Assembly: GCA_964023275.1 (NCBI GenBank)
Contig: OZ029929.1
Coordinates: 4,387,381 to 4,451,380, forward strand
Direction: 5' to 3'
DNA from: Norana najaformis
Lineage: Eukaryota; Annelida; Clitellata; Crassiclitellata; Hormogastridae
DNA: 64,000 nt
A program made the translations under genes and the position numbers. This document shows, piece by piece, positions 1-64,000 of this stretch (its first letter is position 1; every line of letters starts with the position of its first letter). Under the pieces are notes generated by a model. It searched no databases. It had not been told where the DNA came from and saw nothing but the letters and a program-made list of their open reading frames with translations.

Positions 1-910
1 ATGTATGCATGTATGCATGTATGTATGCATGTATGTATGTATGTATGTATGTATGTATTGATGTATGTATGGATGTATGTATGTATGTATGTACGTATTT
101 ATGGATGGATGGATGGATGGATGGATGTATGTATGTATGGATGTATGTATGGATGGATGTATAGATGGATGTGTGGATGTATGGATGTACGTATGTATGT
201 ATTTATGTAAGGATGTATGTTTGTATGTATGTATGTATGCATGTATGTATGTATGTATGGATGGATGTATGTATGGATGGATGTATAGATGGATGGATGG
301 ATGTATGGATGTACGTATGTATGTATTTATGTAAGGATGTATGTATGTATGTATGTATGCATGTATATATGTATGTATGGATGTATGTATGGATGGATGT
401 ACAGATGGATGGATGGATGTATGGATGTACGTATGTATGTATTTATGTAAGGATGTATGTATGTATGTATGTATGCATGTATGTATGTATGTATGGATGT
501 ATGTATAGATGGATGGATGGATGTATGGATGTACGTATGTATGTATTTATGTAAGGATGTATGTATGTATGTATGTATGCATGTATGTATGTATGTATGT
601 ATGTATGTATGGATGGATGTATAGATGGATGGATGGATGTATGGATGTACGTATGTATGTATTTATGTAAGGATGTATGCATGTATGTATGTATGTATGT
701 ATGTATGTATGGATGGATGTATAGATGGATGGATGGATGTATGGATGTACGTATGTATGTATTTATGTAAGGATGTATGCATGTATGTATGTATGTATGT
801 ATGTATGTATGGATGGATGTATAGATGGATGGATGGATGTATGGATGTACGTATGTATGTATTTATGTAAGGATGTATGTATGTATGTATGTATGTATGT
901 AGGTAGGTAG
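1..910. repeat. Compound (ATGT)n/(GGAT)n microsatellite with higher-order units
   Basis: Almost pure tetranucleotide DNA of ATGT and GGAT blocks. A marker segment (gtacgtatgtatgtattt) recurs at about 188, 312, 427, 532, 648, 748 and 848, giving a higher-order period of roughly 100 to 124 bp on top of the 4-bp period. Open frames here encode only Met-Tyr-Val-Cys-like repeats and are not genes. The array is cut by the window start. Confidence 0.95.
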
Positions 911-1206
911 TACGTAGGTAGGTATATACTATGTTCCGTTATAACCAGACATCATTTGTAGCAGTGGGTTTCTAGCACCATTTGTATCTGTTGTTAAGAG
1001 ATATGAATTTTCCGAGTGCTGCACTCGGGGGGGGGGGGGGTCGTGGGGCGAATCAGTCGGAGGCCATCGATTCATCGATCATTCGGGAGGTCCAGTTAAC
1101 GGCCACTCCTCAACGTGACGACCGTCCGACGGAAATTCTGGCCTAAATTTACAGCTCTTTGTGTAGATGTACTTGAAAGGCGCTATATTAATCATCTAGA
1201 CACTTA
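911..1206. other. Non-repetitive stretch with a G14 run
   Basis: No coding sequence is recognised. A 14-G homopolymer lies at 1027-1040. A piece resembling the recurrent 'gcgctatat' repeat-end signature is at about 1180-1195. Confidence 0.5.
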
Positions 1207-1212
1207 TTGAAT

Positions 1213-1302
1213 TATTATTATCATCATCGTCATCGTCATCACCACCACCACCACCATCATCATCCTCATCATTTTCATTATTTATTATTATTATTCTTCT
1301 TC

Positions 1303-1354
<52 letters not shown>

Positions 1355-1423
1355 CATCATCATCATTTTCATTATTATTATTATTATTGTTGTTGTTGTC
1401 GTTATTATTATTATTATTGCATG
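1213..1423. repeat. (ATT/ATC)n trinucleotide microsatellite
   Basis: Uninterrupted blocks of ATC, CAC and ATT triplets with short GTT interruptions. The His/Leu/Ser-rich open frames across it are repeat translations. Confidence 0.9.
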
Positions 1424-1764
1424 TACATATATGTATCTACGTATATATCAAAACACTTAATATAGCGCCTTTGAGGTACCTCAGAAACGCGCTGATCTCA
1501 TGGCTATCTAAGTGGTCTAAACAAAGTGCGTTGTAAGGTAAGGTAAGCAGAAAATGTAATTTGAAGAGATTCACATGAAACGGTGCAAAACTGAAGAAAT
1601 GCAACTTGTATCGACAGTGTGTGCAAACACTTTTAGATGGCGCCACCAGTCCACATAATTTTTGTTATTATTTATGTATTTATTAAACACCTAATGATTA
1701 AATATCAATCGATGGCGCTGAGCAATTGTTCATGAAGAACTTGTTCAATGTCTCTACATAGGAA

Positions 1765-1850
1765 CCGTCTCAGGCGAGGTTTGAACCTCCACACTCCGCG
1801 CTACAAGACGAACGCTTAACCAGTCGGCTACCGTGTCATACTAAACATTC
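1765..1850 (-). mobile_element. tRNA-like SINE head
   Basis: On the minus strand there is an A-box-like tagccgactggttaagc and, about 40 bases later, a B-box-like ggttcaaacct. These are the internal RNA polymerase III promoter boxes of tRNA-derived SINEs. Acceptor and T stems do not pair well, so this is a degenerate SINE head and not a functional tRNA gene. Confidence 0.6.
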
Positions 1851-2155
1851 ATACGCATGTACTGTCTGGTGGTAGAACACAACTTTAACTCCACTTAATC
1901 CTAAGTGCTCATAGGCTTAACCTTAACCCTCAATAACCAAAAACAGTCCCTAATCCCTTTGCTTACGTCACCCAGTGCAGCTGTCGGCGCTTCTTTCGGC
2001 CCTAGAGATTTCCGTGTCGCAAGTGGGAGGAGATTTATCTAGCGCATTGTCTGCCAGGGATTTACCTAGCGCATTTTTCTAACGACCTAACGGACCTGCA
2101 CTTTCTTGGGTGACGTAAGATTTACAGACGAGTCGTAGGTCGCAGTCAGTCAAAA
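1851..2155. other. Unassigned non-coding stretch
   Basis: No convincing ORF, RNA gene or repeat unit is seen. Confidence 0.4.
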
Positions 2156-2159
2156 AGAC

Positions 2160-2550
2160 AGGCATGGTTAGGAAAGACAAGACAAAGGAAGACAGAAGGC
2201 AAGTCCAGGCAAGGAAGGTAAGAAGAAGGCAAGTCCAGGCAAAGGAAGGCAAGAAGAAGGCAAGTCCAGGCAAAAGAAGGCAAGACTATTAGAGGCAAGA
2301 CAAGAAAAGGTACAGCAAGTTCATAAAAGAAAGTTAAGGATAGGTAAAGGGTAACAATGTTAAGTAAAGTAAGACATGGTGAAGTATGGTAAGATAGAGT
2401 AAGGTGAGGTAAGATGAAATAAAACAAGAAAGGGACAGATAAAGGGTAACAAGGTTAGTTAAAGTAACAAGGTTAGTTAAATTAAGACAGGGTAAATTAA
2501 GGTAAGATAGGGTAAGGTGAGGAAAAACAGATAAGACAGATAAGACAGAT
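2160..2550. repeat. Purine-rich minisatellite (aggcaagtcc and ggtaagat units)
   Basis: From 2160 to about 2290 a roughly 17- to 25-bp unit with the core aaggcaagtccaggcaa repeats. From about 2330 to 2530 it changes to degenerate ggtaaggtaagatagg units. The strand is strongly purine-biased. Confidence 0.75.
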
Positions 2551-2650
2551 GCACGGTGTGACAGACAGAGAGACAGACAGGCGGGCGGGCAGGGAGACAG
2601 GCAGACAGGCAGACAGACGTCCGTCTGTCTGTCTGCCTGTCTGGACGGAC
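2550..2650. repeat. CAGA/CAGG array ending in an imperfect palindrome
   Basis: A tract of cagacagg units is followed at about 2618 by its own reverse complement (ccgtctgtctgtctgcc), giving two arms of about 20 bp around a short centre, offset by one 4-bp unit. It could extrude as a hairpin. Confidence 0.7.
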
Positions 2651-2984
2651 AAAGTAGTAGGGTCCTGATTAGTTTAATTTGGACCATAGACTAAATGATT
2701 CATGAGGTCATTCGAGCGCCGCTCAATCCGCGTCCCCCCGCCTCAAATGGAATCGGCTTAAGCATCCTATTTAGGCCGTAAACATGTACGGGGTCGACCC
2801 TTATCTCTCACACCCCCTTGCTTAATTTAACGATGCCTCATTCACTCTCTCTTGGCCGACTTCTCTCCCCATCTTCCTTGCTTCCGGAAAGTAGGAATTT
2901 GAAGCGACTCCAGTGGAAAATCTTTGGACTGGAGCGAAATGCGACGCATTCAAGATGGCGGAAGACATCAACGCAGTAGTGGCT
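2651..2984. other. Non-coding stretch with a YY1-like motif
   Basis: No gene is recognised. The 12-mer at 2951-2962 (caagatggcgga) matches the core of the metazoan YY1 site (AAGATGGCGGC). It has no recognisable gene next to it, so any promoter role is speculative. Confidence 0.3.
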
Positions 2985-3117
2985 GGACAGGCAGACAGAC
3001 AGGCAGACAAGCAGACAGAGGCCCACTGGCGGAAAAACAGACATCCGAACAGGCGGGGCGACAAACATGCAGACAGACAGAAAGACAGACGGGCAGACAA
3101 ACAGACAGCCGTAGCAT
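2985..3117. repeat. (CAGA)n microsatellite
   Basis: Cagacagg/cagacaaa units, open in several frames on both strands only because the 4-bp unit contains no stop codon. Confidence 0.85.
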
Positions 3118-3429
3118 ATGCGTAGGATCTAATAGACAGAGGGTGTAGATGGAAGGGGAGGTAGGGTTGGAAAGTTTACTGGCCAGTGAGGAAGGAATGG
3201 AAACTGGAAGCGAAAGGGAGGAAGGAAGGTGAGGAGAAATAAACTGCCTACACGGATAAATCCTTAAGGCGTATTCCCGCCAATGCTCTCTCCCTACTGC
3301 CGTAGTCAATCAGTCGCTCCTTGCAGACGCAGATTCTCTCGCCGCGCCATCTGATGAGCGATAATCGCGCTCTGGTTGCCATGGAAACTTCCCAGCTCTC
3401 CCTCTTTCCCTCTCTCCTGTCTTAACATA

Positions 3430-4060
3430 CTTGATCTTACCTTGGCAGATCAATGTGAGGGTAAGAGCAGGTAAAATGGGGTATGGTATGGTAAACGATG
3501 GATGGTAACTGTAATGTCACATAAACAGACTCCTGTATGTACCAACAGACACCATTTAAGGGTTATCTTTAGTTAAGGCTGTCTTTAGGGTTACCTTGGT
3601 AAAGGTAACCATTAATAAAGGTTACCTTTTGTTAACGACGACCCTTTAGTTTAGTTTGCCTTGAATCACGGGTTACCATTAATTGAAGATACCTTTGATA
3701 ATGGTTACCTTTGGTCCCCGTCGTGGCTTATTTCTTAGTCTTTTATCTGTGGCTAGTACGGTCCGTACACAGGGACCTTAAATGGGGTGGCGCCCACTGA
3801 AACGGGCAGCGATGGTGAAGGATCTCACCCGATAAATTCATTGCAAAATGAGCAGGGTCGAGGCAATACGGTCGCTATATGAAACCTATACATTTAGATT
3901 TACATTTTTAGTTAAGGTCATCTTTAACAAAGGCTTACCCTAAGTTAACAGTTATCTTTAGTTATTGGCTACCTTTAATTTAATTTTACCTTTAGTTCAG
4001 GTTACCTATTATAGGTATCTTTAGTTAAAGGTTACCTTTAATCAAGGGTGATCTGGAGCC
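3430..4060. repeat. Degenerate ggttaccttt minisatellite interrupted by a SINE
   Basis: Degenerate units of about 17 bp built on ggttacctttagttaa are found on both sides of a family B SINE at 3742-3905. The SINE therefore appears to have inserted into a pre-existing array. Confidence 0.65.
3742..3905 (+). mobile_element. SINE family B, body fragment
   Basis: It shares the diagnostic segments gctagtacggtccgtac, ggtgaaggatctcaccc and gcagggtcgaggca with the copies at 44385, 50872 and, reversed, 6005, 17570 and 49605. Strand is given with the tRNA-like head as the 5' end; this copy lacks the head. Confidence 0.75.
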
Positions 4061-4061
4061 A

Positions 4062-4408
4062 CAAACACTTCCGGTATGAGACGAAAATCACGAAAAGCCT
4101 CAACTCGGCCGCCTTGATGCCCATAGAATTAAGGCGCTAAACAAATTCTGCCCGTTTACTTACTCGCTAATTACCGTCCGTGCTTCAGCGCCTGACGATG
4201 GCTTGCAGTCGTTGCCAAGGTAACCGGGAGGAGGTCACCACGGTCTGATGAACACGGATAGCGTTTTACCCTTATCCGAATAATAATTCCACCTTCGACC
4301 TCACAACATCGTCTCATAAATCGAAGCAATTGTTCCGACCAGATTAGTAGGGCCTTAGTTTTGCATAGCCACCGGATTATCATATATAATTATATATGCA
4401 GGCACAGG

Positions 4409-4411
<3 letters not shown>
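4062..4411. other. Unassigned non-coding stretch
   Basis: No supported gene is seen. Confidence 0.4.

Positions 4412-4455
<44 letters not shown>
4412..4455. repeat. (TA)n microsatellite
   Basis: About 22 uninterrupted TA dinucleotides. Confidence 0.9.
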
Positions 4456-4457
<2 letters not shown>

Positions 4458-4892
4458 CAGTAAGAATAACATATTATGCGGAATTGTCGAGCTGGCGGCT
4501 TGGGGCGATTTCTAGATTGGCGCTATATAAATGTCGAGTTAAACGAACGTGTTTATGATTTTTCCTTCAGCAAATTTGCATTGGGTTGGTGTTGTTACGG
4601 GTTCGTCCGTCCGTCTAATTGCGTTTCTCTGCGTCATTACCCGTTTTATGACCCGTACAGACATAGGGCCTTATGATTGTAAAAATTGGGCCATGGGTAG
4701 AGACCATCTGAACGGGGGATGTCAAAGGCGGTGGAATTGTGTCGTTTGACTGGGGGGGGGGGCATGGAACGAAGACCCCAAAATTCAGGTGATTTCAGAA
4801 TAAGTGGCATCATTCGCATGCCATGTCCCAGATTTGATCATAATGCGTAATCAATATTCGTTAATCTAATCTGCTCTGATTCGGTCTTGTCT
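4456..4892. other. Unassigned stretch with repeat-end signature
   Basis: No supported gene. It contains ggcgctatataaatg at about 4517-4532, the recurrent end of a dispersed repeat, and a G11 run near 4752. Confidence 0.45.
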
Positions 4893-5003
4893 GCAATGTA
4901 ATGTGATGTGATGTGATGTAATTTAATGTAATGTGACGTGATGTAATGTGATGTGATGTAATGTAACGTGACGTGATGTAATGTAATGTGATGTAATGTA
5001 ATG
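4893..5003. repeat. (atgtgatgta)n short-period array
   Basis: Tandem 5- to 10-bp units of atgtg/atgta with scattered substitutions. Confidence 0.8.
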
Positions 5004-5129
5004 ACGACAATTTATACAACATCTTAAGTAGCAGGCTACTTCTAGGGTGCTTTACAAAGTCAACCTGGTCTTATCTGGACTGGTTTAGCCCAGTTGAGGC
5101 TAGCCTTGCCTAGTCAAGTTCAGTATGGT

Positions 5130-5462
5130 CCATGCCATGTCATATGCCATATACCATGTCATATACCATATGTCATATACCATGTCATATGCCATATGTC
5201 ATATACCTTGTCATATACCATATGTCACAAATCATATGCCATATACCACATGTCATATATAGTATGCCACATACCATATGCCATGTCATATATCTTATAA
5301 CATGTCATATCCCATATGTCATATACCATCTGTCATATACCGTATGCCACATACCACATGCCATGCCATATGCCACATACCATGTCATATGCCATATATC
5401 AGTCATGTACTATATGTCATGTCATATACCATATGTCATATAGCATGTACCATATTATGGTA
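5130..5462. repeat. catatgccatatac minisatellite
   Basis: About 330 bp of degenerate units of 14 to 18 bp (catatgccatataccatgt). The units are partly palindromic (catatg). The open frames rich in His-Ile-Pro-Tyr are repeat translations. Confidence 0.85.
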
Positions 5463-5869
5463 GTCGGCTGAATAGGACCATATGTGGTAATCGGCCTATA
5501 TAGTCAGCACAGCCGACGTTTATCATCTGTCGATTAACTTGAAGGATGATGAAAGAACACAGGTGTGTCGACGCCACCTGATTGGCTGAGAAGTCCTCAG
5601 ACAGGTAATGAATGAGTAGCCTAGGCGTATTCTGGAATAGCTTTCCACTTATTATCAGGCGGTTACCAATAGAAACAGCTCAAAACACGCTGTCATCGCA
5701 AGATGTGCATCTTTCAGATCGGACATATTTACAATGTGATGTAAACGTAAGTCTCCGACAATTTCTCAGCGCCACACAAAAGCCGCGTCCGGGAGACCAG
5801 CTTATTCACCGGCGCTTAGTCAAATCAAGTCCGCAATATGCAGGTTATTTAAATGTAAATAAATGTAAA

Positions 5870-5989
5870 AACACAAAAGGACGACTCAGGCAGATGATGA
5901 CGATGATGATGACAGACGGATACAGGAGACTGAAAGAAGAAACTCAGCACCGAGAGGAGTGGCGTCATCGGACGTTTGAACCTGCCTGA
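5870..5989 (+). pseudogene. LINE reverse-transcriptase C-terminal relic
   Basis: The frame ending at 5989 closes with a peptide like YRRLKEE...HREEWRHRTFEPA and then a stop. A short helix followed by R-x-W-R and a stop is typical of the C-terminal end of non-LTR retrotransposon pol proteins. Only the last 30 or so codons are recognisable. The upstream 5463-5869 shows nothing definable. Confidence 0.5.
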
Positions 5990-6004
5990 GCGCAGAGAAC
6001 CAGA

Positions 6005-6185
6005 AGAAGAAATGTAAAAATGCACGGTTTTCTATAGCGACCGTATGGCCTCGAATGTGCTCACTTTTCAATGAATTTATCTGGTGAGATACTTCACCAT
6101 CGCTGCCCATTTGAGTGGTCGCCACGCCATTTTAAGGTCCCGTGTTTACGGACCGTGCTAGCCTGAGATTCAAATCTCTTTAAAA
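6005..6185 (-). mobile_element. SINE family B, body fragment
   Basis: It contains the same blocks as the 49605-49865 copy (tatagcgacc, ttcaatgaattt, caccatcgctgccc, ggaccgtgctagcc, gagattcaaatctc). The tRNA-like head is missing. Confidence 0.75.
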
Positions 6186-6784
6186 AGCCACTTATTTGGT
6201 TAGTTTCGGCTCAAGGTGAGAATGTTTGGAAAGGTGGAAAGCGATTAAGATGGCAACGGTTGAACGGTGGCCGTCGAATGGTCGAGGATGGGATAAACAT
6301 CGCCAAGTTTCTTCATATTTGAGAGGTTTCTGAAGCACGAAATAAATGTTTGCCGATTCTTGCATGCACATGCTAGTATCTGGCGTATATCAGACATTAT
6401 TCTATGGGTGTGGTCAACTTCGCCTGCCACATAGGCCGAATTTAATATCGCCTTTAGCTAATGATCATGGGTCGCCCATTTAAAGGTTATTTGATTCTCA
6501 GCAAGGAGGGGCAGACCGCGCCGTTAATAACCCTCCTCTTCCTCATCCTAACACTACACCATCACCACCACCACCACCAGCAGCAGCAGGGTAGAGCCAA
6601 TCGCCGTCTCTTCCATCCATCGATTTCGTCGGCCAATCGAGCTAGCGACGCAGACTGTCGCCAGAGGCGCCACATGTAAAGACGATAAGGCAGGAGCCAA
6701 GCGCCGCCACAGCCATTTCATGCTATACATACGGCAACTACTGACATTTACATCCGACTGCACAAAACAAAGTATACATGTACT
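6186..6784. other. Unassigned non-coding stretch
   Basis: A short (CAC)n/(CAG)n tract is at about 6552-6590. No gene is supported; open frames are short and without recognisable motifs. Confidence 0.4.
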
Positions 6785-6913
6785 ATATATATATATGTGT
6801 GTGTATATATACACACACACATATATATAATGGCCTAACCATTCATATTATATATACATATGCATATATCTACGGTAGATAGTTATATATATACGTATGT
6901 ACATGTGTATATG

Positions 6914-6950
<37 letters not shown>

Positions 6951-7170
6951 TGTACACATATAACACACAATTTACAGATTATACGTATTCACTCGTATGC
7001 CTGTATCCGGCCATTATATAGCGCCTTTCATGAATCTTACTAATGCATAAATTTATACATGCACGTATATATTATATAATATCATGCACGTGTATTTAGA
7101 TATCGATCCTTAGGCACATATTATGAGTATATAAATATAAATAGGCCCTATATATATATACATTATATAA
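6785..7170. repeat. TA/TG-rich microsatellite cluster
   Basis: Several (TA)n and (TG/CA)n runs, the longest at about 6915-6948. A tatatagcgcctttca repeat-end signature lies at about 7014-7030. Confidence 0.8.
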
Positions 7171-7324
7171 TAATTATAGCAAAACGCATTAATAACAAAG
7201 CTATAATATCCTCGATTTAATTCGCCTCACAGCAAAACGCCGCATACGTGTGTGTGGTCACTCCTCAAAGGGTGATGTCTGGTGATATCAGTCACTAATG
7301 TCGTCGGCGCATGTTGCCTATGCA

Positions 7325-7560
7325 GACAATGTTTCATTGCGGGTCAAGTAGTTAGAGTGCAGGACTTTCACCCAAGAGGTTCCGGGTTCAACTACCCACC
7401 ACACAGAAAGATATTTAAAGATTTCTGTTTCACTATCGCCTCCTAACAAATGAGCACCAACTGTACACTGTCGATGGGAAAATCAGAGGGCGAGGTGGAG
7501 GACTGGTCATCCGCTCCCAGGTGCCCAGGCTGAACAAATAAAGTGGCGAATGCTTCATAG
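7325..7560 (+). mobile_element. tRNA-derived SINE, family C
   Basis: An A-box-like gtagttagagtgcagg and a B-box-like ggttccgggttcaac sit at 7345-7398. The body downstream (caactgtacactg, gggaaaatcagaggg, atccgctccca) matches the copy at 60343-60545, showing a dispersed family. Confidence 0.65.
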
Positions 7561-7965
7561 CCATGGGGGCCGCCTCCGAGGTTTCGATGAAGCAGATATT
7601 CTTGCTCTGTCTGACGACGAACCACTTTTTAGATCCGTGGTTTCGCCCAGCTGTTATAAAAAGCCGCACTGAATGTCTCGCTGAAGGCCACACTAGTTTT
7701 GTCTTGGCAGAGATAATGTGGTCTGTCACACCTGTGTTCAGAGACGTTATTATCCACAGGTTGTTGACAGAGTGCGTTTGTGGGTGCGTTCGTCTGCGCC
7801 AGTGTTCGTGCGTTGTAAACATCTTTTAAATCTAGGATTGCATGACAGCAGATTCAATTATGAACTCCTCCTCCTCATCTTCATTGTTCTTGAGTGGCTC
7901 TATATAAATTTAGAAACAAATGCCTTCCTTCCGCCAGGGAGGAAATGTCTGCCTTCCTGCCTACG
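7561..7965. other. Unassigned non-coding stretch
   Basis: The sequence is open in several frames but shows no recognisable domain or convincing splice structure. Confidence 0.35.
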
Positions 7966-8096
7966 TCCGTCCGTCCGTCCGTCCACCACACAAACACCAC
8001 GCACGCAGACAGACAGACGGACAGACAGAGAGACAGACAGACAAACAGACAGACACAGAGACAGGCAGATACAGACACACAGACAAGACCCAAATA
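7966..8096. repeat. (GTCC)n and (CAGA)n microsatellites
   Basis: A short gtccgtcc run is followed by about 85 bp of cagacaga units. Confidence 0.85.
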
Positions 8097-8438
8097 TACA
8101 CACAAACATACATATTCTACCTACTTTAGCGTTAAACTGCCAATGTCGGGGTCTGCAGTTCAAAACCTGCCCATCCTTTTTATGTAAAATAATTACTAAA
8201 TTATATGTACATTTGTTTAAACAATTGAATTCAAAAATCTCAGTGTTGCAGTAATCTGTCTAGATAGACGTGCTACATCAGCATTTATATTGCCTGGTTG
8301 TTTAATGGCAACCAGACAAAGATGTCGACCGAGGCCACCATGACTTTAATATCAGACCACGTTCTGGGCCAGATTAGTAGTGTCTGTTGCTACCAGACAT
8401 TGCTTAATAGATTGCGTGGTTGCATTGTTTACCAGGAA

Positions 8439-8444
8439 TTTATT
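8439..8444 (-). promoter_or_regulatory. Possible polyadenylation hexamer for the receptor gene
   Basis: AATAAA on the minus strand about 590 bases past the receptor stop codon and beyond the 46-bp array. It is the only support for a 3' end here, and such hexamers are common by chance in AT-rich DNA. Confidence 0.2.
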
Positions 8445-8559
8445 TACTAGTCGCAGGAATCAGTTTCTCTTGGCCACACCTGAACCTCTGGGCCAGTCGT
8501 GCGAAAGGGTTCTCAGATTGGTCGCAGGTGCTTTTTGCTCAATGAAGGCCTTAAAACTT

Positions 8560-9085
8560 TTTTTTCGTCTTTAAAAAATTCTCCTGAAGGCTTGAGATTC
8601 TATTTTTGGCTCTACTGGGAAGAGAACTTTTTGGCTGTCCACAGATCCTCCTTGCTCGCAGTGAGAAGAGAATTCTCCTCACAGTCTCATTGACCCTTTT
8701 ATCGTCGTGGAAAGAGAATATCTGCGGATGCCTTCAAAATCTCTTTGCTCGTAGTGGAATAAAAATCTCTTTGTTCGGCGTGGAAAGAGAATTCTCTGGA
8801 AGGCCTCAAAATCTCTGTTCGGCGTGGAAAGAGAATTCTTTGGAAGGCCTCAAAATCTATTTGTTCGCGTGGAAAGGGAATTCTCTGGAAGGCCACAAAA
8901 TCTATTTGTTCGGCGTGGAAAGGGAATTCTCTGAAAGGCCTCAAAATCTATTTGTTCGGCGTGGAAAGGGAATTCTCTGGAAGGCCACAAAATCTATTTG
9001 TTCGGCGTGGAAAGAGAATTCTCTGGAAGGCCTCAAAATCTATTTGTTCGGCGTGGAAAGAGAATTCTGTGGAAGGCCTGTCGGA
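8560..9085 (-). repeat. 46-bp minisatellite overlapping the 3' end of the receptor gene
   Basis: Seven near-identical units of 44 to 46 bp occupy about 8775-9080, each with a GAATTC core (gtggaaagagaattctctgg). More diverged units reach back to about 8560. The unit nearest the gene is coding: it supplies receptor residues from helix 8 to the stop codon at 9033. In the same frame downstream units read EAFQRILFPRR, against QAFHRILFPRR in the gene. Because 46 is not a multiple of three, downstream units shift frame. Confidence 0.93.
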
Positions 9086-11642
9086 AATCGCGGTTAAATA
9101 TGGTGTATATGATTGGGTTGAGGGCCGAGTTGCAGTACCCGAGCCAGAAGATGACGGCGAAGAGCTTGTTCGGGAGCTGAAGGCCGACGAGAAGGGTGAT
9201 GGGGTAGAGGGAGAAGAAAGGCAGCCAACATCCGACGAACGATGCCATGACGATGCCAAGGACAACGGTTGCCCTGCGTTCCCTCGACCGTGCCATCTTG
9301 CGTTTCATCTTCTCGACATCTTTTACCCCGTTGGCGCGAGGGTTGGAGCAGCGACGCGTGACCGACGACATGCATGAGCGACGATTTGACGTCGCAGAAC
9401 GGCGACGCTCTGAGCGAGAGGATGCTGCTGCTGCTGCTAATGTTGCAGAGTAGGACGATGCAAAGGAAAGGCTCTTCGGAGGCACGGAAGCACTGACGGT
9501 GCCTAGGGATGTGGGGCCTCGACGCGCTTGGTTGATTCGCTGCGATCGAACGCGGACAGAAGCAACGGCTGATTGATGGACAACGTATGGAGGTGCAACG
9601 GATGATGCAACATCAGATGAATGAACAACAGGTGAAGCAACAACGGATGAAGGTGCAACAGATGAATGGACAACGGATGACGGAATAACTGGCGAATGGA
9701 AAACAGTTGAAGCAACAACGGGTGAATCTATAACGGATGACCAGATAACTGATGGAGCAACATCAGATGAATGGACAACGGATGAAGCAACATCAGATGA
9801 ATGGGCAACGGATGAAGCAACATCAGATGAATGGACAACGGACGAAGCAACATCAGATGAATGGACAACGGATGAAGCAACATCAGATGAATGGACAACG
9901 GATGAAGCAACATCAGATGAATGGACAACGGACGAAGCAACATAAGATGAATGGACAACGGATGAAGTAACATCAGATGAATGGACAACAGATGAAGGAA
10001 TAGCTGGCGAATGAACAACAGTTGAAGAAACGACGGATGAAGTAAACTTGGACGAAGGACTAACAGGAGACGGAAGAGCGGAGAACGTCAGCGCAGTTGA
10101 CGGATCGCATCCCTCTGGACTCGGCGTCGACGGAGAGACAGATTCGATGGTCACCTGAGCGACTTCCGGTTCGACTTCAATCTCTTCCGGTTCCTCAGAA
10201 CGAAGCTGCGTTGGCCGGAGCGACTCGGAACTCAATTCCCGAGTGGGACTGAGCCGGTCCACAGCGTTCTTCGCCTTTCCACGCGGATTCGTGGTTGAGG
10301 TACTCGATGTGGTGGTGGCTGGTGTCGTCGTGGTACTGGAGCAGATCGATTTGCAGTGGTTCTCCTCCACCGGATGATGAGCCTTTCTGAGGTTCTTACG
10401 GGCGCGGTTTCTGGCGGCAAGGTAGATCTTCAGGTAGACCATCACCATGACAACGAGGGGCAAGTAGAACGACCCAATCGTCGAGTAGATGACGTAGCCG
10501 GGTTCCTCGCTGAGCCCGCACAGCGGATAGCCGAACTTGTTCGGCTGGGGGCGTTTCCATCCGACGAGGGGTGGCAGGCTGATGATCATCGACATGACCC
10601 AGACTGCACCAATCATAAGCACGGCTCGCCTCTTGGTCCGCTGGCGCACGTAGCTGACCGCCCTAGTTATCGACCAATAACGATCGAGACTGATGAGGAC
10701 GAGGTTTAAGATCGAAGCCGTGCACAGAAGGACGTCCGTCGCCAGCCACAGTTCGCACATAACATTCCCGAAGGTCCAGTAGCCCATCAGTTCGTAGGAC
10801 AGGGACAGCGGCATTATGAAGAGACCCACGAAGAGGTCGCTCAGCGCCAAAGACGTTATGAACCAATTTTGGATTCCGCTCAGGTTGCGGTCCCTGGCGA
10901 CGGCCACGATCACCAGGACATTGCCAAGGACGATCAGCAGCATTATCGCCGTCACCACCACCGAAGCCACGACGATGTGCGCCCAACCGTAAAGGCTCGG
11001 GTACGGGTAGCCCTCGAGGGGGTCGACGAACCCAGGCGCCCCGGGCCCCAAAGCGGGGTTGCCGTTGCCGTAGAAGCCCCAGTCGTCCGTGTCGTTCCAG
11101 GTCGTCGTGTCGTTGAAAGGTGACGACAAAGATGACACGGGGGCACTCGACCGGAACCACTCAGTTACCGATTCGGTCGAGTGGAACGTGGAAGGCACGT
11201 TGGAAGGCAATCTCGCAGCAAATGAAGCGGAACCAGAAAGGCGCGATAGCTCTACTTCCGGTTCTAGGGAACCTTCGCTCGGCCACGCTTTTGTACCGGA
11301 AGTACCCAATTCTTTGACGCTCGTAATATCGCCTTCCGTTACCATCGAACTATCCTTGAACATAGTAGTACCATCAGCCGCAGATCTAGTAGAATCTTCT
11401 GTTAAGTTGTTAGCAAGAGAAGTCGAAATACCTCTTTTTAGAAAGATGGTTGCGCCATTGTCTGCAAAGGCAGTAATACCACTTTTCGTAAGGTCGCCAG
11501 TAGCTTTATCAGTCGTCGCCACAAATGCACTGTCAGCTTCCGCCACCATGGTAATACCTTTATCGGTCTGGAAGATATTATGTTCCATAGACGTCCCCAC
11601 AACGCTTGAAACTACCGGTTGCAGTTGTCGTTCGCCGTACAT
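9033..11642 (-). CDS. Intronless class A amine GPCR, alpha2-adrenergic/octopamine-like
   Basis: A plasma-membrane receptor for a biogenic amine, 869 residues from the first in-frame ATG at 11642 (G at -3; the frame stays open upstream to a stop at 11757-11759 but has no ATG). Numbering from that Met: helix 1 about 222-248, Asp269 (2.50), Cys296 and Cys375 for the extracellular disulfide, amine-binding Asp303 in LATDVL (3.32), DRY at 320-322, Ser387 and Ser391 at 5.42/5.46 for catechol or phenol hydroxyls, CWLPFF at 805-810 with Tyr813, and NPIIY at 842-846. Helices 6, 7 and 8 (FWLGYCNS, YTIFNRDFRQAF) resemble alpha2-adrenergic receptors most, which are also intronless. The N-tail is long (about 220 residues), Ser/Thr-rich, with N-glycosylation sites at 79, 177 and 183. 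Loop 3 is about 375 residues and repeat-bearing. Coupling to Gi is expected from the family. The exact ligand (octopamine, tyramine, noradrenaline) cannot be read from the sequence. Confidence 0.95.
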   Translation of the reverse strand: MYGERQLQPVVSSVVGTSMEHNIFQTDKGITMVAEADSAFVATTDKATGDLTKSGITAFADNGATIFLKRGISTSLANNLTEDSTRSAADGTTMFKDSSMVTEGDITSVKELGTSGTKAWPSEGSLEPEVELSRLSGSASFAARLPSNVPSTFHSTESVTEWFRSSAPVSSLSSPFNDTTTWNDTDDWGFYGNGNPALGPGAPGFVDPLEGYPYPSLYGWAHIVVASVVVTAIMLLIVLGNVLVIVAVARDRNLSGIQNWFITSLALSDLFVGLFIMPLSLSYELMGYWTFGNVMCELWLATDVLLCTASILNLVLISLDRYWSITRAVSYVRQRTKRRAVLMIGAVWVMSMIISLPPLVGWKRPQPNKFGYPLCGLSEEPGYVIYSTIGSFYLPLVVMVMVYLKIYLAARNRARKNLRKAHHPVEENHCKSICSSTTTTPATTTSSTSTTNPRGKAKNAVDRLSPTRELSSESLRPTQLRSEEPEEIEVEPEVAQVTIESVSPSTPSPEGCDPSTALTFSALPSPVSPSSKFTSSVVSSTVVHSPAIPSSVVHSSDVTSSVVHSSYVASSVVHSSDVASSVVHSSDVASSVVHSSDVASSVVHSSDVASSVAHSSDVASSVVHSSDVAPSVIWSSVIDSPVVASTVFHSPVIPSSVVHSSVAPSSVVASPVVHSSDVASSVAPPYVVHQSAVASVRVRSQRINQARRGPTSLGTVSASVPPKSLSFASSYSATLAAAAASSRSERRRSATSNRRSCMSSVTRRCSNPRANGVKDVEKMKRKMARSRERRATVVLGIVMASFVGCWLPFFSLYPITLLVGLQLPNKLFAVIFWLGYCNSALNPIIYTIFNRDFRQAFHRILFPRRTNRF
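9756..9995 (-). repeat. In-frame 30-bp coding repeat in receptor loop 3
   Basis: Eight tandem 30-bp units encode the decapeptide SSVVHSSDVA (residues 550-629). They are followed by diverged copies up to about residue 683. All units are multiples of three and stop-free in the coding frame, so length changes would keep the receptor intact. The reverse strand is also open, as an artefact. Confidence 0.95.
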
Positions 11643-11651
11643 ACCTTTCTC

Positions 11652-11756
11652 AAAGTGGTATCTGCTACTAGAAATGACAATAGTACTAGAAATGACAACA
11701 GTAATCTGTGGCAACTGTAACAAGTGGTATCTGCTACTAGAAATTACAACAGTACC
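11652..11756. repeat. Short direct repeat at the 5' end of the receptor gene
   Basis: A segment of about 35 bp (aagtggtatctgctactag...) occurs at 11654 and again at 11722, 68 bp apart, just upstream of the first ATG. Confidence 0.8.
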
Positions 11757-11759
11757 CTA

Positions 11760-12809
11760 TGTAAAGACTAGATATCTTACCCAAGTGATATTACAGCATG
11801 GGCGAAGTGTATGAAGCCAGAAACCGAAGCCTGCTTAATCCAGATTGTCTGGAATTCGTTCCTTGTGTGTTTATCCAAGTGGCGTGTTTGGTTCATCCGT
11901 TCAGCTGTAGGCGCACAGATGCTCGCCGGCCATAATTCACCGGATTACGCCGAAGGATTTGTAGCATACGGTACCATAGTAGCTTTCTGGCTCATCAGGT
12001 GCCAACGATCAATATTATCATTGTCAGGTGTATGAAGAGGACCGTTGGCTCGAGCTTTGCGGTTTAATTTTCCCCTTCTTAACTCCTCACTGGATTCCAA
12101 GACCCTGCGCCTGTCCAGACTTATAACCCGAATTACAATGGCAATATTCTATACTGTGTGCATGGAAGATTCCGAGGCAATAAAGATAAGAATATTCGTC
12201 GCAATATCTGAGCGAAGCCACGACGCGTGTGTATATTCGGAGGCAGAAGTTATGGCAACAGGCTGGAATCTATGTTAACGATCTCTGAGGCAGCATCGGT
12301 GGCAGCATTTAAGCCAACACTCATTTCACAATTTCTGCCACAACAAAACAGTATTCTGTGAATGTTGATCAATATATTCACCAGCTTCATCAGCTCCAAA
12401 TAACAACGATCAATAAAGCATGAAATTCCGTTCCGTTTTCATCGACTTGGGAACTTCCGGTTCTCGTAAGAATCTCTTTCTGCGGCCGTCGAAACAATTT
12501 CCGCTCTTAAACCCGACGACTTCTGATAAACAAGTCTTCAGCCTCCGGTCGTTGTTTCAAAAACATTCGTTCATTATCGTCGCAAATTGCGATCATTAAT
12601 TCGCTAATTCCGGTCATTACTTTGGCAAATTTGTCATTAATTCGTAATCTTCCGGTCTTTAATATGTCAACTTCTCGAAAACATCCCTGAATACTTAATG
12701 CGTTCGTTACACAGACACGCTCTTCGGTCGAGTAAGTCACAACGCTTAACGCTTAGATGTTTCTCCAACAAGCTTTAATAAGCTTTCTTCGCCAAACCTA
12801 CGCGGCAAC
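11760..12809. other. Receptor upstream region, no gene recognised
   Basis: This should contain the 5' UTR and promoter of the minus-strand receptor. Between 12420 and 12660 degenerate attccggtc/cattaattcg units recur, including several ttccggt motifs. I cannot place a TATA box or start site. Confidence 0.35.
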
Positions 12810-12812
12810 ACT

Positions 12813-12866
<54 letters not shown>

Positions 12867-12877
12867 GCCCTCTCTCT

Positions 12878-12973
<96 letters not shown>

Positions 12974-12985
12974 ACTTTCTCCGCG
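12810..12985. repeat. (CT)n microsatellite
   Basis: About 175 bp of TC dinucleotides with short TTC and CCC interruptions. Confidence 0.95.
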
Positions 12986-13204
12986 GATCTTTAGCTTTGG
13001 CGCCAAACGTGCCAGCACACCTGCTGTTGAGCTACGTCCTAACGCGCGCACTGTCACGATTTGGCGCGGAAATCGTTAGAGCGCGGGACCCTTGCATAGA
13101 ACGCGACGGCCGCCAACACATTTTCCCGCCGCAATTTCCCGCCTTATTGATGAAAGTCGGTGCCCGCCGGCAGATGGGTGGATGGACGATAGGTGGAACA
13201 GGCC
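12986..13204. other. Unassigned GC-richer stretch
   Basis: No gene is seen. It is somewhat richer in CG than its surroundings. Confidence 0.35.
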
Positions 13205-13515
13205 TTATATATGTGCATTTGTGTGCATGTGTGCATGTATGTGTGTTATATGTGTATGTATGTATGTACGTATGTATGTATGCATGTGTGCATGTATGAC
13301 TGCATGTGTGCATGTATGTGCGCACGTTTGTATGTATGTTATTTGTGTATGTATGTATGTATGTACGTACGTACGCACGTATGTATGCATGTATGTGCGT
13401 TATATGTGTTATATGTGTATGCATGTATGTATGTATGATTGTATGTATGTCTGTATGCATGTATGTATGTATGTATGTATGTATGTATGTATGCATGTAT
13501 GTATATATGTCGTAG
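13205..13515. repeat. (GTAT)n microsatellite with GC variants
   Basis: Tgta, gtat and gcat tetranucleotide units over about 310 bp. Confidence 0.9.
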
Positions 13516-13534
13516 GGCATTCGTATAGCGTCGG

Positions 13535-13660
13535 TCAGAGAACAGAATAGAATAGGGCAGAATACAGAATAGAATATAATAGAATGGAACATACTAAAGC
13601 TAAATGGAACAGAACATGATAGACGAGACTGGAACAGACTAGAAAAGGGCCGAATAGAAT
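13535..13660. repeat. agaatagaat short-period array
   Basis: Degenerate 5- to 10-bp units of agaat/agaac. Confidence 0.7.
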
Positions 13661-13864
13661 GGGATAGATTTCGATGGCTTCATCCATTCGACCAGTCTGA
13701 TGCGTGAGGTCGTCTCCTGCATGGCAGCTTGGGCCGACTGAATCCGAGCATCATAGCAAGGGCCGATCGCCCAGTGGATGTATGCATGGGACAGAGGTAG
13801 ACAGCAAGACGAATGACACCCAGGGGCCACTGATAGGATCTGGCCTTCGCAGTCGCACTCAGTC
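13661..13864. other. Unassigned stretch
   Basis: Not simple sequence and no recognisable coding. It may be part of an eroded transposon body belonging to the LINE relic that follows; I cannot show this. Confidence 0.3.
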
Positions 13865-14050
13865 GCCGGCCTTATCGCGACCGTCGTCATCATCATCATA
13901 ACAACCACCACCGTCACCGTCCCCAATACCACTCAACTCACCACTCTCGTGTGTGTTCATCTTCGGTATCATTTCATTAATGATCATCACCAAGATAATC
14001 ACCATAATCATCATCGTTGTTGTCGTCATCATCACAACTACTGTGACTTC
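13865..14050. repeat. (ATC)n-type trinucleotide repeat
   Basis: Interrupted atc, acc and atca units. Confidence 0.75.
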
Positions 14051-14189
14051 AGTCTTACTAAACTTCAGTGATGCAGGCCTCTCTTCTGATTCTGGTGGTC
14101 GATTGGGTTTTAGACCAGTGTCATTGCAGGCCTCAGCTGCCACCTCTCCACTGAGATCATCCAAGGCACAATTCCTGAGTCCCGAGCTC

Positions 14190-14335
14190 CGGGAAGATAC
14201 AAGATGACATAGATAGACAACACAAAGTCGTGGACTGAATTATCGTTCGACCAGTTATTACAAGAGACGAGGGACAGAAGCAGATGGCACAAAATTGTCC
14301 GTGGTGCAGCCAGTCCTCGGCTCAAGGACGGTTGA
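14190..14335 (+). pseudogene. LINE reverse-transcriptase C-terminal relic (family 1)
   Basis: One frame reads IDNTKSWTELSFDQLLQ, then ETRDRSRWHKIVRG, and stops at 14335. This is the C-terminal helix region of non-LTR retrotransposon pol, where a D-R-x-x-W motif precedes the stop. An in-frame stop upstream marks it as dead. A near-identical copy lies in opposite orientation at 27435-27575. Confidence 0.75.
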
Positions 14336-14575
14336 AGACAAGAAAAGACAAGACATGACAAGACAAGACAGGACAGGACAAGACAGTACAAGAGAGGACA
14401 AGACAGGACAGGACAAGACAAGACAGGACAAGACAAGACAAGACAGGACAGGACAAGACAGTACAAGACAGGACAAGACAAGACAAGACAGGACAGGACA
14501 GGACAAGACAAGACAAGACAGGACAAGACAAGACAAGACAAGACAGGACAGGAGAGGACAGGGCAAGACAAGACG
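14336..14575. repeat. (GACAA)n pentanucleotide array
   Basis: About 240 bp of gacaa/gacag units starting directly after the LINE stop codon. The other copy of that LINE has a short gaagacaaaac tail at the same place, so the array may have grown from the LINE 3' tail. Confidence 0.9.
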
Positions 14576-15160
14576 AAAGATCACTCAAGAACTCAGGCCT
14601 GCCGTCTTGGAGAATTTTGCGATACGACAAGATACACCTCCAGCCATAAACCGATCCTTTGCCTAGAAAGGGACGTACAGTTACTTTTAACTGCTGCCAA
14701 AAAGCCTTTCGATTGGACAAGAGAACAAAAGAACTTGCAGCCACTTGCTACCCCCACTCGGGTGGGGGTAGCTCTTCTGGTTCTTCCGTCTTGTGGCCGC
14801 CGTCTTGAAAATGAGGCAGTGAGAGTGGCGGTGCCTCTTTGCTTCGGTCTTGACCTTTGCCACACGCGCAGTTTAAATGCAGAGACGCAATTGGCCCAGA
14901 GGGGCTCCATGGGTTTGTCTGCCACTGGTATTTCGACGATCCATCAGCCGTAAGTAAGTAAGTAAATAATGCATTTTAACACGCCATATGTCCATCGGCT
15001 GAGCGAGGAATCGTCGGCATGTACTAACACACAAACAAATGCATAACACAGTGCTCAAACAAATCAAGGAAGATGCACAGCCACAAAGGCAGACACACAG
15101 AATGACACTCGACCACAAAGACAGACATACAGAATGGCACACAAGCACAAAGGTAGAGGC
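14576..15160. other. Non-coding stretch with a dispersed repeat fragment
   Basis: The piece at about 14970-15020 (cgccatatgtccatcgg, gctgagcgaggaatcgt) recurs at about 57232-57270. No gene is supported. Confidence 0.45.
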
Positions 15161-15164
15161 ACAC

Positions 15165-15240
15165 AGAGTATGCATGCATGTATGACGTATGTATGTATGA
15201 CGTAGGTACGTATGACGTATGTATGTATGACGTATGTGTC
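15165..15240. repeat. tatgacgtatg tandem repeat
   Basis: Four to five units of gtatgacgtatgtat, each with a TGACGT half-palindrome. Confidence 0.8.
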
Positions 15241-15242
15241 AA

Positions 15243-15600
15243 ACGACATCATTTTGCGAGTACTCCAAAGTGCAGACATCCGATGTATACCAGAGCCGAG
15301 GTCTACTGAGCACTGGTTACAAGCTACCTAAAGGCTCTACCTCAGTTCCTTGGACTGGTGAGAAATACTTGGCCTGGAACTCCACTACACATGTGCCACC
15401 TCCTACCTGTCACAAACATCAATTTTAGCAGAAGCTGCAGCGGCTGAGAATCCTGCGATACTAAATCTGCAATACAGCATATGCCGAGTTGCCTGCACCA
15501 CTTAATATGTCCACCCCTGTTGCTATAGAAACTATTGGCCCTATTAGTGACGGGGGAGCAGAAGTTGACTCGGAGAGACTGGCTGTCGCCGGTCAGAGCT
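15243..15600 (+). pseudogene. LINE pol C-terminal relic (family 2)
   Basis: Reads STSVPWTGEKYLAWNST at about 15337-15387 and PVAIETIGPISDGGAE at about 15507-15554, with stops and frame breaks between. These blocks correspond to VPW-x(4)-L-x-WD and P-x-A-x-ETLGPIN in a common invertebrate non-LTR retrotransposon C-terminus. Related pieces lie at 58699 (plus) and 59575 (minus). Confidence 0.7.
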
Positions 15601-15774
15601 GTCTGAGGTAATCGACGTCAAATGCATTGCTTTATCGAAATCCTTTCCACCTGTGACCAGCGCCACAATGTCATTATCTTCAGAAGCTCTTTTCCGGGTG
15701 GTCTTTAGGGTAAGGCATGATTTCTGAGAAATACAGTAACATTTTACCCCTTAATGTAATTCTTTGCTCCTCGG
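15601..15774. other. Unassigned stretch
   Basis: No feature is recognised. Confidence 0.3.
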
Positions 15775-16260
15775 ATGTAATAATAATAATGTCATTATTA
15801 TTAATCTGCATACGCTAAATAAATAAATAATTAATCGTCATCTTCACCATCATAAAACCACTGCAGTAATGTCATCATCATCATTGAGTATGATTATAAT
15901 CACAATCACCACAATAATCATCATTGTTCCCCTTATCATTATCATCGTCGTCGTCGTCGTCAACGTCGTCCTTCTTCATCTACTCATTATCATCATTGTC
16001 CTCCTTTTTCTAGTCATAATGATAATAATATTATCAATCATCATTCTCTTTATCACCATATTCATGTTCATCATATTCATCTTCCTAGTTGTCGCCATCG
16101 TCATCGTCGTCATCATCATCATCGTCATCGTCAACATCGTCGTTATTATCACCATCATTATCATCAGCATCAGCATCATTGTCCTCCTCCTTCTCCTCCT
16201 TCTACGCATCATCAGCATCAGCATCATCATCAGATCAGCATCACCATCCTCCATCTCAGT
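15775..16260. repeat. (ATC)n/(ATT)n trinucleotide repeat
   Basis: About 480 bp of interrupted atc, gtc and att triplets. Open frames of Ile/Val or Met/Thr/Arg are artefacts of it. Confidence 0.9.
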
Positions 16261-16504
16261 GATATGCTGCATTTTATCATCAGCATCTGCATCCGCCTTC
16301 TTATCGAAGCCCGACTGATGACGATCGAATGGTGGGAGACAGAAAGACGGATGGACTGGGCGAAGGATGGATGGACTGACCGATGGTCGTCTAGTGGTAA
16401 TGGAGCTATATAAAGCAAGCAAATCCGAATGTCTGTAAAACACGAGCATCCATGAAATCAATACCAGACAGCATTCAATTTCATGTTAATAAGAAAACGT
16501 TCGT

Positions 16505-16730
16505 TCGTTTGTATGTCTATGTGTGTGTATGTTTGTATGTCTATGTGTATATATATGTGTGTACGTTTGTATGTCTGTGTATATATGTATTTGTGTATGT
16601 TTGTATGTCTGTGTATATATGTATGTATGTACGTTTGTATGTTTATGTGTATATATATGTATGTACGTTTGTATGTCTATGTGTATATGTATGTATGTAC
16701 ATTTGTATGTCTGTGTGTATATTTGCATCA
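16505..16730. repeat. (GTAT)n microsatellite with gtttgtatgtctatgt units
   Basis: Tetranucleotide repeat with a superimposed period of about 50 bp (gtatgtctatgtgtatat). Confidence 0.85.
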
Positions 16731-16937
16731 AAACGGAACAAATTAGGTTCGAATAGATTTGTAGAATTTATTAAACATTTTCCTCTCAGTGCACCAATCA
16801 TATCCTTTCTTCCATTCCTCTCTCCCTGTATGATGTAGTGCTCCTAGGCCTAATCATACGCCGAGGCTGGCTGATGATTTCGGTGGCTAAAGCAATTTGT
16901 TTCGTACATATGTTAATTGTGTCGCGTCGTCAGTGAA

Positions 16938-17032
16938 GCGTGACGCTCTGCTGATAGCGTGACGCTCTGCTGATAGCGTGACGCTCTGCTGATAGCGTGA
17001 CGCTCTGCTGATAGCGTGACGCTCTGCTGATG
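16938..17032. repeat. 19-bp tandem repeat, five copies
   Basis: The unit gcgtgacgctctgctgata is repeated five times with virtually no divergence, implying recent expansion. Confidence 0.95.
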
Positions 17033-17099
17033 ACGTGCATTTGTACACTCAATGTATGTACAGCAGTTGCAGTATGTTGAGTAGCCAGTAAGTGTAAAT

Positions 17100-17168
17100 G
17101 TACGTGCTTTTCTAAAACGACCCGCATGGCCTCGACCTCCCCTCGCTTATCAATGAATTTATCAGTAT
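17100..17168 (-). mobile_element. SINE family B, tail fragment
   Basis: Matches the tail end of family B (catggcctcgacc, atcaatgaatttatc), truncated after about 65 bp. Confidence 0.55.
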
Positions 17169-17204
17169 CCTGTGTCTGGACAGACAGACAGTTAGGAAGC
17201 TTTT

Positions 17205-17217
17205 GCCTGCCTGCTTG

Positions 17218-17265
<48 letters not shown>

Positions 17266-17268
17266 CAT
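17205..17268. repeat. (TGCC)n microsatellite joined to a family A SINE
   Basis: About 15 tgcc units end exactly where family A sequence (atcttgacctgg) begins. The same position in other copies carries two or three cctg units. Confidence 0.9.
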
Positions 17269-17400
17269 CTTGACCTGGAACCGAACCCTTCCTGCCTATC
17301 GATTTGTTTTGACTGAGTGCCTGTGAATAACCTGGTTCCCGCGACTCTGCTTTCTATGGGCGTTTAGAAATCTCGAGTTTACGATTACGATTACGAAGTA
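17268..17400 (+). mobile_element. SINE family A
   Basis: Has the family's diagnostic blocks in order: cttgacctggaaccgaac, tatcgatttgttttgac, gaataacctggttccc, ctatgggcgtttagaaat, and the (ACGATT)n tail ending at 17400. Other copies are at 18602, 21108, 24500, 27136, 29370, 43789, 46166, 46861, 47388 and 52070. Confidence 0.85.
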
Positions 17401-17569
17401 AGTCGGTCTGCTGTGTGCTTGAGATATTTTCTACTTGTTAGTAGAGTTAATTTCCTTCAATAAAACTATTAACTCGACAGGTTTTGTGAACCACGGCAGA
17501 TGCTCCCTGCGACGTTTAGCAACGAAAAGTAGGAAAAAGAGGGCAAAAGCTACCAACGCCTCAACTTAA

Positions 17570-17910
17570 ATGCACATGGTTTTCTATAGCGCCGTGTCCA
17601 GTACCTTGGGATTCGTCCATTGCCGGTTCAAAGGTCCAAAGAAAAGGAAATGAGCACCTGCCGTACGTCTCACTTCTTGAATATGGGATACTTTAGTTAC
17701 TAATCGAGTGAAATCCTTCACCACCGCTGCCCCTTTGAATGGGCGCCACGCCATTTAAGGTCTCCGTGTACGGACCGTGCTAGCCAAAGATTCAAATCTC
17801 TGAAACTAGCCACGACCGGGACGCGAACCGGCATCCTCACGCTCAGAGGCGCCTTTAAGTACGCTTTACCCAGTGTTACAATGTAAATGTAATGTAGCTA
17901 ACCAGGCCAG
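17570..17910 (-). mobile_element. SINE family B, near full length with tRNA-like head
   Basis: On the minus strand a head of gttagctacatt ... gggtaaagcgta and ccggttcgcgtcccgg (A- and B-box-like) precedes the family B body (ctagcacggtccgtac, ggtggtgaaggattt). This copy and the one at 49605 show that family B is tRNA-derived. It carries a small insertion in the A-box region. Confidence 0.8.
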
Positions 17911-17979
17911 CAGGAAGCGTTAAACGCAGTATTGCGAATACATATTGACTAACAGCGTGAGCAAGGCGAAGCTCAGGTC

Positions 17980-18092
17980 TGCCTTCCTTCCTTCTTTCTT
18001 TCTTCCTTCTTTCTTCCTTCTTTCTTCCTTCTTTCTTCTTTCTTTCTTCCTTCTTTCTTCCTTCTTTTTTCCTTCTTTCCTTCCTTTTTTAA
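17980..18092. repeat. (TTTC/TTCC)n pyrimidine microsatellite
   Basis: Cttc, tttc and ttcc units on one strand. Confidence 0.9.
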
Positions 18093-18601
18093 CCTCATTC
18101 CTTGCTTCCGTATTTTTCTCGACTCGTTAGCAGAGGCAACACACGGGGACAAATACAGAAACATACAAAGACAGGAACATAGACAAAGAGAGAGACAGAG
18201 AGACATAAGAAAGCGTACACTTGTTATAATAAAACTAAGTTGGCAGTCGATGATAACTTGTTTATCCGCATCGCCTCTTTCATTCCCACGTTCCGCCCAC
18301 TAACCCAAATACGTCATCCTCTTCTCCAGTTTGACCTCTTTCACGACTTCCACTCTCCCTCTTAATCCATTACCCAACTATTCCTCCCCATTTCTACGCA
18401 TCCTCATGCCCATTTCTAACTTCTTCCTCTCACATCGCCATCAATCCTCTTCCTCCGTTGCCCTATTTTCTCCTCCAATTTTCATCATTTCTCTTACTCC
18501 ACTCTTCCTCATCCTCCTTTCTAAATTTGCATCCCCATTACTTCCTCCTTTCTCTTCCTCGGTTTCCCAATTCTTTCCTGCGACAGTTTTCTGACCCATT
18601 A

Positions 18602-18888
18602 TACAAACTCATCGACGCTCCACCGCTTGCAATTTCTGCATCGGCCTTTCACTCAAACTGAAAACATTACTCTTTCTTCCTCTTATCTCTCTCCCCTCTC
18701 CAATCCCAAACATCACCCACCGCAGCTGCCAATCTGTCTCTCAGTCTGACTTTTGGATCTTGACCTGGAACCGAACTCTTTTGCCTATCGATTTTGTTTT
18801 GACTGAGCGCCTGCGAATAAGCTAGTCCCGCGACCTGGCTTTCGTTGGGCGCTGTAGAAATTTCGGAATTACCATTACGATTACGATT
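18602..18888 (+). mobile_element. SINE family A, long copy
   Basis: The 5' part (acaaactcatcgacgc, tttctgcatcggcc, cactcaaactgaaaac) precedes the usual 3' half and the attacgattacg tail. The copies at 46166 and 52070 share this 5' part, so the full element is about 300 bp. Confidence 0.85.
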
Positions 18889-19094
18889 TCCACCCATCTT
18901 TTTCCTCTATTCTTCAATAATCCTTATTTCCACCCATCCCCATCCTCCATTTCCCATTTTTCTCCGCATGTCCATCCCTTCCCCTGAACTCTTCTGCTAT
19001 CTTTCGGAGATCTATGTTCTCGCAAATCACCAGCACTCGTCCATAGAAATCTCTGAGCAGAATTAATTGGTCTCCAAGTGCGGCCTCTGCCTAT

Positions 19095-19625
19095 GAACTG
19101 GGTTCGCTTGTCGCAGCGTCCGTACCAACAGCCGAAGATGACATGTTTTCGAAGATGAGAGGCAACAAGAGTAAGATGAAGAGGAAGGGGAGAAAAAGAG
19201 GAAGGAAGATGATGAATGAGAGGAAGAGACAGGTGGACAAGGGCAGAAAGAGGAAGAGGAGGAAGAGGTAAAACAAGAAGAGGGTGAAGAGGAGAAAGAA
19301 GAATAGGAAGAATATAAGAACAAGAGGAGGAAAAAGAAGGAAAGAAGAGGAGGGATATTGGATGTGGAGGGAAGAGGTAGCAGCAGGATGGAAAGAGGAG
19401 GATGTAGAAGAGTCGAAGGGAAGGGGAAAATGAGGACAAGGTGGAAAATGAGGAGGATGGGAATGAGAAAGGTCAGATGAGAGAAAATGAGGAGATGGGA
19501 TGAGGAGGAAGAGAATAAAGAAAAGGAGGAGAAGGGAGAGCAGAAGGAAGAGAGGGATGAGGAAGAGGATGAGGAAGAGGACTAGGAAGAAGAGGAGTAG
19601 GAAGATGCTTGGTCAGAGCGTGATG
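19095..19625. repeat. (GGAAGA)n purine tract
   Basis: More than 500 bp of nearly pure purine on the plus strand (gaggaagag, aggaggaag), a sequence type able to form triplex (H-) DNA. Preceding DNA at 18890-19095 has no recognised gene. Confidence 0.85.
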
Positions 19626-19875
19626 ATGTTTGGTTTAGCCTTCAGTTACGGCAACATTAGTTCTCTCGCTGCCTCTGCACCGTCTTCTCATCTTGGGGCT
19701 CGGACCAATAAATACATTCTGCCGATTCGCAAATACATTTATATAATCCTATTTATTGTATATAATTGTCTATTTGTGACATTTCTATATATGCGGTGTA
19801 ATCACTTATGCGCATAAAAACCAATGACTCAGAGCTATGCTATGTTTATCAGTTGGTACCCAGGAGGTAACAAAA
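19626..19875. other. Unassigned stretch
   Basis: No gene is recognised. Confidence 0.35.
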
Positions 19876-20232
19876 TAGACAAGCACACAGACACAGACAC
19901 AGACAGACAGACAGACAGACAGACAGACTGACTGACTGACTGACTGACTGACTGACTGACTGACTGACTGACTGACTGACTGACTGACTGACTGACTGAC
20001 TGACTGACTGACTGACTGACTGACTGACTGACTGACTGACTGATAAACAGACTGATAGACAGTCTGTCTGACTGACTGACTGACTGACTGACTGACTGAC
20101 TGACTGACAATGAGTGAGTGAGTGAGTGAGTGAGTGAGTGACTGACTGACTGACTGACTGACTGACTGACTGTATTAATGAATGAATGAACGAACGAACG
20201 AACGAAAGACTGAATGAATGAATGAATGATCA
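19876..20232. repeat. (GACT)n/(GACA)n/(GAAT)n tetranucleotide array
   Basis: A long (gact)n block with gaca, gagt and gaat variants. The minus-strand frame of Ser-Val-Ser-Gln is an artefact. Confidence 0.93.
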
Positions 20233-20279
20233 ATCGAGACATTAAATGAAATTGTTCATTTTCATCACCGTATCATTAG

Positions 20280-20745
20280 CCGCAGCAGCCGCAGCAGCAG
20301 CTTCTTCCTCTTTCCTGTTCTCTTTACACAGCAGCGGAGTGAGTCAAAGCACAATTCCAATACATCACAGTCGGCTGGAGGCTTAAATTGCAACCAACGG
20401 TTGAAAATGAAAGACGCAATTTTTCGTGGTCATCAGGAACAGATGTCAGCCAAAAATAAGGGCTATATGTCAGGGTCAGGTCAGGTCAGGTCAGGTCAGA
20501 AGGAACGAAGCATGCGCACTATACATACCGATGCCGCCATCTTGGTCTATAAACAGAAGCGCGAGGTCAAAGGTCAGGCGACACTCGCACTAGGCGTCGT
20601 CCTCAGAGCGACGTCAGACAGTGGGCGATATTAGAGGAATCGATTGAGACGACAAAGGGAATATTTGCAGACGATCCATCAGACTTATGTAGACGACTCA
20701 CTTCGACGCTTTCTCTGCGCTTTCGATTCAACTCGACTTCCCGGT
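20280..20745. other. Non-simple stretch with YY1-like and NRF1-like motifs
   Basis: Within about 50 bp there is a gcatgcgca motif (near 20510, NRF1-like), gccgccatcttgg (near 20533, YY1-like) and a short (aggtc)n array. This combination is seen at promoters, but no downstream exon is recognisable. Confidence 0.25.
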
Positions 20746-20805
20746 GTTGTCACGATTTTCCGGCACCTCAAGTAGTCGGCTCTGGTTGTTTGTTTGGGGG
20801 CTGAC

Positions 20806-21060
20806 TTTTCACCTGTTAAGTGTTTGGCGGGTGATCTGTGCTTTTCACATGTTAAGTGTTTGGCGGGTGATCTGTGCTTTTCACATGTTAAGTGTTTGGC
20901 GGGTGATCTGTGCTTTTCACATGTTAAGTGTTTGGCGGGTGATCTGTGCTTTTCACCTGTTAAGTGTTTGGCGGGTGATCTGTGCTTTTCAGCTGTTAGG
21001 TGTTTGGCTGGTGATCTGTGCTTTTCAGCTGTTAAGTGTTTGGCGAGTGATTTGTTTTCA
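20806..21060 (+). repeat. 36-bp tandem repeat, seven copies
   Basis: The unit begins gttaagtgtttggcgggtga and has period 36. Because 36 is divisible by three and lacks stops in two frames, it gives two overlapping repetitive open frames (LSVWRVICAF and KCLAGDLCFS). No start context or domain supports translation. Confidence 0.92.
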
Positions 21061-21107
21061 GCGTCTGAGTTACGGGACTTTGATATTCAAACGACTAACT
21101 GAAAGGA

Positions 21108-21261
21108 CCTATCATACGAACTCGCCAACACTTCATCTCTTGCAATTTCTGCGCAGGTCTTCCACTCGAAACTGACAACACTCCTCCAAAGATTTCTCTT
21201 TCCTGCTTCCCATTCCTGCTGATCCAGTTTCAAATACCATCCATCTTAGCCGCCTGCCTGC

Positions 21262-21308
<47 letters not shown>

Positions 21309-21478
21309 ACCTGCCTGCCGGCCTGCCTGACTCTTTGATCTTGACCTGAAACCGAAACCTTCCTGCCTGTCGATTTTGTTTTGACTGAGCTCTTAAGCTG
21401 ATTCTGAATCCCTTGACTTAGCTTTCGTTGGGCGCTGGCGCTGTAGAAATTTCGAACTTAAGATTACGATTACAACTA
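21108..21478 (+). mobile_element. SINE family A with internal (TGCC)n expansion
   Basis: The 5' part (catacgaactcgccaac) and 3' part (cttgacctgaaaccg, tttcgttgggcgctg, agattacgattac) of family A are separated by about 65 bp of gcct units at 21252-21320. Confidence 0.85.
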
Positions 21479-21524
21479 GCCCAAGTGCTACCTAACTGAA
21501 AGGTCTGTATCCGTTTCACATTAA

Positions 21525-21660
21525 CATCTGGTTACCCACTGCGATTACAGTGTCACCTAGGGTTCTCAGGTGTCCGGTTTCGAACCCCGCCAGACCAGAG
21601 TTGTGCCATCTGTCCGGGAAAAATCAGTTAATACACAGCGTTGGTCTGCTTTTGTCGTCC
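21525..21660 (+). mobile_element. tRNA-like SINE fragment
   Basis: A B-box-like ccggtttcgaaccccg lies at about 21577-21593, with a weak A-box-like region about 35 bases earlier. No cloverleaf can be closed, so a SINE relic is more likely than a tRNA gene. Confidence 0.45.
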
Positions 21661-21729
21661 TTGCGCAGCACCTGAACGATCCTTTCACCTCAGAACCTTG
21701 CTTCTGAAAAGAGTGTGCATTTACTGTTG

Positions 21730-21957
21730 ATATATATTTGACCTACTTATATATATATTTGACTTCTATATATATATATAAGAACAAAAGCTCAGATACA
21801 TGTATACATATACATACATACATACTTACATAGATTATACATACTGTACATACATACATACATCATACATACATACGTACATCATACATACTATACATAC
21901 ATACATACAGTATATCAAACATTCTGTACATAAACACATACATACCTAGATACATCA

Positions 21958-21989
<32 letters not shown>

Positions 21990-22192
21990 CACGTATATAC
22001 ATACTTATATATACATTATACATGCATACATGCATACATCGTACATTTAAAAAATGCATACATAGATACATATATACATCATACATCATACATACATATA
22101 TACATACTTACAAACATACATCGTACATACATGCATACATCCATACATACATACCTAGATACATCATACATACATACAACGTACCTACTGTT
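21730..22192. repeat. (ATAC)n microsatellite
   Basis: About 450 bp of atac and tcatac units with short (TA)n blocks. Confidence 0.93.
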
Positions 22193-22296
22193 TACCTTTG
22201 ACCTTTACTGTTGTCATCGGTCGCCTCTACCTGTAAGCGCAAGATCACGTGTTCACGGTGAGTCCGAATTCGCTCCATGAATTCAGACCAGAGGGG

Positions 22297-22398
22297 TCAA
22301 TGACATATGACGTATTTCAATGACATATGACGTATTTCAATGACATATGACGTATTTCAATGACATGACGTATTTCAATGACATATGACGTATTTCGG
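22297..22398. repeat. 20-bp tandem repeat with TGACGTA core
   Basis: The unit caatgacatatgacgtattt occurs four to five times, one copy with a small deletion. Each unit contains atgacgta, close to a CRE/ATF half site. Confidence 0.93.
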
Positions 22399-23364
22399 CC
22401 GCATAGAGGACTTGGATAACAGAGCGCGACATAAAACTCGATCCAGCTGTTTTTAATGGCTCCTGCCCCACCCCCTATATATCCCACTCGTTTCGAGTGG
22501 GACGGGTGGTGGGACAGGAAGCATTTCAGGGAGTCAACAGAGGGCGACTGGGACGGTCCGGTGATGGGAGGGTGTGCCAAGGCCAGAGGGACATTGATAC
22601 CGGCCCCTCAGGCCTTCAATCACACCAGTGAGATATGGACGCTTTATACCTGCGGTCATTGATCATCGATTCAATTGACCTTTTAGGAATAGTCTGAAGC
22701 TTACTCTCCATCCAGTAACGACCAGCAGTAATAATAATAACACGGCGCTATATAAATCTCATCGGAAAGGACATAATATTATGCAATATATATATTTTTT
22801 ATTTTGTATTATTATATTTACCTAAGTCGTGGATGTGACCAGATTATTAGTCACAGCTATGCTGTATCAGCTCAGCTCAGACGCTCATTTCTGCGTTAAA
22901 ATCTTTTCGTTTTTTCGTGGTGATTAATAATTAATAATAATAATGTTACATAATATTATTACATAATAAAAATAATAACCCTAACTTCATTTTTTAGTTC
23001 CTGAGGGATCATTTCTACCTCGGGTTAAAAAAAATAATATAACCGAGCCTATATAATGTGCATATGAGCTAAATAAAGCCACAAGTAGGATCTGTGCAAA
23101 ACTGTAAAAGAGCCTTTGAATGTCTGACGCGATTGTCGATCAATTGATAACAAGTCTTGCATGAAAGTTAGCAAAACACATGTGAGATTACACGTATTCA
23201 TAAAAAACACAGCATGGGAAGCATTCGTGGACATCGCCTATACGCAAATTAAGGCTGAGACGACGAAGATGAAGATGGACGGACGAGCGAAACGTAGGGC
23301 CTCATCTAAGCAGTGGGCTCTAAAAAACCAGTTATTTACACGGGCAGTTTCCAATGTCTAACAG
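22399..23364. other. Unassigned stretch with AT-rich repeats
   Basis: Contains cggcgctatataaatc (about 22743) and the segment gttcctgagggatcatttctacc (shortened: cctgagggatcatttc) near 22999, which recurs near 59010 and in altered form at 49430-49510. These are dispersed-repeat pieces. No gene is supported. Confidence 0.45.
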
Positions 23365-23660
23365 TTTATATATATACATATATATACACATATATATACA
23401 CATATATCTGTGTGTATGTGTGTGTCTATATATAAAATTGTGCGGATATATATATATGTATACTATGTATATATATATATACACGGTAATTGCACGTACA
23501 AATCTACCACTGATGTGTGCAGGTGTTTGCGTTTAAAGGACTAATTGACTTTGATTTCGTTTTACGGCGTTGAATAAATATGTATTGCAAACATATACAT
23601 ATACGTATACATAAAAACATATTTACGTATATATATGTGTATATATGTATATTCATCGCA
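23365..23660. repeat. TA/TATG-rich microsatellites
   Basis: Tatata and acatata blocks with a short unique insert at about 23485-23590. Confidence 0.8.
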
Positions 23661-23734
23661 GAGTGTTAGGTGGTGTATATGTAAATGTAAAATGTGAATG
23701 TATGGGACAGGGAGCGTATAGATGCTGGACGGAG

Positions 23735-23935
23735 GAAGAGGAAGAGGAGGAGGAGGAGGAGGAGGAGGAGGAGGAGGAGGCGGAGGAGGAGGAGGAGGCG
23801 GAGGAGGAGGAGGCGGAGGAGAAGAAGGAGAAGGAGGAGGAGGAGAAGGAGGAGGAGTAGTAGTAGAAGGAGAAGGAGGCGGAGGAGGAGCGGAGGAGGA
23901 GGCGGAGGAGGAGGCGGAGGAGGAAGGGGCGAGCG
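23735..23935. repeat. (GGA)n trinucleotide repeat
   Basis: About 200 bp of gga/gcg triplets. Poly-Glu, poly-Arg, poly-Gly, poly-Pro and poly-Ser frames on both strands are repeat translations. Confidence 0.95.
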
Positions 23936-24089
23936 AGGGACTGAGAAGGAAGAGGAGTCGAATGACGAGGAGACAAGAGGAGGACAATGAGGCAGAGGAG
24001 GATGAGGATCGTGAGGAGAAAGGGATAAACGGCAGGATAGATACACCAACACCATCTGGTGCAGCAGCAAGATGAGTAGCAGAAAGACA

Positions 24090-24425
24090 ATGAAGAGGAT
24101 GGTCCTGGATGGAGGCAGAGAAGAAGTGACACAGGAAAGGACGGACGAAGGGACAAAGGGACAGAAAACGAAGGGACACAGGGACTGATGATGAGGGACG
24201 AAGGGACAGAGAGAGACTGATGATGAAGGAAGAAAGGACAGAGGGACGGAGGGACAGAGGGACGAAGGGACAGAGGGAGGAAGGACAGATGAACGAAGGG
24301 ACAGAAGACTAAGGGACACAGGGACTGATGATGAGGGACAGAGGGACAAAGGGACAGGGGGACGAAGGGACACAGGGACGAAGGACAGATGAACGAAGGG
24401 ACAGAAGGACGAAGGGACAAAGGTA
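24090..24425. repeat. gacgaagggacagagg minisatellite
   Basis: Degenerate 8- to 10-bp units (gaagggaca, gagggacga) with a larger period of about 60 to 130 bp marked by gggactgatgatgaggg. Confidence 0.85.
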
Positions 24426-24499
24426 TATGGAGGGGCTGAAAGCTGGACAGACAGAGTAGGAGTGATTCTCTGTTCCTTTGTCTCTTCCGTCGTTCGCTC

Positions 24500-24785
24500 T
24501 ATCTATTACTCCTCAGGTATTCCATTCAAAACTGAAGTCTCGCCTTATCAAGAAATCCCACCCTGATCAGTCTTCCCATTTCTCTCAGCTTAAACGCAGC
24601 CCACCCTAGCCTCCTCTCCCCTCCTCTCCCTCTGGTCTCCTGGCAACCGGATTTGGTTCTTGACATGGCATCTTTGGATAACCCCACGGACTTGACGCAG
24701 CGCTCGTGAATAAGCTGGTGCCGTGCGCTTAGCTTTTAAGTAGCGCTTTAGAAATTTCGAGTTTACGATTGCGAATACGAGTACG
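24500..24785 (+). mobile_element. SINE family A, diverged copy
   Basis: Blocks tattccattcaaaactga, gaataagctggtg and agaaatttcgagtttacg are in family order, with more substitutions than the other copies. Confidence 0.7.
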
Positions 24786-25150
24786 AGTGAGGGATGGAGT
24801 GAGAGAAGGTCGTTGAGAGTGAGAGAAGGAAGGAATACTGACGGACGGACAGACAGACAGACAGACAGACGGACGTAGAGGCAGACAGGGAAGATTGATG
24901 GATGGTTGGACGGGTGAACGGACGATTAGACTTTCGGACAAGAACAAAAAATGAAAAAGGAGGTGGAAGAGGAAGAGGAGGAGGAGGAGGATAACGAAAA
25001 ATAGGATGAGGAGATGATTGATGATGCAACTGCCTCTGGTATAACTGCGACTCAGTCCAGAAATGCAGACTGCGACGGATATGGCAGCTGTGTATGGAAC
25101 ATCCTCTCCTATTCGATAGACTGACATTTAAACACTTCCTGAAATCAACC
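24786..25150. other. Unassigned stretch with short (GACA)n and (GGA)n tracts
   Basis: (gaca)n lies at about 24842-24873 and (gga)n at about 24967-24990. No gene is seen. Confidence 0.5.
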
Positions 25151-25565
25151 CGATTAATATATATTTATATATAAAATATATATTTGCATGTATACAGAAA
25201 ACTATCAGTCCGTCTTTCACTGCCGCTCTCTCCATCCATCTTTCCGTCCCTCCGCGCACCTCTGTCTCTTTGTTCCTCTGTCCCTTCGTATCTTCTTCCC
25301 TCTGTTCCTTCGACCCTCTGTCCCTCTGTACATTTTCATCCGTCTCCTTGTCTATGTCCCTTCAGCTATGTATGGAACATTCTCCCTACTCTATAGACTG
25401 ATATTTTAGCACTTCTGAAATCAAGCCTATTAATATATGTGTATGCATATATATTTGTATATATTACTATACGCATGCACGCATTTATGTAAATATTTAA
25501 ACTCAATATTCCTATAATTCGTATATATTATGCATATATATACATACATATGCATATTATATTGC
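25151..25565. repeat. TA-rich blocks around a pyrimidine stretch
   Basis: Tatata runs at about 25155-25185 and 25430-25560. Between them lies tccctctg-type low-complexity sequence. Confidence 0.6.
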
Positions 25566-25643
25566 CGCAGTCTCAGTACGCATGCACATGGCTTATCTGT
25601 ATTCGGTTTCCTACATTCCCTTGTTGACTCGAAATTGATTGCG

Positions 25644-25644
<1 letters not shown>

Positions 25645-25676
<32 letters not shown>

Positions 25677-25680
25677 TTGC
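25645..25680. repeat. (GTCT)n microsatellite
   Basis: About eight perfect tctg units. Confidence 0.9.
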
Positions 25681-26064
25681 CCCTGCATCACATTCTTCCT
25701 TTTTTCCATTATTTAAAATCCTGAAAGCTTGCGTGCGTGTTTTGAAAACGCATTGTAACACTAATGCGTTTTATCTTTCTGCTTCTATTCATATTCTATA
25801 TAATCGAAGTTAAAGAAAAAAGTTAGAAGACTCTTCAAATACGGAATCAATTCCATTCCATTTCCATCCAAACAGATTCAATTCTTTCCATTCGAGGCCA
25901 GTTCGCTGCATTAAAGCCCTTAAAATTTCACTTCATTCCAAACATATTCAAGTTTCAACCATTTTTCGTTCTTCTTCAGTTCAGTCCAAACCATGTTCAA
26001 CCAACCGTTTGGAGGCGATGGATGTAAATTAATGACCTCCATTCGTTTGGGTCATTTGTCAGAT

Positions 26065-26131
26065 CCAGTGTCGTTCTCGTGTTTAGTCCAAGTCATAACA
26101 AGACTTGGGCTAAACACGAGAACGACACTGG
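26065..26131. repeat. Hairpin 1: 30-bp inverted repeat, loop ataacaa
   Basis: Arms 26065-26094 and 26102-26131 are reverse complements with one mismatch (near 26087/26109). The 7-base loop at 26095-26101 is ataacaa. Confidence 0.97.
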
Positions 26132-26189
26132 AAACGAAGACAATAGAAACGAAGACATAACAAGTCTTCGTTTCTATTGTCTTCGTTTC
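26131..26189. repeat. Hairpin 2: perfect 26-bp inverted repeat, same loop
   Basis: Arms 26131-26156 and 26164-26189 are perfect reverse complements. The loop at 26157-26163 is again ataacaa. It starts at the last base of hairpin 1, and each arm itself holds a partial repeat of gaaacgaagac. Confidence 0.97.
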
Positions 26190-26474
26190 TATTGTCTATC
26201 CTACGAATTTGTAGTCTTCCTTTGTTTCGCTTTCATTCGCATCTGGCATGCTGTGCTGTGTGCGACAGGCGATCCACTGGTGGGCTTTCCACTGGTCCCA
26301 GCATCGGAGACTTCGCTGCACGGCTTTGTCCAGCAAAGTTGTTAGATTTCTTCATTTCTTATTTTCGTAGTCTTGAGATTCCAACAGTTTACCTCAGCCA
26401 ACTTACTTTCACAATTCATTTCTCGTCTGGCTTTCTCGTTGTTCAGCTTTCTGATCACAATTCCAAAGAGTAAG

Positions 26475-26815
26475 AACAATAATCCATAGTATATAACCTT
26501 GGTAGCAACAATGATCCAACATTGTCCATGTAAAACTGAAGATCACCACGGAAACAACAATTGCTCATTGTCCATGCAAGCGTATACATAACCATGGCAA
26601 CAACAATGGCCCAATGTCCATGCACTCCACTCACGTAGATCGCCATGGCAACAAGACTGTCCATGTAAAGTAATCATAGATGTTTACCCTGACAACTGCA
26701 TCAATCAAGCTGCTTCATTACATACGATGCATTTCCTCTGAGCATCGTTAAACCGCCGAGTCATGAAATTAGTATGACGAAATCAAACAATTATATAGCG
26801 CCACTAGCAGAATCC
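26475..26815 (-). mobile_element. Dispersed repeat D, copy 1
   Basis: Inverted relative to 34235-34800. Shared blocks include tttacatgga, gttgccatgg, gggtaaacatctatga, gatgctcagaggaaatgc and the end gcgctatataattgtttg. The first part is made of units of about 45 bp (catggcaacaacaatg ... gtccatgtaaa). Nature unknown; probably a non-autonomous element. Confidence 0.8.
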
Positions 26816-27130
26816 ATTTTGTAACATAGCTATACGCCAATTCAATAAAAGGGAATCTGTGTCGAATCTACCTACATATTGTAAAATTTAACAACAACGA
26901 CTCGGAATCGTCGTATAACAATGGGACCATCAAAGCTGATTGGTTGTTTAATGTGTCACTATGACATAAATAAATAAACGACTGCTATTGGATGGCATTT
27001 TATCCAACGTCAACGCTAATTGGTTGAAAGCCGTTTCATTACGTCAAACTCGTGTGACGACATCTTGTTGGTAAACAAGATCATTGCATAGCTTGGACTT
27101 CGGACATTAAGCAAAATGGTTGAATCTGTC
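26816..27130. other. Unassigned stretch
   Basis: No gene or repeat is recognised. Confidence 0.35.
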
Positions 27131-27135
27131 TCCAT

Positions 27136-27290
27136 TAATCGTAATAGTAATCGTAAACTAGAGATTTCTATAGCGCGTAAAGCAAACTAAGTCGCGGGAA
27201 CCAGCTTACACGGAAGCGTTCAGTGAAAACTAGATCGAAAGAGTCAGGTTCGGTCCGGGTCAAGACCCAAAGGTCAGACAGCGTCCAGGA
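27136..27290 (-). mobile_element. SINE family A
   Basis: Reverse-complement blocks of family A in order: the (taatcg)n tail, gagatttctatagcgc, aagtcgcgggaaccagc, ggttcggtccgggtcaag. Confidence 0.8.
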
Positions 27291-27434
27291 AACGGCAATC
27301 GAACCATACGATCTGCCATATTAAATCTGAAACGCACTCGACTGAATGACATTGAAGTCTGTTTTTTTGCAAACGAAATTTGCAAAGCGGATATAACCTA
27401 ATGCTTAAGACTGACTTTATCAATTGTTTTGTCT

Positions 27435-27575
27435 TCAACCGTCCTCGAGCCGAGGACTGGCTGCACCACGGACAATTTTGTGCCATCTGCTTCTGTCCCT
27501 CGTCTCTTGTAATAACTGGTCGAACGATAATTCAGTCCACGACTTGATGTTATCGATCCATGTCATCTCGGGTCT
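27435..27575 (-). pseudogene. LINE reverse-transcriptase C-terminal relic (family 1)
   Basis: Reads MTWIDNIKSWTELSFDQL, then RDRSRWHKIVRGAASPRL and a stop at 27435-27437. It is open throughout, unlike its copy at 14190-14335, and nearly identical to it. Only this C-terminal piece remains (5' truncation is typical of LINEs). Confidence 0.8.
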
Positions 27576-28020
27576 TACCCGAGATAGGGATCCAGGAATT
27601 GACTTTATGAACAGCAGGGTCTAATTAGAATGAAATTCTGTTGAAATTCTCTGTAAAGGCGGCAAAGTAGTCGCAGTGGATGATTTAGTTAGGTTCTCTG
27701 TAAAAAGGTTGATTCTCCATTAGACTGAGTGGTGGTTTTCCGTTAGACGCTGATTCCTGGGTGCACGCGATGTGACGGACGGAAGGTTGAAGCTTGGGTT
27801 AGAGGTCAAAAGAGTCACGTGGATTGATGTCGGATCAACAACTGAGGCATCAAAACGTCACCGATGACGAGATCATCATCATCGTTGTCGCCGTCATCAT
27901 CACCGCCACCACCACCACGGGGAAGATGATTGACGCAACTGGGGGTTCCACGGAATCTCGCCCACCGGTAGATACAACGCAAAGAAGCTGTCACACGGGA
28001 TTTATGGCACTCATTGTCTT
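27576..28020. other. Unassigned stretch with (ATC)n tract
   Basis: A trinucleotide tract is at about 27870-27915. No gene is recognised. Confidence 0.4.
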
Positions 28021-28042
28021 TATTATTCCTTGACTTAGAGAC

Positions 28043-28086
28043 AGACGGACGGACGGACGGACGGACGGAAAGACAGACAGACAAAC
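28043..28086. repeat. (GACG)n/(GACA)n microsatellite
   Basis: About ten tetranucleotide units. Confidence 0.85.
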
Positions 28087-28539
28087 AGTTATTGTTTGAT
28101 CCTTCTACAGAGTTTCCATAGAGGCCTGTAAGGGAATGTGTTACCTTCACCTTTACCGTTACAGGTTACACGTGTGTGTTTGTGAGTTTAAGCTTTGCTC
28201 CTCTAAAAATTTAGAAATGCGATATAAAATTGTTATAGCGCTAGTTCAGCGTTTCATGCTTTATTTATGATCGTTTATGGTTTCCTGTCTCTTGTCCGAG
28301 TTTCATGTTTTGTTAGTGGTTCGAGAATTTCTATGAAATGAGCTACAGAAAGTCCAGATATTAGACCTGGGTCGGTATCGGGTTTTTAAGTCCGTATCGG
28401 TTTTCGTTTTTTTTTGTCGGTAGTTTTGGGAACTGGTCTAAATATCGCGGTATCGGTTTGTTATGTGTTCCGTGTGTCTTAATTCTGTTTCTATTTCTGT
28501 GTTGCGAAGACGAGTGAGTTGCACAAGAAACATCGACAG

Positions 28540-28810
28540 CAAGTAATGGAAAAGAAACTAAATCTCTTTGGACACATCTCCAGAATGGATGGTCAAACAA
28601 GTTTTGTTTCGAATGATGGATGGCTAAGGGATCAGAGGTAGAGCGAGCAGAGAATGGTTGGATGACGTCAGGGACTTGTGAGGGATGGACGGACACAGGC
28701 GGAGTCAGTTGGCACAGGACAGACAGAGGGACAGTGGAAATCGACAGTGAAGGGTGCGATCAACATCAAAGGGCAATGAACCTACGGACCTAAAGAAGAA
28801 GAAGAAGAAG
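28540..28810 (+). pseudogene. LINE reverse-transcriptase C-terminal relic (family 3)
   Basis: One frame gives KKLNLFGHISRMDGQ. After a one-base shift comes KQVLFRMMDG, a stop, then GIRGRASREWLDDVRDL. The LFGH-x-x-RM, G-R-x-x-R-E-W-x-D-D succession is the standard C-terminal block of many LINE pol proteins. A (gaa)n tail follows at 28795-28810. Frameshift and stops make it a dead copy. Confidence 0.75.
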
Positions 28811-28934
28811 ACATGCCTGAAGCTTATCATCCGACTGCTGTTATCAGGTGCACACTGCACAATTGTACAGCTTGCGATGTTGTTTCACTGTAACAAAATT
28901 GTATTTATTTGATTTGTTCAACTATATACTACAG

Positions 28935-29369
<435 letters not shown>

Positions 29370-29660
29370 TCAGCGCAGGTCTTTCACTCAAAACTGAATA
29401 CACTCCTCTTCCAAAAATCCTGATTCGTCCTCTCCCCCTCTTCCCTTTAGTTCACTTTCCGGTTCGATTCCTAACATCACCCACCACATGCGTCTGACTG
29501 TTTACCTGCCTGATTTTTGGATCTTGACCTGGAACCGAACCCATTCTGTCTGTCGATATTGTTTTGACTGTTCGCCTGTGAATAAGCTGGGTCCCGCTAC
29601 TTAGCTTTCGTTGGGCGCTGTAGAAATCTCGCGCTTACGATTACGATTACGATTACAAAC
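29370..29660 (+). mobile_element. SINE family A, long copy
   Basis: Blocks gcgcaggtctttcactc, cttgacctggaaccgaac, ttcgttgggcgctgtag and a three-unit acgatt tail are in family order. Confidence 0.85.
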
Positions 29661-29677
29661 ACACGCTTATCAGTCAA

Positions 29678-29761
29678 CAATGTTAAAGAAATGTTAAAGA
29701 AATGTTAAAGAAATGTTAAAGAAATGTTAAAGAAATGTTAAAGAAATGTTAAAGAAATGTT
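29678..29761. repeat. 11-bp tandem repeat
   Basis: The unit aaatgttaaag is repeated about seven to eight times with no divergence. Confidence 0.95.
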
Positions 29762-30300
29762 CAGTGAACGAGGAATAATATTTGTGAAAGAAAATAATAG
29801 TTTGATATTTGCGTTCCGTGTATACCGACTTTTAGGTTTTTATCCCCGGTTTTCGGTTTTTGTTTTTCTTGAATATCGACTTCAGTGCTGGTTTTGTTTT
29901 TCTGAATATCACGATATCGGTTCGGTATCGGTTAAACCGATGAGCCACTACCCGATGTATACACCCCCATGGTTTATTTAACGATTTCTATCTTCAACTG
30001 GTGTTACCGTTACCGTGAAATACTTTCGTAACGAATCTTACTGGACTCGGTGCGATGCGCTCTTTCCCGTGAGTCTCAAAGGATCAAGGTCGTTGAGCTT
30101 GATGTTACCCCAGCGCCTACACTCCGTACCCCCCTTCCGACTCTGTTCCCGTCGACTGCGAGGGACGATTGCTGAGACAGGAGAAAAGATGCGACTTAAT
30201 CAGCGGAGACAGGAGCGGTGGGACGAAGCTGAGGATGCTGGTGCAAGAGATACAAGACGATAGCATCTTCCGAACACAACATCCTCAGCTCAACTCCGAC
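29762..30300. other. Unassigned stretch
   Basis: Includes ggttttcggttttt-type low complexity at 29835-29930. Similar tatcggttttcg wording at 28375-28455 suggests a shared repeat. No gene is seen. Confidence 0.4.
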
Positions 30301-30560
30301 ATGTGCGCTTGTATGTGTATGTGTGCATATGCCCGTATATATGTATACGTATGTGTGTATGTGTCTATATATCTACATGTATATCTATATGTATATGTAT
30401 CGCAGCTATAAATCTCTTCATGTCAATATTAACAGCAATAACTTCATTCGCATGAGAACTATTCAACAATCTTCTTATGCATACACATGAATCATATATA
30501 CGTATTTATATTTATGAATATATATGTAGATGTATATATGTATGTATATACGATTCCTTA
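30301..30560. repeat. TG/TA-rich microsatellites
   Basis: Tgtatgtg and atatgta blocks. Confidence 0.7.
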
Positions 30561-30789
30561 GGGTAAGAAGATGCATTTCGGCAGAGAGAAGATGGGAGTG
30601 AGGGATGCGGGGGAAGGGAGGCAGAGGCCGTCACTTAGTTGCAGAGGTGGGTTGAGGGACATCGTTAGCGACTGCGCTCGACAATAGCAAAGGAAGTTCC
30701 GCATCGCTGATCAGAACCCTTTCTATATCGGCGTTTAATATAGTCTAATGTATACATGCATATGGCAGGCAATAATCCATGAAACGATA

Positions 30790-30995
30790 TATCCATCCAT
30801 CCATCCACCCATCCATCCATCCATCCATCCATCCACCCACCCATCCATCCATCCATCCATCAATCCGTTTTCCCATCCACCTGTCCATCCATCGATTCAT
30901 CCATCCATCCATCCGTCCGTCCATCCGTTCGTCCGTTCGTTCGTCCGTCCGTCCATCCATCCATACATGCATACATACATTCATACATACATACA
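30790..30995. repeat. (CATC)n/(GTCC)n/(ATAC)n microsatellite
   Basis: About 200 bp of catc units changing to gtcc and then atac. The Ile-His-Pro-Ser frames are artefacts. Confidence 0.93.
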
Positions 30996-31655
30996 CACAT
31001 TCACGCATTCATTCACATGAATAGATAGATATACGTCCATCAGCCCGAGCTCTTATAAAAACTTGTTTGTAGGCTACTTGTGTCGGAAATTTAAAGTAAT
31101 GGCTGCATGATTTCACGCAATGACCCTCAACGGGGTCATCTTAGGGCAGATGGTTTCTTCAGCTGATGACTAAACACGACAATCGTCATCCAACAACATT
31201 ACAATCTTCCCTTATAGTCTTACAGGCTCCAAGATGAATTACCAATTTCCAAGACACACCGAAAATCGAACCCCACACCCGAGAACGACAGCAAAAAACA
31301 AACAACTTATAACAAAACAAACGAATAAACTCTACAGTCAAAACAAATTAACGTCCAGCAATTTGGAGCAGTTCGTAAAAGGCGCTATATAAATCAGTAT
31401 GTTTATCCACTGGGGCGCTAGAGCCAAAACAGATGCACAACTTGGGAGAAAATATCAAAGTATCCGAGGCAAAAAAGAGATCAGGAAATCGGGTTTTATT
31501 ACTACGCATATCATGAATATTTATGAGCGATAAGGCGATAAGGACTCACGATCGAGTGTCTGCGTTCACCATTAAGGAAACTGAGGCTACGCGTTTATTT
31601 TTATGTTTCATTTAATTAATGTCTGCTAATCTCAGACACTTAAGTATATACAGCA
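30996..31655. other. Unassigned stretch with repeat-end signature
   Basis: Contains aggcgctatataaatc at about 31380. No gene is supported. Confidence 0.45.
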
Positions 31656-31669
31656 TGAATGCCGCTGGT

Positions 31670-31962
31670 GTAAAGGTAATGATAAATGTAACGGTCACTG
31701 TAACACGTAATGGTAAAGGTGAATATAACGGTCAATGTAACACGTAAAGGTAAAGGTAAATATAACGGTCAATGTAACACGTAACGGTTAAGGTGAATAT
31801 CGAAGTCAACGTAACACGTAAAGGTAAAGGTAAATATAACGGTCAATGTAACACGTAAAGGTAAAGGTAAATATAACGGTCAATGTAACACGTAAAGGTA
31901 AAGGTAAATATAACGGTCAATGTAACACGTAAAGGTAAAGGTAAATATAACGGTCAGTGTAC
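31670..31962. repeat. 37-bp minisatellite
   Basis: The unit is taacacgtaaaggtaaagg followed by taaatataacggtcaatg (37 bp), in about seven to eight copies. The central ones are nearly identical and the outer ones diverged. Confidence 0.9.
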
Positions 31963-32231
31963 TTACTCCTTGCAGTAGACGACCGATACGTTAACGGTTA
32001 GCCGCTAGCTTAAGATGGACAAGTCACGTCTTATTGTCTTTTGATCGATCGATCGATTGATTGGTGGATTGAATGATTGAATGATTCCCTCGTTCATCCA
32101 CGGCAATCCGCTTTGGGCAAGCCTTTTACCACTTCCCGACGTACCTTTATTTGCATTGACTTGTCTTTCCATCTCATCCCGTCACCACTCACCCCTTTCG
32201 TTCCAGTCTCTCCGCTTCCGTCGTATTCTCT

Positions 32232-32322
32232 CAGTAGTAGTAGTAGTAGTGGTAGTAGTGGTAGTAGTGGGAGTAGTGGTAGTAGTAGTAGTAGTAGTGG
32301 GAGTAGTAGTAGTAGTAGTTCC
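32232..32322. repeat. (AGT)n trinucleotide repeat
   Basis: Interrupted agt/ggt triplets. The preceding 31963-32231 shows no gene. Confidence 0.85.
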
Positions 32323-32539
32323 AATGTTTAGCGACATCTTATGGCATCAAAGGCCGTTGACGTCGCTCTCCTTTATCTAGGCTTGGGACTGACGCTACCC
32401 GAGTACGGCCTATTCCCTTGTCATTCTTCCTCCCTCTGCTTCAGTTTCTTTCCTTCCTTGCTCACCTTATCACTCCTCTCTCACTGTCTCACTGTCAGTC
32501 AGTCTGTCTCGTCATCCCTATGTCTCTGTCCTTCTCTGT

Positions 32540-32670
<131 letters not shown>

Positions 32671-33034
32671 TCTGTATACGTATATATTTTTCATGCTCAT
32701 TTCATTTCATTTATTGCTTCCAAAAAGCATCAGCATGAAATATTTTACATAAAATACATATTGGATACAACAGGCAGACTCAGAAAGAACCATGTTCCGC
32801 TTATATGGGTCGCCAATATCACATGGAATATTATGTAAAATGACGAATATTCAACTCAATATAGCCCAACTGGACTTGAGCAAACAGAACCTTTGTAATA
32901 AGAACCCAAAAAACTTTAAAAGGAATTAATTAGTATAAATTCACTTATTAAGTTCATTCAAATATGTGTGTATATAATTTTTAGATAATTTTATATTGGG
33001 CAGAATACAAATATCATCAGATAAATTGTGCCAC
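32671..33034. other. Unassigned AT-rich stretch
   Basis: No gene is recognised. Confidence 0.35.

Positions 33035-33123
<89 letters not shown>
33035..33123. repeat. (TA)n microsatellite
   Basis: About 44 TA units. Confidence 0.95.
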
Positions 33124-33125
<2 letters not shown>

Positions 33126-33339
33126 ATCCATCCGACCGTCCATCCATCCAACCATCCAAGTATCCATCCATGTATCCATGTATCCATATATCCATGTATC
33201 TATGTATCCGTCCATCCATCCATTCACTCAACCAACCACCTACCCACCCATCCATCTCCATATATATATATATATATAAAAATATAGATACATGGATGGA
33301 TACTTGGATGGTTGGATGGATGGACGGTCGGATGGATGG
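33124..33339. repeat. Perfect 53-bp inverted repeat inside (CATC)n DNA
   Basis: Arm 33124-33176 (ccatccatccgaccgtcc...) has its exact reverse complement at 33287-33339. The 110-bp spacer is itself (CATC)n/(TA)n. The arms contain irregular positions (gaccg, aacc, aagt), so the match is not explained by the short period alone. Confidence 0.95.
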
Positions 33340-33428
33340 GTGGATGAATAGACGTATGGATTGATATATATATGTGATATATATTATATATATGCACTCC
33401 GTCTATGTGCTTGTATGACTCTATATAG

Positions 33429-33429
<1 letters not shown>

Positions 33430-33504
<75 letters not shown>
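33430..33504. repeat. (CA)n/(TA)n microsatellite
   Basis: A short ca run followed by about 32 TA units. Confidence 0.95.
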
Positions 33505-33506
<2 letters not shown>

Positions 33507-33930
33507 CAAACATACAGATTCCAATAATTATAAAACCGACTTCTAATTTCTATATTTCAAGGGCATCCATGCAGTGACCATCGAAGGCCCTAATGTCAGG
33601 CAACTATATACGGGCGCTAGATAAATAACTGGCAATCTCTGGTAATTCTTTATAGACGATGAACTCCGCACTCGTGACGCTGTGGCTCGTCACGTGACTT
33701 CGCTATAACCGTCAGACAAATGAAGGAAATACATTACACTTAAGTGCGTCCTAGCTGTTACAGTTTTATTGTCGATTACTGCCAGATATGTAATTCGTGC
33801 ATTCGCCATATTGCTGACTTCTGTCTCACTTCGCTTTGTTTACATCCGGTTCTGACTGAAGTTCGTAACCCACATCATGCATAGAGTTTCATTACGTATA
33901 CGATTATCTGTGTTCTAGTCATTATTTTAT
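33505..33930. other. Unassigned stretch
   Basis: No gene is supported. Confidence 0.35.
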
Positions 33931-34140
33931 ATATACATATTAATTAATTAATATATATATATATACAAATGCATGATCAATGCAGACATGTATATATATA
34001 TATATATATGTACATAGAAAATATACACATGTGTATGTATGCATATGTATATACATATATGAAGGTCTGTATATCATACATGTGTTTGTATGTATATATA
34101 TACAAACGTGTATATATATATGTGCATGTATGTATAAGCG
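33931..34140. repeat. TA/TATG-rich microsatellites
   Basis: Tatata, tacata and gtatgt blocks. Confidence 0.8.
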
Positions 34141-34234
34141 TGCATGAGAGGTCTCTGTATACGGGTTAGTGACCCTCACCCTGGTTCCTTTTTGTTTGAA
34201 TGGGTGTGTTATTATGTTACAAGGGCCACCGAAA

Positions 34235-34800
34235 TGGTTCCTCCGAATGGCGCTATATAATTGTTTGATTACGTTATATTAATTCCATGACTCGGCGGTT
34301 TAACGATGCTCAGAGGAAATGCATCGTATGTAATGAAGCAGCTTTATTACTGCAGTTGTCAGGGTAAACATCTATGATCACTTTTACATGGAGTCTTGTT
34401 GCCATGGTGATCTACGTGTGTGCATGGACAATAGATATTGTCGTTGCCATGGTGTTTTACTATTTTGTTGTTGTTGCCATATATCAGGATCTATACCATT
34501 TCCAGGAACAAAGGGTTATTGTTGTTGCTGTGTTGATCTACATGTTTGCATTGACAATGAGTAATTGTTATTGCCATGGCGATATGCAAGTTTACATGGA
34601 CAATAAGTGATTGGTTTCGCCGTGGTGATCTCTTTTACATGGACAATAGGTCATTGTTGTTACCATGGTTATCTACTAAGGGGTTATTGTTCTTGCCATT
34701 GTAGCCTAATCTTTTGTAAGGACTATTGGCTATTGTTCTTGCCAAGGTGGTAACGATTTTACAGGGTTTATTTTTATTAGTTATTACCATGGATATCAAT
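34235..34800 (+). mobile_element. Dispersed repeat D, copy 2
   Basis: Begins with gcgctatataattg and ggcggtttaacgatgc, the reverse complement of copy 1 at 26475-26815. It then has about ten degenerate units of about 45 bp built from gttgccatggtgatctac and tttacatggacaatag. It is longer than copy 1 because of more internal units. Confidence 0.8.
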
Positions 34801-35054
34801 CCATTAATACGAATAAAAGGTCATGGTCAATAAAAGGTCAATAAAAGATCGATCCTTATTGATTTTTTCAGACCGGTAGATATATGAAGAGCTGAACATG
34901 CTGGTCTTTAGGTGAAGCGGTGAATATCGGATTGATTTCTGATTTGTAAGCAGTCAGGCTGGATGAAGAGGCCGACGAAATCATGTTTGCCGAGTTTACC
35001 AGATCATTGCCACATCATTGTTATCACCCTCTACTATTTGAACTACACCAATAC
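34801..35054. other. Unassigned stretch
   Basis: No gene is recognised. Confidence 0.3.
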
Positions 35055-35330
35055 CACAACTACCATCACCATCATCATCATCATTATCATCATCATCATC
35101 ATCGTCATCATCATCATCATCATCATCGTCATCAGCATAATCATCGTCATCATCGTCGTCATCATCATCATCATCACTACCACCATATCCATCATCATCG
35201 TCTTTAAGAGGTTCATATAAGGCTCTATTCAATATCCAGCTATACACAAATATCTTCCTCCTCTTCCTCCTCCTCCTCCTCCTCCTCATCATCATCATCA
35301 TCTTCGGCGTAGTCGTCGTCCTCATCATCA
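35055..35330. repeat. (ATC)n and (CTC)n trinucleotide repeats
   Basis: Two trinucleotide blocks separated by about 60 bp. His, Asp and Ile homopolymer frames are artefacts. Confidence 0.93.
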
Positions 35331-35878
35331 GCATAACCATAAACACGTATTGTGAGTCTTATATATTATGCATATTAATGTGTGTGGGTATGTTCATATG
35401 CATATATACACATATATATATCGAGACTGAAGCCGATATTTCTATAGCGCCTTTAGTTTGGCTGAAAAGCGCTAAGTAGGCCTAGATGACTTGGACTAAG
35501 AGTAACCGAACGCAGGGGTCGACATACAGTAGTGGTCTAGAAAAACATGTCGTGTGTCGTGTGGTCGGTAGATGTCTGCAGAATACGTCTGTCTGTGTAG
35601 TTGATGTTTTTTCAACGATTCCCGTAAACACGACCATAATCATTGTTCATCAACGAAAACGACCATCTCGAATGAAACCTGCCTCAACAAGTGCATACAA
35701 GTCCGCCCCTCGTCTTCCCCCATTTTCCCCTTCACTTATTTAGTCCTCCTTTCCCACCTTTCACTCATCCTCCTCTTCCTCCTCCTCCTTTTACTCATTC
35801 CTCCTCCTTTTACCTCTTATCCGTATACAGGGCGACGATTATAGGATGCGTTGTTTTTCTGGGCTTCTTAACGGACCG
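35331..35878. other. Unassigned stretch with repeat-end signature
   Basis: ttctatagcgcctttag at about 35438. A pyrimidine-rich section lies at 35700-35815. No gene is seen. Confidence 0.4.
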
Positions 35879-35879
35879 A

Positions 35880-36499
35880 CATGACAGGCAGACAGACAGA
35901 CAGGCAGACAGGCAGACAGACAGGCACAGGAACCCACGGACATTCAGACGCAGACACTGATGGCGAGAGACATATATAGAGGTAGACAGCGAGAGACAGA
36001 CACACAGACAGACACACAGACAGACACACAGACAGACACACAGACAGACACACAGACAGACACACAGACAGACACACAGACAGACACACAGACAGACAGA
36101 CAGGCAGGCAAGCAGACAGGAAGGGACACAAGCAAACAGTGGGACAATCACGTAGTTCTAGATAACCTACTGAAGCATTAAAAGATACAGAAACAGAAAC
36201 AGTAACAGACAGACAGACAGACAGACACAGACACACACAGATACACAGACGCACAGACAGACATGCAAGCAGGCAGACATAGACACGCTCAGGAACCCAT
36301 GGATAATCAGACGCAGACACTGATGGCGAGAGACATATAGAGAGATAGAGACAGACAGACAGACACACAGATACACACAGAGACACACAGAGACACACAT
36401 GCAGGCAGACAGACAGACAGGCAAGCATTCAGACAGACAGGAACCCACGGACATTCAGAGGCAGACACCGATGGCAAGACATATAGAGAGGTAGAGAGT

Positions 36500-36579
<80 letters not shown>

Positions 36580-36585
36580 GGGAAG
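35880..36585. repeat. (CAGA)n/(CACAGACAGA)n array with higher-order units
   Basis: Three (CAGA)n blocks are linked by a repeated unit of roughly 130 to 190 bp (aggaacccacggacattc, agacgcagacactgatgg, cgagagacatata) at about 35929, 36291 and 36438. Single-frame Cys-Leu-Ser-Val translations are artefacts. Confidence 0.9.
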
Positions 36586-37245
36586 GAGAGACTTGGTACT
36601 ACAAAGACATGAAGACATTGCCAATAATTTCTCCATTAATCTCACACGCTGTCATCCAGCGATAATCCGGGTCCTGGACCAGATAATCCGCCTTTGATCC
36701 GCCGCCTACTCGCACATACTGCACCGCAGGATACCCTGTCACCCGCGCCAAGACCCCCGAATGCCAGCGCCTGGGTTCGATTTCCGGTCGATGCACGATC
36801 CAATGTGATTTATATAGCGCATTTTAACGCCTAAATGTTTTATTATTAGGATGCTGCATGCATATTAAGTTTTTCTTGTGTTCTTAAATACTTGGAAACC
36901 GATGTGCGATTAGCTATTGGTTAATAAAGAATGTGCTTACTTACTTAATTAATTAATTAATTATGTGTTCAGCCAGGCGCTAGAGAAGTCGTCGGTTTAT
37001 CACGGGTAAATGGTCTCATACAATACAAAAATATTACTTTACGATACAAATAACAATGCACTATATTACAATGCAAGTCTAAATTTTATAATATCCTTTA
37101 CAACAGCTACAGAAGTCGCCAGTTCATGGTGGGTAAATGGTCTTCATACAATACAATGCATACAACATAACGAATTACAATACAAAAATCAATACAGTGC
37201 TACTTTACAATACGACTGAAATATCAGAAAGTCCTCTTATGTACA
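36586..37245. other. Unassigned stretch with a tRNA-like fragment
   Basis: Near 36772 there is a B-box-like gggttcgatttccgg, probably a SINE relic, followed by ttatatagcgcatttt at about 36811. From 37015 a loose acaatac-rich section follows. No gene is supported. Confidence 0.4.
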
Positions 37246-37249
37246 TTGA

Positions 37250-37512
37250 AATGGGATGGATACATGGATGGATGGATGGATGGATGGATGGATGGATGGA
37301 TGGATGGATGGATGGATGGATGGATGGATTGATGTATGGATGGATGGATGGATCGATGGATGGAAGGAAGGAAGCAGGAATGGGTGGGTGGGTTCGAGGA
37401 TGGGTGGATAGAATGACGGATGGACTCTGGATGCGTGAAGAGAATGGGTGGCTGGCTGGGTGGCTGGCTGGCTGGCTGGATGGATGGATGGATGGATGGA
37501 TGGATGGATAGT
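37250..37512. repeat. (GGAT)n microsatellite
   Basis: Ggat units with gggt and ggct variants. The minus-strand Ile-His-Pro-Ser frame is an artefact. Confidence 0.95.
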
Positions 37513-37639
37513 ATCAGAAGACATTACTTTACCCCGATCAGTCAGTGTTAGTTTATGGTGAATGCCCAAATGTTTTAAACTGACTGAGCAGCTGAGCTGG
37601 CTGATAAACGAAACAGTCGACATGAATTACACTGAATAC

Positions 37640-37830
37640 CCTGCGGTCCACAGACCGAAACGGTTTCCACCAACTGTCCATATTCGCCGGGTGTTTAAAT
37701 CCCGAATCCCTGCTACCCACCGCCGGCCGGTGGGGTGCCAAATCAGTTCCGGGTGAAGACAGTTCCGACTCGGCCTGCTTTTGGCACACCACAGTGGGCG
37801 AATTTTAAACTACACCATCATCATCATCAT
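37640..37830. repeat. Dispersed repeat E, copy 1
   Basis: ccgccggccggtggggt and gccaaatcagttccgg are shared in diverged form with 38260-38345 (gtcaaatcggtaccagg). Nature unknown. Confidence 0.45.
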
Positions 37831-39139
37831 CAATCCGCCATAGGGCGTTACTTGCGATTCAAATGCTCTACCGCGTTATACCGAATTTCGCGTTAAACAA
37901 TTTTGCATGCAAAATGAATTGCAGGGTGGCCTACTTGTAGGTTTTGGGGACGCGAAATCACGTGGGCGTCTTTCTGTGAAGGGAATCGCCGCATGACATC
38001 TTAAATATGTAGCCAGATATTGATTGATTCATTAGTTATTACGAACGCCTGGCACGCGTGCCTTGACAGCTACGTTTCTTGGGCCCCCTCGGCCCATAAC
38101 TGGCCACCAGTGGCATGATGCGTGCCTGCTCTGAGCCAATGACTGATGCAGTCGGACAGTACGTTCTATATAGAACCACTGAAAATGGAAACGTCGTCTT
38201 TTCTATTATTTTTAAATGAATTAGCGACAATAACGCTTAATGTCTGAATCCCTTCTGCCCAGCCAGCAATACGTTCGGCCGCCGTGGTGTCAAATCGGTA
38301 CCAGGGCGAAGAAGGTTCCGGTTCCGCCTACTTCTGATACAATATAGCGGTTTGATAGGAAACAACATTCAATAAGTGGAAAAATAGAAGCCAAGGCAGT
38401 CACTCAAGCAGTCTGTACTGATGAGTTGTAATCAGGAAAATATGAATATGGCAGCGCTAGAACAATTCTATTTCTGGAAAATAATTTCCGCGTCGTTATC
38501 ACGTGAACCAATCACGATAGTTTCCGGAACTGTTTTCGCACGGACCGCATTTGGCTTCACACCGGTTACATCAAAGTCCTGGATTACCCCAACTTCCACC
38601 AAATCGCATCCCCAACTCAATTGCGATTTCACTCTGCCCTTATCGACTTACGCAAAATGGCTACTTGACTGACAGGTCAATCAGCTCCGCACTGGAGGAA
38701 CAACGTGGGACGTCTGCTACGAAGTCAAGAAATTGCCGCCGAAAAAGCGTCTCTTTCGCCGATATTTCCACCCCCCAGCATTCGTCCCACTCGCCTCGAA
38801 TGGCTTCCCATTTATGCAGCGCTTTAGGAAATTGGATAATTCGCCGATTTCAACGCCGGTAATTATTTGTCCCGCAATTGAAACCTTTCTGTTTCTCGTC
38901 GTGCCGCCATTACGCACGAAGTCAACCTTGTCTTGCAGAGCGTTGTTATAGCGCTAGATTTTGCCGATTTTTATAGCGCTGTTTTATTTCGCTGTGTTTC
39001 AGCAAGTTCATGCGAATGTTTGTGATGTTGCTTCGTCTTTGTTTAGAAGAGAGAAAACACGATCAAGCCTTCATCTATTCTGAACTTCATCTTCTCAAAG
39101 GCCACTCCAAAGATGGTGTACTTCTCAGCTCTAATAGAG
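37831..39139. other. Unassigned stretch
   Basis: Holds repeat E copy 2 (38240-38360) and two ttatagcgct signatures near 38950-38985. Short frames at 38421-38950 show no domain. No gene is supported. Confidence 0.4.
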
Positions 39140-39580
39140 GTGATGATGACGACAATGATAAAGGTGATGGCGAGGATGACAGACAACGAAGAGGACGATG
39201 ATGATAATGACGATGAAGCAGAGGAGGAAGCAGAGAAATGAGAAAAAGAACAAGAACAAGGAGATGATAATGACGATGATGACGACGACAACGATGACGA
39301 AGAAGACGATAGATGGTGGTGATGATGATAACAATGACGATGACGTTGACGATGATGATTATGCTGCTGCTGATGATGATAACAATGACGATGACGTTGA
39401 TACGATGATGATGATTATGCTGCTGCTGCTGCTGCTGATGATGATAACGATGAAGTTAACGACGATGATGATGATTATGCTGCTGCTGCTGACGATGATG
39501 ATAACGTTCATGATAACGACGATGATAACGATCATGATAACGACAACGCGCTTAATGACGACGACACGTTTGACGGGTGA
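39140..39580. repeat. (GATGAC)n/(GATGAT)n repeat
   Basis: Interrupted gat, gac and gct triplets. A subunit gatgataacaatgacg ... ttatgctgctgct recurs three times at about 60- to 80-bp spacing. Confidence 0.88.
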
Positions 39581-39817
39581 TCACTGAAAATTAAGCCAAC
39601 AGTGACGATATTTTGTTCACAGCATTGGAATGTTTTTAAAGGGGCAATATAAATGCACAAATACAACGATACATCGTACTCTGTCGCCCTCTAGCGTCGC
39701 GCCTTCTGCGTCCGAGTTGTGCACCGCACGCTCGCCAGGGGTCGCCCATTACTGGCCACCGGAAGTTAACCGCACTTTTGGCTTAAATTTCCGTTACAGG
39801 CCACTTAGTGAACGTTA
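39581..39817. other. Unassigned stretch
   Basis: No gene is recognised. Confidence 0.3.
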
Positions 39818-39852
39818 TTATCATCATCATCATGATCTTCATCATCATGATC

Positions 39853-39899
<47 letters not shown>

Positions 39900-39902
39900 A
39901 TA
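39818..39902. repeat. (ATC)n microsatellite
   Basis: Atc triplets with two atcttc interruptions. Confidence 0.95.
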
Positions 39903-39974
39903 TGGACTCCTTCCAAAATTTGTCGCCGGCATTAAAGTAGATCTTCGACCACCTGCTTTGGTTGACCTGTTGTC

Positions 39975-41565
39975 TGCCTCCCTTCGACCTTTCGTCTGTT
40001 TCTCGTCTAATCGTCATCTGCTTCCCTTCGTCCCATCGTTTGCATTCCTTCGACCCGTCGTCTGTTTCCCTTCGACCCGTCGTCTGTTTCCCTTCGACCC
40101 ATCGTCTGCTTCCCTTCGTCCCATCGTTTGCATTCCTTCGACCCGTCGTCTGTTTCCCTTCGACCCGTCGTCTGTTTCCCTTCGACCCATCGTCTGCTTC
40201 CCTTCAACCCGTCGTCTGTTTCCCTTCAACCCGTCGTCTGTTTCCCTTCGACCCGTCGTCTGTTTCCCTTCGACCCATCGTCTGCTTCCCTTCGTCCCAT
40301 CCTTCGCATCCCTTCGACCCATCGTCTGTTTCCCTTCGACCCATCGTCTGTTTCCCTTCGACCCATCGTCTGTTTCCCTTCAACCCGTCGTCTGTTTCCC
40401 TTCGACCCATCGTCTGCTTCCCTTCGACCCATCGTCTGCTTCCCTTCGTCCCATCCTTCGCATCCCTTCGACCCATCGTCTGTTTCCCTTCAACCCGTCC
40501 CCTGCCTCCTTTCGACCCATCGTCTGTTTCCCTTCAACCCGTCGCCTGCCTCCCTTCGACCCGTCGTCTGTTTCCCTTCGACCCATCGTCTGCTTCCCTT
40601 CGTCCCATCCTTCGCATCCCTTCGACCCATCGTCTGTTTCCCTTCGACCCATCGTCTGTTTCCCTTCGACCCATCGTCTGTTTCCCTTCGACCCATCGTC
40701 TGCTTCCCTTCGTCCCATCGTTTGCATTCCTTCGACCCGTCGTCTGTTTCCCTTCGACCCGTCGTCTGTTTCCCTTCGACCCATCGTCTGCTTCCCTTCA
40801 ACCCGTCGTCTGTTTCCCTTCAACCCGTCGTCTGTTTCCCTTCGACCCGTCGTCTGCTTCCCTTCGTCCCATCCTTCGCATCCCTTCGACCCATCGTCTG
40901 TTTCCCTTCGACCCATCGTCTGTTTCCCTTCGACCCATCGTCTGTTTCCCTTCAACCCGTCGTCTGTTTCCCTTCGACCCATCGTCTGCTTCCCTTCGAC
41001 CCATCGTCTGCTTCCCTTCGTCCCATCCTTCGCATCCCTTCGACCCATCGTCTGTTTCCCTTCAACCCGTCGCCTGCCTCCTTTCGACCCATCGTCTGTT
41101 TCCCTTCAACCCGTCGCCTGCCTCCCTTCGACCCGTCGTCTGTTTCCCTTCGACCCATCGTCTGCTTCCCTTCGTCCCATCCTTCGCATCCCTTCGACCC
41201 ATCGTCTGTTTCCCTTCGACCCATCGTCTGTTTCCCTTCGACCCATCGTCTGTTTCCCTTCGACCCATCGTCTGTTTCCCTTCAACCCGTCGTCTGTTTC
41301 CCTTCGACCCATCGTCTGCTTCCCTTCGACCCATCGTCTGCTTCCCTTCGTCCCATCCTTCGCATCCCTTCGACCCATCGTCTGTTTCCCTTCGACCCGT
41401 CGTCTGTTTCCCTTCGACCCATCGTCTGTTTCCCTTCGACCCATCGTCTGTTTCCCTTCAACCCATCGTCTGTTTCCCTTCGACCCATCGTCTGTTTCCC
41501 TTCGACCCATCGTCTGCTTCTCTTCGACCCATCGTTTGCATCTCTTTGTCCCATTGTCTGCCTCC
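39975..41565 (+). repeat. 22-bp satellite array, about 70 copies
   Basis: The unit cttcgacccatcgtctgtttcc (22 bp) varies at a few positions (acccg/accca, gtttcc/gcttcc, cgtccc, cctttgca). Variant units such as cgtcccatccttcgc recur at about 40287, 40447, 40597, 40867, 41017, 41167 and 41347, giving a higher-order period near 150 bp (about seven units). The unit has no stop in any plus frame, and since 22 is not a multiple of three each frame cycles through all three phases. This yields overlapping open frames of more than 500 codons that I do not call genes. Confidence 0.95.
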
Positions 41566-41990
41566 CTGTGACGTGTATACTTTGTCGTTTGTGCAGTGTA
41601 CGTGCCGAACGTCACGTAGTGTCGACGCGCTTCCTTTGTCGTACGTTCCACAAAATCTCGTCGCCGCCTTGGTTTCAATGCCTCCCTCGTCGCTTGTATT
41701 GGAGCGACGTATGGAGCGCCGTGCAACTATGGAGCGCCCTCCGGTAAACTACTGCGATTTTTCTCTTTTTGTCGGTCGGGAAGGAGGAGGCTTCTGCCGC
41801 TTTCCGACGCATTCCTGCAGTGTTTTGAGCGACCTATTACGACATTAAGCCTCGAGAAACAAGAGAAACAACGGGATTCGTGTCTTTGTACATGCGCGCC
41901 GACCGTTTCCGGTTTAAGCGAGATTGTGAGACATTTGTTGCCAGTATGTCTTATACGCGAACATTGGTTAACATAGATTTGTTATATATG
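41566..41990. other. Unassigned stretch after the 22-bp array
   Basis: Repeat-derived frames run into this region and stop by about 41848. No domain is seen. Confidence 0.35.
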
Positions 41991-41991
41991 C

Positions 41992-42150
41992 GTCATCATC
42001 ATCATCAGCAGCAGCATAATGATGATGAAGATGATAATGATGATGATGATGATGATAATAATAATAGTAATAATAATAATAATAATAATCGTCGTCGTCG
42101 TTACCATCATAATCAGCAGCATTATCATCATCATCATCATCATTCCAGCA
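41992..42150. repeat. (ATC)n/(GAT)n/(AAT)n trinucleotide cluster
   Basis: Three adjacent trinucleotide blocks. Confidence 0.92.
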
Positions 42151-42992
42151 TTTATACATAGATGTTGGAAGAGAGGGGGGGTTGTTTAGATTTGTTCATC
42201 GATAGGCTAACAGTCCAATGACGAGTGGCTTGAGTCAAAGACGTCGTTCGTGTTTCCCGTTTTTGATAGATATTCCACCTTTATCGCCAACACAACAGCG
42301 ACCATCCATCAATCGATATCTAAGCGCAGTACACACTGTAGGCTCAATAGCAAATTTCCAATTTCAGGCAAAGCACCTGGATTCGAACTCCAGACCTTAT
42401 CTTGCCCTGCTTTTCCCTTCCGTACTGTCTTATCTTACCATACCATACCGTACCTTGTCTTCCATTGATTTGAACTTCCCTTACTACCTAAATTACCTTA
42501 AGTTGCCTTTCCTTACCTTGCTTTGTGTACTGCAAGAAAGGTTGTTTGTGAGTCCTGCGCCGCCAAGGGTCGCCGACGAACACGAATCTCCTTTCAGTAT
42601 TTGGGGCGAGCGGTGCTATTAATCAGCGGCTTTACTTGGGGGGTCTTTAGGCCTTTAGCAGCACGCGGGTTCGTGAATGAATCTGTCCGACCGTACAGAG
42701 ACGTAACGACGATTCTTTCTTTCACACGTACAGTATGTTACAAGTTTGTACACCACATTTACAGCAACTTCAGCAAAATCAGAGTCTTTTGAATCGCATC
42801 GGCCTATTAATCTAGCGTGGTCCGTTTAAGAGATGCAGTATTATATTTTTCTTCTGCTCGCCGGAAGCTAACGCCTCTTTGACCGTTACTTAGCGAATGC
42901 CTTCTTCGCTTCGCACTCTTGCTTAACTTTTCCCTCCGTCTGTCAATCATCCAACTTATCTCTTTCACCATCCGATCAGCGTCCCTCTGTTC

Positions 42993-42995
<3 letters not shown>
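42151..42995. other. Unassigned stretch
   Basis: A B-box-like acctggattcgaactcc is near 42379 and a cttaccata low-complexity piece near 42430-42520. No gene is supported. Confidence 0.4.
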
Positions 42996-43050
<55 letters not shown>

Positions 43051-43103
43051 TCTCTCTCCTCACTCTCTCTCTCTTACTCTCTCTCTCTCTCTCTCACTCT
43101 CTT

Positions 43104-43197
<94 letters not shown>
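42996..43197. repeat. (TC)n microsatellite
   Basis: About 200 bp of CT with a few AC and TTTC interruptions. Confidence 0.96.
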
Positions 43198-43198
<1 letters not shown>

Positions 43199-43788
43199 TA
43201 CCTCCACCTGTCAATCACGGGCGTCATATCCGCCTCGCGTTAACGATGGCCTTCCCCAGTGTTCCATACAAATTAATTACACAAACGTAAGTTAACTTAT
43301 CCGACATAATACAATCTAAAATCCTCATTGTTTTCCAAATTTTCTCTACACCGCCTTCCATTAAATTGCCTTACTATCTTACCTTACCTTGTATTGCTTT
43401 CCCCTTGCACTATATTATTTTGCCTTACCATCTTACCTAATCTTACCTTCCCCTATACCTTGCAATGGGAAACGCCTCAATGGTCGCCCAAGGATGCGCC
43501 TTGTCATAGGGAGGGAGAGCTTCCCCTCTCTAATTCAGGCTATCCCTCATTAAAAATGGTCGCTCCCCATAAATATCTCTTCTGCCAATAGGTCACGTCC
43601 ACAGTTTCCAACCACAATTCGCTTCCCATTGTCCACCTACCTATGTTGAATTTCAAAAAGGCCTTACCGGTGGCTCCACTGCCTGTAAAAACTTCAGCTT
43701 TCGAGTAAATTCACTAGATGGCGTCTTATATCCTAAGCCGGTCCTAGGCATGCAACGCCACCTAGCGAATGAATTGATATTTAAATTA
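43198..43788. other. Unassigned stretch
   Basis: Includes ttaccttacc low complexity at 43370-43460. No gene is recognised. Confidence 0.35.
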
Positions 43789-43990
43789 AAATCGTAACCT
43801 AGAGATTTCTACAGAGCCCAACGAAAGCCAAGTCACGAGGACCAGCTTATTCACAGATCCTCAGTCAAAACCAAATCGATAGGCACAAGGGGTTCGGTTC
43901 CAGGTCAAGATCCAAAAGTTAGGCAGAGAGACAGCGTGGCAGCTACGGTGGGTGATGTTTGGGATTGGAGCGGGAAGAGGGATAAGAAGA
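43789..43990 (-). mobile_element. SINE family A
   Basis: Reverse-complement family A blocks: agagatttctacagagcc, aacgaaagccaagtcac, aaatcgataggcac, ggttcggttccaggtc. Confidence 0.85.
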
Positions 43991-44384
43991 AGAAGAGGAG
44001 TCAGGATAAGACCTGTGAAAGCCATTGCAGAATCCAGATTATTAACAAGAGTTCAGTCAAAAGCAAAATCGGTAGACAGGTAAGATCAACTTCAGTTCTG
44101 AGTCGAGATCAACCGGTCAGACAGGTAGACGAATAGTGTTAGCAGAATATCAGTAATTATCTTGATGGTACGGTTTTGCTTTCAAACAGCGTTGCTTTAA
44201 TGCGTTCCGAAAAATGTGAGCGTCAGTTAATGTGAACATTACAAGATCCACATCAATAAGCAAGAGCTAACTATTACAACCTTCACAAGATGGGCGGATG
44301 ACCACTAGTTTCTGTGTGTGAAGATGCCTCCCATTCAAATATTGGATACAGATAGCGGCTATATTCAAAGAAATAAATCTCGGG

Positions 44385-44530
44385 CTAGCATGGTCCGCAC
44401 ACGGGACCTAAAATGGCGTGGCTTCCACTTAAAAGGGGCAGCAGTGGTGAAGGATCTCACCGATCAACTCCTTGAAAAATGAACAGGGTCGAGGCATAGG
44501 GTCGCTACAAAAACCGTGTACATTTACATT
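44385..44530 (+). mobile_element. SINE family B, body fragment
   Basis: ggctagcatggtccgcac, gtggtgaaggatctcacc and gggtcgaggcatagggtc match the other family B copies. The head is missing. Confidence 0.8.
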
Positions 44531-44756
44531 TCTTATTTCCATTGCAGCTGAAGTCCAAGTTAATTCTGGCTTCTGTGCCAGAAATGTCAAAGTTTCACGC
44601 GGAAATCTCTGTAGATCTCCACAAATTACTTATGTAGCGCTACTTTTAAACACCCAAGTTAGAAACGCCTCATTCTGTGCTACACGCACTCGAAATCCCC
44701 CTCCCATTTCTAATTTCTACGTGTCGTCCAACTTTGGAGTTTGGACTTCATTGTCC

Positions 44757-44822
44757 ATCCGTCCTGTCGTCTGCTTCTCTTCGACCCATCGTCTGCATCT
44801 GTCTGTCATTAGTCCATTTCTC
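44757..44822. repeat. Detached units of the 22-bp satellite
   Basis: tccgtcctgtcgtctgc followed by ttctcttcgacccatcgtc and gcatctgtctgtc are two to three units like those at the end of the 39975-41565 array, 3.2 kb away. Confidence 0.75.
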
Positions 44823-46160
44823 TGCATCAGTTAAAGCGCTCATTTCCAGCCGATTACTTTAACATTTTGCCAATTTGCAATCGGAAGACTGCAATCCAAT
44901 GCGGAAATCCATTTCCTTCGTGTCCAGCGCAATACGTCGCCACGTGACAACACTATTTGCCGCATCTGACAACGGAAGCACCTGCCCACAACCTCCTCAA
45001 AAATAGTTACATAAGTAAAAGGGCTTTGCCTGTGTATTTTTGCCTGTGTATTTATTATCGCACATATCGTAGATATATTATAAATACTGAAGTGTTATAG
45101 ACGTTTATTGTAGATTACATGCAATATTAACGTTTAAATAGAAATGTGATACTCGTGCTTGGCATTTTGATGGAAATCTCGTTACAAACGAGATCTCGAC
45201 GAATCCTTTGCGTCGATGACATTATTTCCGGTGAAGAGTTGAAGTATGGGAAGTGCATGACAGCTACGTTGACATCGTCAAAGGTCAGAGGTCAAAAATA
45301 CGGACGGACGAACGAACGGACCACATGAACCATTAATGGGGTCACAATATCCAGAAGATCAATTCACTAAGACATTGGTCTTCCTATCTCCTTCTGCTTT
45401 CCTCCCCTATTTTCAACATCCTCCGCTTCCTCAACCCCCTGCTATTCCTCCTCTACCTGTGCCTACCCCTCTTCTTTCCATCTCCTTCCATTCCTCTGCC
45501 TCTCTCCCATCTTCTATCATTCGTCTTCCTGCGTCTTCTTCCTCCTAAGGATGAGGAGGAGGAGGAGGAGGAGGAGGATGACCAGCGAACTGAATGCCGA
45601 GCAGCAAGTCTCTAGTCACGACCTGACGATGGGCCTCTCTCTTCTCGACTGCCTGACGTCTAAAATATTACACAATACGGCTAAATAAAATACAATGATA
45701 ATAAAAAAATTTTTAAAAATGTAACTCAAAATAACAATGGTCAACGTTGCATTTATTGTTTTAACGATACCTTGTGGCTGCCAGGGCCGTTGAAGTCGAC
45801 CTTGCATTAAAAAGTCGCCATCGTTAATTAACGATTAGTGGTATCCAATGTTTTAATGCAACAAAATTTATGGCATCTTTTCACTATCGGACACAGACAA
45901 GGCGTAACATTTTCAGATGCATTATTTCCTCTGCGGAATTTACAAAAACATTAACAACATACAACGGAAAACAATGTGACAATAGACAATACACATAGAC
46001 AGATTACAGCTAAGTACAATAAAGCACAACTAAATAAAATACATTGCAATGCAATGATAAGAACTAACAAAAGACAACACAGTGTTAAATATGGCAGAAA
46101 ATAATGTAACAATATACAATACCACCCCTCTGGAATAAACTTCCACCAGAATTATGACAA
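44823..46160. other. Unassigned stretch, expected Tlx intron 2 or 3' flank
   Basis: A (gga)n tract lies at about 45550-45580 and an acaatac-rich part at 45960-46130. I looked here on the minus strand for the last Tlx exon (expected to begin like R-Q-T-A-E-E-R) and did not find it. Confidence 0.4.
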
Positions 46161-46165
46161 TTATC

Positions 46166-46483
46166 TGACCCATCATACGAACTCATCAACACTTCACCTC
46201 TTGCAGTTTCTGCGCAGGTCTTCCACTCAAAACTGAAAATACTCATCTTCCACAAATCCTGGCCATATTCTTCCTCTTCCCCTTGCCTCTATTTCCGTTC
46301 CATTTCCAGACACCTGCCATCGTAGCCGTCTGACTATCTGCCTGCCTGACTCTTGGATTTTAACCTGGAACCTAACCCTGCCTGTCTATCGATTTTGTTT
46401 TGACTGAGCGCCTGTGAATAAACTGGTTTTCGCGACTTCGCCTTCATTGGGCGCTATAAAAATCTCAAGCTTACGATTACGAT
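46166..46483 (+). mobile_element. SINE family A, long copy in Tlx intron 2 or 3' flank
   Basis: Complete family A order from catcatacgaactcatc to the ttacgattacgatt tail. The 3' half plus flank is duplicated at 47388-47604. Confidence 0.88.
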
Positions 46484-46550
46484 TTCAATGAGGAACAATC
46501 CAACAAATACAATACAATGAATTGTATTGCATTGCGACGGATGAATGGCT
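46338..46550 (+). repeat. Direct duplication, copy 1 (downstream side of Tlx exon 2)
   Basis: Shares the SINE A 3' half and then about 60 bp of flank (caatgaggaacaat ... tacaatacaatgaattgt ... gacggatgaatggct) with 47388-47604. The shared flank beyond the SINE tail points to segmental duplication rather than two independent insertions. Confidence 0.85.
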
Positions 46551-46611
46551 GCGTGGATGGATGCATAGATTGACAGATGGATGTTTGGAAGAAGGATTGG
46601 ACTGTTCTTAC

Positions 46612-46855
46612 CTCCGTTTCGTTCGCCTGTTCTGAAACCAGGTCTTGACCTGCGCTTCAGTCATTTTCAGTTCTTTGGCGATGGTCGATCTTTCCACTGA
46701 CGTCAGGTACTTCTGACTCGAGAATCTCTTTTCGAGCTCTCTCAGCTGGGAACGCGTGAAGGATGTCCGAGGCTTCTTCCGGTTCAGGGAGGTCGCCCGG
46801 ATGCGGGGATAAGGAGGCTGACTGAAGCGCCGTCTTGGGCCTTGACCGAGGAACC
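46612..46855 (-). CDS. Tlx: Tlx homeobox gene, coding exon 2 (homeodomain)
   Basis: A DNA-binding transcription factor exon, 244 nt, with acceptor tttttgtag|GG and donor GGAG|gtaag. It enters in phase 1, matching exon 1, and leaves in phase 2. It encodes [20 protein letters not shown] (residues 148-167 of the joined protein), then the homeodomain from R173. [17 protein letters not shown] and QKYL fit the TLX/HOX11 class, as does Thr219 at homeodomain position 47 before WFQNRRTK (Trp48, Gln50, Asn51, Arg53 present). Position 56, normally Trp in TLX, is Arg here (CGG at 46614-46616). The homeodomain is cut by the donor after position 56, as an intron near this point would require. A BarH-type assignment is less likely because the first helix and KMTEAQ fit TLX better. 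The exon with the last four homeodomain residues and C-terminus is not seen. Confidence 0.94.
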
Positions 46856-46860
46856 CTACA

Positions 46861-46980
46861 AAAATCGTTAACTCGAGATTTCTACAGCGCCAAACGAAAG
46901 CTAAGTCGCAGGAACCAGCTTATTCAGAGGCACTCAGTCAAAACAGAATCGATAGGCAGGAAGGGTTCGGTTCCAGGTAG
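46861..46980 (-). mobile_element. SINE family A abutting the Tlx exon 2 acceptor
   Basis: Minus-strand family A, with gagatttctacagcgcc, aacgaaagctaagtcgc and ggttcggttccagg on the plus strand. Its 3' end (ctcgagttaacg) lies within about 5 bp of the acceptor at 46856-46857, so SINE sequence makes up the branch-point region of intron 1. Confidence 0.85.
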
Positions 46981-47387
46981 AGAAGGTCGCGGACATTAAT
47001 TAGAATTAGGTCGAGTCAACGATGGGTCAAGGTATTTGTAGCTGTTATCGTAAATTTATACAGCGCCATAGCTTTCAGGAGAAGCTCCTCATGAGAGGCG
47101 CTCCGACGCTAACGTTGCTAGTCTCATCACATCGTAAGGGGAAGACATGTATAGTAAGACTGGAGATGTTAACTTTTGTTGCATGAGCGCGATTTCAGCT
47201 ATAGGGCTGAGGGGCTGTTCGCCCCCCAGCGCCCCTCTCGGTTATATGCCGGCGCCCCTCACCAGACCCGTACATGGTGGACTGCCAGAATGTGGCACCC
47301 CTCTAGAAATGCTCTTGCCCCGCACAAGCAATCCTTCACCACCTTTACCTGTGTACGGACCGTGCTAACCGTAGATGGTCAAAACTG
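46981..47387. other. Middle of Tlx intron 1
   Basis: Contains gtaaatttatacagcgcc (about 47050) and tgtacggaccgtgctaacc (about 47352), small pieces of dispersed repeats. No exon is seen. Confidence 0.5.
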
Positions 47388-47604
47388 ATGGCCTGCCTGA
47401 CTCTTGGATCTTGACCTCCTGGAACCGAACCCTTCCTGCCTATCGATTTTGTCTTGACTGAGCGCCTATGAATAAGCTGGTTCCCGCGACTTCGCTTTCA
47501 TTGGGCGCTATAGAAATCTCGAGCTTACGATTGCGATTACAGTGAGGAACAATGCAGCAACTACAATACAATGAATTGTATTGCATTGCGACGGATGAAT
47601 GGCT
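47388..47604 (+). repeat. SINE family A plus flank: direct duplication, copy 2 (Tlx intron 1)
   Basis: A family A 3' half with tail to about 47540, then the same flank as copy 1 (tacaatacaatgaattgt, gacggatgaatggct). Together with 46338-46550 it brackets the homeobox exon in direct orientation about 1.05 kb apart. Confidence 0.88.
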
Positions 47605-47685
47605 TCTGATGGCCTTCGTTGGCCGAATGAAGAAGGCCTTAGGAACGCAGCTTTCAGAGGATGCTTAACTAAAATAGTCACTCAC

Positions 47686-48127
47686 CTCTGTCCACGCCGT
47701 CTGCTACTGCTGCTGCTGCTGCTACTATGGGCCACGGGATGATGTCGACCTCTGGAAAGGCCAGAGGGTAGAATGCCCCCCAGGTGGGCAGCGGAGCGTG
47801 ACGAGGAGGCTGCGGAACTTGATAGCCACCGTGAACCTGATCCATGCTAAAGAGTTCCGTCAGAGGCCAGGAACTGGACTTCCATGGCGTCGAGACTAAT
47901 TTCCGGTCGGGGCTTTGCGTCACTTCCGGTGTTCTGTTGGAGGACGAGAGGATCTGGTCGATTCCGAAACGCAGCTGGTGGCTCGGACACCGGAAGTGCT
48001 GTTTCTCCTGAAAACCAGCAGACCGGAAGTCCGTCGAAAACCAGAAGTCTCTCTGGTCAATGGATCGTGAGGACACCCGGTTGTCGTTGTCATAGTGATT
48101 CACGAAAGGTGGCGGTTCTTCAGACAT
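47686..48127 (-). CDS. Tlx: Tlx homeobox gene, coding exon 1 (Eh1 repressor motif)
   Basis: N-terminal exon, 147 codons plus one base, from the ATG at 48127 (G at -3) to the donor ACAGAG|gtgagt at 47685. Residues 53-62 read RFGIDQILSS, the Eh1-like Groucho-recruiting motif in the FGIDQIL form typical of TLX proteins. Residues 126-133 (FPEVDIIPW...) end in a Trp-containing element like the PBC-binding FPW motif of vertebrate TLX, followed by a run of alanines. The frame is open further upstream to a Met at 48214, but that part comes from the degenerate repeat at 48175-48480, so the downstream Met is preferred. Splicing to exon 2 keeps the frame (DR-G-FLGQ). Expected role by family: nuclear homeodomain regulator of cell fate. 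Several ccggaagt/acttccgg words occur inside the exon. Confidence 0.88.
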
Positions 48128-48174
48128 GACTTGCGGATAAGAGCCGAGAGAGAGCACGGAAATGGGGAAACAAC

Positions 48175-48485
48175 CTATGAATGAGATAGTCTTTCTAGGG
48201 AACCAGTCTGTCATAGCAACCAGTCTTTCAAGGGAAACAGGCTAGCACAGAATTGAGACTCATTGTTGGAGCCAGTATATCATGGTAACTAGTCGATCAA
48301 GAGGACCAGTAAATTGAAGAAACCCGTCTATGAAGGCAGCCAATCTATCAAGAGGAATCGCCTAGCGATGAAAGCAGTCTATTCAGCGAAGTAGCCTTCC
48401 ACAGTGACCAGCCTTCCACAGAAACCAGCCTTCTGAGAGAACCAGGCTACTGCTGGAGCCAGTCAATCAAGGGGGTGAGCCTACA
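48175..48485. repeat. Degenerate accagtctatcaagggaa repeat upstream of Tlx
   Basis: About ten degenerate units of around 30 bp (accagtctttcaagggaa, gccaatctatcaagagga) cover the 5' UTR/proximal promoter position of Tlx. Confidence 0.7.
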
Positions 48486-49085
48486 ACGACGCTAAAGGGT
48501 GTTATATACTCGTTGCGGAGTGGTCACTTGGAAGTTTTCTCCAGCCTAGTTTCAAAGCAGTCACAACGTATAAGGCTGATTTCACAGACTCTATCCTCTC
48601 CCCACCTCTTCTTCACTATTCCACTCTGCAAAATAAGTTAACCAAATCGCAATGCATACACTGAACGTCTTACAGTTCCAATACGCAGTTCGATTTAGGA
48701 ATTTCCCTGGGAAAAACCCCTTTAACAGCCTCAAAAGTTTCTCATATAATAACAAATCTTGAATTACTTTCCGGACGTTGTATTATTTGGTGAAAAAACG
48801 CCAGTCTCTTACCTGAGCTGCATGGGACACATCAGTCATCGTTGTGCTTAGGAGGTGATTGGACGAAAGATAACCTATCAGAAGACAAAAGCACGTAATC
48901 AGCTTCCGTCTCCCCGCTTCTATGCCCCGCCCATTTAGAATCGTAAGTCTATTTATTTTCAGTTCATTCGACATGTTAGACAATGCTTTTTGAAAATAGA
49001 AAGCTTGCAACTGATGGACTGAATGACTTACTTACTGACTACTTGCTTGACTCTGACCGGCTTATCATTTGCCTCTGTAGCTCGT
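48486..49085. other. Tlx upstream flank, nothing recognised
   Basis: No exon or clear promoter element can be supported. Confidence 0.35.
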
Positions 49086-49089
49086 CTGT

Positions 49090-49231
49090 TTCACTCACTC
49101 ACTCACTCATTCACTCATTCACTCACTCACTCACACTAACTCACTCACTCACGCACGCACGCACCCACCCACTCACTCATGTGACTACGCATTACAAATT
49201 TTCTTTATCATCATCATCGTCGTCGTCGTCG

Positions 49232-49262
<31 letters not shown>

Positions 49263-49315
49263 AACAACAGCAGCAGGAACAACACCAACAACAACAACAA
49301 CAATAATAATAAAAA
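49090..49315. repeat. (CACT)n, (ATC)n and (AAC)n microsatellites
   Basis: Three adjacent simple-repeat blocks. Confidence 0.9.
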
Positions 49316-49604
49316 TAATTCAACGCTTCAGTGCGTTGCTTTCCGCAGCACATCATTCTTCGTGGCAGAACTTGACGAGTAGCGGCCGTTCAGGATGTTT
49401 TACCTCTTCTCGAATACGTTTTTGATCCCCACGGATCATTTGTACCTCGGGGAAATATACTAAAGACAATTCTCTCCTGACATTTTTTAAATTCCGAGGA
49501 ATCAATTCTACATCGTGCGAAAAAGAATAAACAATTTATTTATTCTTTCACTTGTTTTGGTCTTCGGTTAACTTTTCGCCTATCAATGAACGTGAATTTC
49601 AGTT
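49316..49604. other. Unassigned stretch with a dispersed motif
   Basis: Contains cacggatcatttgtacctcgg (shortened: ggatcatttgtacctcg), related to cctgagggatcatttc near 23000. Confidence 0.35.
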
Positions 49605-49865
49605 AAATGTAAGTAAATGTACACGTCTTTTTATAGCCCCTTTTGGTATCGACCTCGCTAATTTTTCAATGAATTTTCGGGTGAGATCGTTCACCACCGC
49701 TGCCCGTCTGAATGGGCGCCACGCCCTTGTAAGGTCCCTCTGTAGGGACCGTGCTAGCCCGAGATTAAAATCTCTGAAATAAGCCACGACCTGGACTCGA
49801 ACCAGCATCCTCTGCTCAGAGCCGCCTTGACGTACGGGTTAACCAATGTAGCTGACCAGGACAGT
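49605..49865 (-). mobile_element. SINE family B, full length
   Basis: On the minus strand: head tcagctacattggttaac (A-box-like), ctggttcgagtccagg (B-box-like), body ctagcacggtccctac, ggtggtgaacgatctcacc, tail ggggctataaaaagac. It is the clearest full copy, about 250 bp. Confidence 0.85.
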
Positions 49866-50871
49866 ATCTGGTGGTCTATAGGCCTAAAAGTGTATTCATC
49901 TGTTCGTTTATTCAATTGTTTATTCGTTCAATCTCTAGATTATGATACCAAAGCTAAATGCAGAAATGCATCAGTCGTGTTTTCGCAAAAGAGTGTTTGA
50001 ACTGACCCTTCTGGATTTGAACTCAGACAATTTGAAGTGCAACGTACGTTCATACTTATCTTTTGTTACCTACATACAACGGCGCATACCTCCGCGTTGA
50101 CCTAATTTTTTTAATTGGCTCTGCCATCTAGCGAGTGACGGCGAAGTGAAATGATGGCTTCAGAGTGCCTAGGCTGCAGAGGCTGTGGACGATTGGAACA
50201 ATCGCACCGAGTTAAATAAGGCGTGGCGTCTGTCAATGCGGTTCATATCCGCGTTTTAGTTTCAGGCGTAGGCGATAAAGCTATGCAACTTCTTACCACA
50301 CGCGGTGCGATTTAGCAGCAGGTCTGGGCGGAGAGCCGTTTATGTTAATAGTAGTTACAAGGCCGTCGAATGTGAACGGGTAAGTTGATGAATTCTGTCA
50401 TTTCTTGGGGGTACAACGCAGTCAGATCTCGATATTTGAGGTTTTCTGTGCTTTTGAGTTCGGTTTGGGCGTCGGTGGGACTGCGGTCGCCTGATAAATG
50501 GGGATTTTAAGAGGGTAGATACCGGTCATCTAGTTCTCATGTCATCGCCGCCCTTATCGTCAGCATGCCACCCTCAGCTTATGTACTTATGCAGAACTAG
50601 ATATGAGGAACAGCTGACACGAGTCTCCACCCTAGACCATGTTGTCCAGAATACCCGTACGGCTTGGTTTCATTATATATATATGTATATCGGCATAACT
50701 ATATATTTATGTATTGTGTATATAGACATATATATGCATATACAAATATATAATTATAATATGGATTGCGTTAGGATGATGAGTGTGCATTAAGAGACAA
50801 ACGGACGTAACAACGTCTGCCCTGTTTACATTGACGTCTGCCTTTTTAGAAAGCCCTTCCCAGAAGCCCCT
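49866..50871. other. Unassigned stretch
   Basis: A (TA)-rich block lies at 50675-50765. No gene is supported. Confidence 0.4.
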
Positions 50872-51020
50872 CCGTCACTAGCACGGTCCGTACACGAGGA
50901 CCTTAAATGGAAACGGGGCGCGGTGGTGAAGGATTTCACCCGATAAATTCGTTGAAAAATAAGCAGGGTCGAGGCATAGGGTAGCTATATGAAACCGTGT
51001 ACATTAAACTTACATTTTAC
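50872..51020 (+). mobile_element. SINE family B, body fragment
   Basis: actagcacggtccgtacac, ggtggtgaaggatttcacc and ggtcgaggcatagggtag match the family. The head is absent. Confidence 0.8.
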
Positions 51021-51655
51021 CCCTATGTCTGCGTCTTCCGTCCTTACAAATACTTCACAATGAGAGGCGCTACATGAAAATGCATCCATACATACACACA
51101 TGCAAACAAATACATGCACGTACATACACAAATATGCTTAATAATAATAATAATAATATTGACGATTTATATAGCTTCATAGCACCGCCAAAGCCGAATC
51201 GGGTGATGTGTATGCATGCATGCATACATACATACACACATACATATACACGCATACATACAAATGAGTTGTAAAGCTAAATGCTGCCAGTGGCTGGCTG
51301 GCTGTTCCAGATGTTGAGAAATGGGGAGAAGTGAAATTTTACAGTTTTTCGAAGTAATTGGGCGGTGCACATTTTGATGACCTTTCTTTAGTCATCGAGA
51401 CTTTTGAAGGTGGAAGACTTCTTTCATGTCTCGGAAATTATTCTGAGGGCCTTTTTAGGTGGGCACCCTTTCCGAAACGAATTGTGGGCGAACTGATCGG
51501 CGTGCCCACCGGAATCAAATGGAGGGCAAGGCCGAATTGCGTCCCGGAGATTGACACCTTCGATATACCTATGCAAACATCGAATGACGTCAAAACTAAT
51601 CCAAAGTCTTAACAAATTGTACGCGGTCGCGGTTTAGTGCTTTGGAACTGGTTGG
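51021..51655. other. Unassigned stretch with short microsatellites
   Basis: Cata-type units lie at 51085-51260 with (aat)n at about 51140. An 84-codon open frame at 51358-51612 has no recognisable domain. Confidence 0.35.
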
Positions 51656-52069
51656 TGACGTCTTCTTGCACTCTGCCTGCCAGTCTGCCTGCCTGCCTGC
51701 CACTCTCCTCTGGCCTTCTGGGCACGGGACTCTCGGGGGATGATGACTTGCCAGCACCAGCCTGCCTGCCTGCCGGACCGGTAGCCCGTTGCCCAATGAG
51801 TCACAGGGTTGGAGGAACTTGTGACCCTGGTGGTTGCTGGCATCCTTCCAGCCTTCAGTGTGGGAGGTAGGCGGAGATTAGCCGCGTGGTCGGTCAGTGA
51901 TTAGGGCAATCTAAAGGGGTGGAGCTGGACTCTGGACCCTGCCTATGCCGTCGTAATCTACAGGCATTAGACTTACGTAAGCGAGTGAACAAAATTCAGT
52001 CAGTCGGTGGGTGTTGAGCGCCTTTGGGGTGAGTGTTATTTTTTACTGAAGTAATAGTCCTAAAGTTTA
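51656..52069. other. Unassigned stretch with small (TGCC)n pieces
   Basis: Short gcctgcctgcc runs at about 51680 and 51765. No gene is recognised. Confidence 0.35.
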
Positions 52070-52385
52070 AGTCATCATACAAACTCATCGATGCTCCACC
52101 GTTTGCAATTTCTGCTTCGGCCTTTCACTCAAAACTGAAAACACTCCTCTTTCACAGATCCTATCCTGACACCCCTTCTTCCTCATATCTCTCTGCTCTC
52201 CAACCCCAAACACCACCACCCCATAGCTTCCACGCGGTCTCTCCGTCTGACTTTTGGATCTTGACCTGGAACTGAACCCTTTTGTCCATCAATTTTGTTT
52301 TGACTGAGCGCCTGTGAATAAGCTGGTCCCCGCGGCGCGGCTTTTCGTTGGGCGCTGTAGAAATCTCGGAATTACGATTACGGTT
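52070..52385 (+). mobile_element. SINE family A, long copy
   Basis: Complete order: catacaaactcatcgatg, cactcaaaactgaaaac, cttgacctggaactgaac, tttcgttgggcgctgtag, and a short attacg tail. Confidence 0.88.
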
Positions 52386-53510
52386 AAGTACAGATCCCGT
52401 ACTGTGTAGTGGAACGTAGGGGAGGCGCTCTTTTCCCGCTCTTTGGCCCTTGAGCCGGCAATGAACGAATCCTGTGGTCCTGGACTCAAGGCCAGTGCAG
52501 CGTAGAACTTGTTTCCATCCCCAGCCTGTGCCGAGTACTTTTCAGCAGCTGGAAATTATTGTCTCAGACGGAAACAGTAAAACCATTGAGATAACGCAGT
52601 TGTTTGCAAGCCTCACCTCTTGGAAATGACCAGTTCAAGGACGGGTACTTTGGGCACTGATGTAACGGCGCAATAAAATTTGTGAGAGTGGAGCTGTAGA
52701 AATGTTACATTACATCAGATGTGTGGTTCCAAGGTTGACGGAGCTTTCAGTAATACGTGTAGACTTGCGCTTTAAATCTGGTTTTGTCCCAACGCAATGC
52801 AATGTAATTTAATGTAATGCAGTTTAATGTAAGGTAACATTCTTTAAAAAAGAATTTATATAGCTCCTTAAGTAGCAAGCAATATCTAGATTGTTTTATG
52901 TTGTTAAATTGCCAGAAACACATCTACAGTGTAAACAAGTAAACATTATGTATGTATGTTTTTATGTATGTATTTGATTGTCTTTATGTATATATATCTG
53001 GACATTTATATGGGGCCTTTTAAGAGCCATTTGCAGGCACTCTTCCCCGCCTTAATGATGTTATAGTTTAAGAACAAGAAGTTAATCCGTGGGCAAGTGA
53101 TGCTTGAATAACAGAAAGCCTTCGCTGGTAGGCTTTTGCGCGCACATAGAACCACACCAATGGATTCTTGTCCATATTCGACTAATGACAGGTTGAGTCT
53201 GTGACTACCACAGAAAGCCTTGATATTTGTCTGGTGATAGGCCACATTAGGTTTGCAGTACTGCTAGACAGTATATGTTTATTTTCTGGTCACTTAAAAA
53301 ATCTGCTTTGTTAATTTAGTAAGTAATATTAGCATGCTACATGTCCGTCACGGAACTAGGAATGATTAACGCTAGTGATGATTAATTAATTTGCCCTTAG
53401 TCAGTTGACTTGGAGACTAGAACATAAGGATCGCAATTACGTGTCTTCATCAGCTGATGTCCTCAGAGACGTGGTTCTCTGGGTTGAAGGGTCTTCTGGC
53501 TAAGGCACAA
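52386..53510. other. Unassigned stretch
   Basis: Includes an aatgtaatttaatg low-complexity part at 52798-52840 followed by aatttatatagctcc (about 52853). No gene is supported. Confidence 0.4.
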
Positions 53511-53511
53511 A

Positions 53512-53732
53512 CCCAACACAACAGTCACCCAACACAACAGCCACCCAACACAACAGTCACCCAACACAACAGCCACCCAGCACAACAGTCACCCAACACA
53601 ACAGTCACCCAACACAACAGTCACCCAACACAACAGTCACCCAACACAACAGTCACCCAACACAACAGTCACCCAACACAACAGTCACCCAACACAACAG
53701 TCACCCAACACAACAGTCACCCAACAACCGGG
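53512..53732. repeat. 16-bp tandem repeat, about 14 copies
   Basis: The unit caacacaacagtcacc is almost invariant and ends next to a G9 run at about 53732-53740. Confidence 0.96.
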
Positions 53733-53847
53733 GGGGGGGCAGTCGTTCCCCAAGATTTCTGACAGAGGTTACATGGCAGAGAAAGAAATGGAGTTCTCTG
53801 TGGTAGTGACAAAATGAGATTTTGTCTGGAGTTAGAATGTCTTTGTA

Positions 53848-54030
53848 TATGCTGGCGACACCTAGCGTCAGTTTCTGAGCCAGTCGTTGTCACAACAGTT
53901 CCAGCAACTATACGTCTATCATCATCATCATTGTGACGTACTTCATGAGGTGGCTGACTGGTTTAACTCTCATTGACCTTCCTCTGAGGCAGTTTCAAAA
54001 ACTGTCACTAGGTGTCGCCAGCATGTAAAG
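53848..54030. mobile_element. Short foldback element with terminal inverted repeats
   Basis: atgctggcgacacctag at the left end is mirrored by ctaggtgtcgccagcat at the right, extending imperfectly to about 28 bp. A related one-sided piece lies at 60205-60260 (ggtgacacctagtgtcag). It is probably a MITE; no target duplication could be fixed. Confidence 0.55.
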
Positions 54031-54835
54031 ACGCCCAAACAATAGAGATCATGCCATTTCTGTCACTTCCACAGACTCCCCCATTGTAATCTTATTATTG
54101 TTTTTAATTAGCAACTTCTGTAGCGCCGGTGTATAATGCACAAGGCATCAACTGATGACGCTACAAAACCTAAATCAGTCCTCAGTCAGGTCAGTATCCA
54201 GACGGTCAGTCGACTGAGACAGGGAGACAGTGTACGGTGGATAAGCCAGCCATCTGAAAAGTTAAGTCATGAGCTGAGGCCAAAATGACAAAAGAGATTG
54301 AACAGAACGTAACAGATGAGGATTCGAATCTCCGGCGCAGCAGTTGAAGGCAAAGACGTGAGCCATCTAGGCCTGATGACGACCTGATGAGCAGCCGTGA
54401 AGAGGGACACTTGAAGGCTGACATCATCACGACTCATGGCACGACGACGCATGACAGCGTGCGTGAGGAAGCAGTTGTTAGAGGGCAGCAGGATGTACCC
54501 AATACTCGGATTTGTTACGGCTAACAGAAGAAACATTTCACTTTGTTCCTGTTCGGAGAATAACCGTCTAACTTACGGCTTAGTTAGTGAGGCCTGGAAA
54601 AGCACAGTAGTTGTCCAGGAACGTACTATTCTTTCGCTTGTGTCACTTTCGTCTCAACGTAAGACTTCCAATTTTCATTTGGATTATCCGCCTTAGGCCG
54701 CTGCTTCTCTGTTTTTCTATGGACTGACTTTCTGGCCATTCACCTGACTGTAGTTTGATTCTGATTCTTCACCGGTTGATGCCTTATGCTTGTTTGGCAT
54801 TGGTAATTAGTTATATTAACTTGCGCTATATAAAT
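54031..54835. other. Unassigned stretch
   Basis: A diverged family A-like segment lies at about 54105-54260, and gcgctatataaatctt at about 54822. Open frames at 54206-54696 on both strands show no domain. Confidence 0.35.
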
Positions 54836-54941
54836 CTTATAATACTACTACTACTACTAGTCATCTACTGCTGCTAGTAATGATGATCATAATGATAATA
54901 TGTTTTTGTTTTTACGTTACCAACGTTTGGTGAAATGATGC

Positions 54942-54973
<32 letters not shown>

Positions 54974-55228
54974 TCGTAAGAATGTTAAAATGCTATTATG
55001 ACAACATCTGTAGATTGTTAAGTCATCTGTAGAATGTTAAGTATTATGTCTATATTTGTAAGTATGCATATATGTTTGGTTATATGTGTCTTATAATACT
55101 ACTACTACTACTAGTCATCTACTGCTGCTAGTAATGATGATCATATGATAATATGTTTTTGTTTTTATGATACCAACGTTTGGTGAAATGATGCATATAT
55201 ACATATATATATATATATATGTATATAC

Positions 55229-55261
<33 letters not shown>

Positions 55262-55267
55262 TTAATA
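54836..55267. repeat. 254-bp direct duplication
   Basis: The segment starting cttataatactactac occurs at 54836 and 55090 and runs for about 130 bp with near identity (gtcatctactgctgctag, caacgtttggtgaaatg), then into (TA)n and attcgtaagaat in both copies. Confidence 0.9.
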
Positions 55268-55513
55268 TTCGTAAGAATATCCCAAAACAGTTGGCCATAG
55301 AAAATGACCTCATTATAATCTGGTTTCGTTTTATGGTGGTTCTTGTTGCGGCTACCAGTGACAGTGTAATGATGACTTTCTGGTTTCTATTTAGTTTTGG
55401 TTACGAGCATAAAAAAATTCTGTTTCTTCTTTCAGAGTCACGGACAGAGACTGCGAATTTTCTTGTCAGAAATCCGTTCCCGGACGTTCTGTCTCGATGG
55501 AAAATAAGAGGTA

Positions 55514-56254
55514 ATGGAAAGCATAGTCAAACACCATCCTCTGGAGATGGTGAAGCCACCGTCTGAACCGTCCACAGAGAACTCTCCAAAGAGCCTCTGT
55601 CTTTCCGCTGCCCTGGAAAGCCTTCCACTTGTCTATCTTCCGCAGACAAAGCAGCTAGTCACCGCTCCGTGGCCACGGAATCCCGATGTTCGGACCGCTT
55701 CCACGACCAGTCCGTCCCGCGCGCGGGCCTCCTGCTCTGACCTGCCAACCTCAGAGTTCCCCTTTTCAGACAACTGTTCCTGCACGAAGAACTTGGCTGG
55801 GAGCAAGATCTCGGAGGATTCCGGATATCCGGGTTTGTGGGATTCCGATGCGAGTCTCTCACGAGAGGCACAGTCCGAGCGGAACTCAAGCATCTCCAGC
55901 GGGGACATTCTTGATGTCGGGGGCGACATAGAAGAAGAAGGAGAGGAGGATTCCATTCGCGAGGATGAGCATGATGGAGCTTTTTCCAGTCCGCTTTCAT
56001 CGTGTGACCTTGTGGACATGTGTAACCCACCGTCATCTTGTTTTTCCATAAATGATTCCTGTCCCCAAGAGTATCAACTCACGAAGGATCTCCAAGAGTT
56101 ATCCGTAACCAGTGACTCAGTGGTGAATAGTGAATGCACGGATTTGCCCCCAACCCCTAGGAACATTGGCGAATCTGACCCAAGCAGACAGTCGCAGGCC
56201 ACAGAACGACCAAAGAAAGGAACGTTTGCAAGTTTCTTCACAAGGTTGTGTTAA
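55514..56254 (+). CDS. Uncharacterised Ser-rich acidic protein, single-exon ORF
   Basis: A 246-codon frame, non-repetitive and of balanced composition, so it stands out from the repeat-derived frames around it. The ATG at 55514 has G at -3 and +4, and an in-frame stop lies three codons upstream (55505). A good acceptor (ttcttctttcag) at 55435 may belong to a spliced 5' UTR. Visible parts: SLCLSAALESLPLVYLP at 27-43, SEDSGYPGLWDSDASLS at 100-116, an acidic run EEEGEED at 140-146, and a short basic-aromatic end KKGTFASFFTRL at 234-245. It has no signal peptide, membrane helix or known fold that I recognise; mostly disordered is likely. It may also be the last exon of a longer gene using an acceptor inside the frame (for example cttccgcag near 55645). 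Function unknown. Confidence 0.5.
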   Translation: MESIVKHHPLEMVKPPSEPSTENSPKSLCLSAALESLPLVYLPQTKQLVTAPWPRNPDVRTASTTSPSRARASCSDLPTSEFPFSDNCSCTKNLAGSKISEDSGYPGLWDSDASLSREAQSERNSSISSGDILDVGGDIEEEGEEDSIREDEHDGAFSSPLSSCDLVDMCNPPSSCFSINDSCPQEYQLTKDLQELSVTSDSVVNSECTDLPPTPRNIGESDPSRQSQATERPKKGTFASFFTRLC

Positions 56255-56530
56255 AAATTCCTACTATGAATAGATCGCTTATGGTAAGTTAATGTAATGT
56301 AAGGTGGTAAAGGTAAGATAGGAATTGGAATTGTAATCACAAATTTATATAGTGCCTCTTCAAGAGAGACTCGTCAAAGCCACTCCCAGTCCGGCGACAC
56401 GAATCCGCGATCAAAATTCGAGAGCTTACGGAGTAGAGGTAACGAAAAGCTAGGAGCTCATGTCATGGGTTGCTAGACAACCTGTTCGAGAAAGCTGGAC
56501 CAACCACAGGGAACCTTGGTGCACTATAGT
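56255..56530. other. Probable 3' flank of the 246-codon ORF
   Basis: Contains aaatttatatagtgcctc (about 56340), a repeat-end signature. No polyadenylation hexamer is convincing. Confidence 0.35.
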
Positions 56531-56531
56531 A

Positions 56532-56630
56532 CAAGGTGGTAAAAAGCAGTAAGATAAGTTGGGTAAGTAAATATTTGCAAGGTGGTAAAAAGCAGTAAGA
56601 TAAGTTGGGTAAGTGAATATTTATTTGGCA
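56532..56630. repeat. 46-bp direct repeat, two copies
   Basis: caaggtggtaaaaagcag with following bases is repeated at 56532 and 56578. Confidence 0.9.
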
Positions 56631-56759
56631 ATCTGAGGCAATCTATGTAAACATCTTTTGTTTAGTTTTGCCTACAAGTTCAGCAACTTGACTCAAGTGC
56701 AAATGCAACAGCAGCATTTTTGAAAACTAGATATCCTGCCCTTACAGGTTAATGGCAAT

Positions 56760-57010
56760 TGCTATTATTATTATTATTCTTTTTTACCCAGCGTATAGTT
56801 GATCTCTCAGTAATTAAAAACTTCTCAGGAGAATGTAAAAATTCTGGGACTGCTAGAAATCATCGAAATCTGGCAGAGCTTAAGTACCATGGAAGGCAAA
56901 ATAATAATAATGTTGTTGTTGTTGTTATTATTATCATTATTATTGTTGTTGTTGTTATTATTATTATTATTGTTGTTGTTAATATTGTTATTATTGTTAT
57001 TAAATATTAT
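56760..57010. repeat. (ATT)n/(GTT)n trinucleotide repeats
   Basis: A small block lies at 56762 and a larger one at 56900-57010. Confidence 0.88.
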
Positions 57011-57835
57011 TAATGTAATGCAACACGTTATCAAGAAGATTTTACAACGTATTGCATCCTTCATTGGAATTTGTGCCCATGACACTTTGGTAGATGACTG
57101 CTCCATCTCCACGTGTGACTGCACGTCAGTTACTGTATCTAGACTCTTAACATGGTGCCTTTTAGTATTTCACAGAGTGCGGCCTACGCTAGCCTTAATG
57201 GTGCAGAGTAAGTATGTAATACATTTGTTAATATGCCATATGTCCATCGGCTGAGCGAGGAATCGTAGGCGAGCATTAATCCTCGAAAATCCTTTGAACT
57301 GTTTTTCCAAATGACGTTTATGAAAACCTGAGCTCAAAATATTCCTTGGTTGAGTGAAACCCCTGTTTGTCAGGTGCAGACGAGCTACCTTGTGGCAGGC
57401 TATCCAAACAACTGACAAACAAATACGAATAACCGGTTACCTGTCGAATTAATTTACAAGGTCGCTTTGTCGATTTGCATATCTACGACGACAGTGTACC
57501 ATGGATTGAGTTGATGGCCGGTGATAGCCGGTGCTGTTCAGTACATATGGAGAGTTTTCTAAGGGCATTGCTTGGCCTTGAAAATGCGTTTTGTATGAAT
57601 GGGAAGGTATGAATGGGAAGGCCCAGTTTACAAGACATTCTATGGTTTTGTGTTCTTACCGTTGACGCTGTCTGTGCATAATTAGTTGATTGATTTAATT
57701 AATTTGTTAACCAGTTAATTATTTTCTTGCCTTGTCTTTATATAGCGTCTTTTACGAACCTACTCTGAACGGTGCAGAAGCAGGGCTATCTAATTTTGAG
57801 TAGGATGATTCCAGAATTATGGTTCAATGCTGATT
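57011..57835. other. Unassigned stretch with dispersed fragments
   Basis: gccatatgtccatcgg and ctgagcgaggaatcgt at about 57234-57268 recur from 14970. tttatatagcgtctttt is at about 57738. No gene is supported. Confidence 0.4.
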
Positions 57836-57925
57836 AACCTTACCTTGTATTACCTTACTTATCAAACTTCAGCTTACCTTGCCTTGCCTTGCCTTACCTT
57901 ATGTTACCTTACCTTACCTTACACA
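57836..57925. repeat. (CCTTA/CCTTG)n short array
   Basis: Pentanucleotide ccttg/cctta units. Confidence 0.8.
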
Positions 57926-58240
57926 GTGCTACTGTTAATGCTGCAGTTATGGCTGAACAGATTTAAATGCCAGTTGTGCGCTAAGAAGTGGCTTTTGAAA
58001 TGGCTCTCTGAGAGGTAATAATTACCTGTGGCTGTGGACTGAATGATGTATTGTGAGTTGGACGAAGTGTGACGCCACAGGACACCACGTGGCATCTTGG
58101 CAGGAGATTCATCGAGAAGAATAAGATATAAACGAAGAGTTAAAAAAATTATAGAGGTTACAGAAAAGCTTAATATGAATGTATCAGTAAATAATATTGC
58201 ACAAGACACAGGATTGAGAAAAGAAAATGAAAGGCAGAGC
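57926..58240. other. Unassigned stretch
   Basis: No gene is recognised. Confidence 0.3.
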
Positions 58241-58325
58241 TGGTGGCTGTAAAGGTAAAGGTAAAAGGGTAAAGGTAAGGGTTAAAAGTAAAGGTACAGG
58301 TAAAAGGTAAAGGTAATTCACCTTT
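58241..58325. repeat. (GGTAAA)n short array
   Basis: Degenerate hexanucleotide units. Confidence 0.8.
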
Positions 58326-58655
58326 TTAATATGCCTCAGAAGCAGGGTCTTAGGGTTTGAGGTTTTGAAAGGTCTTCTGGCTAAAGCATGAGAGCAATCC
58401 AACTGCAGAATACACTGATGTGTTTATGTGTCTGATCTTCTATTTTGCCTCTCAGTAGCACCTTTCAGAAGTGATCTTTGCTAGCTTAACCGATGTTGGA
58501 GCTTGAAAAGAATGACAAGCTCGTCTGTATCTGAATGATGCTTATGTAGCTGGAGAAGATCTCCACTTGCAGTCTCATGCAAACGTGTAGAGACTGACCA
58601 ATGAATTGCCATCCGTGGGGTGTATATCTAGTATCCAGGGTCAATACTATGCTGA

Positions 58656-58659
<4 letters not shown>

Positions 58660-58687
<28 letters not shown>

Positions 58688-58698
58688 ATAATAATAAT
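58660..58698. repeat. (CAG)n/(TAG)n/(TAA)n triplets
   Basis: About eight cag and several tag/taa triplets just upstream of the LINE piece. The preceding 58326-58659 has no recognised gene. Confidence 0.85.
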
Positions 58699-58845
58699 CA
58701 AAATGGTCTTGTTTTCATCAACTGCCTTGGTTACCACCTTACACACGTATCGGGAGATACTATTAGTGGACTACTTTTCTCCATCAGCGCTTATCTAAGA
58801 CCATTCAGCGTTTCAATGCAGTCGTATTTTGCAGCTTCTTCTCCA
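58699..58845 (+). pseudogene. LINE pol C-terminal relic (family 2)
   Basis: Reads QNGLVFINCLGYHLTHVSGD, then with a frame slip LHQRLSKTIQRFNAVVF. These correspond to the LG-x(2)-L-x(2)-V-x-GD and RLS-x-x-IQRFNA blocks of the family 2 retrotransposon C-terminus also present at 59575 and 15243. Confidence 0.7.
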
Positions 58846-59009
58846 CCATGAGTGAAGACAAGCCGTCCCTGAACAATGCGTCCCCTAATTTTTTTAATCT
58901 TGAGGGTTCATATGTACATTGGAAACTGATATTAATAATGCCAATAATAATAATAATAATAATACGAATAATAATAATAATAATTATAATAATAATAGTA
59001 ATTTTTCAG

Positions 59010-59344
59010 TTCCTGAGGGATTATATTTACCTTGGGCAAAAAAAATAATACCGGTAATAGTAAATATTAATGATGATTTCAGTGCTCTGTTTGGTGGGAA
59101 AGGCAAAAGCCAACAAGAGTTGACGCTTACAGCAGACAAAACGCAGAGCAGAAGAGACAGTGAATTGGGGAACCATTCTGTAAAGAAAGAACAGAGACAA
59201 GAGTCAACCAAACCTTCGTCCAGTCCAGCCGGATGTCTCGTTTTCAAGAAAAGCGATGTCGAAAAATCTACAACCGCCTTAATTCTTCAGCCGAGACCTC
59301 AGTTAGTTCAGACTCTTGATCGTTACTTTACACTGTTGTTGTAG
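59010..59344 (+). CDS. Possible coding exon, unrecognised
   Basis: An open stretch to the stop at 59342-59344, with acceptor-like ends at 59009 and 59082 (tgatttcag). From about 59083 it encodes a hydrophilic Lys/Ser/Gln-rich peptide (KGKSQQELTLTADKTQSR ...) ending LVQTLDRYFTLLL. The first part lies in a dispersed repeat (ttcctgagggattat). No domain is recognised; it may well be transposon-derived or non-coding. Confidence 0.2.
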
Positions 59345-59429
59345 ATGTAAAGTAATTTTGGTATCATGTCTAGATAGAGGCACAACAATGAAGGGCTCTG
59401 TGGGCTGTTCTGATCTCTGAGTTTGACTG

Positions 59430-59480
59430 AGGTTATTATTATTGTTGTTGTTGTTGTTGTTGCTATTATTATTATTTACC
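59430..59480. repeat. (ATT)n/(GTT)n trinucleotide repeat
   Basis: Att and gtt triplets. Confidence 0.85.
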
Positions 59481-59574
59481 TGAGGTACTTATGATCCCTC
59501 AGGATTTCAGAAGTTAGGGATTGCATTGTTCTGGGATGGCTAGTCTTCGTTGATGTCATGCTCAGTCAAAAGTC

Positions 59575-59985
59575 AAAAGTGCTGTGAAAAGCAATTGCAT
59601 TGAAACGTTGAATGGCCATAGATAAACATTAGTAGAGAAAAGTGGTTTCCCTGGTGTCCTCCGTAATCTGGGCAAGGCGATGACCAAGGCTGTTAAGGAA
59701 AGTTTGGTTTATTGGACGGAGAGTCTCGAAGGCCAAGGGCACAAAGCAGTAAGTGGGTAAAATGGCAGAATATTTGGCTATTTTTCTTTCGACGGCAATC
59801 TCAGCGGCAGCCTCTGCGGTCTGGGCAGCCCTGGTACGATAGGATTCTGCCAAGGTATCGATGACAGTGGCATCCCAGGACAGGCATTTTTCGCTTTCAC
59901 ACGGGATTAAAGTGGCACTATCGGGGCGTTTTCCATCTGATCTGACAAGACCCGCTGGTTCTTTTATAGAGGGATAACCAGCCTT
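59575..59985 (-). pseudogene. LINE pol C-terminal relic (family 2), longest copy
   Basis: The minus-strand frame from about 59985 reads AGYPSIKEPAGLVRSDGKRP, then LIPCESEKCLSWDATVIDTL, AAEIAVERKIAKYSAILP, FVPLAFETLRPINQTFL, LGHRLAQITEDTRETTFLY and, after a stop, MAIQRFNAIAFHSTF. This is the conserved C-terminal block of a non-LTR retrotransposon pol found widely in invertebrates (recalled from general knowledge, not searched). A stop and 5' truncation make it inactive. Confidence 0.78.
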
Positions 59986-60000
59986 GATAAAGCTGGTTAT

Positions 60001-60342
60001 TATTATTATTATTATTATTACTATTATCATTATCATTATTATACGAAGTTCAGTACTTTAAAAAACTTGTCAGTCTAATGTGGAAAGGTTCTGGAAAAGC
60101 AGATGGCATTCCCACACTGGATAGCCACATTATTATTATTATTATTATTTTATTAATGCAGTATGCAACAGTTGTTGCTAGTGGCTAAAGTGCATTACTT
60201 CGTTTTGTCGTTGGTGACACCTAGTGTCAGTTTGTGCCTTAGAGGAAAGTCAATGTTTTGTCATTTTGTTTTGTCCCCCCCGTTAGCCCACAAGTTCTGC
60301 AAGTACAGAAAATAGGAACAGAATTACCACAGCTGTTGTTTA
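60001..60342. other. Unassigned stretch
   Basis: Short (att)n tracts lie at 59998-60020 and 60130-60150. A piece shared with the foldback element (ggtgacacctagtgtcag) is at about 60210-60250. Confidence 0.45.
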
Positions 60343-60545
60343 CATGTGTGATGATAGCCTAGTGGTTAGAGTGCTCAGCTGTCATCAAGAGGTCGCAGGT
60401 TTAAATCCCTTCCAGGGCTGAAAGGCATTTCAAGATATCTGCCCCACTTGCAAGCTCAGCTAAAAGGGTTACACTTGAACGTACACTGTTGGTGGGAAGA
60501 ACAGGCAGACGGAGAGAACTGGCTATAGGTATCCGCCCTCATATA
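60343..60545 (+). mobile_element. tRNA-derived SINE, family C
   Basis: A-box-like tagcctagtggttagag (60357) and B-box-like gcaggtttaaatccc (60395) are spaced as in tRNA genes. The body (acgtacactgttggtggg, aggtatccgccctca) is shared with 7325-7560. Confidence 0.8.
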
Positions 60546-60784
60546 TGCCAAGGCTAAGAAAGTGATGTTGCTAATGATTCGAGACAGTGGCTGCCATTTT
60601 GGGGTTTTATTAAGAGAATGATCTTCTTATGTAAAGTATAATATTTGATATCACGTCTGATCGGATGTAGAACAACAATTTTGGCCCCAAAGTTCTGCGA
60701 ATGTGGAAAACAGGGACAGGTTTTGGGGCCTACCACATCAGCAAATGAGGACTGAAATATGATGGCTGCTTGGTTTTGTTGCTC

Positions 60785-60900
60785 TGACGCTGGCAGGTGC
60801 AGCAAAGTTAAGCCGAACTGAGCCGGGTTAGTACTTGGATGGGTGACCTTTGATAGAATGCCACCTGGTGCCCACTGAGCCCTCCATCCTTTTGGGATCG
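60785..60900 (+). mobile_element. 5S rRNA-derived SINE (SINE3-like)
   Basis: The segment at 60808-60850 holds agttaagc, gagccgggttagtacttgg and atgggtgacc, which correspond to the internal promoter part (A box, intermediate element, C box) of 5S rRNA, followed by gatagaatgccacctggtgc, like the 5S 3' end. The 5' third of 5S is not recognisable, so this is a 5S-headed SINE or pseudogene, not a functional 5S gene. Confidence 0.8.
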
Positions 60901-61126
60901 GTAATAAGTGCTAACACGATCTGGGAGGTTAATTGGTGTCCTGTCATTGATGTGGTTGTTTTTGCACCTTGGCCGAATGAACCCTTGAACTTGGGACCTG
61001 TCGTCTGAGCAGTTTCTGCGTGTAAACAAGTGTGTTACCTTCACCTCTACAGGAGAAAGAATAAAGGCAGAAAATTAACAGCAGCAAAATAAGAATCTTA
61101 AGTTGTCCGGTTGTTATTTTTGATGT

Positions 61127-61684
61127 ATTGCAAGTAGGGCTGCCAACCGTCCCGGATTCGCCTGGACAGTCCCAGAATCGACCCTGTGCATCCCGTGTCC
61201 CGGATTTATCCCAAATTGTCCCGGAACTTGCTGTAAATATCCACTTCACCAAATGTTGCTCCTCTTTTCGCACACTAAACTCGAACAGCCGGCCGTAAAT
61301 AGTTTTACAGAGTGATCATAGAGTAGAGGGTAGTTAGGTTAGTAAACCCCGTAAATGACATCTGCAAATTGCATGCATCATGCATGTGTATGTGAACTTC
61401 GCTCGTGCTAGGCCCTGAAGCCTGGTAGGTTACTGGAATTTAATAAACGTTTTGCTCTAGAGGTTGATTCAGATTTTAGGTATAGGCCACTTGTCTCTTT
61501 ATGATCTGAATCAAATCATTTGACTGTACTTTTTAACAACTTTTTGCAGTAGATCCTACATTAGGCTGACGCAACATTCGTTACATACAGTGATGTGGAC
61601 AGGGTAAATTGGTACTGGCATATCGAGTGATTATGCGGGCGTCCCGGATTGGCAGAATGAAAAATTGGCAGCCCTAATTGCGAG
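61127..61684. mobile_element. Non-autonomous hAT-like DNA transposon with target-site duplication
   Basis: The element at 61135-61676 (542 bp) has perfect 12-bp terminal inverted repeats TAGGGCTGCCAA and TTGGCAGCCCTA. They are flanked by 8-bp duplications ATTGCAAG (61127-61134) and ATTGCGAG (61677-61684), differing at one base. Eight-bp duplications and YAGGG ends are hAT hallmarks. There is no transposase frame, so it is a MITE. Sub-terminal gtcccggatt repeats occur at both ends. Confidence 0.88.
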
Positions 61685-61899
61685 ACATATTGGAACATTG
61701 AAGTAGAGAAGAACAACCCCTTATGTTGCCCCTGAGAGGCAGCCATTGATATGAAGTGTTACTGACTTCATTTTTCTTGACCTCGGCACATGAGGACGGG
61801 TGGCCAGCCCTCTCCCTCGCTGCCTGATCCTCCCACTGACAGTGTATGGTCACTGTACTCATTACAGCCGACTTTACTAATGGAGTAGAAATGTTGAAA

Positions 61900-61980
61900 C
61901 AAATTTTTGCCCTGGTGGGGATTTGAACCCTTGACCTCTTGACTGACCACTTGACCTTTGCTCATCCAGAATGTTAGTTT
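61900..61980 (-). mobile_element. tRNA-like SINE head
   Basis: On the minus strand caagggttcaaatcccc forms a good T-arm/B-box. The A-box region (gagcaaaggtcaagtgg) is weak. A tRNA-derived relic. Confidence 0.55.
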
Positions 61981-62299
61981 CACTTTATTTTAAGAAATTA
62001 TTAATTCTTTCGTTTCAGTTATTACTGTTTGTTGGCTCTTCATAAATCGTTAATGAGGTAAATCGTTAATGAGGAATGCCGCCCACTAAAATCGCCAGGT
62101 GGCGTGTGTATGAAAGTGGGCGTTTGCTGAGATTTCCAGTCTGCGCTGTGGCCAGTAATCAGTGATAGATTCAGTTGAAAATATAATGACGTGGTATTGT
62201 TGGCAGTTGTTTTGTGTGTGATTATCAGTAAAAAAACTACCGGAAGTGCAATTGTAGGCCCACTCTTACTGTGTGCCACCTGTTTAGGGCAACATGTGA

Positions 62300-62378
62300 T
62301 ATTATGTGATATGGTAGGTCAATCTGTAACGCACTTGCGTCGTGATCTAACAATTGCCAGTTCGAGCCTGCTGTACCA
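62300..62378 (+). mobile_element. tRNA-like SINE head
   Basis: The B-box-like ccagttcgagcctgctg at about 62358 has a loose A-box about 45 bases upstream (gtaggtcaatctgtaac). No full cloverleaf. Confidence 0.45.
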
Positions 62379-62940
62379 GCGTACATGAGTGCAGGTTATA
62401 GCAAGATGTGAGCATCGCTGTAGAAAAACCCGGATGATTTTGACTTTGTGAAACTGTGGGAGTATACCGCAGTCCCTGTGCTTTACTGCTAGACAGCTTG
62501 TGTCAACTGTTTACAGACGTTGTTACAAGGCAAGATCTTGGCCAGTCTGGCACCATGTTTTACCATGTCCTGGTGATGACACGTTTAGGGCCATTTAGTA
62601 CACGTTTGAGGAAGGATAGGCAGGAGGAGGAAGGAGGAGAAAAAGGAAGAAATGTGATGCGAATTGACTCTTGCGTGAACGTTTGAATAATTGCACTGCA
62701 CTGCAAATTCGGCATAGCGAAGAAATGTGGGAGAAATGTCTGACAAGATCAGACACCAGTGTGGATAGAACTATCACAAAGACGTCAAGTACAACAATGC
62801 ATTTGTGATGTACCACTTACAACTATACTAGATATTAAAGAAAACATAAAAGGACTTTTACTAAGCATGAAAGCAATACAACAGATTTGACAAATAACCA
62901 AAAAGAATGGAGGTTGTTTATTCACACCCATTACTGTCAT
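62379..62940. other. Unassigned stretch
   Basis: No gene is recognised. Confidence 0.3.
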
Positions 62941-62954
62941 ATGGCTGGCATCAG

Positions 62955-63024
62955 GACTGATGATGATGATGATGATGACGATAACGACGACGATGATGAT
63001 GATGAAGACGACGATGATGATGAC

Positions 63025-63057
<33 letters not shown>

Positions 63058-63058
63058 C
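62955..63058. repeat. (GAT)n trinucleotide repeat
   Basis: Gat/gac triplets. The poly-Asp frame is an artefact. Confidence 0.95.
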
Positions 63059-63794
63059 AACACCGTTGGGACCAACAGCACATTCAGCACAATGGTTTAA
63101 AGCACATTCACAGTGACCAAATAGCAGACATTTTTATGAGATTCAAAAAGCGGCAGTAGTTTCTGGTTATAGGCCGCAACGACTATGATTTATTACCAGA
63201 CTAGTGATGCCTAGGAGCGTTCTAGCTGCAATAATTAGTGTCTGCTGCTTCCAGATATTGCTTTTAGAAGTGGCCACATTAGTATGTGCTGTAACTGGAG
63301 TTTCACTTACAGATACTATTAAGAGACGTCCATGGGTGATAGCAGAAAGTTGCAATATTGCTGTGCACTCACGCCGTCCTACTGATACGGATAATTGTTC
63401 TGTCTGTTTTTCATTCAGGCGGGTAAAAATTATGACAGAATGGAGTTGCCCTCCCTCCGTTGACGGTTTTTGGTGGCTTGGTTTGGGGGGGGGGGGGGGG
63501 GTGAGTGGGTAGCGTGGGAGGGTTTAAGTAGGGGAGATGTTGCAGTGGAGGACTGAATGGCCCAATCAAAACGTCCGTATGGGAAACGGCTTAATAAATA
63601 ATTGTAGCAAAATTATTATTTATTGCAGTTTTAGTTTAAATTATGGCATAAATTATTACCTGTTTAAAATAGTTTAAATAAATGTGATAAATTACAGGTG
63701 ATTAATGACGATTAAATGTGATGAATAATGCGTGTTTTTTATTATGATGACTTTTTCTGTAACTTGATCTAATCTGGTCTTATCATGCTGGCTG
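63059..63794. other. Unassigned stretch with a G17 run
   Basis: A homopolymer of 17 G lies at 63485-63501. AT-rich sequence with attaaat repeats is at 63590-63730. No gene is supported. Confidence 0.45.
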
Positions 63795-64000
63795 GTTAGC
63801 TACATTGGTTAAAGCGTAGGCCTACGTCAAGGCGCCACACTTGGCCTGACACATATTGACGTCGCAGTCGTCGCCATGGAATTTGAACTGACCTAGTTAG
63901 CTACATTGGTTAAAGCGTACGTCATGGGGCCTCACTTGGCCTGACACATATTGACGTCGCAGTCGTCGCCATGGAATTTGAACTGACCTAGTTAGCTACA
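63795..64000 (+). repeat. Tandem tRNA-like repeat running off the window
   Basis: The unit starting gttagctacattggttaaag recurs at 63795, 63896 and 63991 (periods 101 and 95 bp). It shares its start with the tRNA-like head of SINE family B. The second unit lacks a 6-bp gcctac piece. The array continues past the window end. Confidence 0.9.

Follow-up and report, generated by a model that had tools for sequence, protein, structure and literature searches.

Does a tandem array that contains the end of a gene descend from that gene, or does the gene owe its end to the array? This question is raised by a 46-bp repeat at the 3′ end of a receptor gene in a 64,000-nucleotide stretch of Norana najaformis DNA (hereafter, the window). 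The ORF list places the receptor frame in one piece at 9033..11723 on the minus strand, with 896 aa counted from a TTG; this start is putative, and the first in-frame ATG is codon 28. The frame matches Pfam 7tm_1 (E 1.3e-67), carries LDRY in TM3 and NPxxY in TM7, and has amine receptors among its solved relatives, the best being the 5-HT1A and alpha-2A adrenergic receptors, which together mark it as an amine-type class A GPCR. Judged from its sequence, the receptor could be either alpha-2/octopamine-like or 5-HT1-like, and an amine ligand is predicted. Its C-terminus reads NPIIYTIFNRDFRQAFHRILFPRRTNRF and is followed by a TGA stop codon at 9035-9033 (minus strand).

Minisatellites are head-to-tail arrays with units of roughly 10-100 bp, and the array studied here, with its period of 46 bp and its 12 units plus a partial one, belongs to this class. 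TRF reported it at 8762-9079 (period 46, 7.0 copies, 93% match), and wrap-around alignment to the unit consensus extended it to 8544. The first-pass annotation was thus right that an array is present, but its far end lies at 8544 rather than at 8560. The same annotation had taken the last coding segment of the receptor for the first 46-bp unit, and this proved exact: unit 1 runs from 9078 to 9033 (9033..9078, minus strand) and consists of one base, the last 14 codons (AFHRILFPRRTNRF) and the stop codon, with most of helix 8 inside it. Units 2-7 (8760..9032, minus strand) are near-identical non-coding copies that agree with the consensus at 42-45 of 46 positions. They are followed by the truncated unit 8, units 9-12 and a partial 13th unit (8544..8759, minus strand), all of which are decayed and older. 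Counted from the gene, units 1-7 match the consensus at 45, 45, 45, 43, 44, 42 and 44 of 46 positions (91-98%), unit 8 at 24/46, and units 9-12 at 32/47, 29/46, 32/49 and 33/46 (63-72%); conservation of the array therefore falls with distance from the gene. In all five stretches of the distal array that were tested, the real alignment score exceeded those of all 100 plain base shuffles, for instance 94 against a shuffle maximum of 21 at 8440-8760, and 36 against 22 at 8440-8600.

Downstream units do contain the reading EAFQRILFPRR that had been reported from them at first pass. The copies were also described there as lying outside the CDS and shifting frame; indeed, units 2 onward lie beyond the stop codon, and with a period of 46 each unit displaces the frame by one base. 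Among the changes that units 2-7 carry are CTC to CCC (Leu to Pro), one 1-base deletion, one 2-base deletion and three lost TGA stops. Because of these frameshifts, lost stops and the Leu-to-Pro change, units 2-7 show no sign of coding constraint, and on the same grounds the array was rejected as a protein-coding repeat. When the genome (608 Mb, 17 contigs) was searched with a 27-base unit pattern at up to three mismatches, all seven matches fell in the array, with the reservation that this pattern is blind to the decayed units 8-12, so that strongly decayed copies elsewhere would escape. A DNA search of the genome that used the array as query found two matches, both inside it. The finding that had been named beforehand as telling against a gene-derived array, namely the same unit dispersed in the genome, was thus not encountered by searches that would miss decayed copies, and a dispersed satellite was rejected within that limit. 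Rfam gave no match anywhere in the window.

The first hexamer past the stop codon that resembles a polyadenylation signal (AATAAA/ATTAAA) is an AATAAA at 8439..8444 on the minus strand. Since it lies beyond the array, the 3′UTR probably consists mostly of the array, and units 2 onward are probably non-coding 3′UTR sequence. Conceivably, the array could have been selected as a functional 3′UTR element, an RNA structure or binding platform that regulates the receptor mRNA. Its probable location upstream of the first AATAAA would suit such a role, as would the self-complementary AGAGAATTCTCT in some units and the folding of the 318-nt array RNA, which was somewhat better than that of shuffled sequences (z -2.76, 1/100 shuffles as good), although folding scores are possibly inflated by repeats. 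However, the distal units are decayed and the array is absent from the seven close paralogues of the receptor, and we regard a selected regulatory element as very unlikely.

These seven paralogues, which are 60-68% identical to the receptor up to TM5, bear directly on the order of events. In a tree of 16 receptors, in which L008 was poorly cut, the window gene and the seven paralogues formed one group (100/100), within which L009 was not firmly joined to the window gene. TRF detected no 46-bp array within these seven genes or close to them, and all seven carry F-R-x-A-F at the same place in helix 8. The earlier statement that helix 8 is conserved among related receptors therefore extends to receptors that are free of the array. 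Closest in the helix-8 stretch is L009 (RQAFHKILFRR), which agrees with the gene at 28/36 bases and with the array consensus at 27/36; its codons read CGA CAG GCT TTC CAC AAA ATT CTC TTT, compared with CGA CAG GCC TTC CAC AGA ATT CTC TTT in the window. A count over the 36 bases puts L008 and L009 one base closer to the gene than to the array and L005 and L006 one base closer to the array than to the gene, with L004 and L010 equally distant from both; in five of the six paralogue sequences other than L009, the gene is favored over the array by at most one base. The His codon CAC is common to the gene and L009, whereas units 2-7 have CAG (five units) or CAA (one unit) at this position. In the older part of the array, unit 9 reads CGC and has the last base of the gene's codon without the codon itself, and the remaining older units differ.

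The shared His codon represents one site in one paralogue, and the shared helix-8 codons carry more weight than this single site. Because the array-free paralogues share the coding sequence and the gene appears to have kept the older letter, the comparison points from the gene to the array. The end of the receptor gene is thus the likely source and the array the product, a reading that rests on the paralogues and was already put forward at first pass; the helix 8 of the paralogues, the CAC of L009 and the restriction of the unit to a single locus all speak for it. Accepting this direction, we infer that an empty ancestral site preceded the array, and an array-free orthologue would be expected to end in AFHRILFPRRTNRF-stop, followed by GGCCTTCATTGAGC-like sequence. 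The reverse order would have a pre-existing array capture the end of the receptor as the frame ran into the repeat. In its favor, the paralogues have nothing that corresponds to the TNRF tail of the window gene, and another receptor gene, L045, has its last codons (NNHAPVVPV) inside a 28-bp array, so that capture would be possible in principle if these codons are unconserved. Yet the AFHRILF of unit 1 is the helix 8 of array-free paralogues, in the same place and frame, and the His codon of the gene agrees with L009 and not with units 2-7. We therefore consider a capture most unlikely.

Taken as a whole, the explanation that the minisatellite was born from the end of the gene has, in our estimate, a probability of about 0.88. 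A founding direct repeat is presumed, with one arm, AGGCCTTC, on the gene-side edge of the array (9072..9079, minus strand) and the other, of the same sequence, at its far end, within the partial last unit (8544..8551, minus strand). The window holds seven exact matches to AGGCCTTC against 1.3 expected, and five of the seven fall inside the array. The pair falls within the 5-10 bp of a Haber-Louis type founding repeat, with the qualification that the far copy, which lies in the decayed region, could be a chance match. According to the proposed mechanism, the segment between the two direct repeats would have been duplicated as in the direct-repeat slippage model. The first copy would have kept the frame and the stop codon, leaving the protein unaltered at any duplication length and the array free to expand. 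Judging from this anatomy, the length of the duplication would not need to be a multiple of three, because translation ends at the stop in the first copy. Repeated slippage or unequal exchange may subsequently have produced new units next to the gene and kept them homogeneous as the far side decayed, which would account for the observed gradient. Unit 1 itself is presumably under selection as the helix 8 of the receptor, as conservation among the paralogues suggests.

Two published models of minisatellite origin can be compared with this locus, as they are outlined in PMC3389668. In the first (Haber and Louis 1998), direct repeats of 5-10 bp lie on either side of the segment, and the array resembles it in that an 8-bp direct repeat flanks the unit. 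In the second, the last unit is incomplete (Taylor and Breden 2000), which in general also applies here. The first model fits better, since the last piece of the array covers 13 columns of 46, which is too little under the 10% cut applied to incomplete last units in PMC3389668. In contrast to both models as described in that source, the founding segment at this locus is the end of a CDS with its stop codon. The array is mechanistically ordinary and cleanly illustrates a type of event that is already known. Its origin is nevertheless unusually readable, as a likely source, a likely founding repeat, a gradient of decay and a reason for tolerance come together at one locus and its paralogues. Among the titles returned by a small search of the open-access literature, none concerned a minisatellite that derives from a gene and includes its stop codon, and no priority is claimed.

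Gain or loss of units beyond unit 1 leaves the receptor protein unchanged. At first pass it had been suggested that slippage could alter the C-tail; this is possible, but in silico joins indicated that only breakpoints inside unit 1 would do so. Specifically, joining unit 1 to unit 2 or unit 4 removed the stop and added 13 or 15 residues with Cys first (RFCGLPENSLSTPNK; RFCGLPENSLSTRTNRF). A join to unit 3 retained the length, with a Leu-to-Pro exchange possible in helix 8, and with unit 7 the tail became longer and had other residues; for units 5 and 6, the deletions that they contain made the registration of the joins no more than approximate. That the array serves as a reservoir of alternative receptor C-tails through exchange between unit 1 and later units is scarcely credible in spite of the extended or substituted tails obtained in silico, as many of the variants would bring Pro into helix 8 or yield unrelated tails, and the assembled allele has retained the codon common to L009.

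Stop-including tandem arrays were also found in other receptor genes of this genome. With a period of at least 10, they were present in 5 of the 108 GPCR genes examined, a subset of the listed GPCR places: 4/34 in the first sample, whose places were located through their similarity to the window receptor, 1/39 in the second and 0/35 in the third. Dropped before these counts were L014, L026 and L047 (no suitable frame), L027 (the same gene as L009), L087 (a doubtful frame, with no stop-including array there), and L092, L093, L096 and L117 (no NPxxY by the pattern used). Apart from the window gene (L003) with its 46-bp array, the close paralogue L010 has a perfect 13-bp two-copy duplication that includes PF-stop (494-519; G000:C3 near 40275840, minus strand) and looks like the first step toward an array of this kind. 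L029 carries a 78-bp array of 3.2 copies repeating TCDIR-stop (431-684; G000:C10, about 30169540-30169790; gene on the minus strand), and its relative L030 ends in SCNIR-stop without an array, from which a gene-to-array direction is suggested for L029 as well. In L045 and L064, arrays of 28 and 60 bp, respectively, start in the last receptor codons and include the stop. As in the window gene, the repeated unit in all four genes spans the final codons together with the stop codon, but the unit lengths are different. In L124, an array touches the stop codon without including it.

The excess in the first sample (4/34 against 1/74 in the others) gave a Fisher p of 0.03 in a test made post hoc. In the window, tandem repeats cover 21% of the bases, and those with a period of at least 10 cover 12%; given the latter figure, 5 stop-including arrays among 108 genes (5%) need no special cause. 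When the first two samples were pooled, repeats with a period of at least 10 covered 19% of the 300 bp after the stop codon and 9% of the next 300 bp (61 of the 73 genes had enough sequence; one-sided Wilcoxon p 0.009). This excess was not repeated in the third sample, where coverage was 9% versus 7% (33/35 genes, p 0.31). As the excess of the pooled samples was absent from the third, we do not claim that stop codons are repeat hotspots.

The periods of the arrays followed a different pattern at gene ends than within the coding sequence. Among the TRF rows lying wholly inside receptor frames, 11 of 12 had periods divisible by three, the exception being a 22-bp period in L108; these 11 rows came from five genes, with several rows for single arrays. 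By contrast, three of the five stop-including arrays had periods not divisible by three (46, 13 and 28, as opposed to 78 and 60). This pattern fits the idea that a duplication which includes the stop codon is tolerated whatever its length. More broadly, gene ends might be a general cradle of minisatellites, in which units not divisible by three arise as they hardly can elsewhere in coding sequence, repeatedly so in the GPCR genes of this genome and each time leaving a store of alternative C-tails; we regard this generalization as doubtful. The present case also yields a simple rule, testable in annotated genomes: stop-including arrays would be expected to ignore the three-base period and internal coding arrays would not.

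Arrays of related kinds are known behind or within other genes of amine signalling. For DAT1/SLC6A3, titles cited in PMC8096271 refer to a 40-bp 3′UTR VNTR, which is likewise a tandem array located behind a gene of amine signalling and has units about as long as those of the 46-bp array; polymorphism is reported there, whereas the present array is known from a single assembly. For DRD4, PMC3164202 describes a 48-bp VNTR in exon 3. Its counterpart, as far as that description goes, is not the 46-bp 3′ array but an in-frame 30-bp coding minisatellite of the window gene (9596..10031, minus strand), whose 10-aa repeat, SSVVHSSDVA, lies in the third intracellular loop and resembles the human DRD4 loop repeat in position. 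TRF found no counterpart of this loop minisatellite inside the seven close paralogues, and the open frames of these paralogues comprise 595-677 codons compared with about 900 in the window receptor. For the function of the receptor, the loop minisatellite may be of more interest than the 3′ array.

Further repeats and duplications were observed in passing. L009/L038, the nearest paralogue in helix 8, has a 52-bp array of its own (3.8 copies) at 49-248 bp past the stop codon, in the presumed 3′UTR. The paralogues L006 and L007 (G000:C14) are near-identical receptor gene copies situated side by side, about 11 kb apart. Finally, positions 39972-41567 of the window hold a 22-bp array of 72 copies (GTCTGTTTCCCTTCGACCCATC), in which long open frames on both strands are probably artefacts of the repeat.
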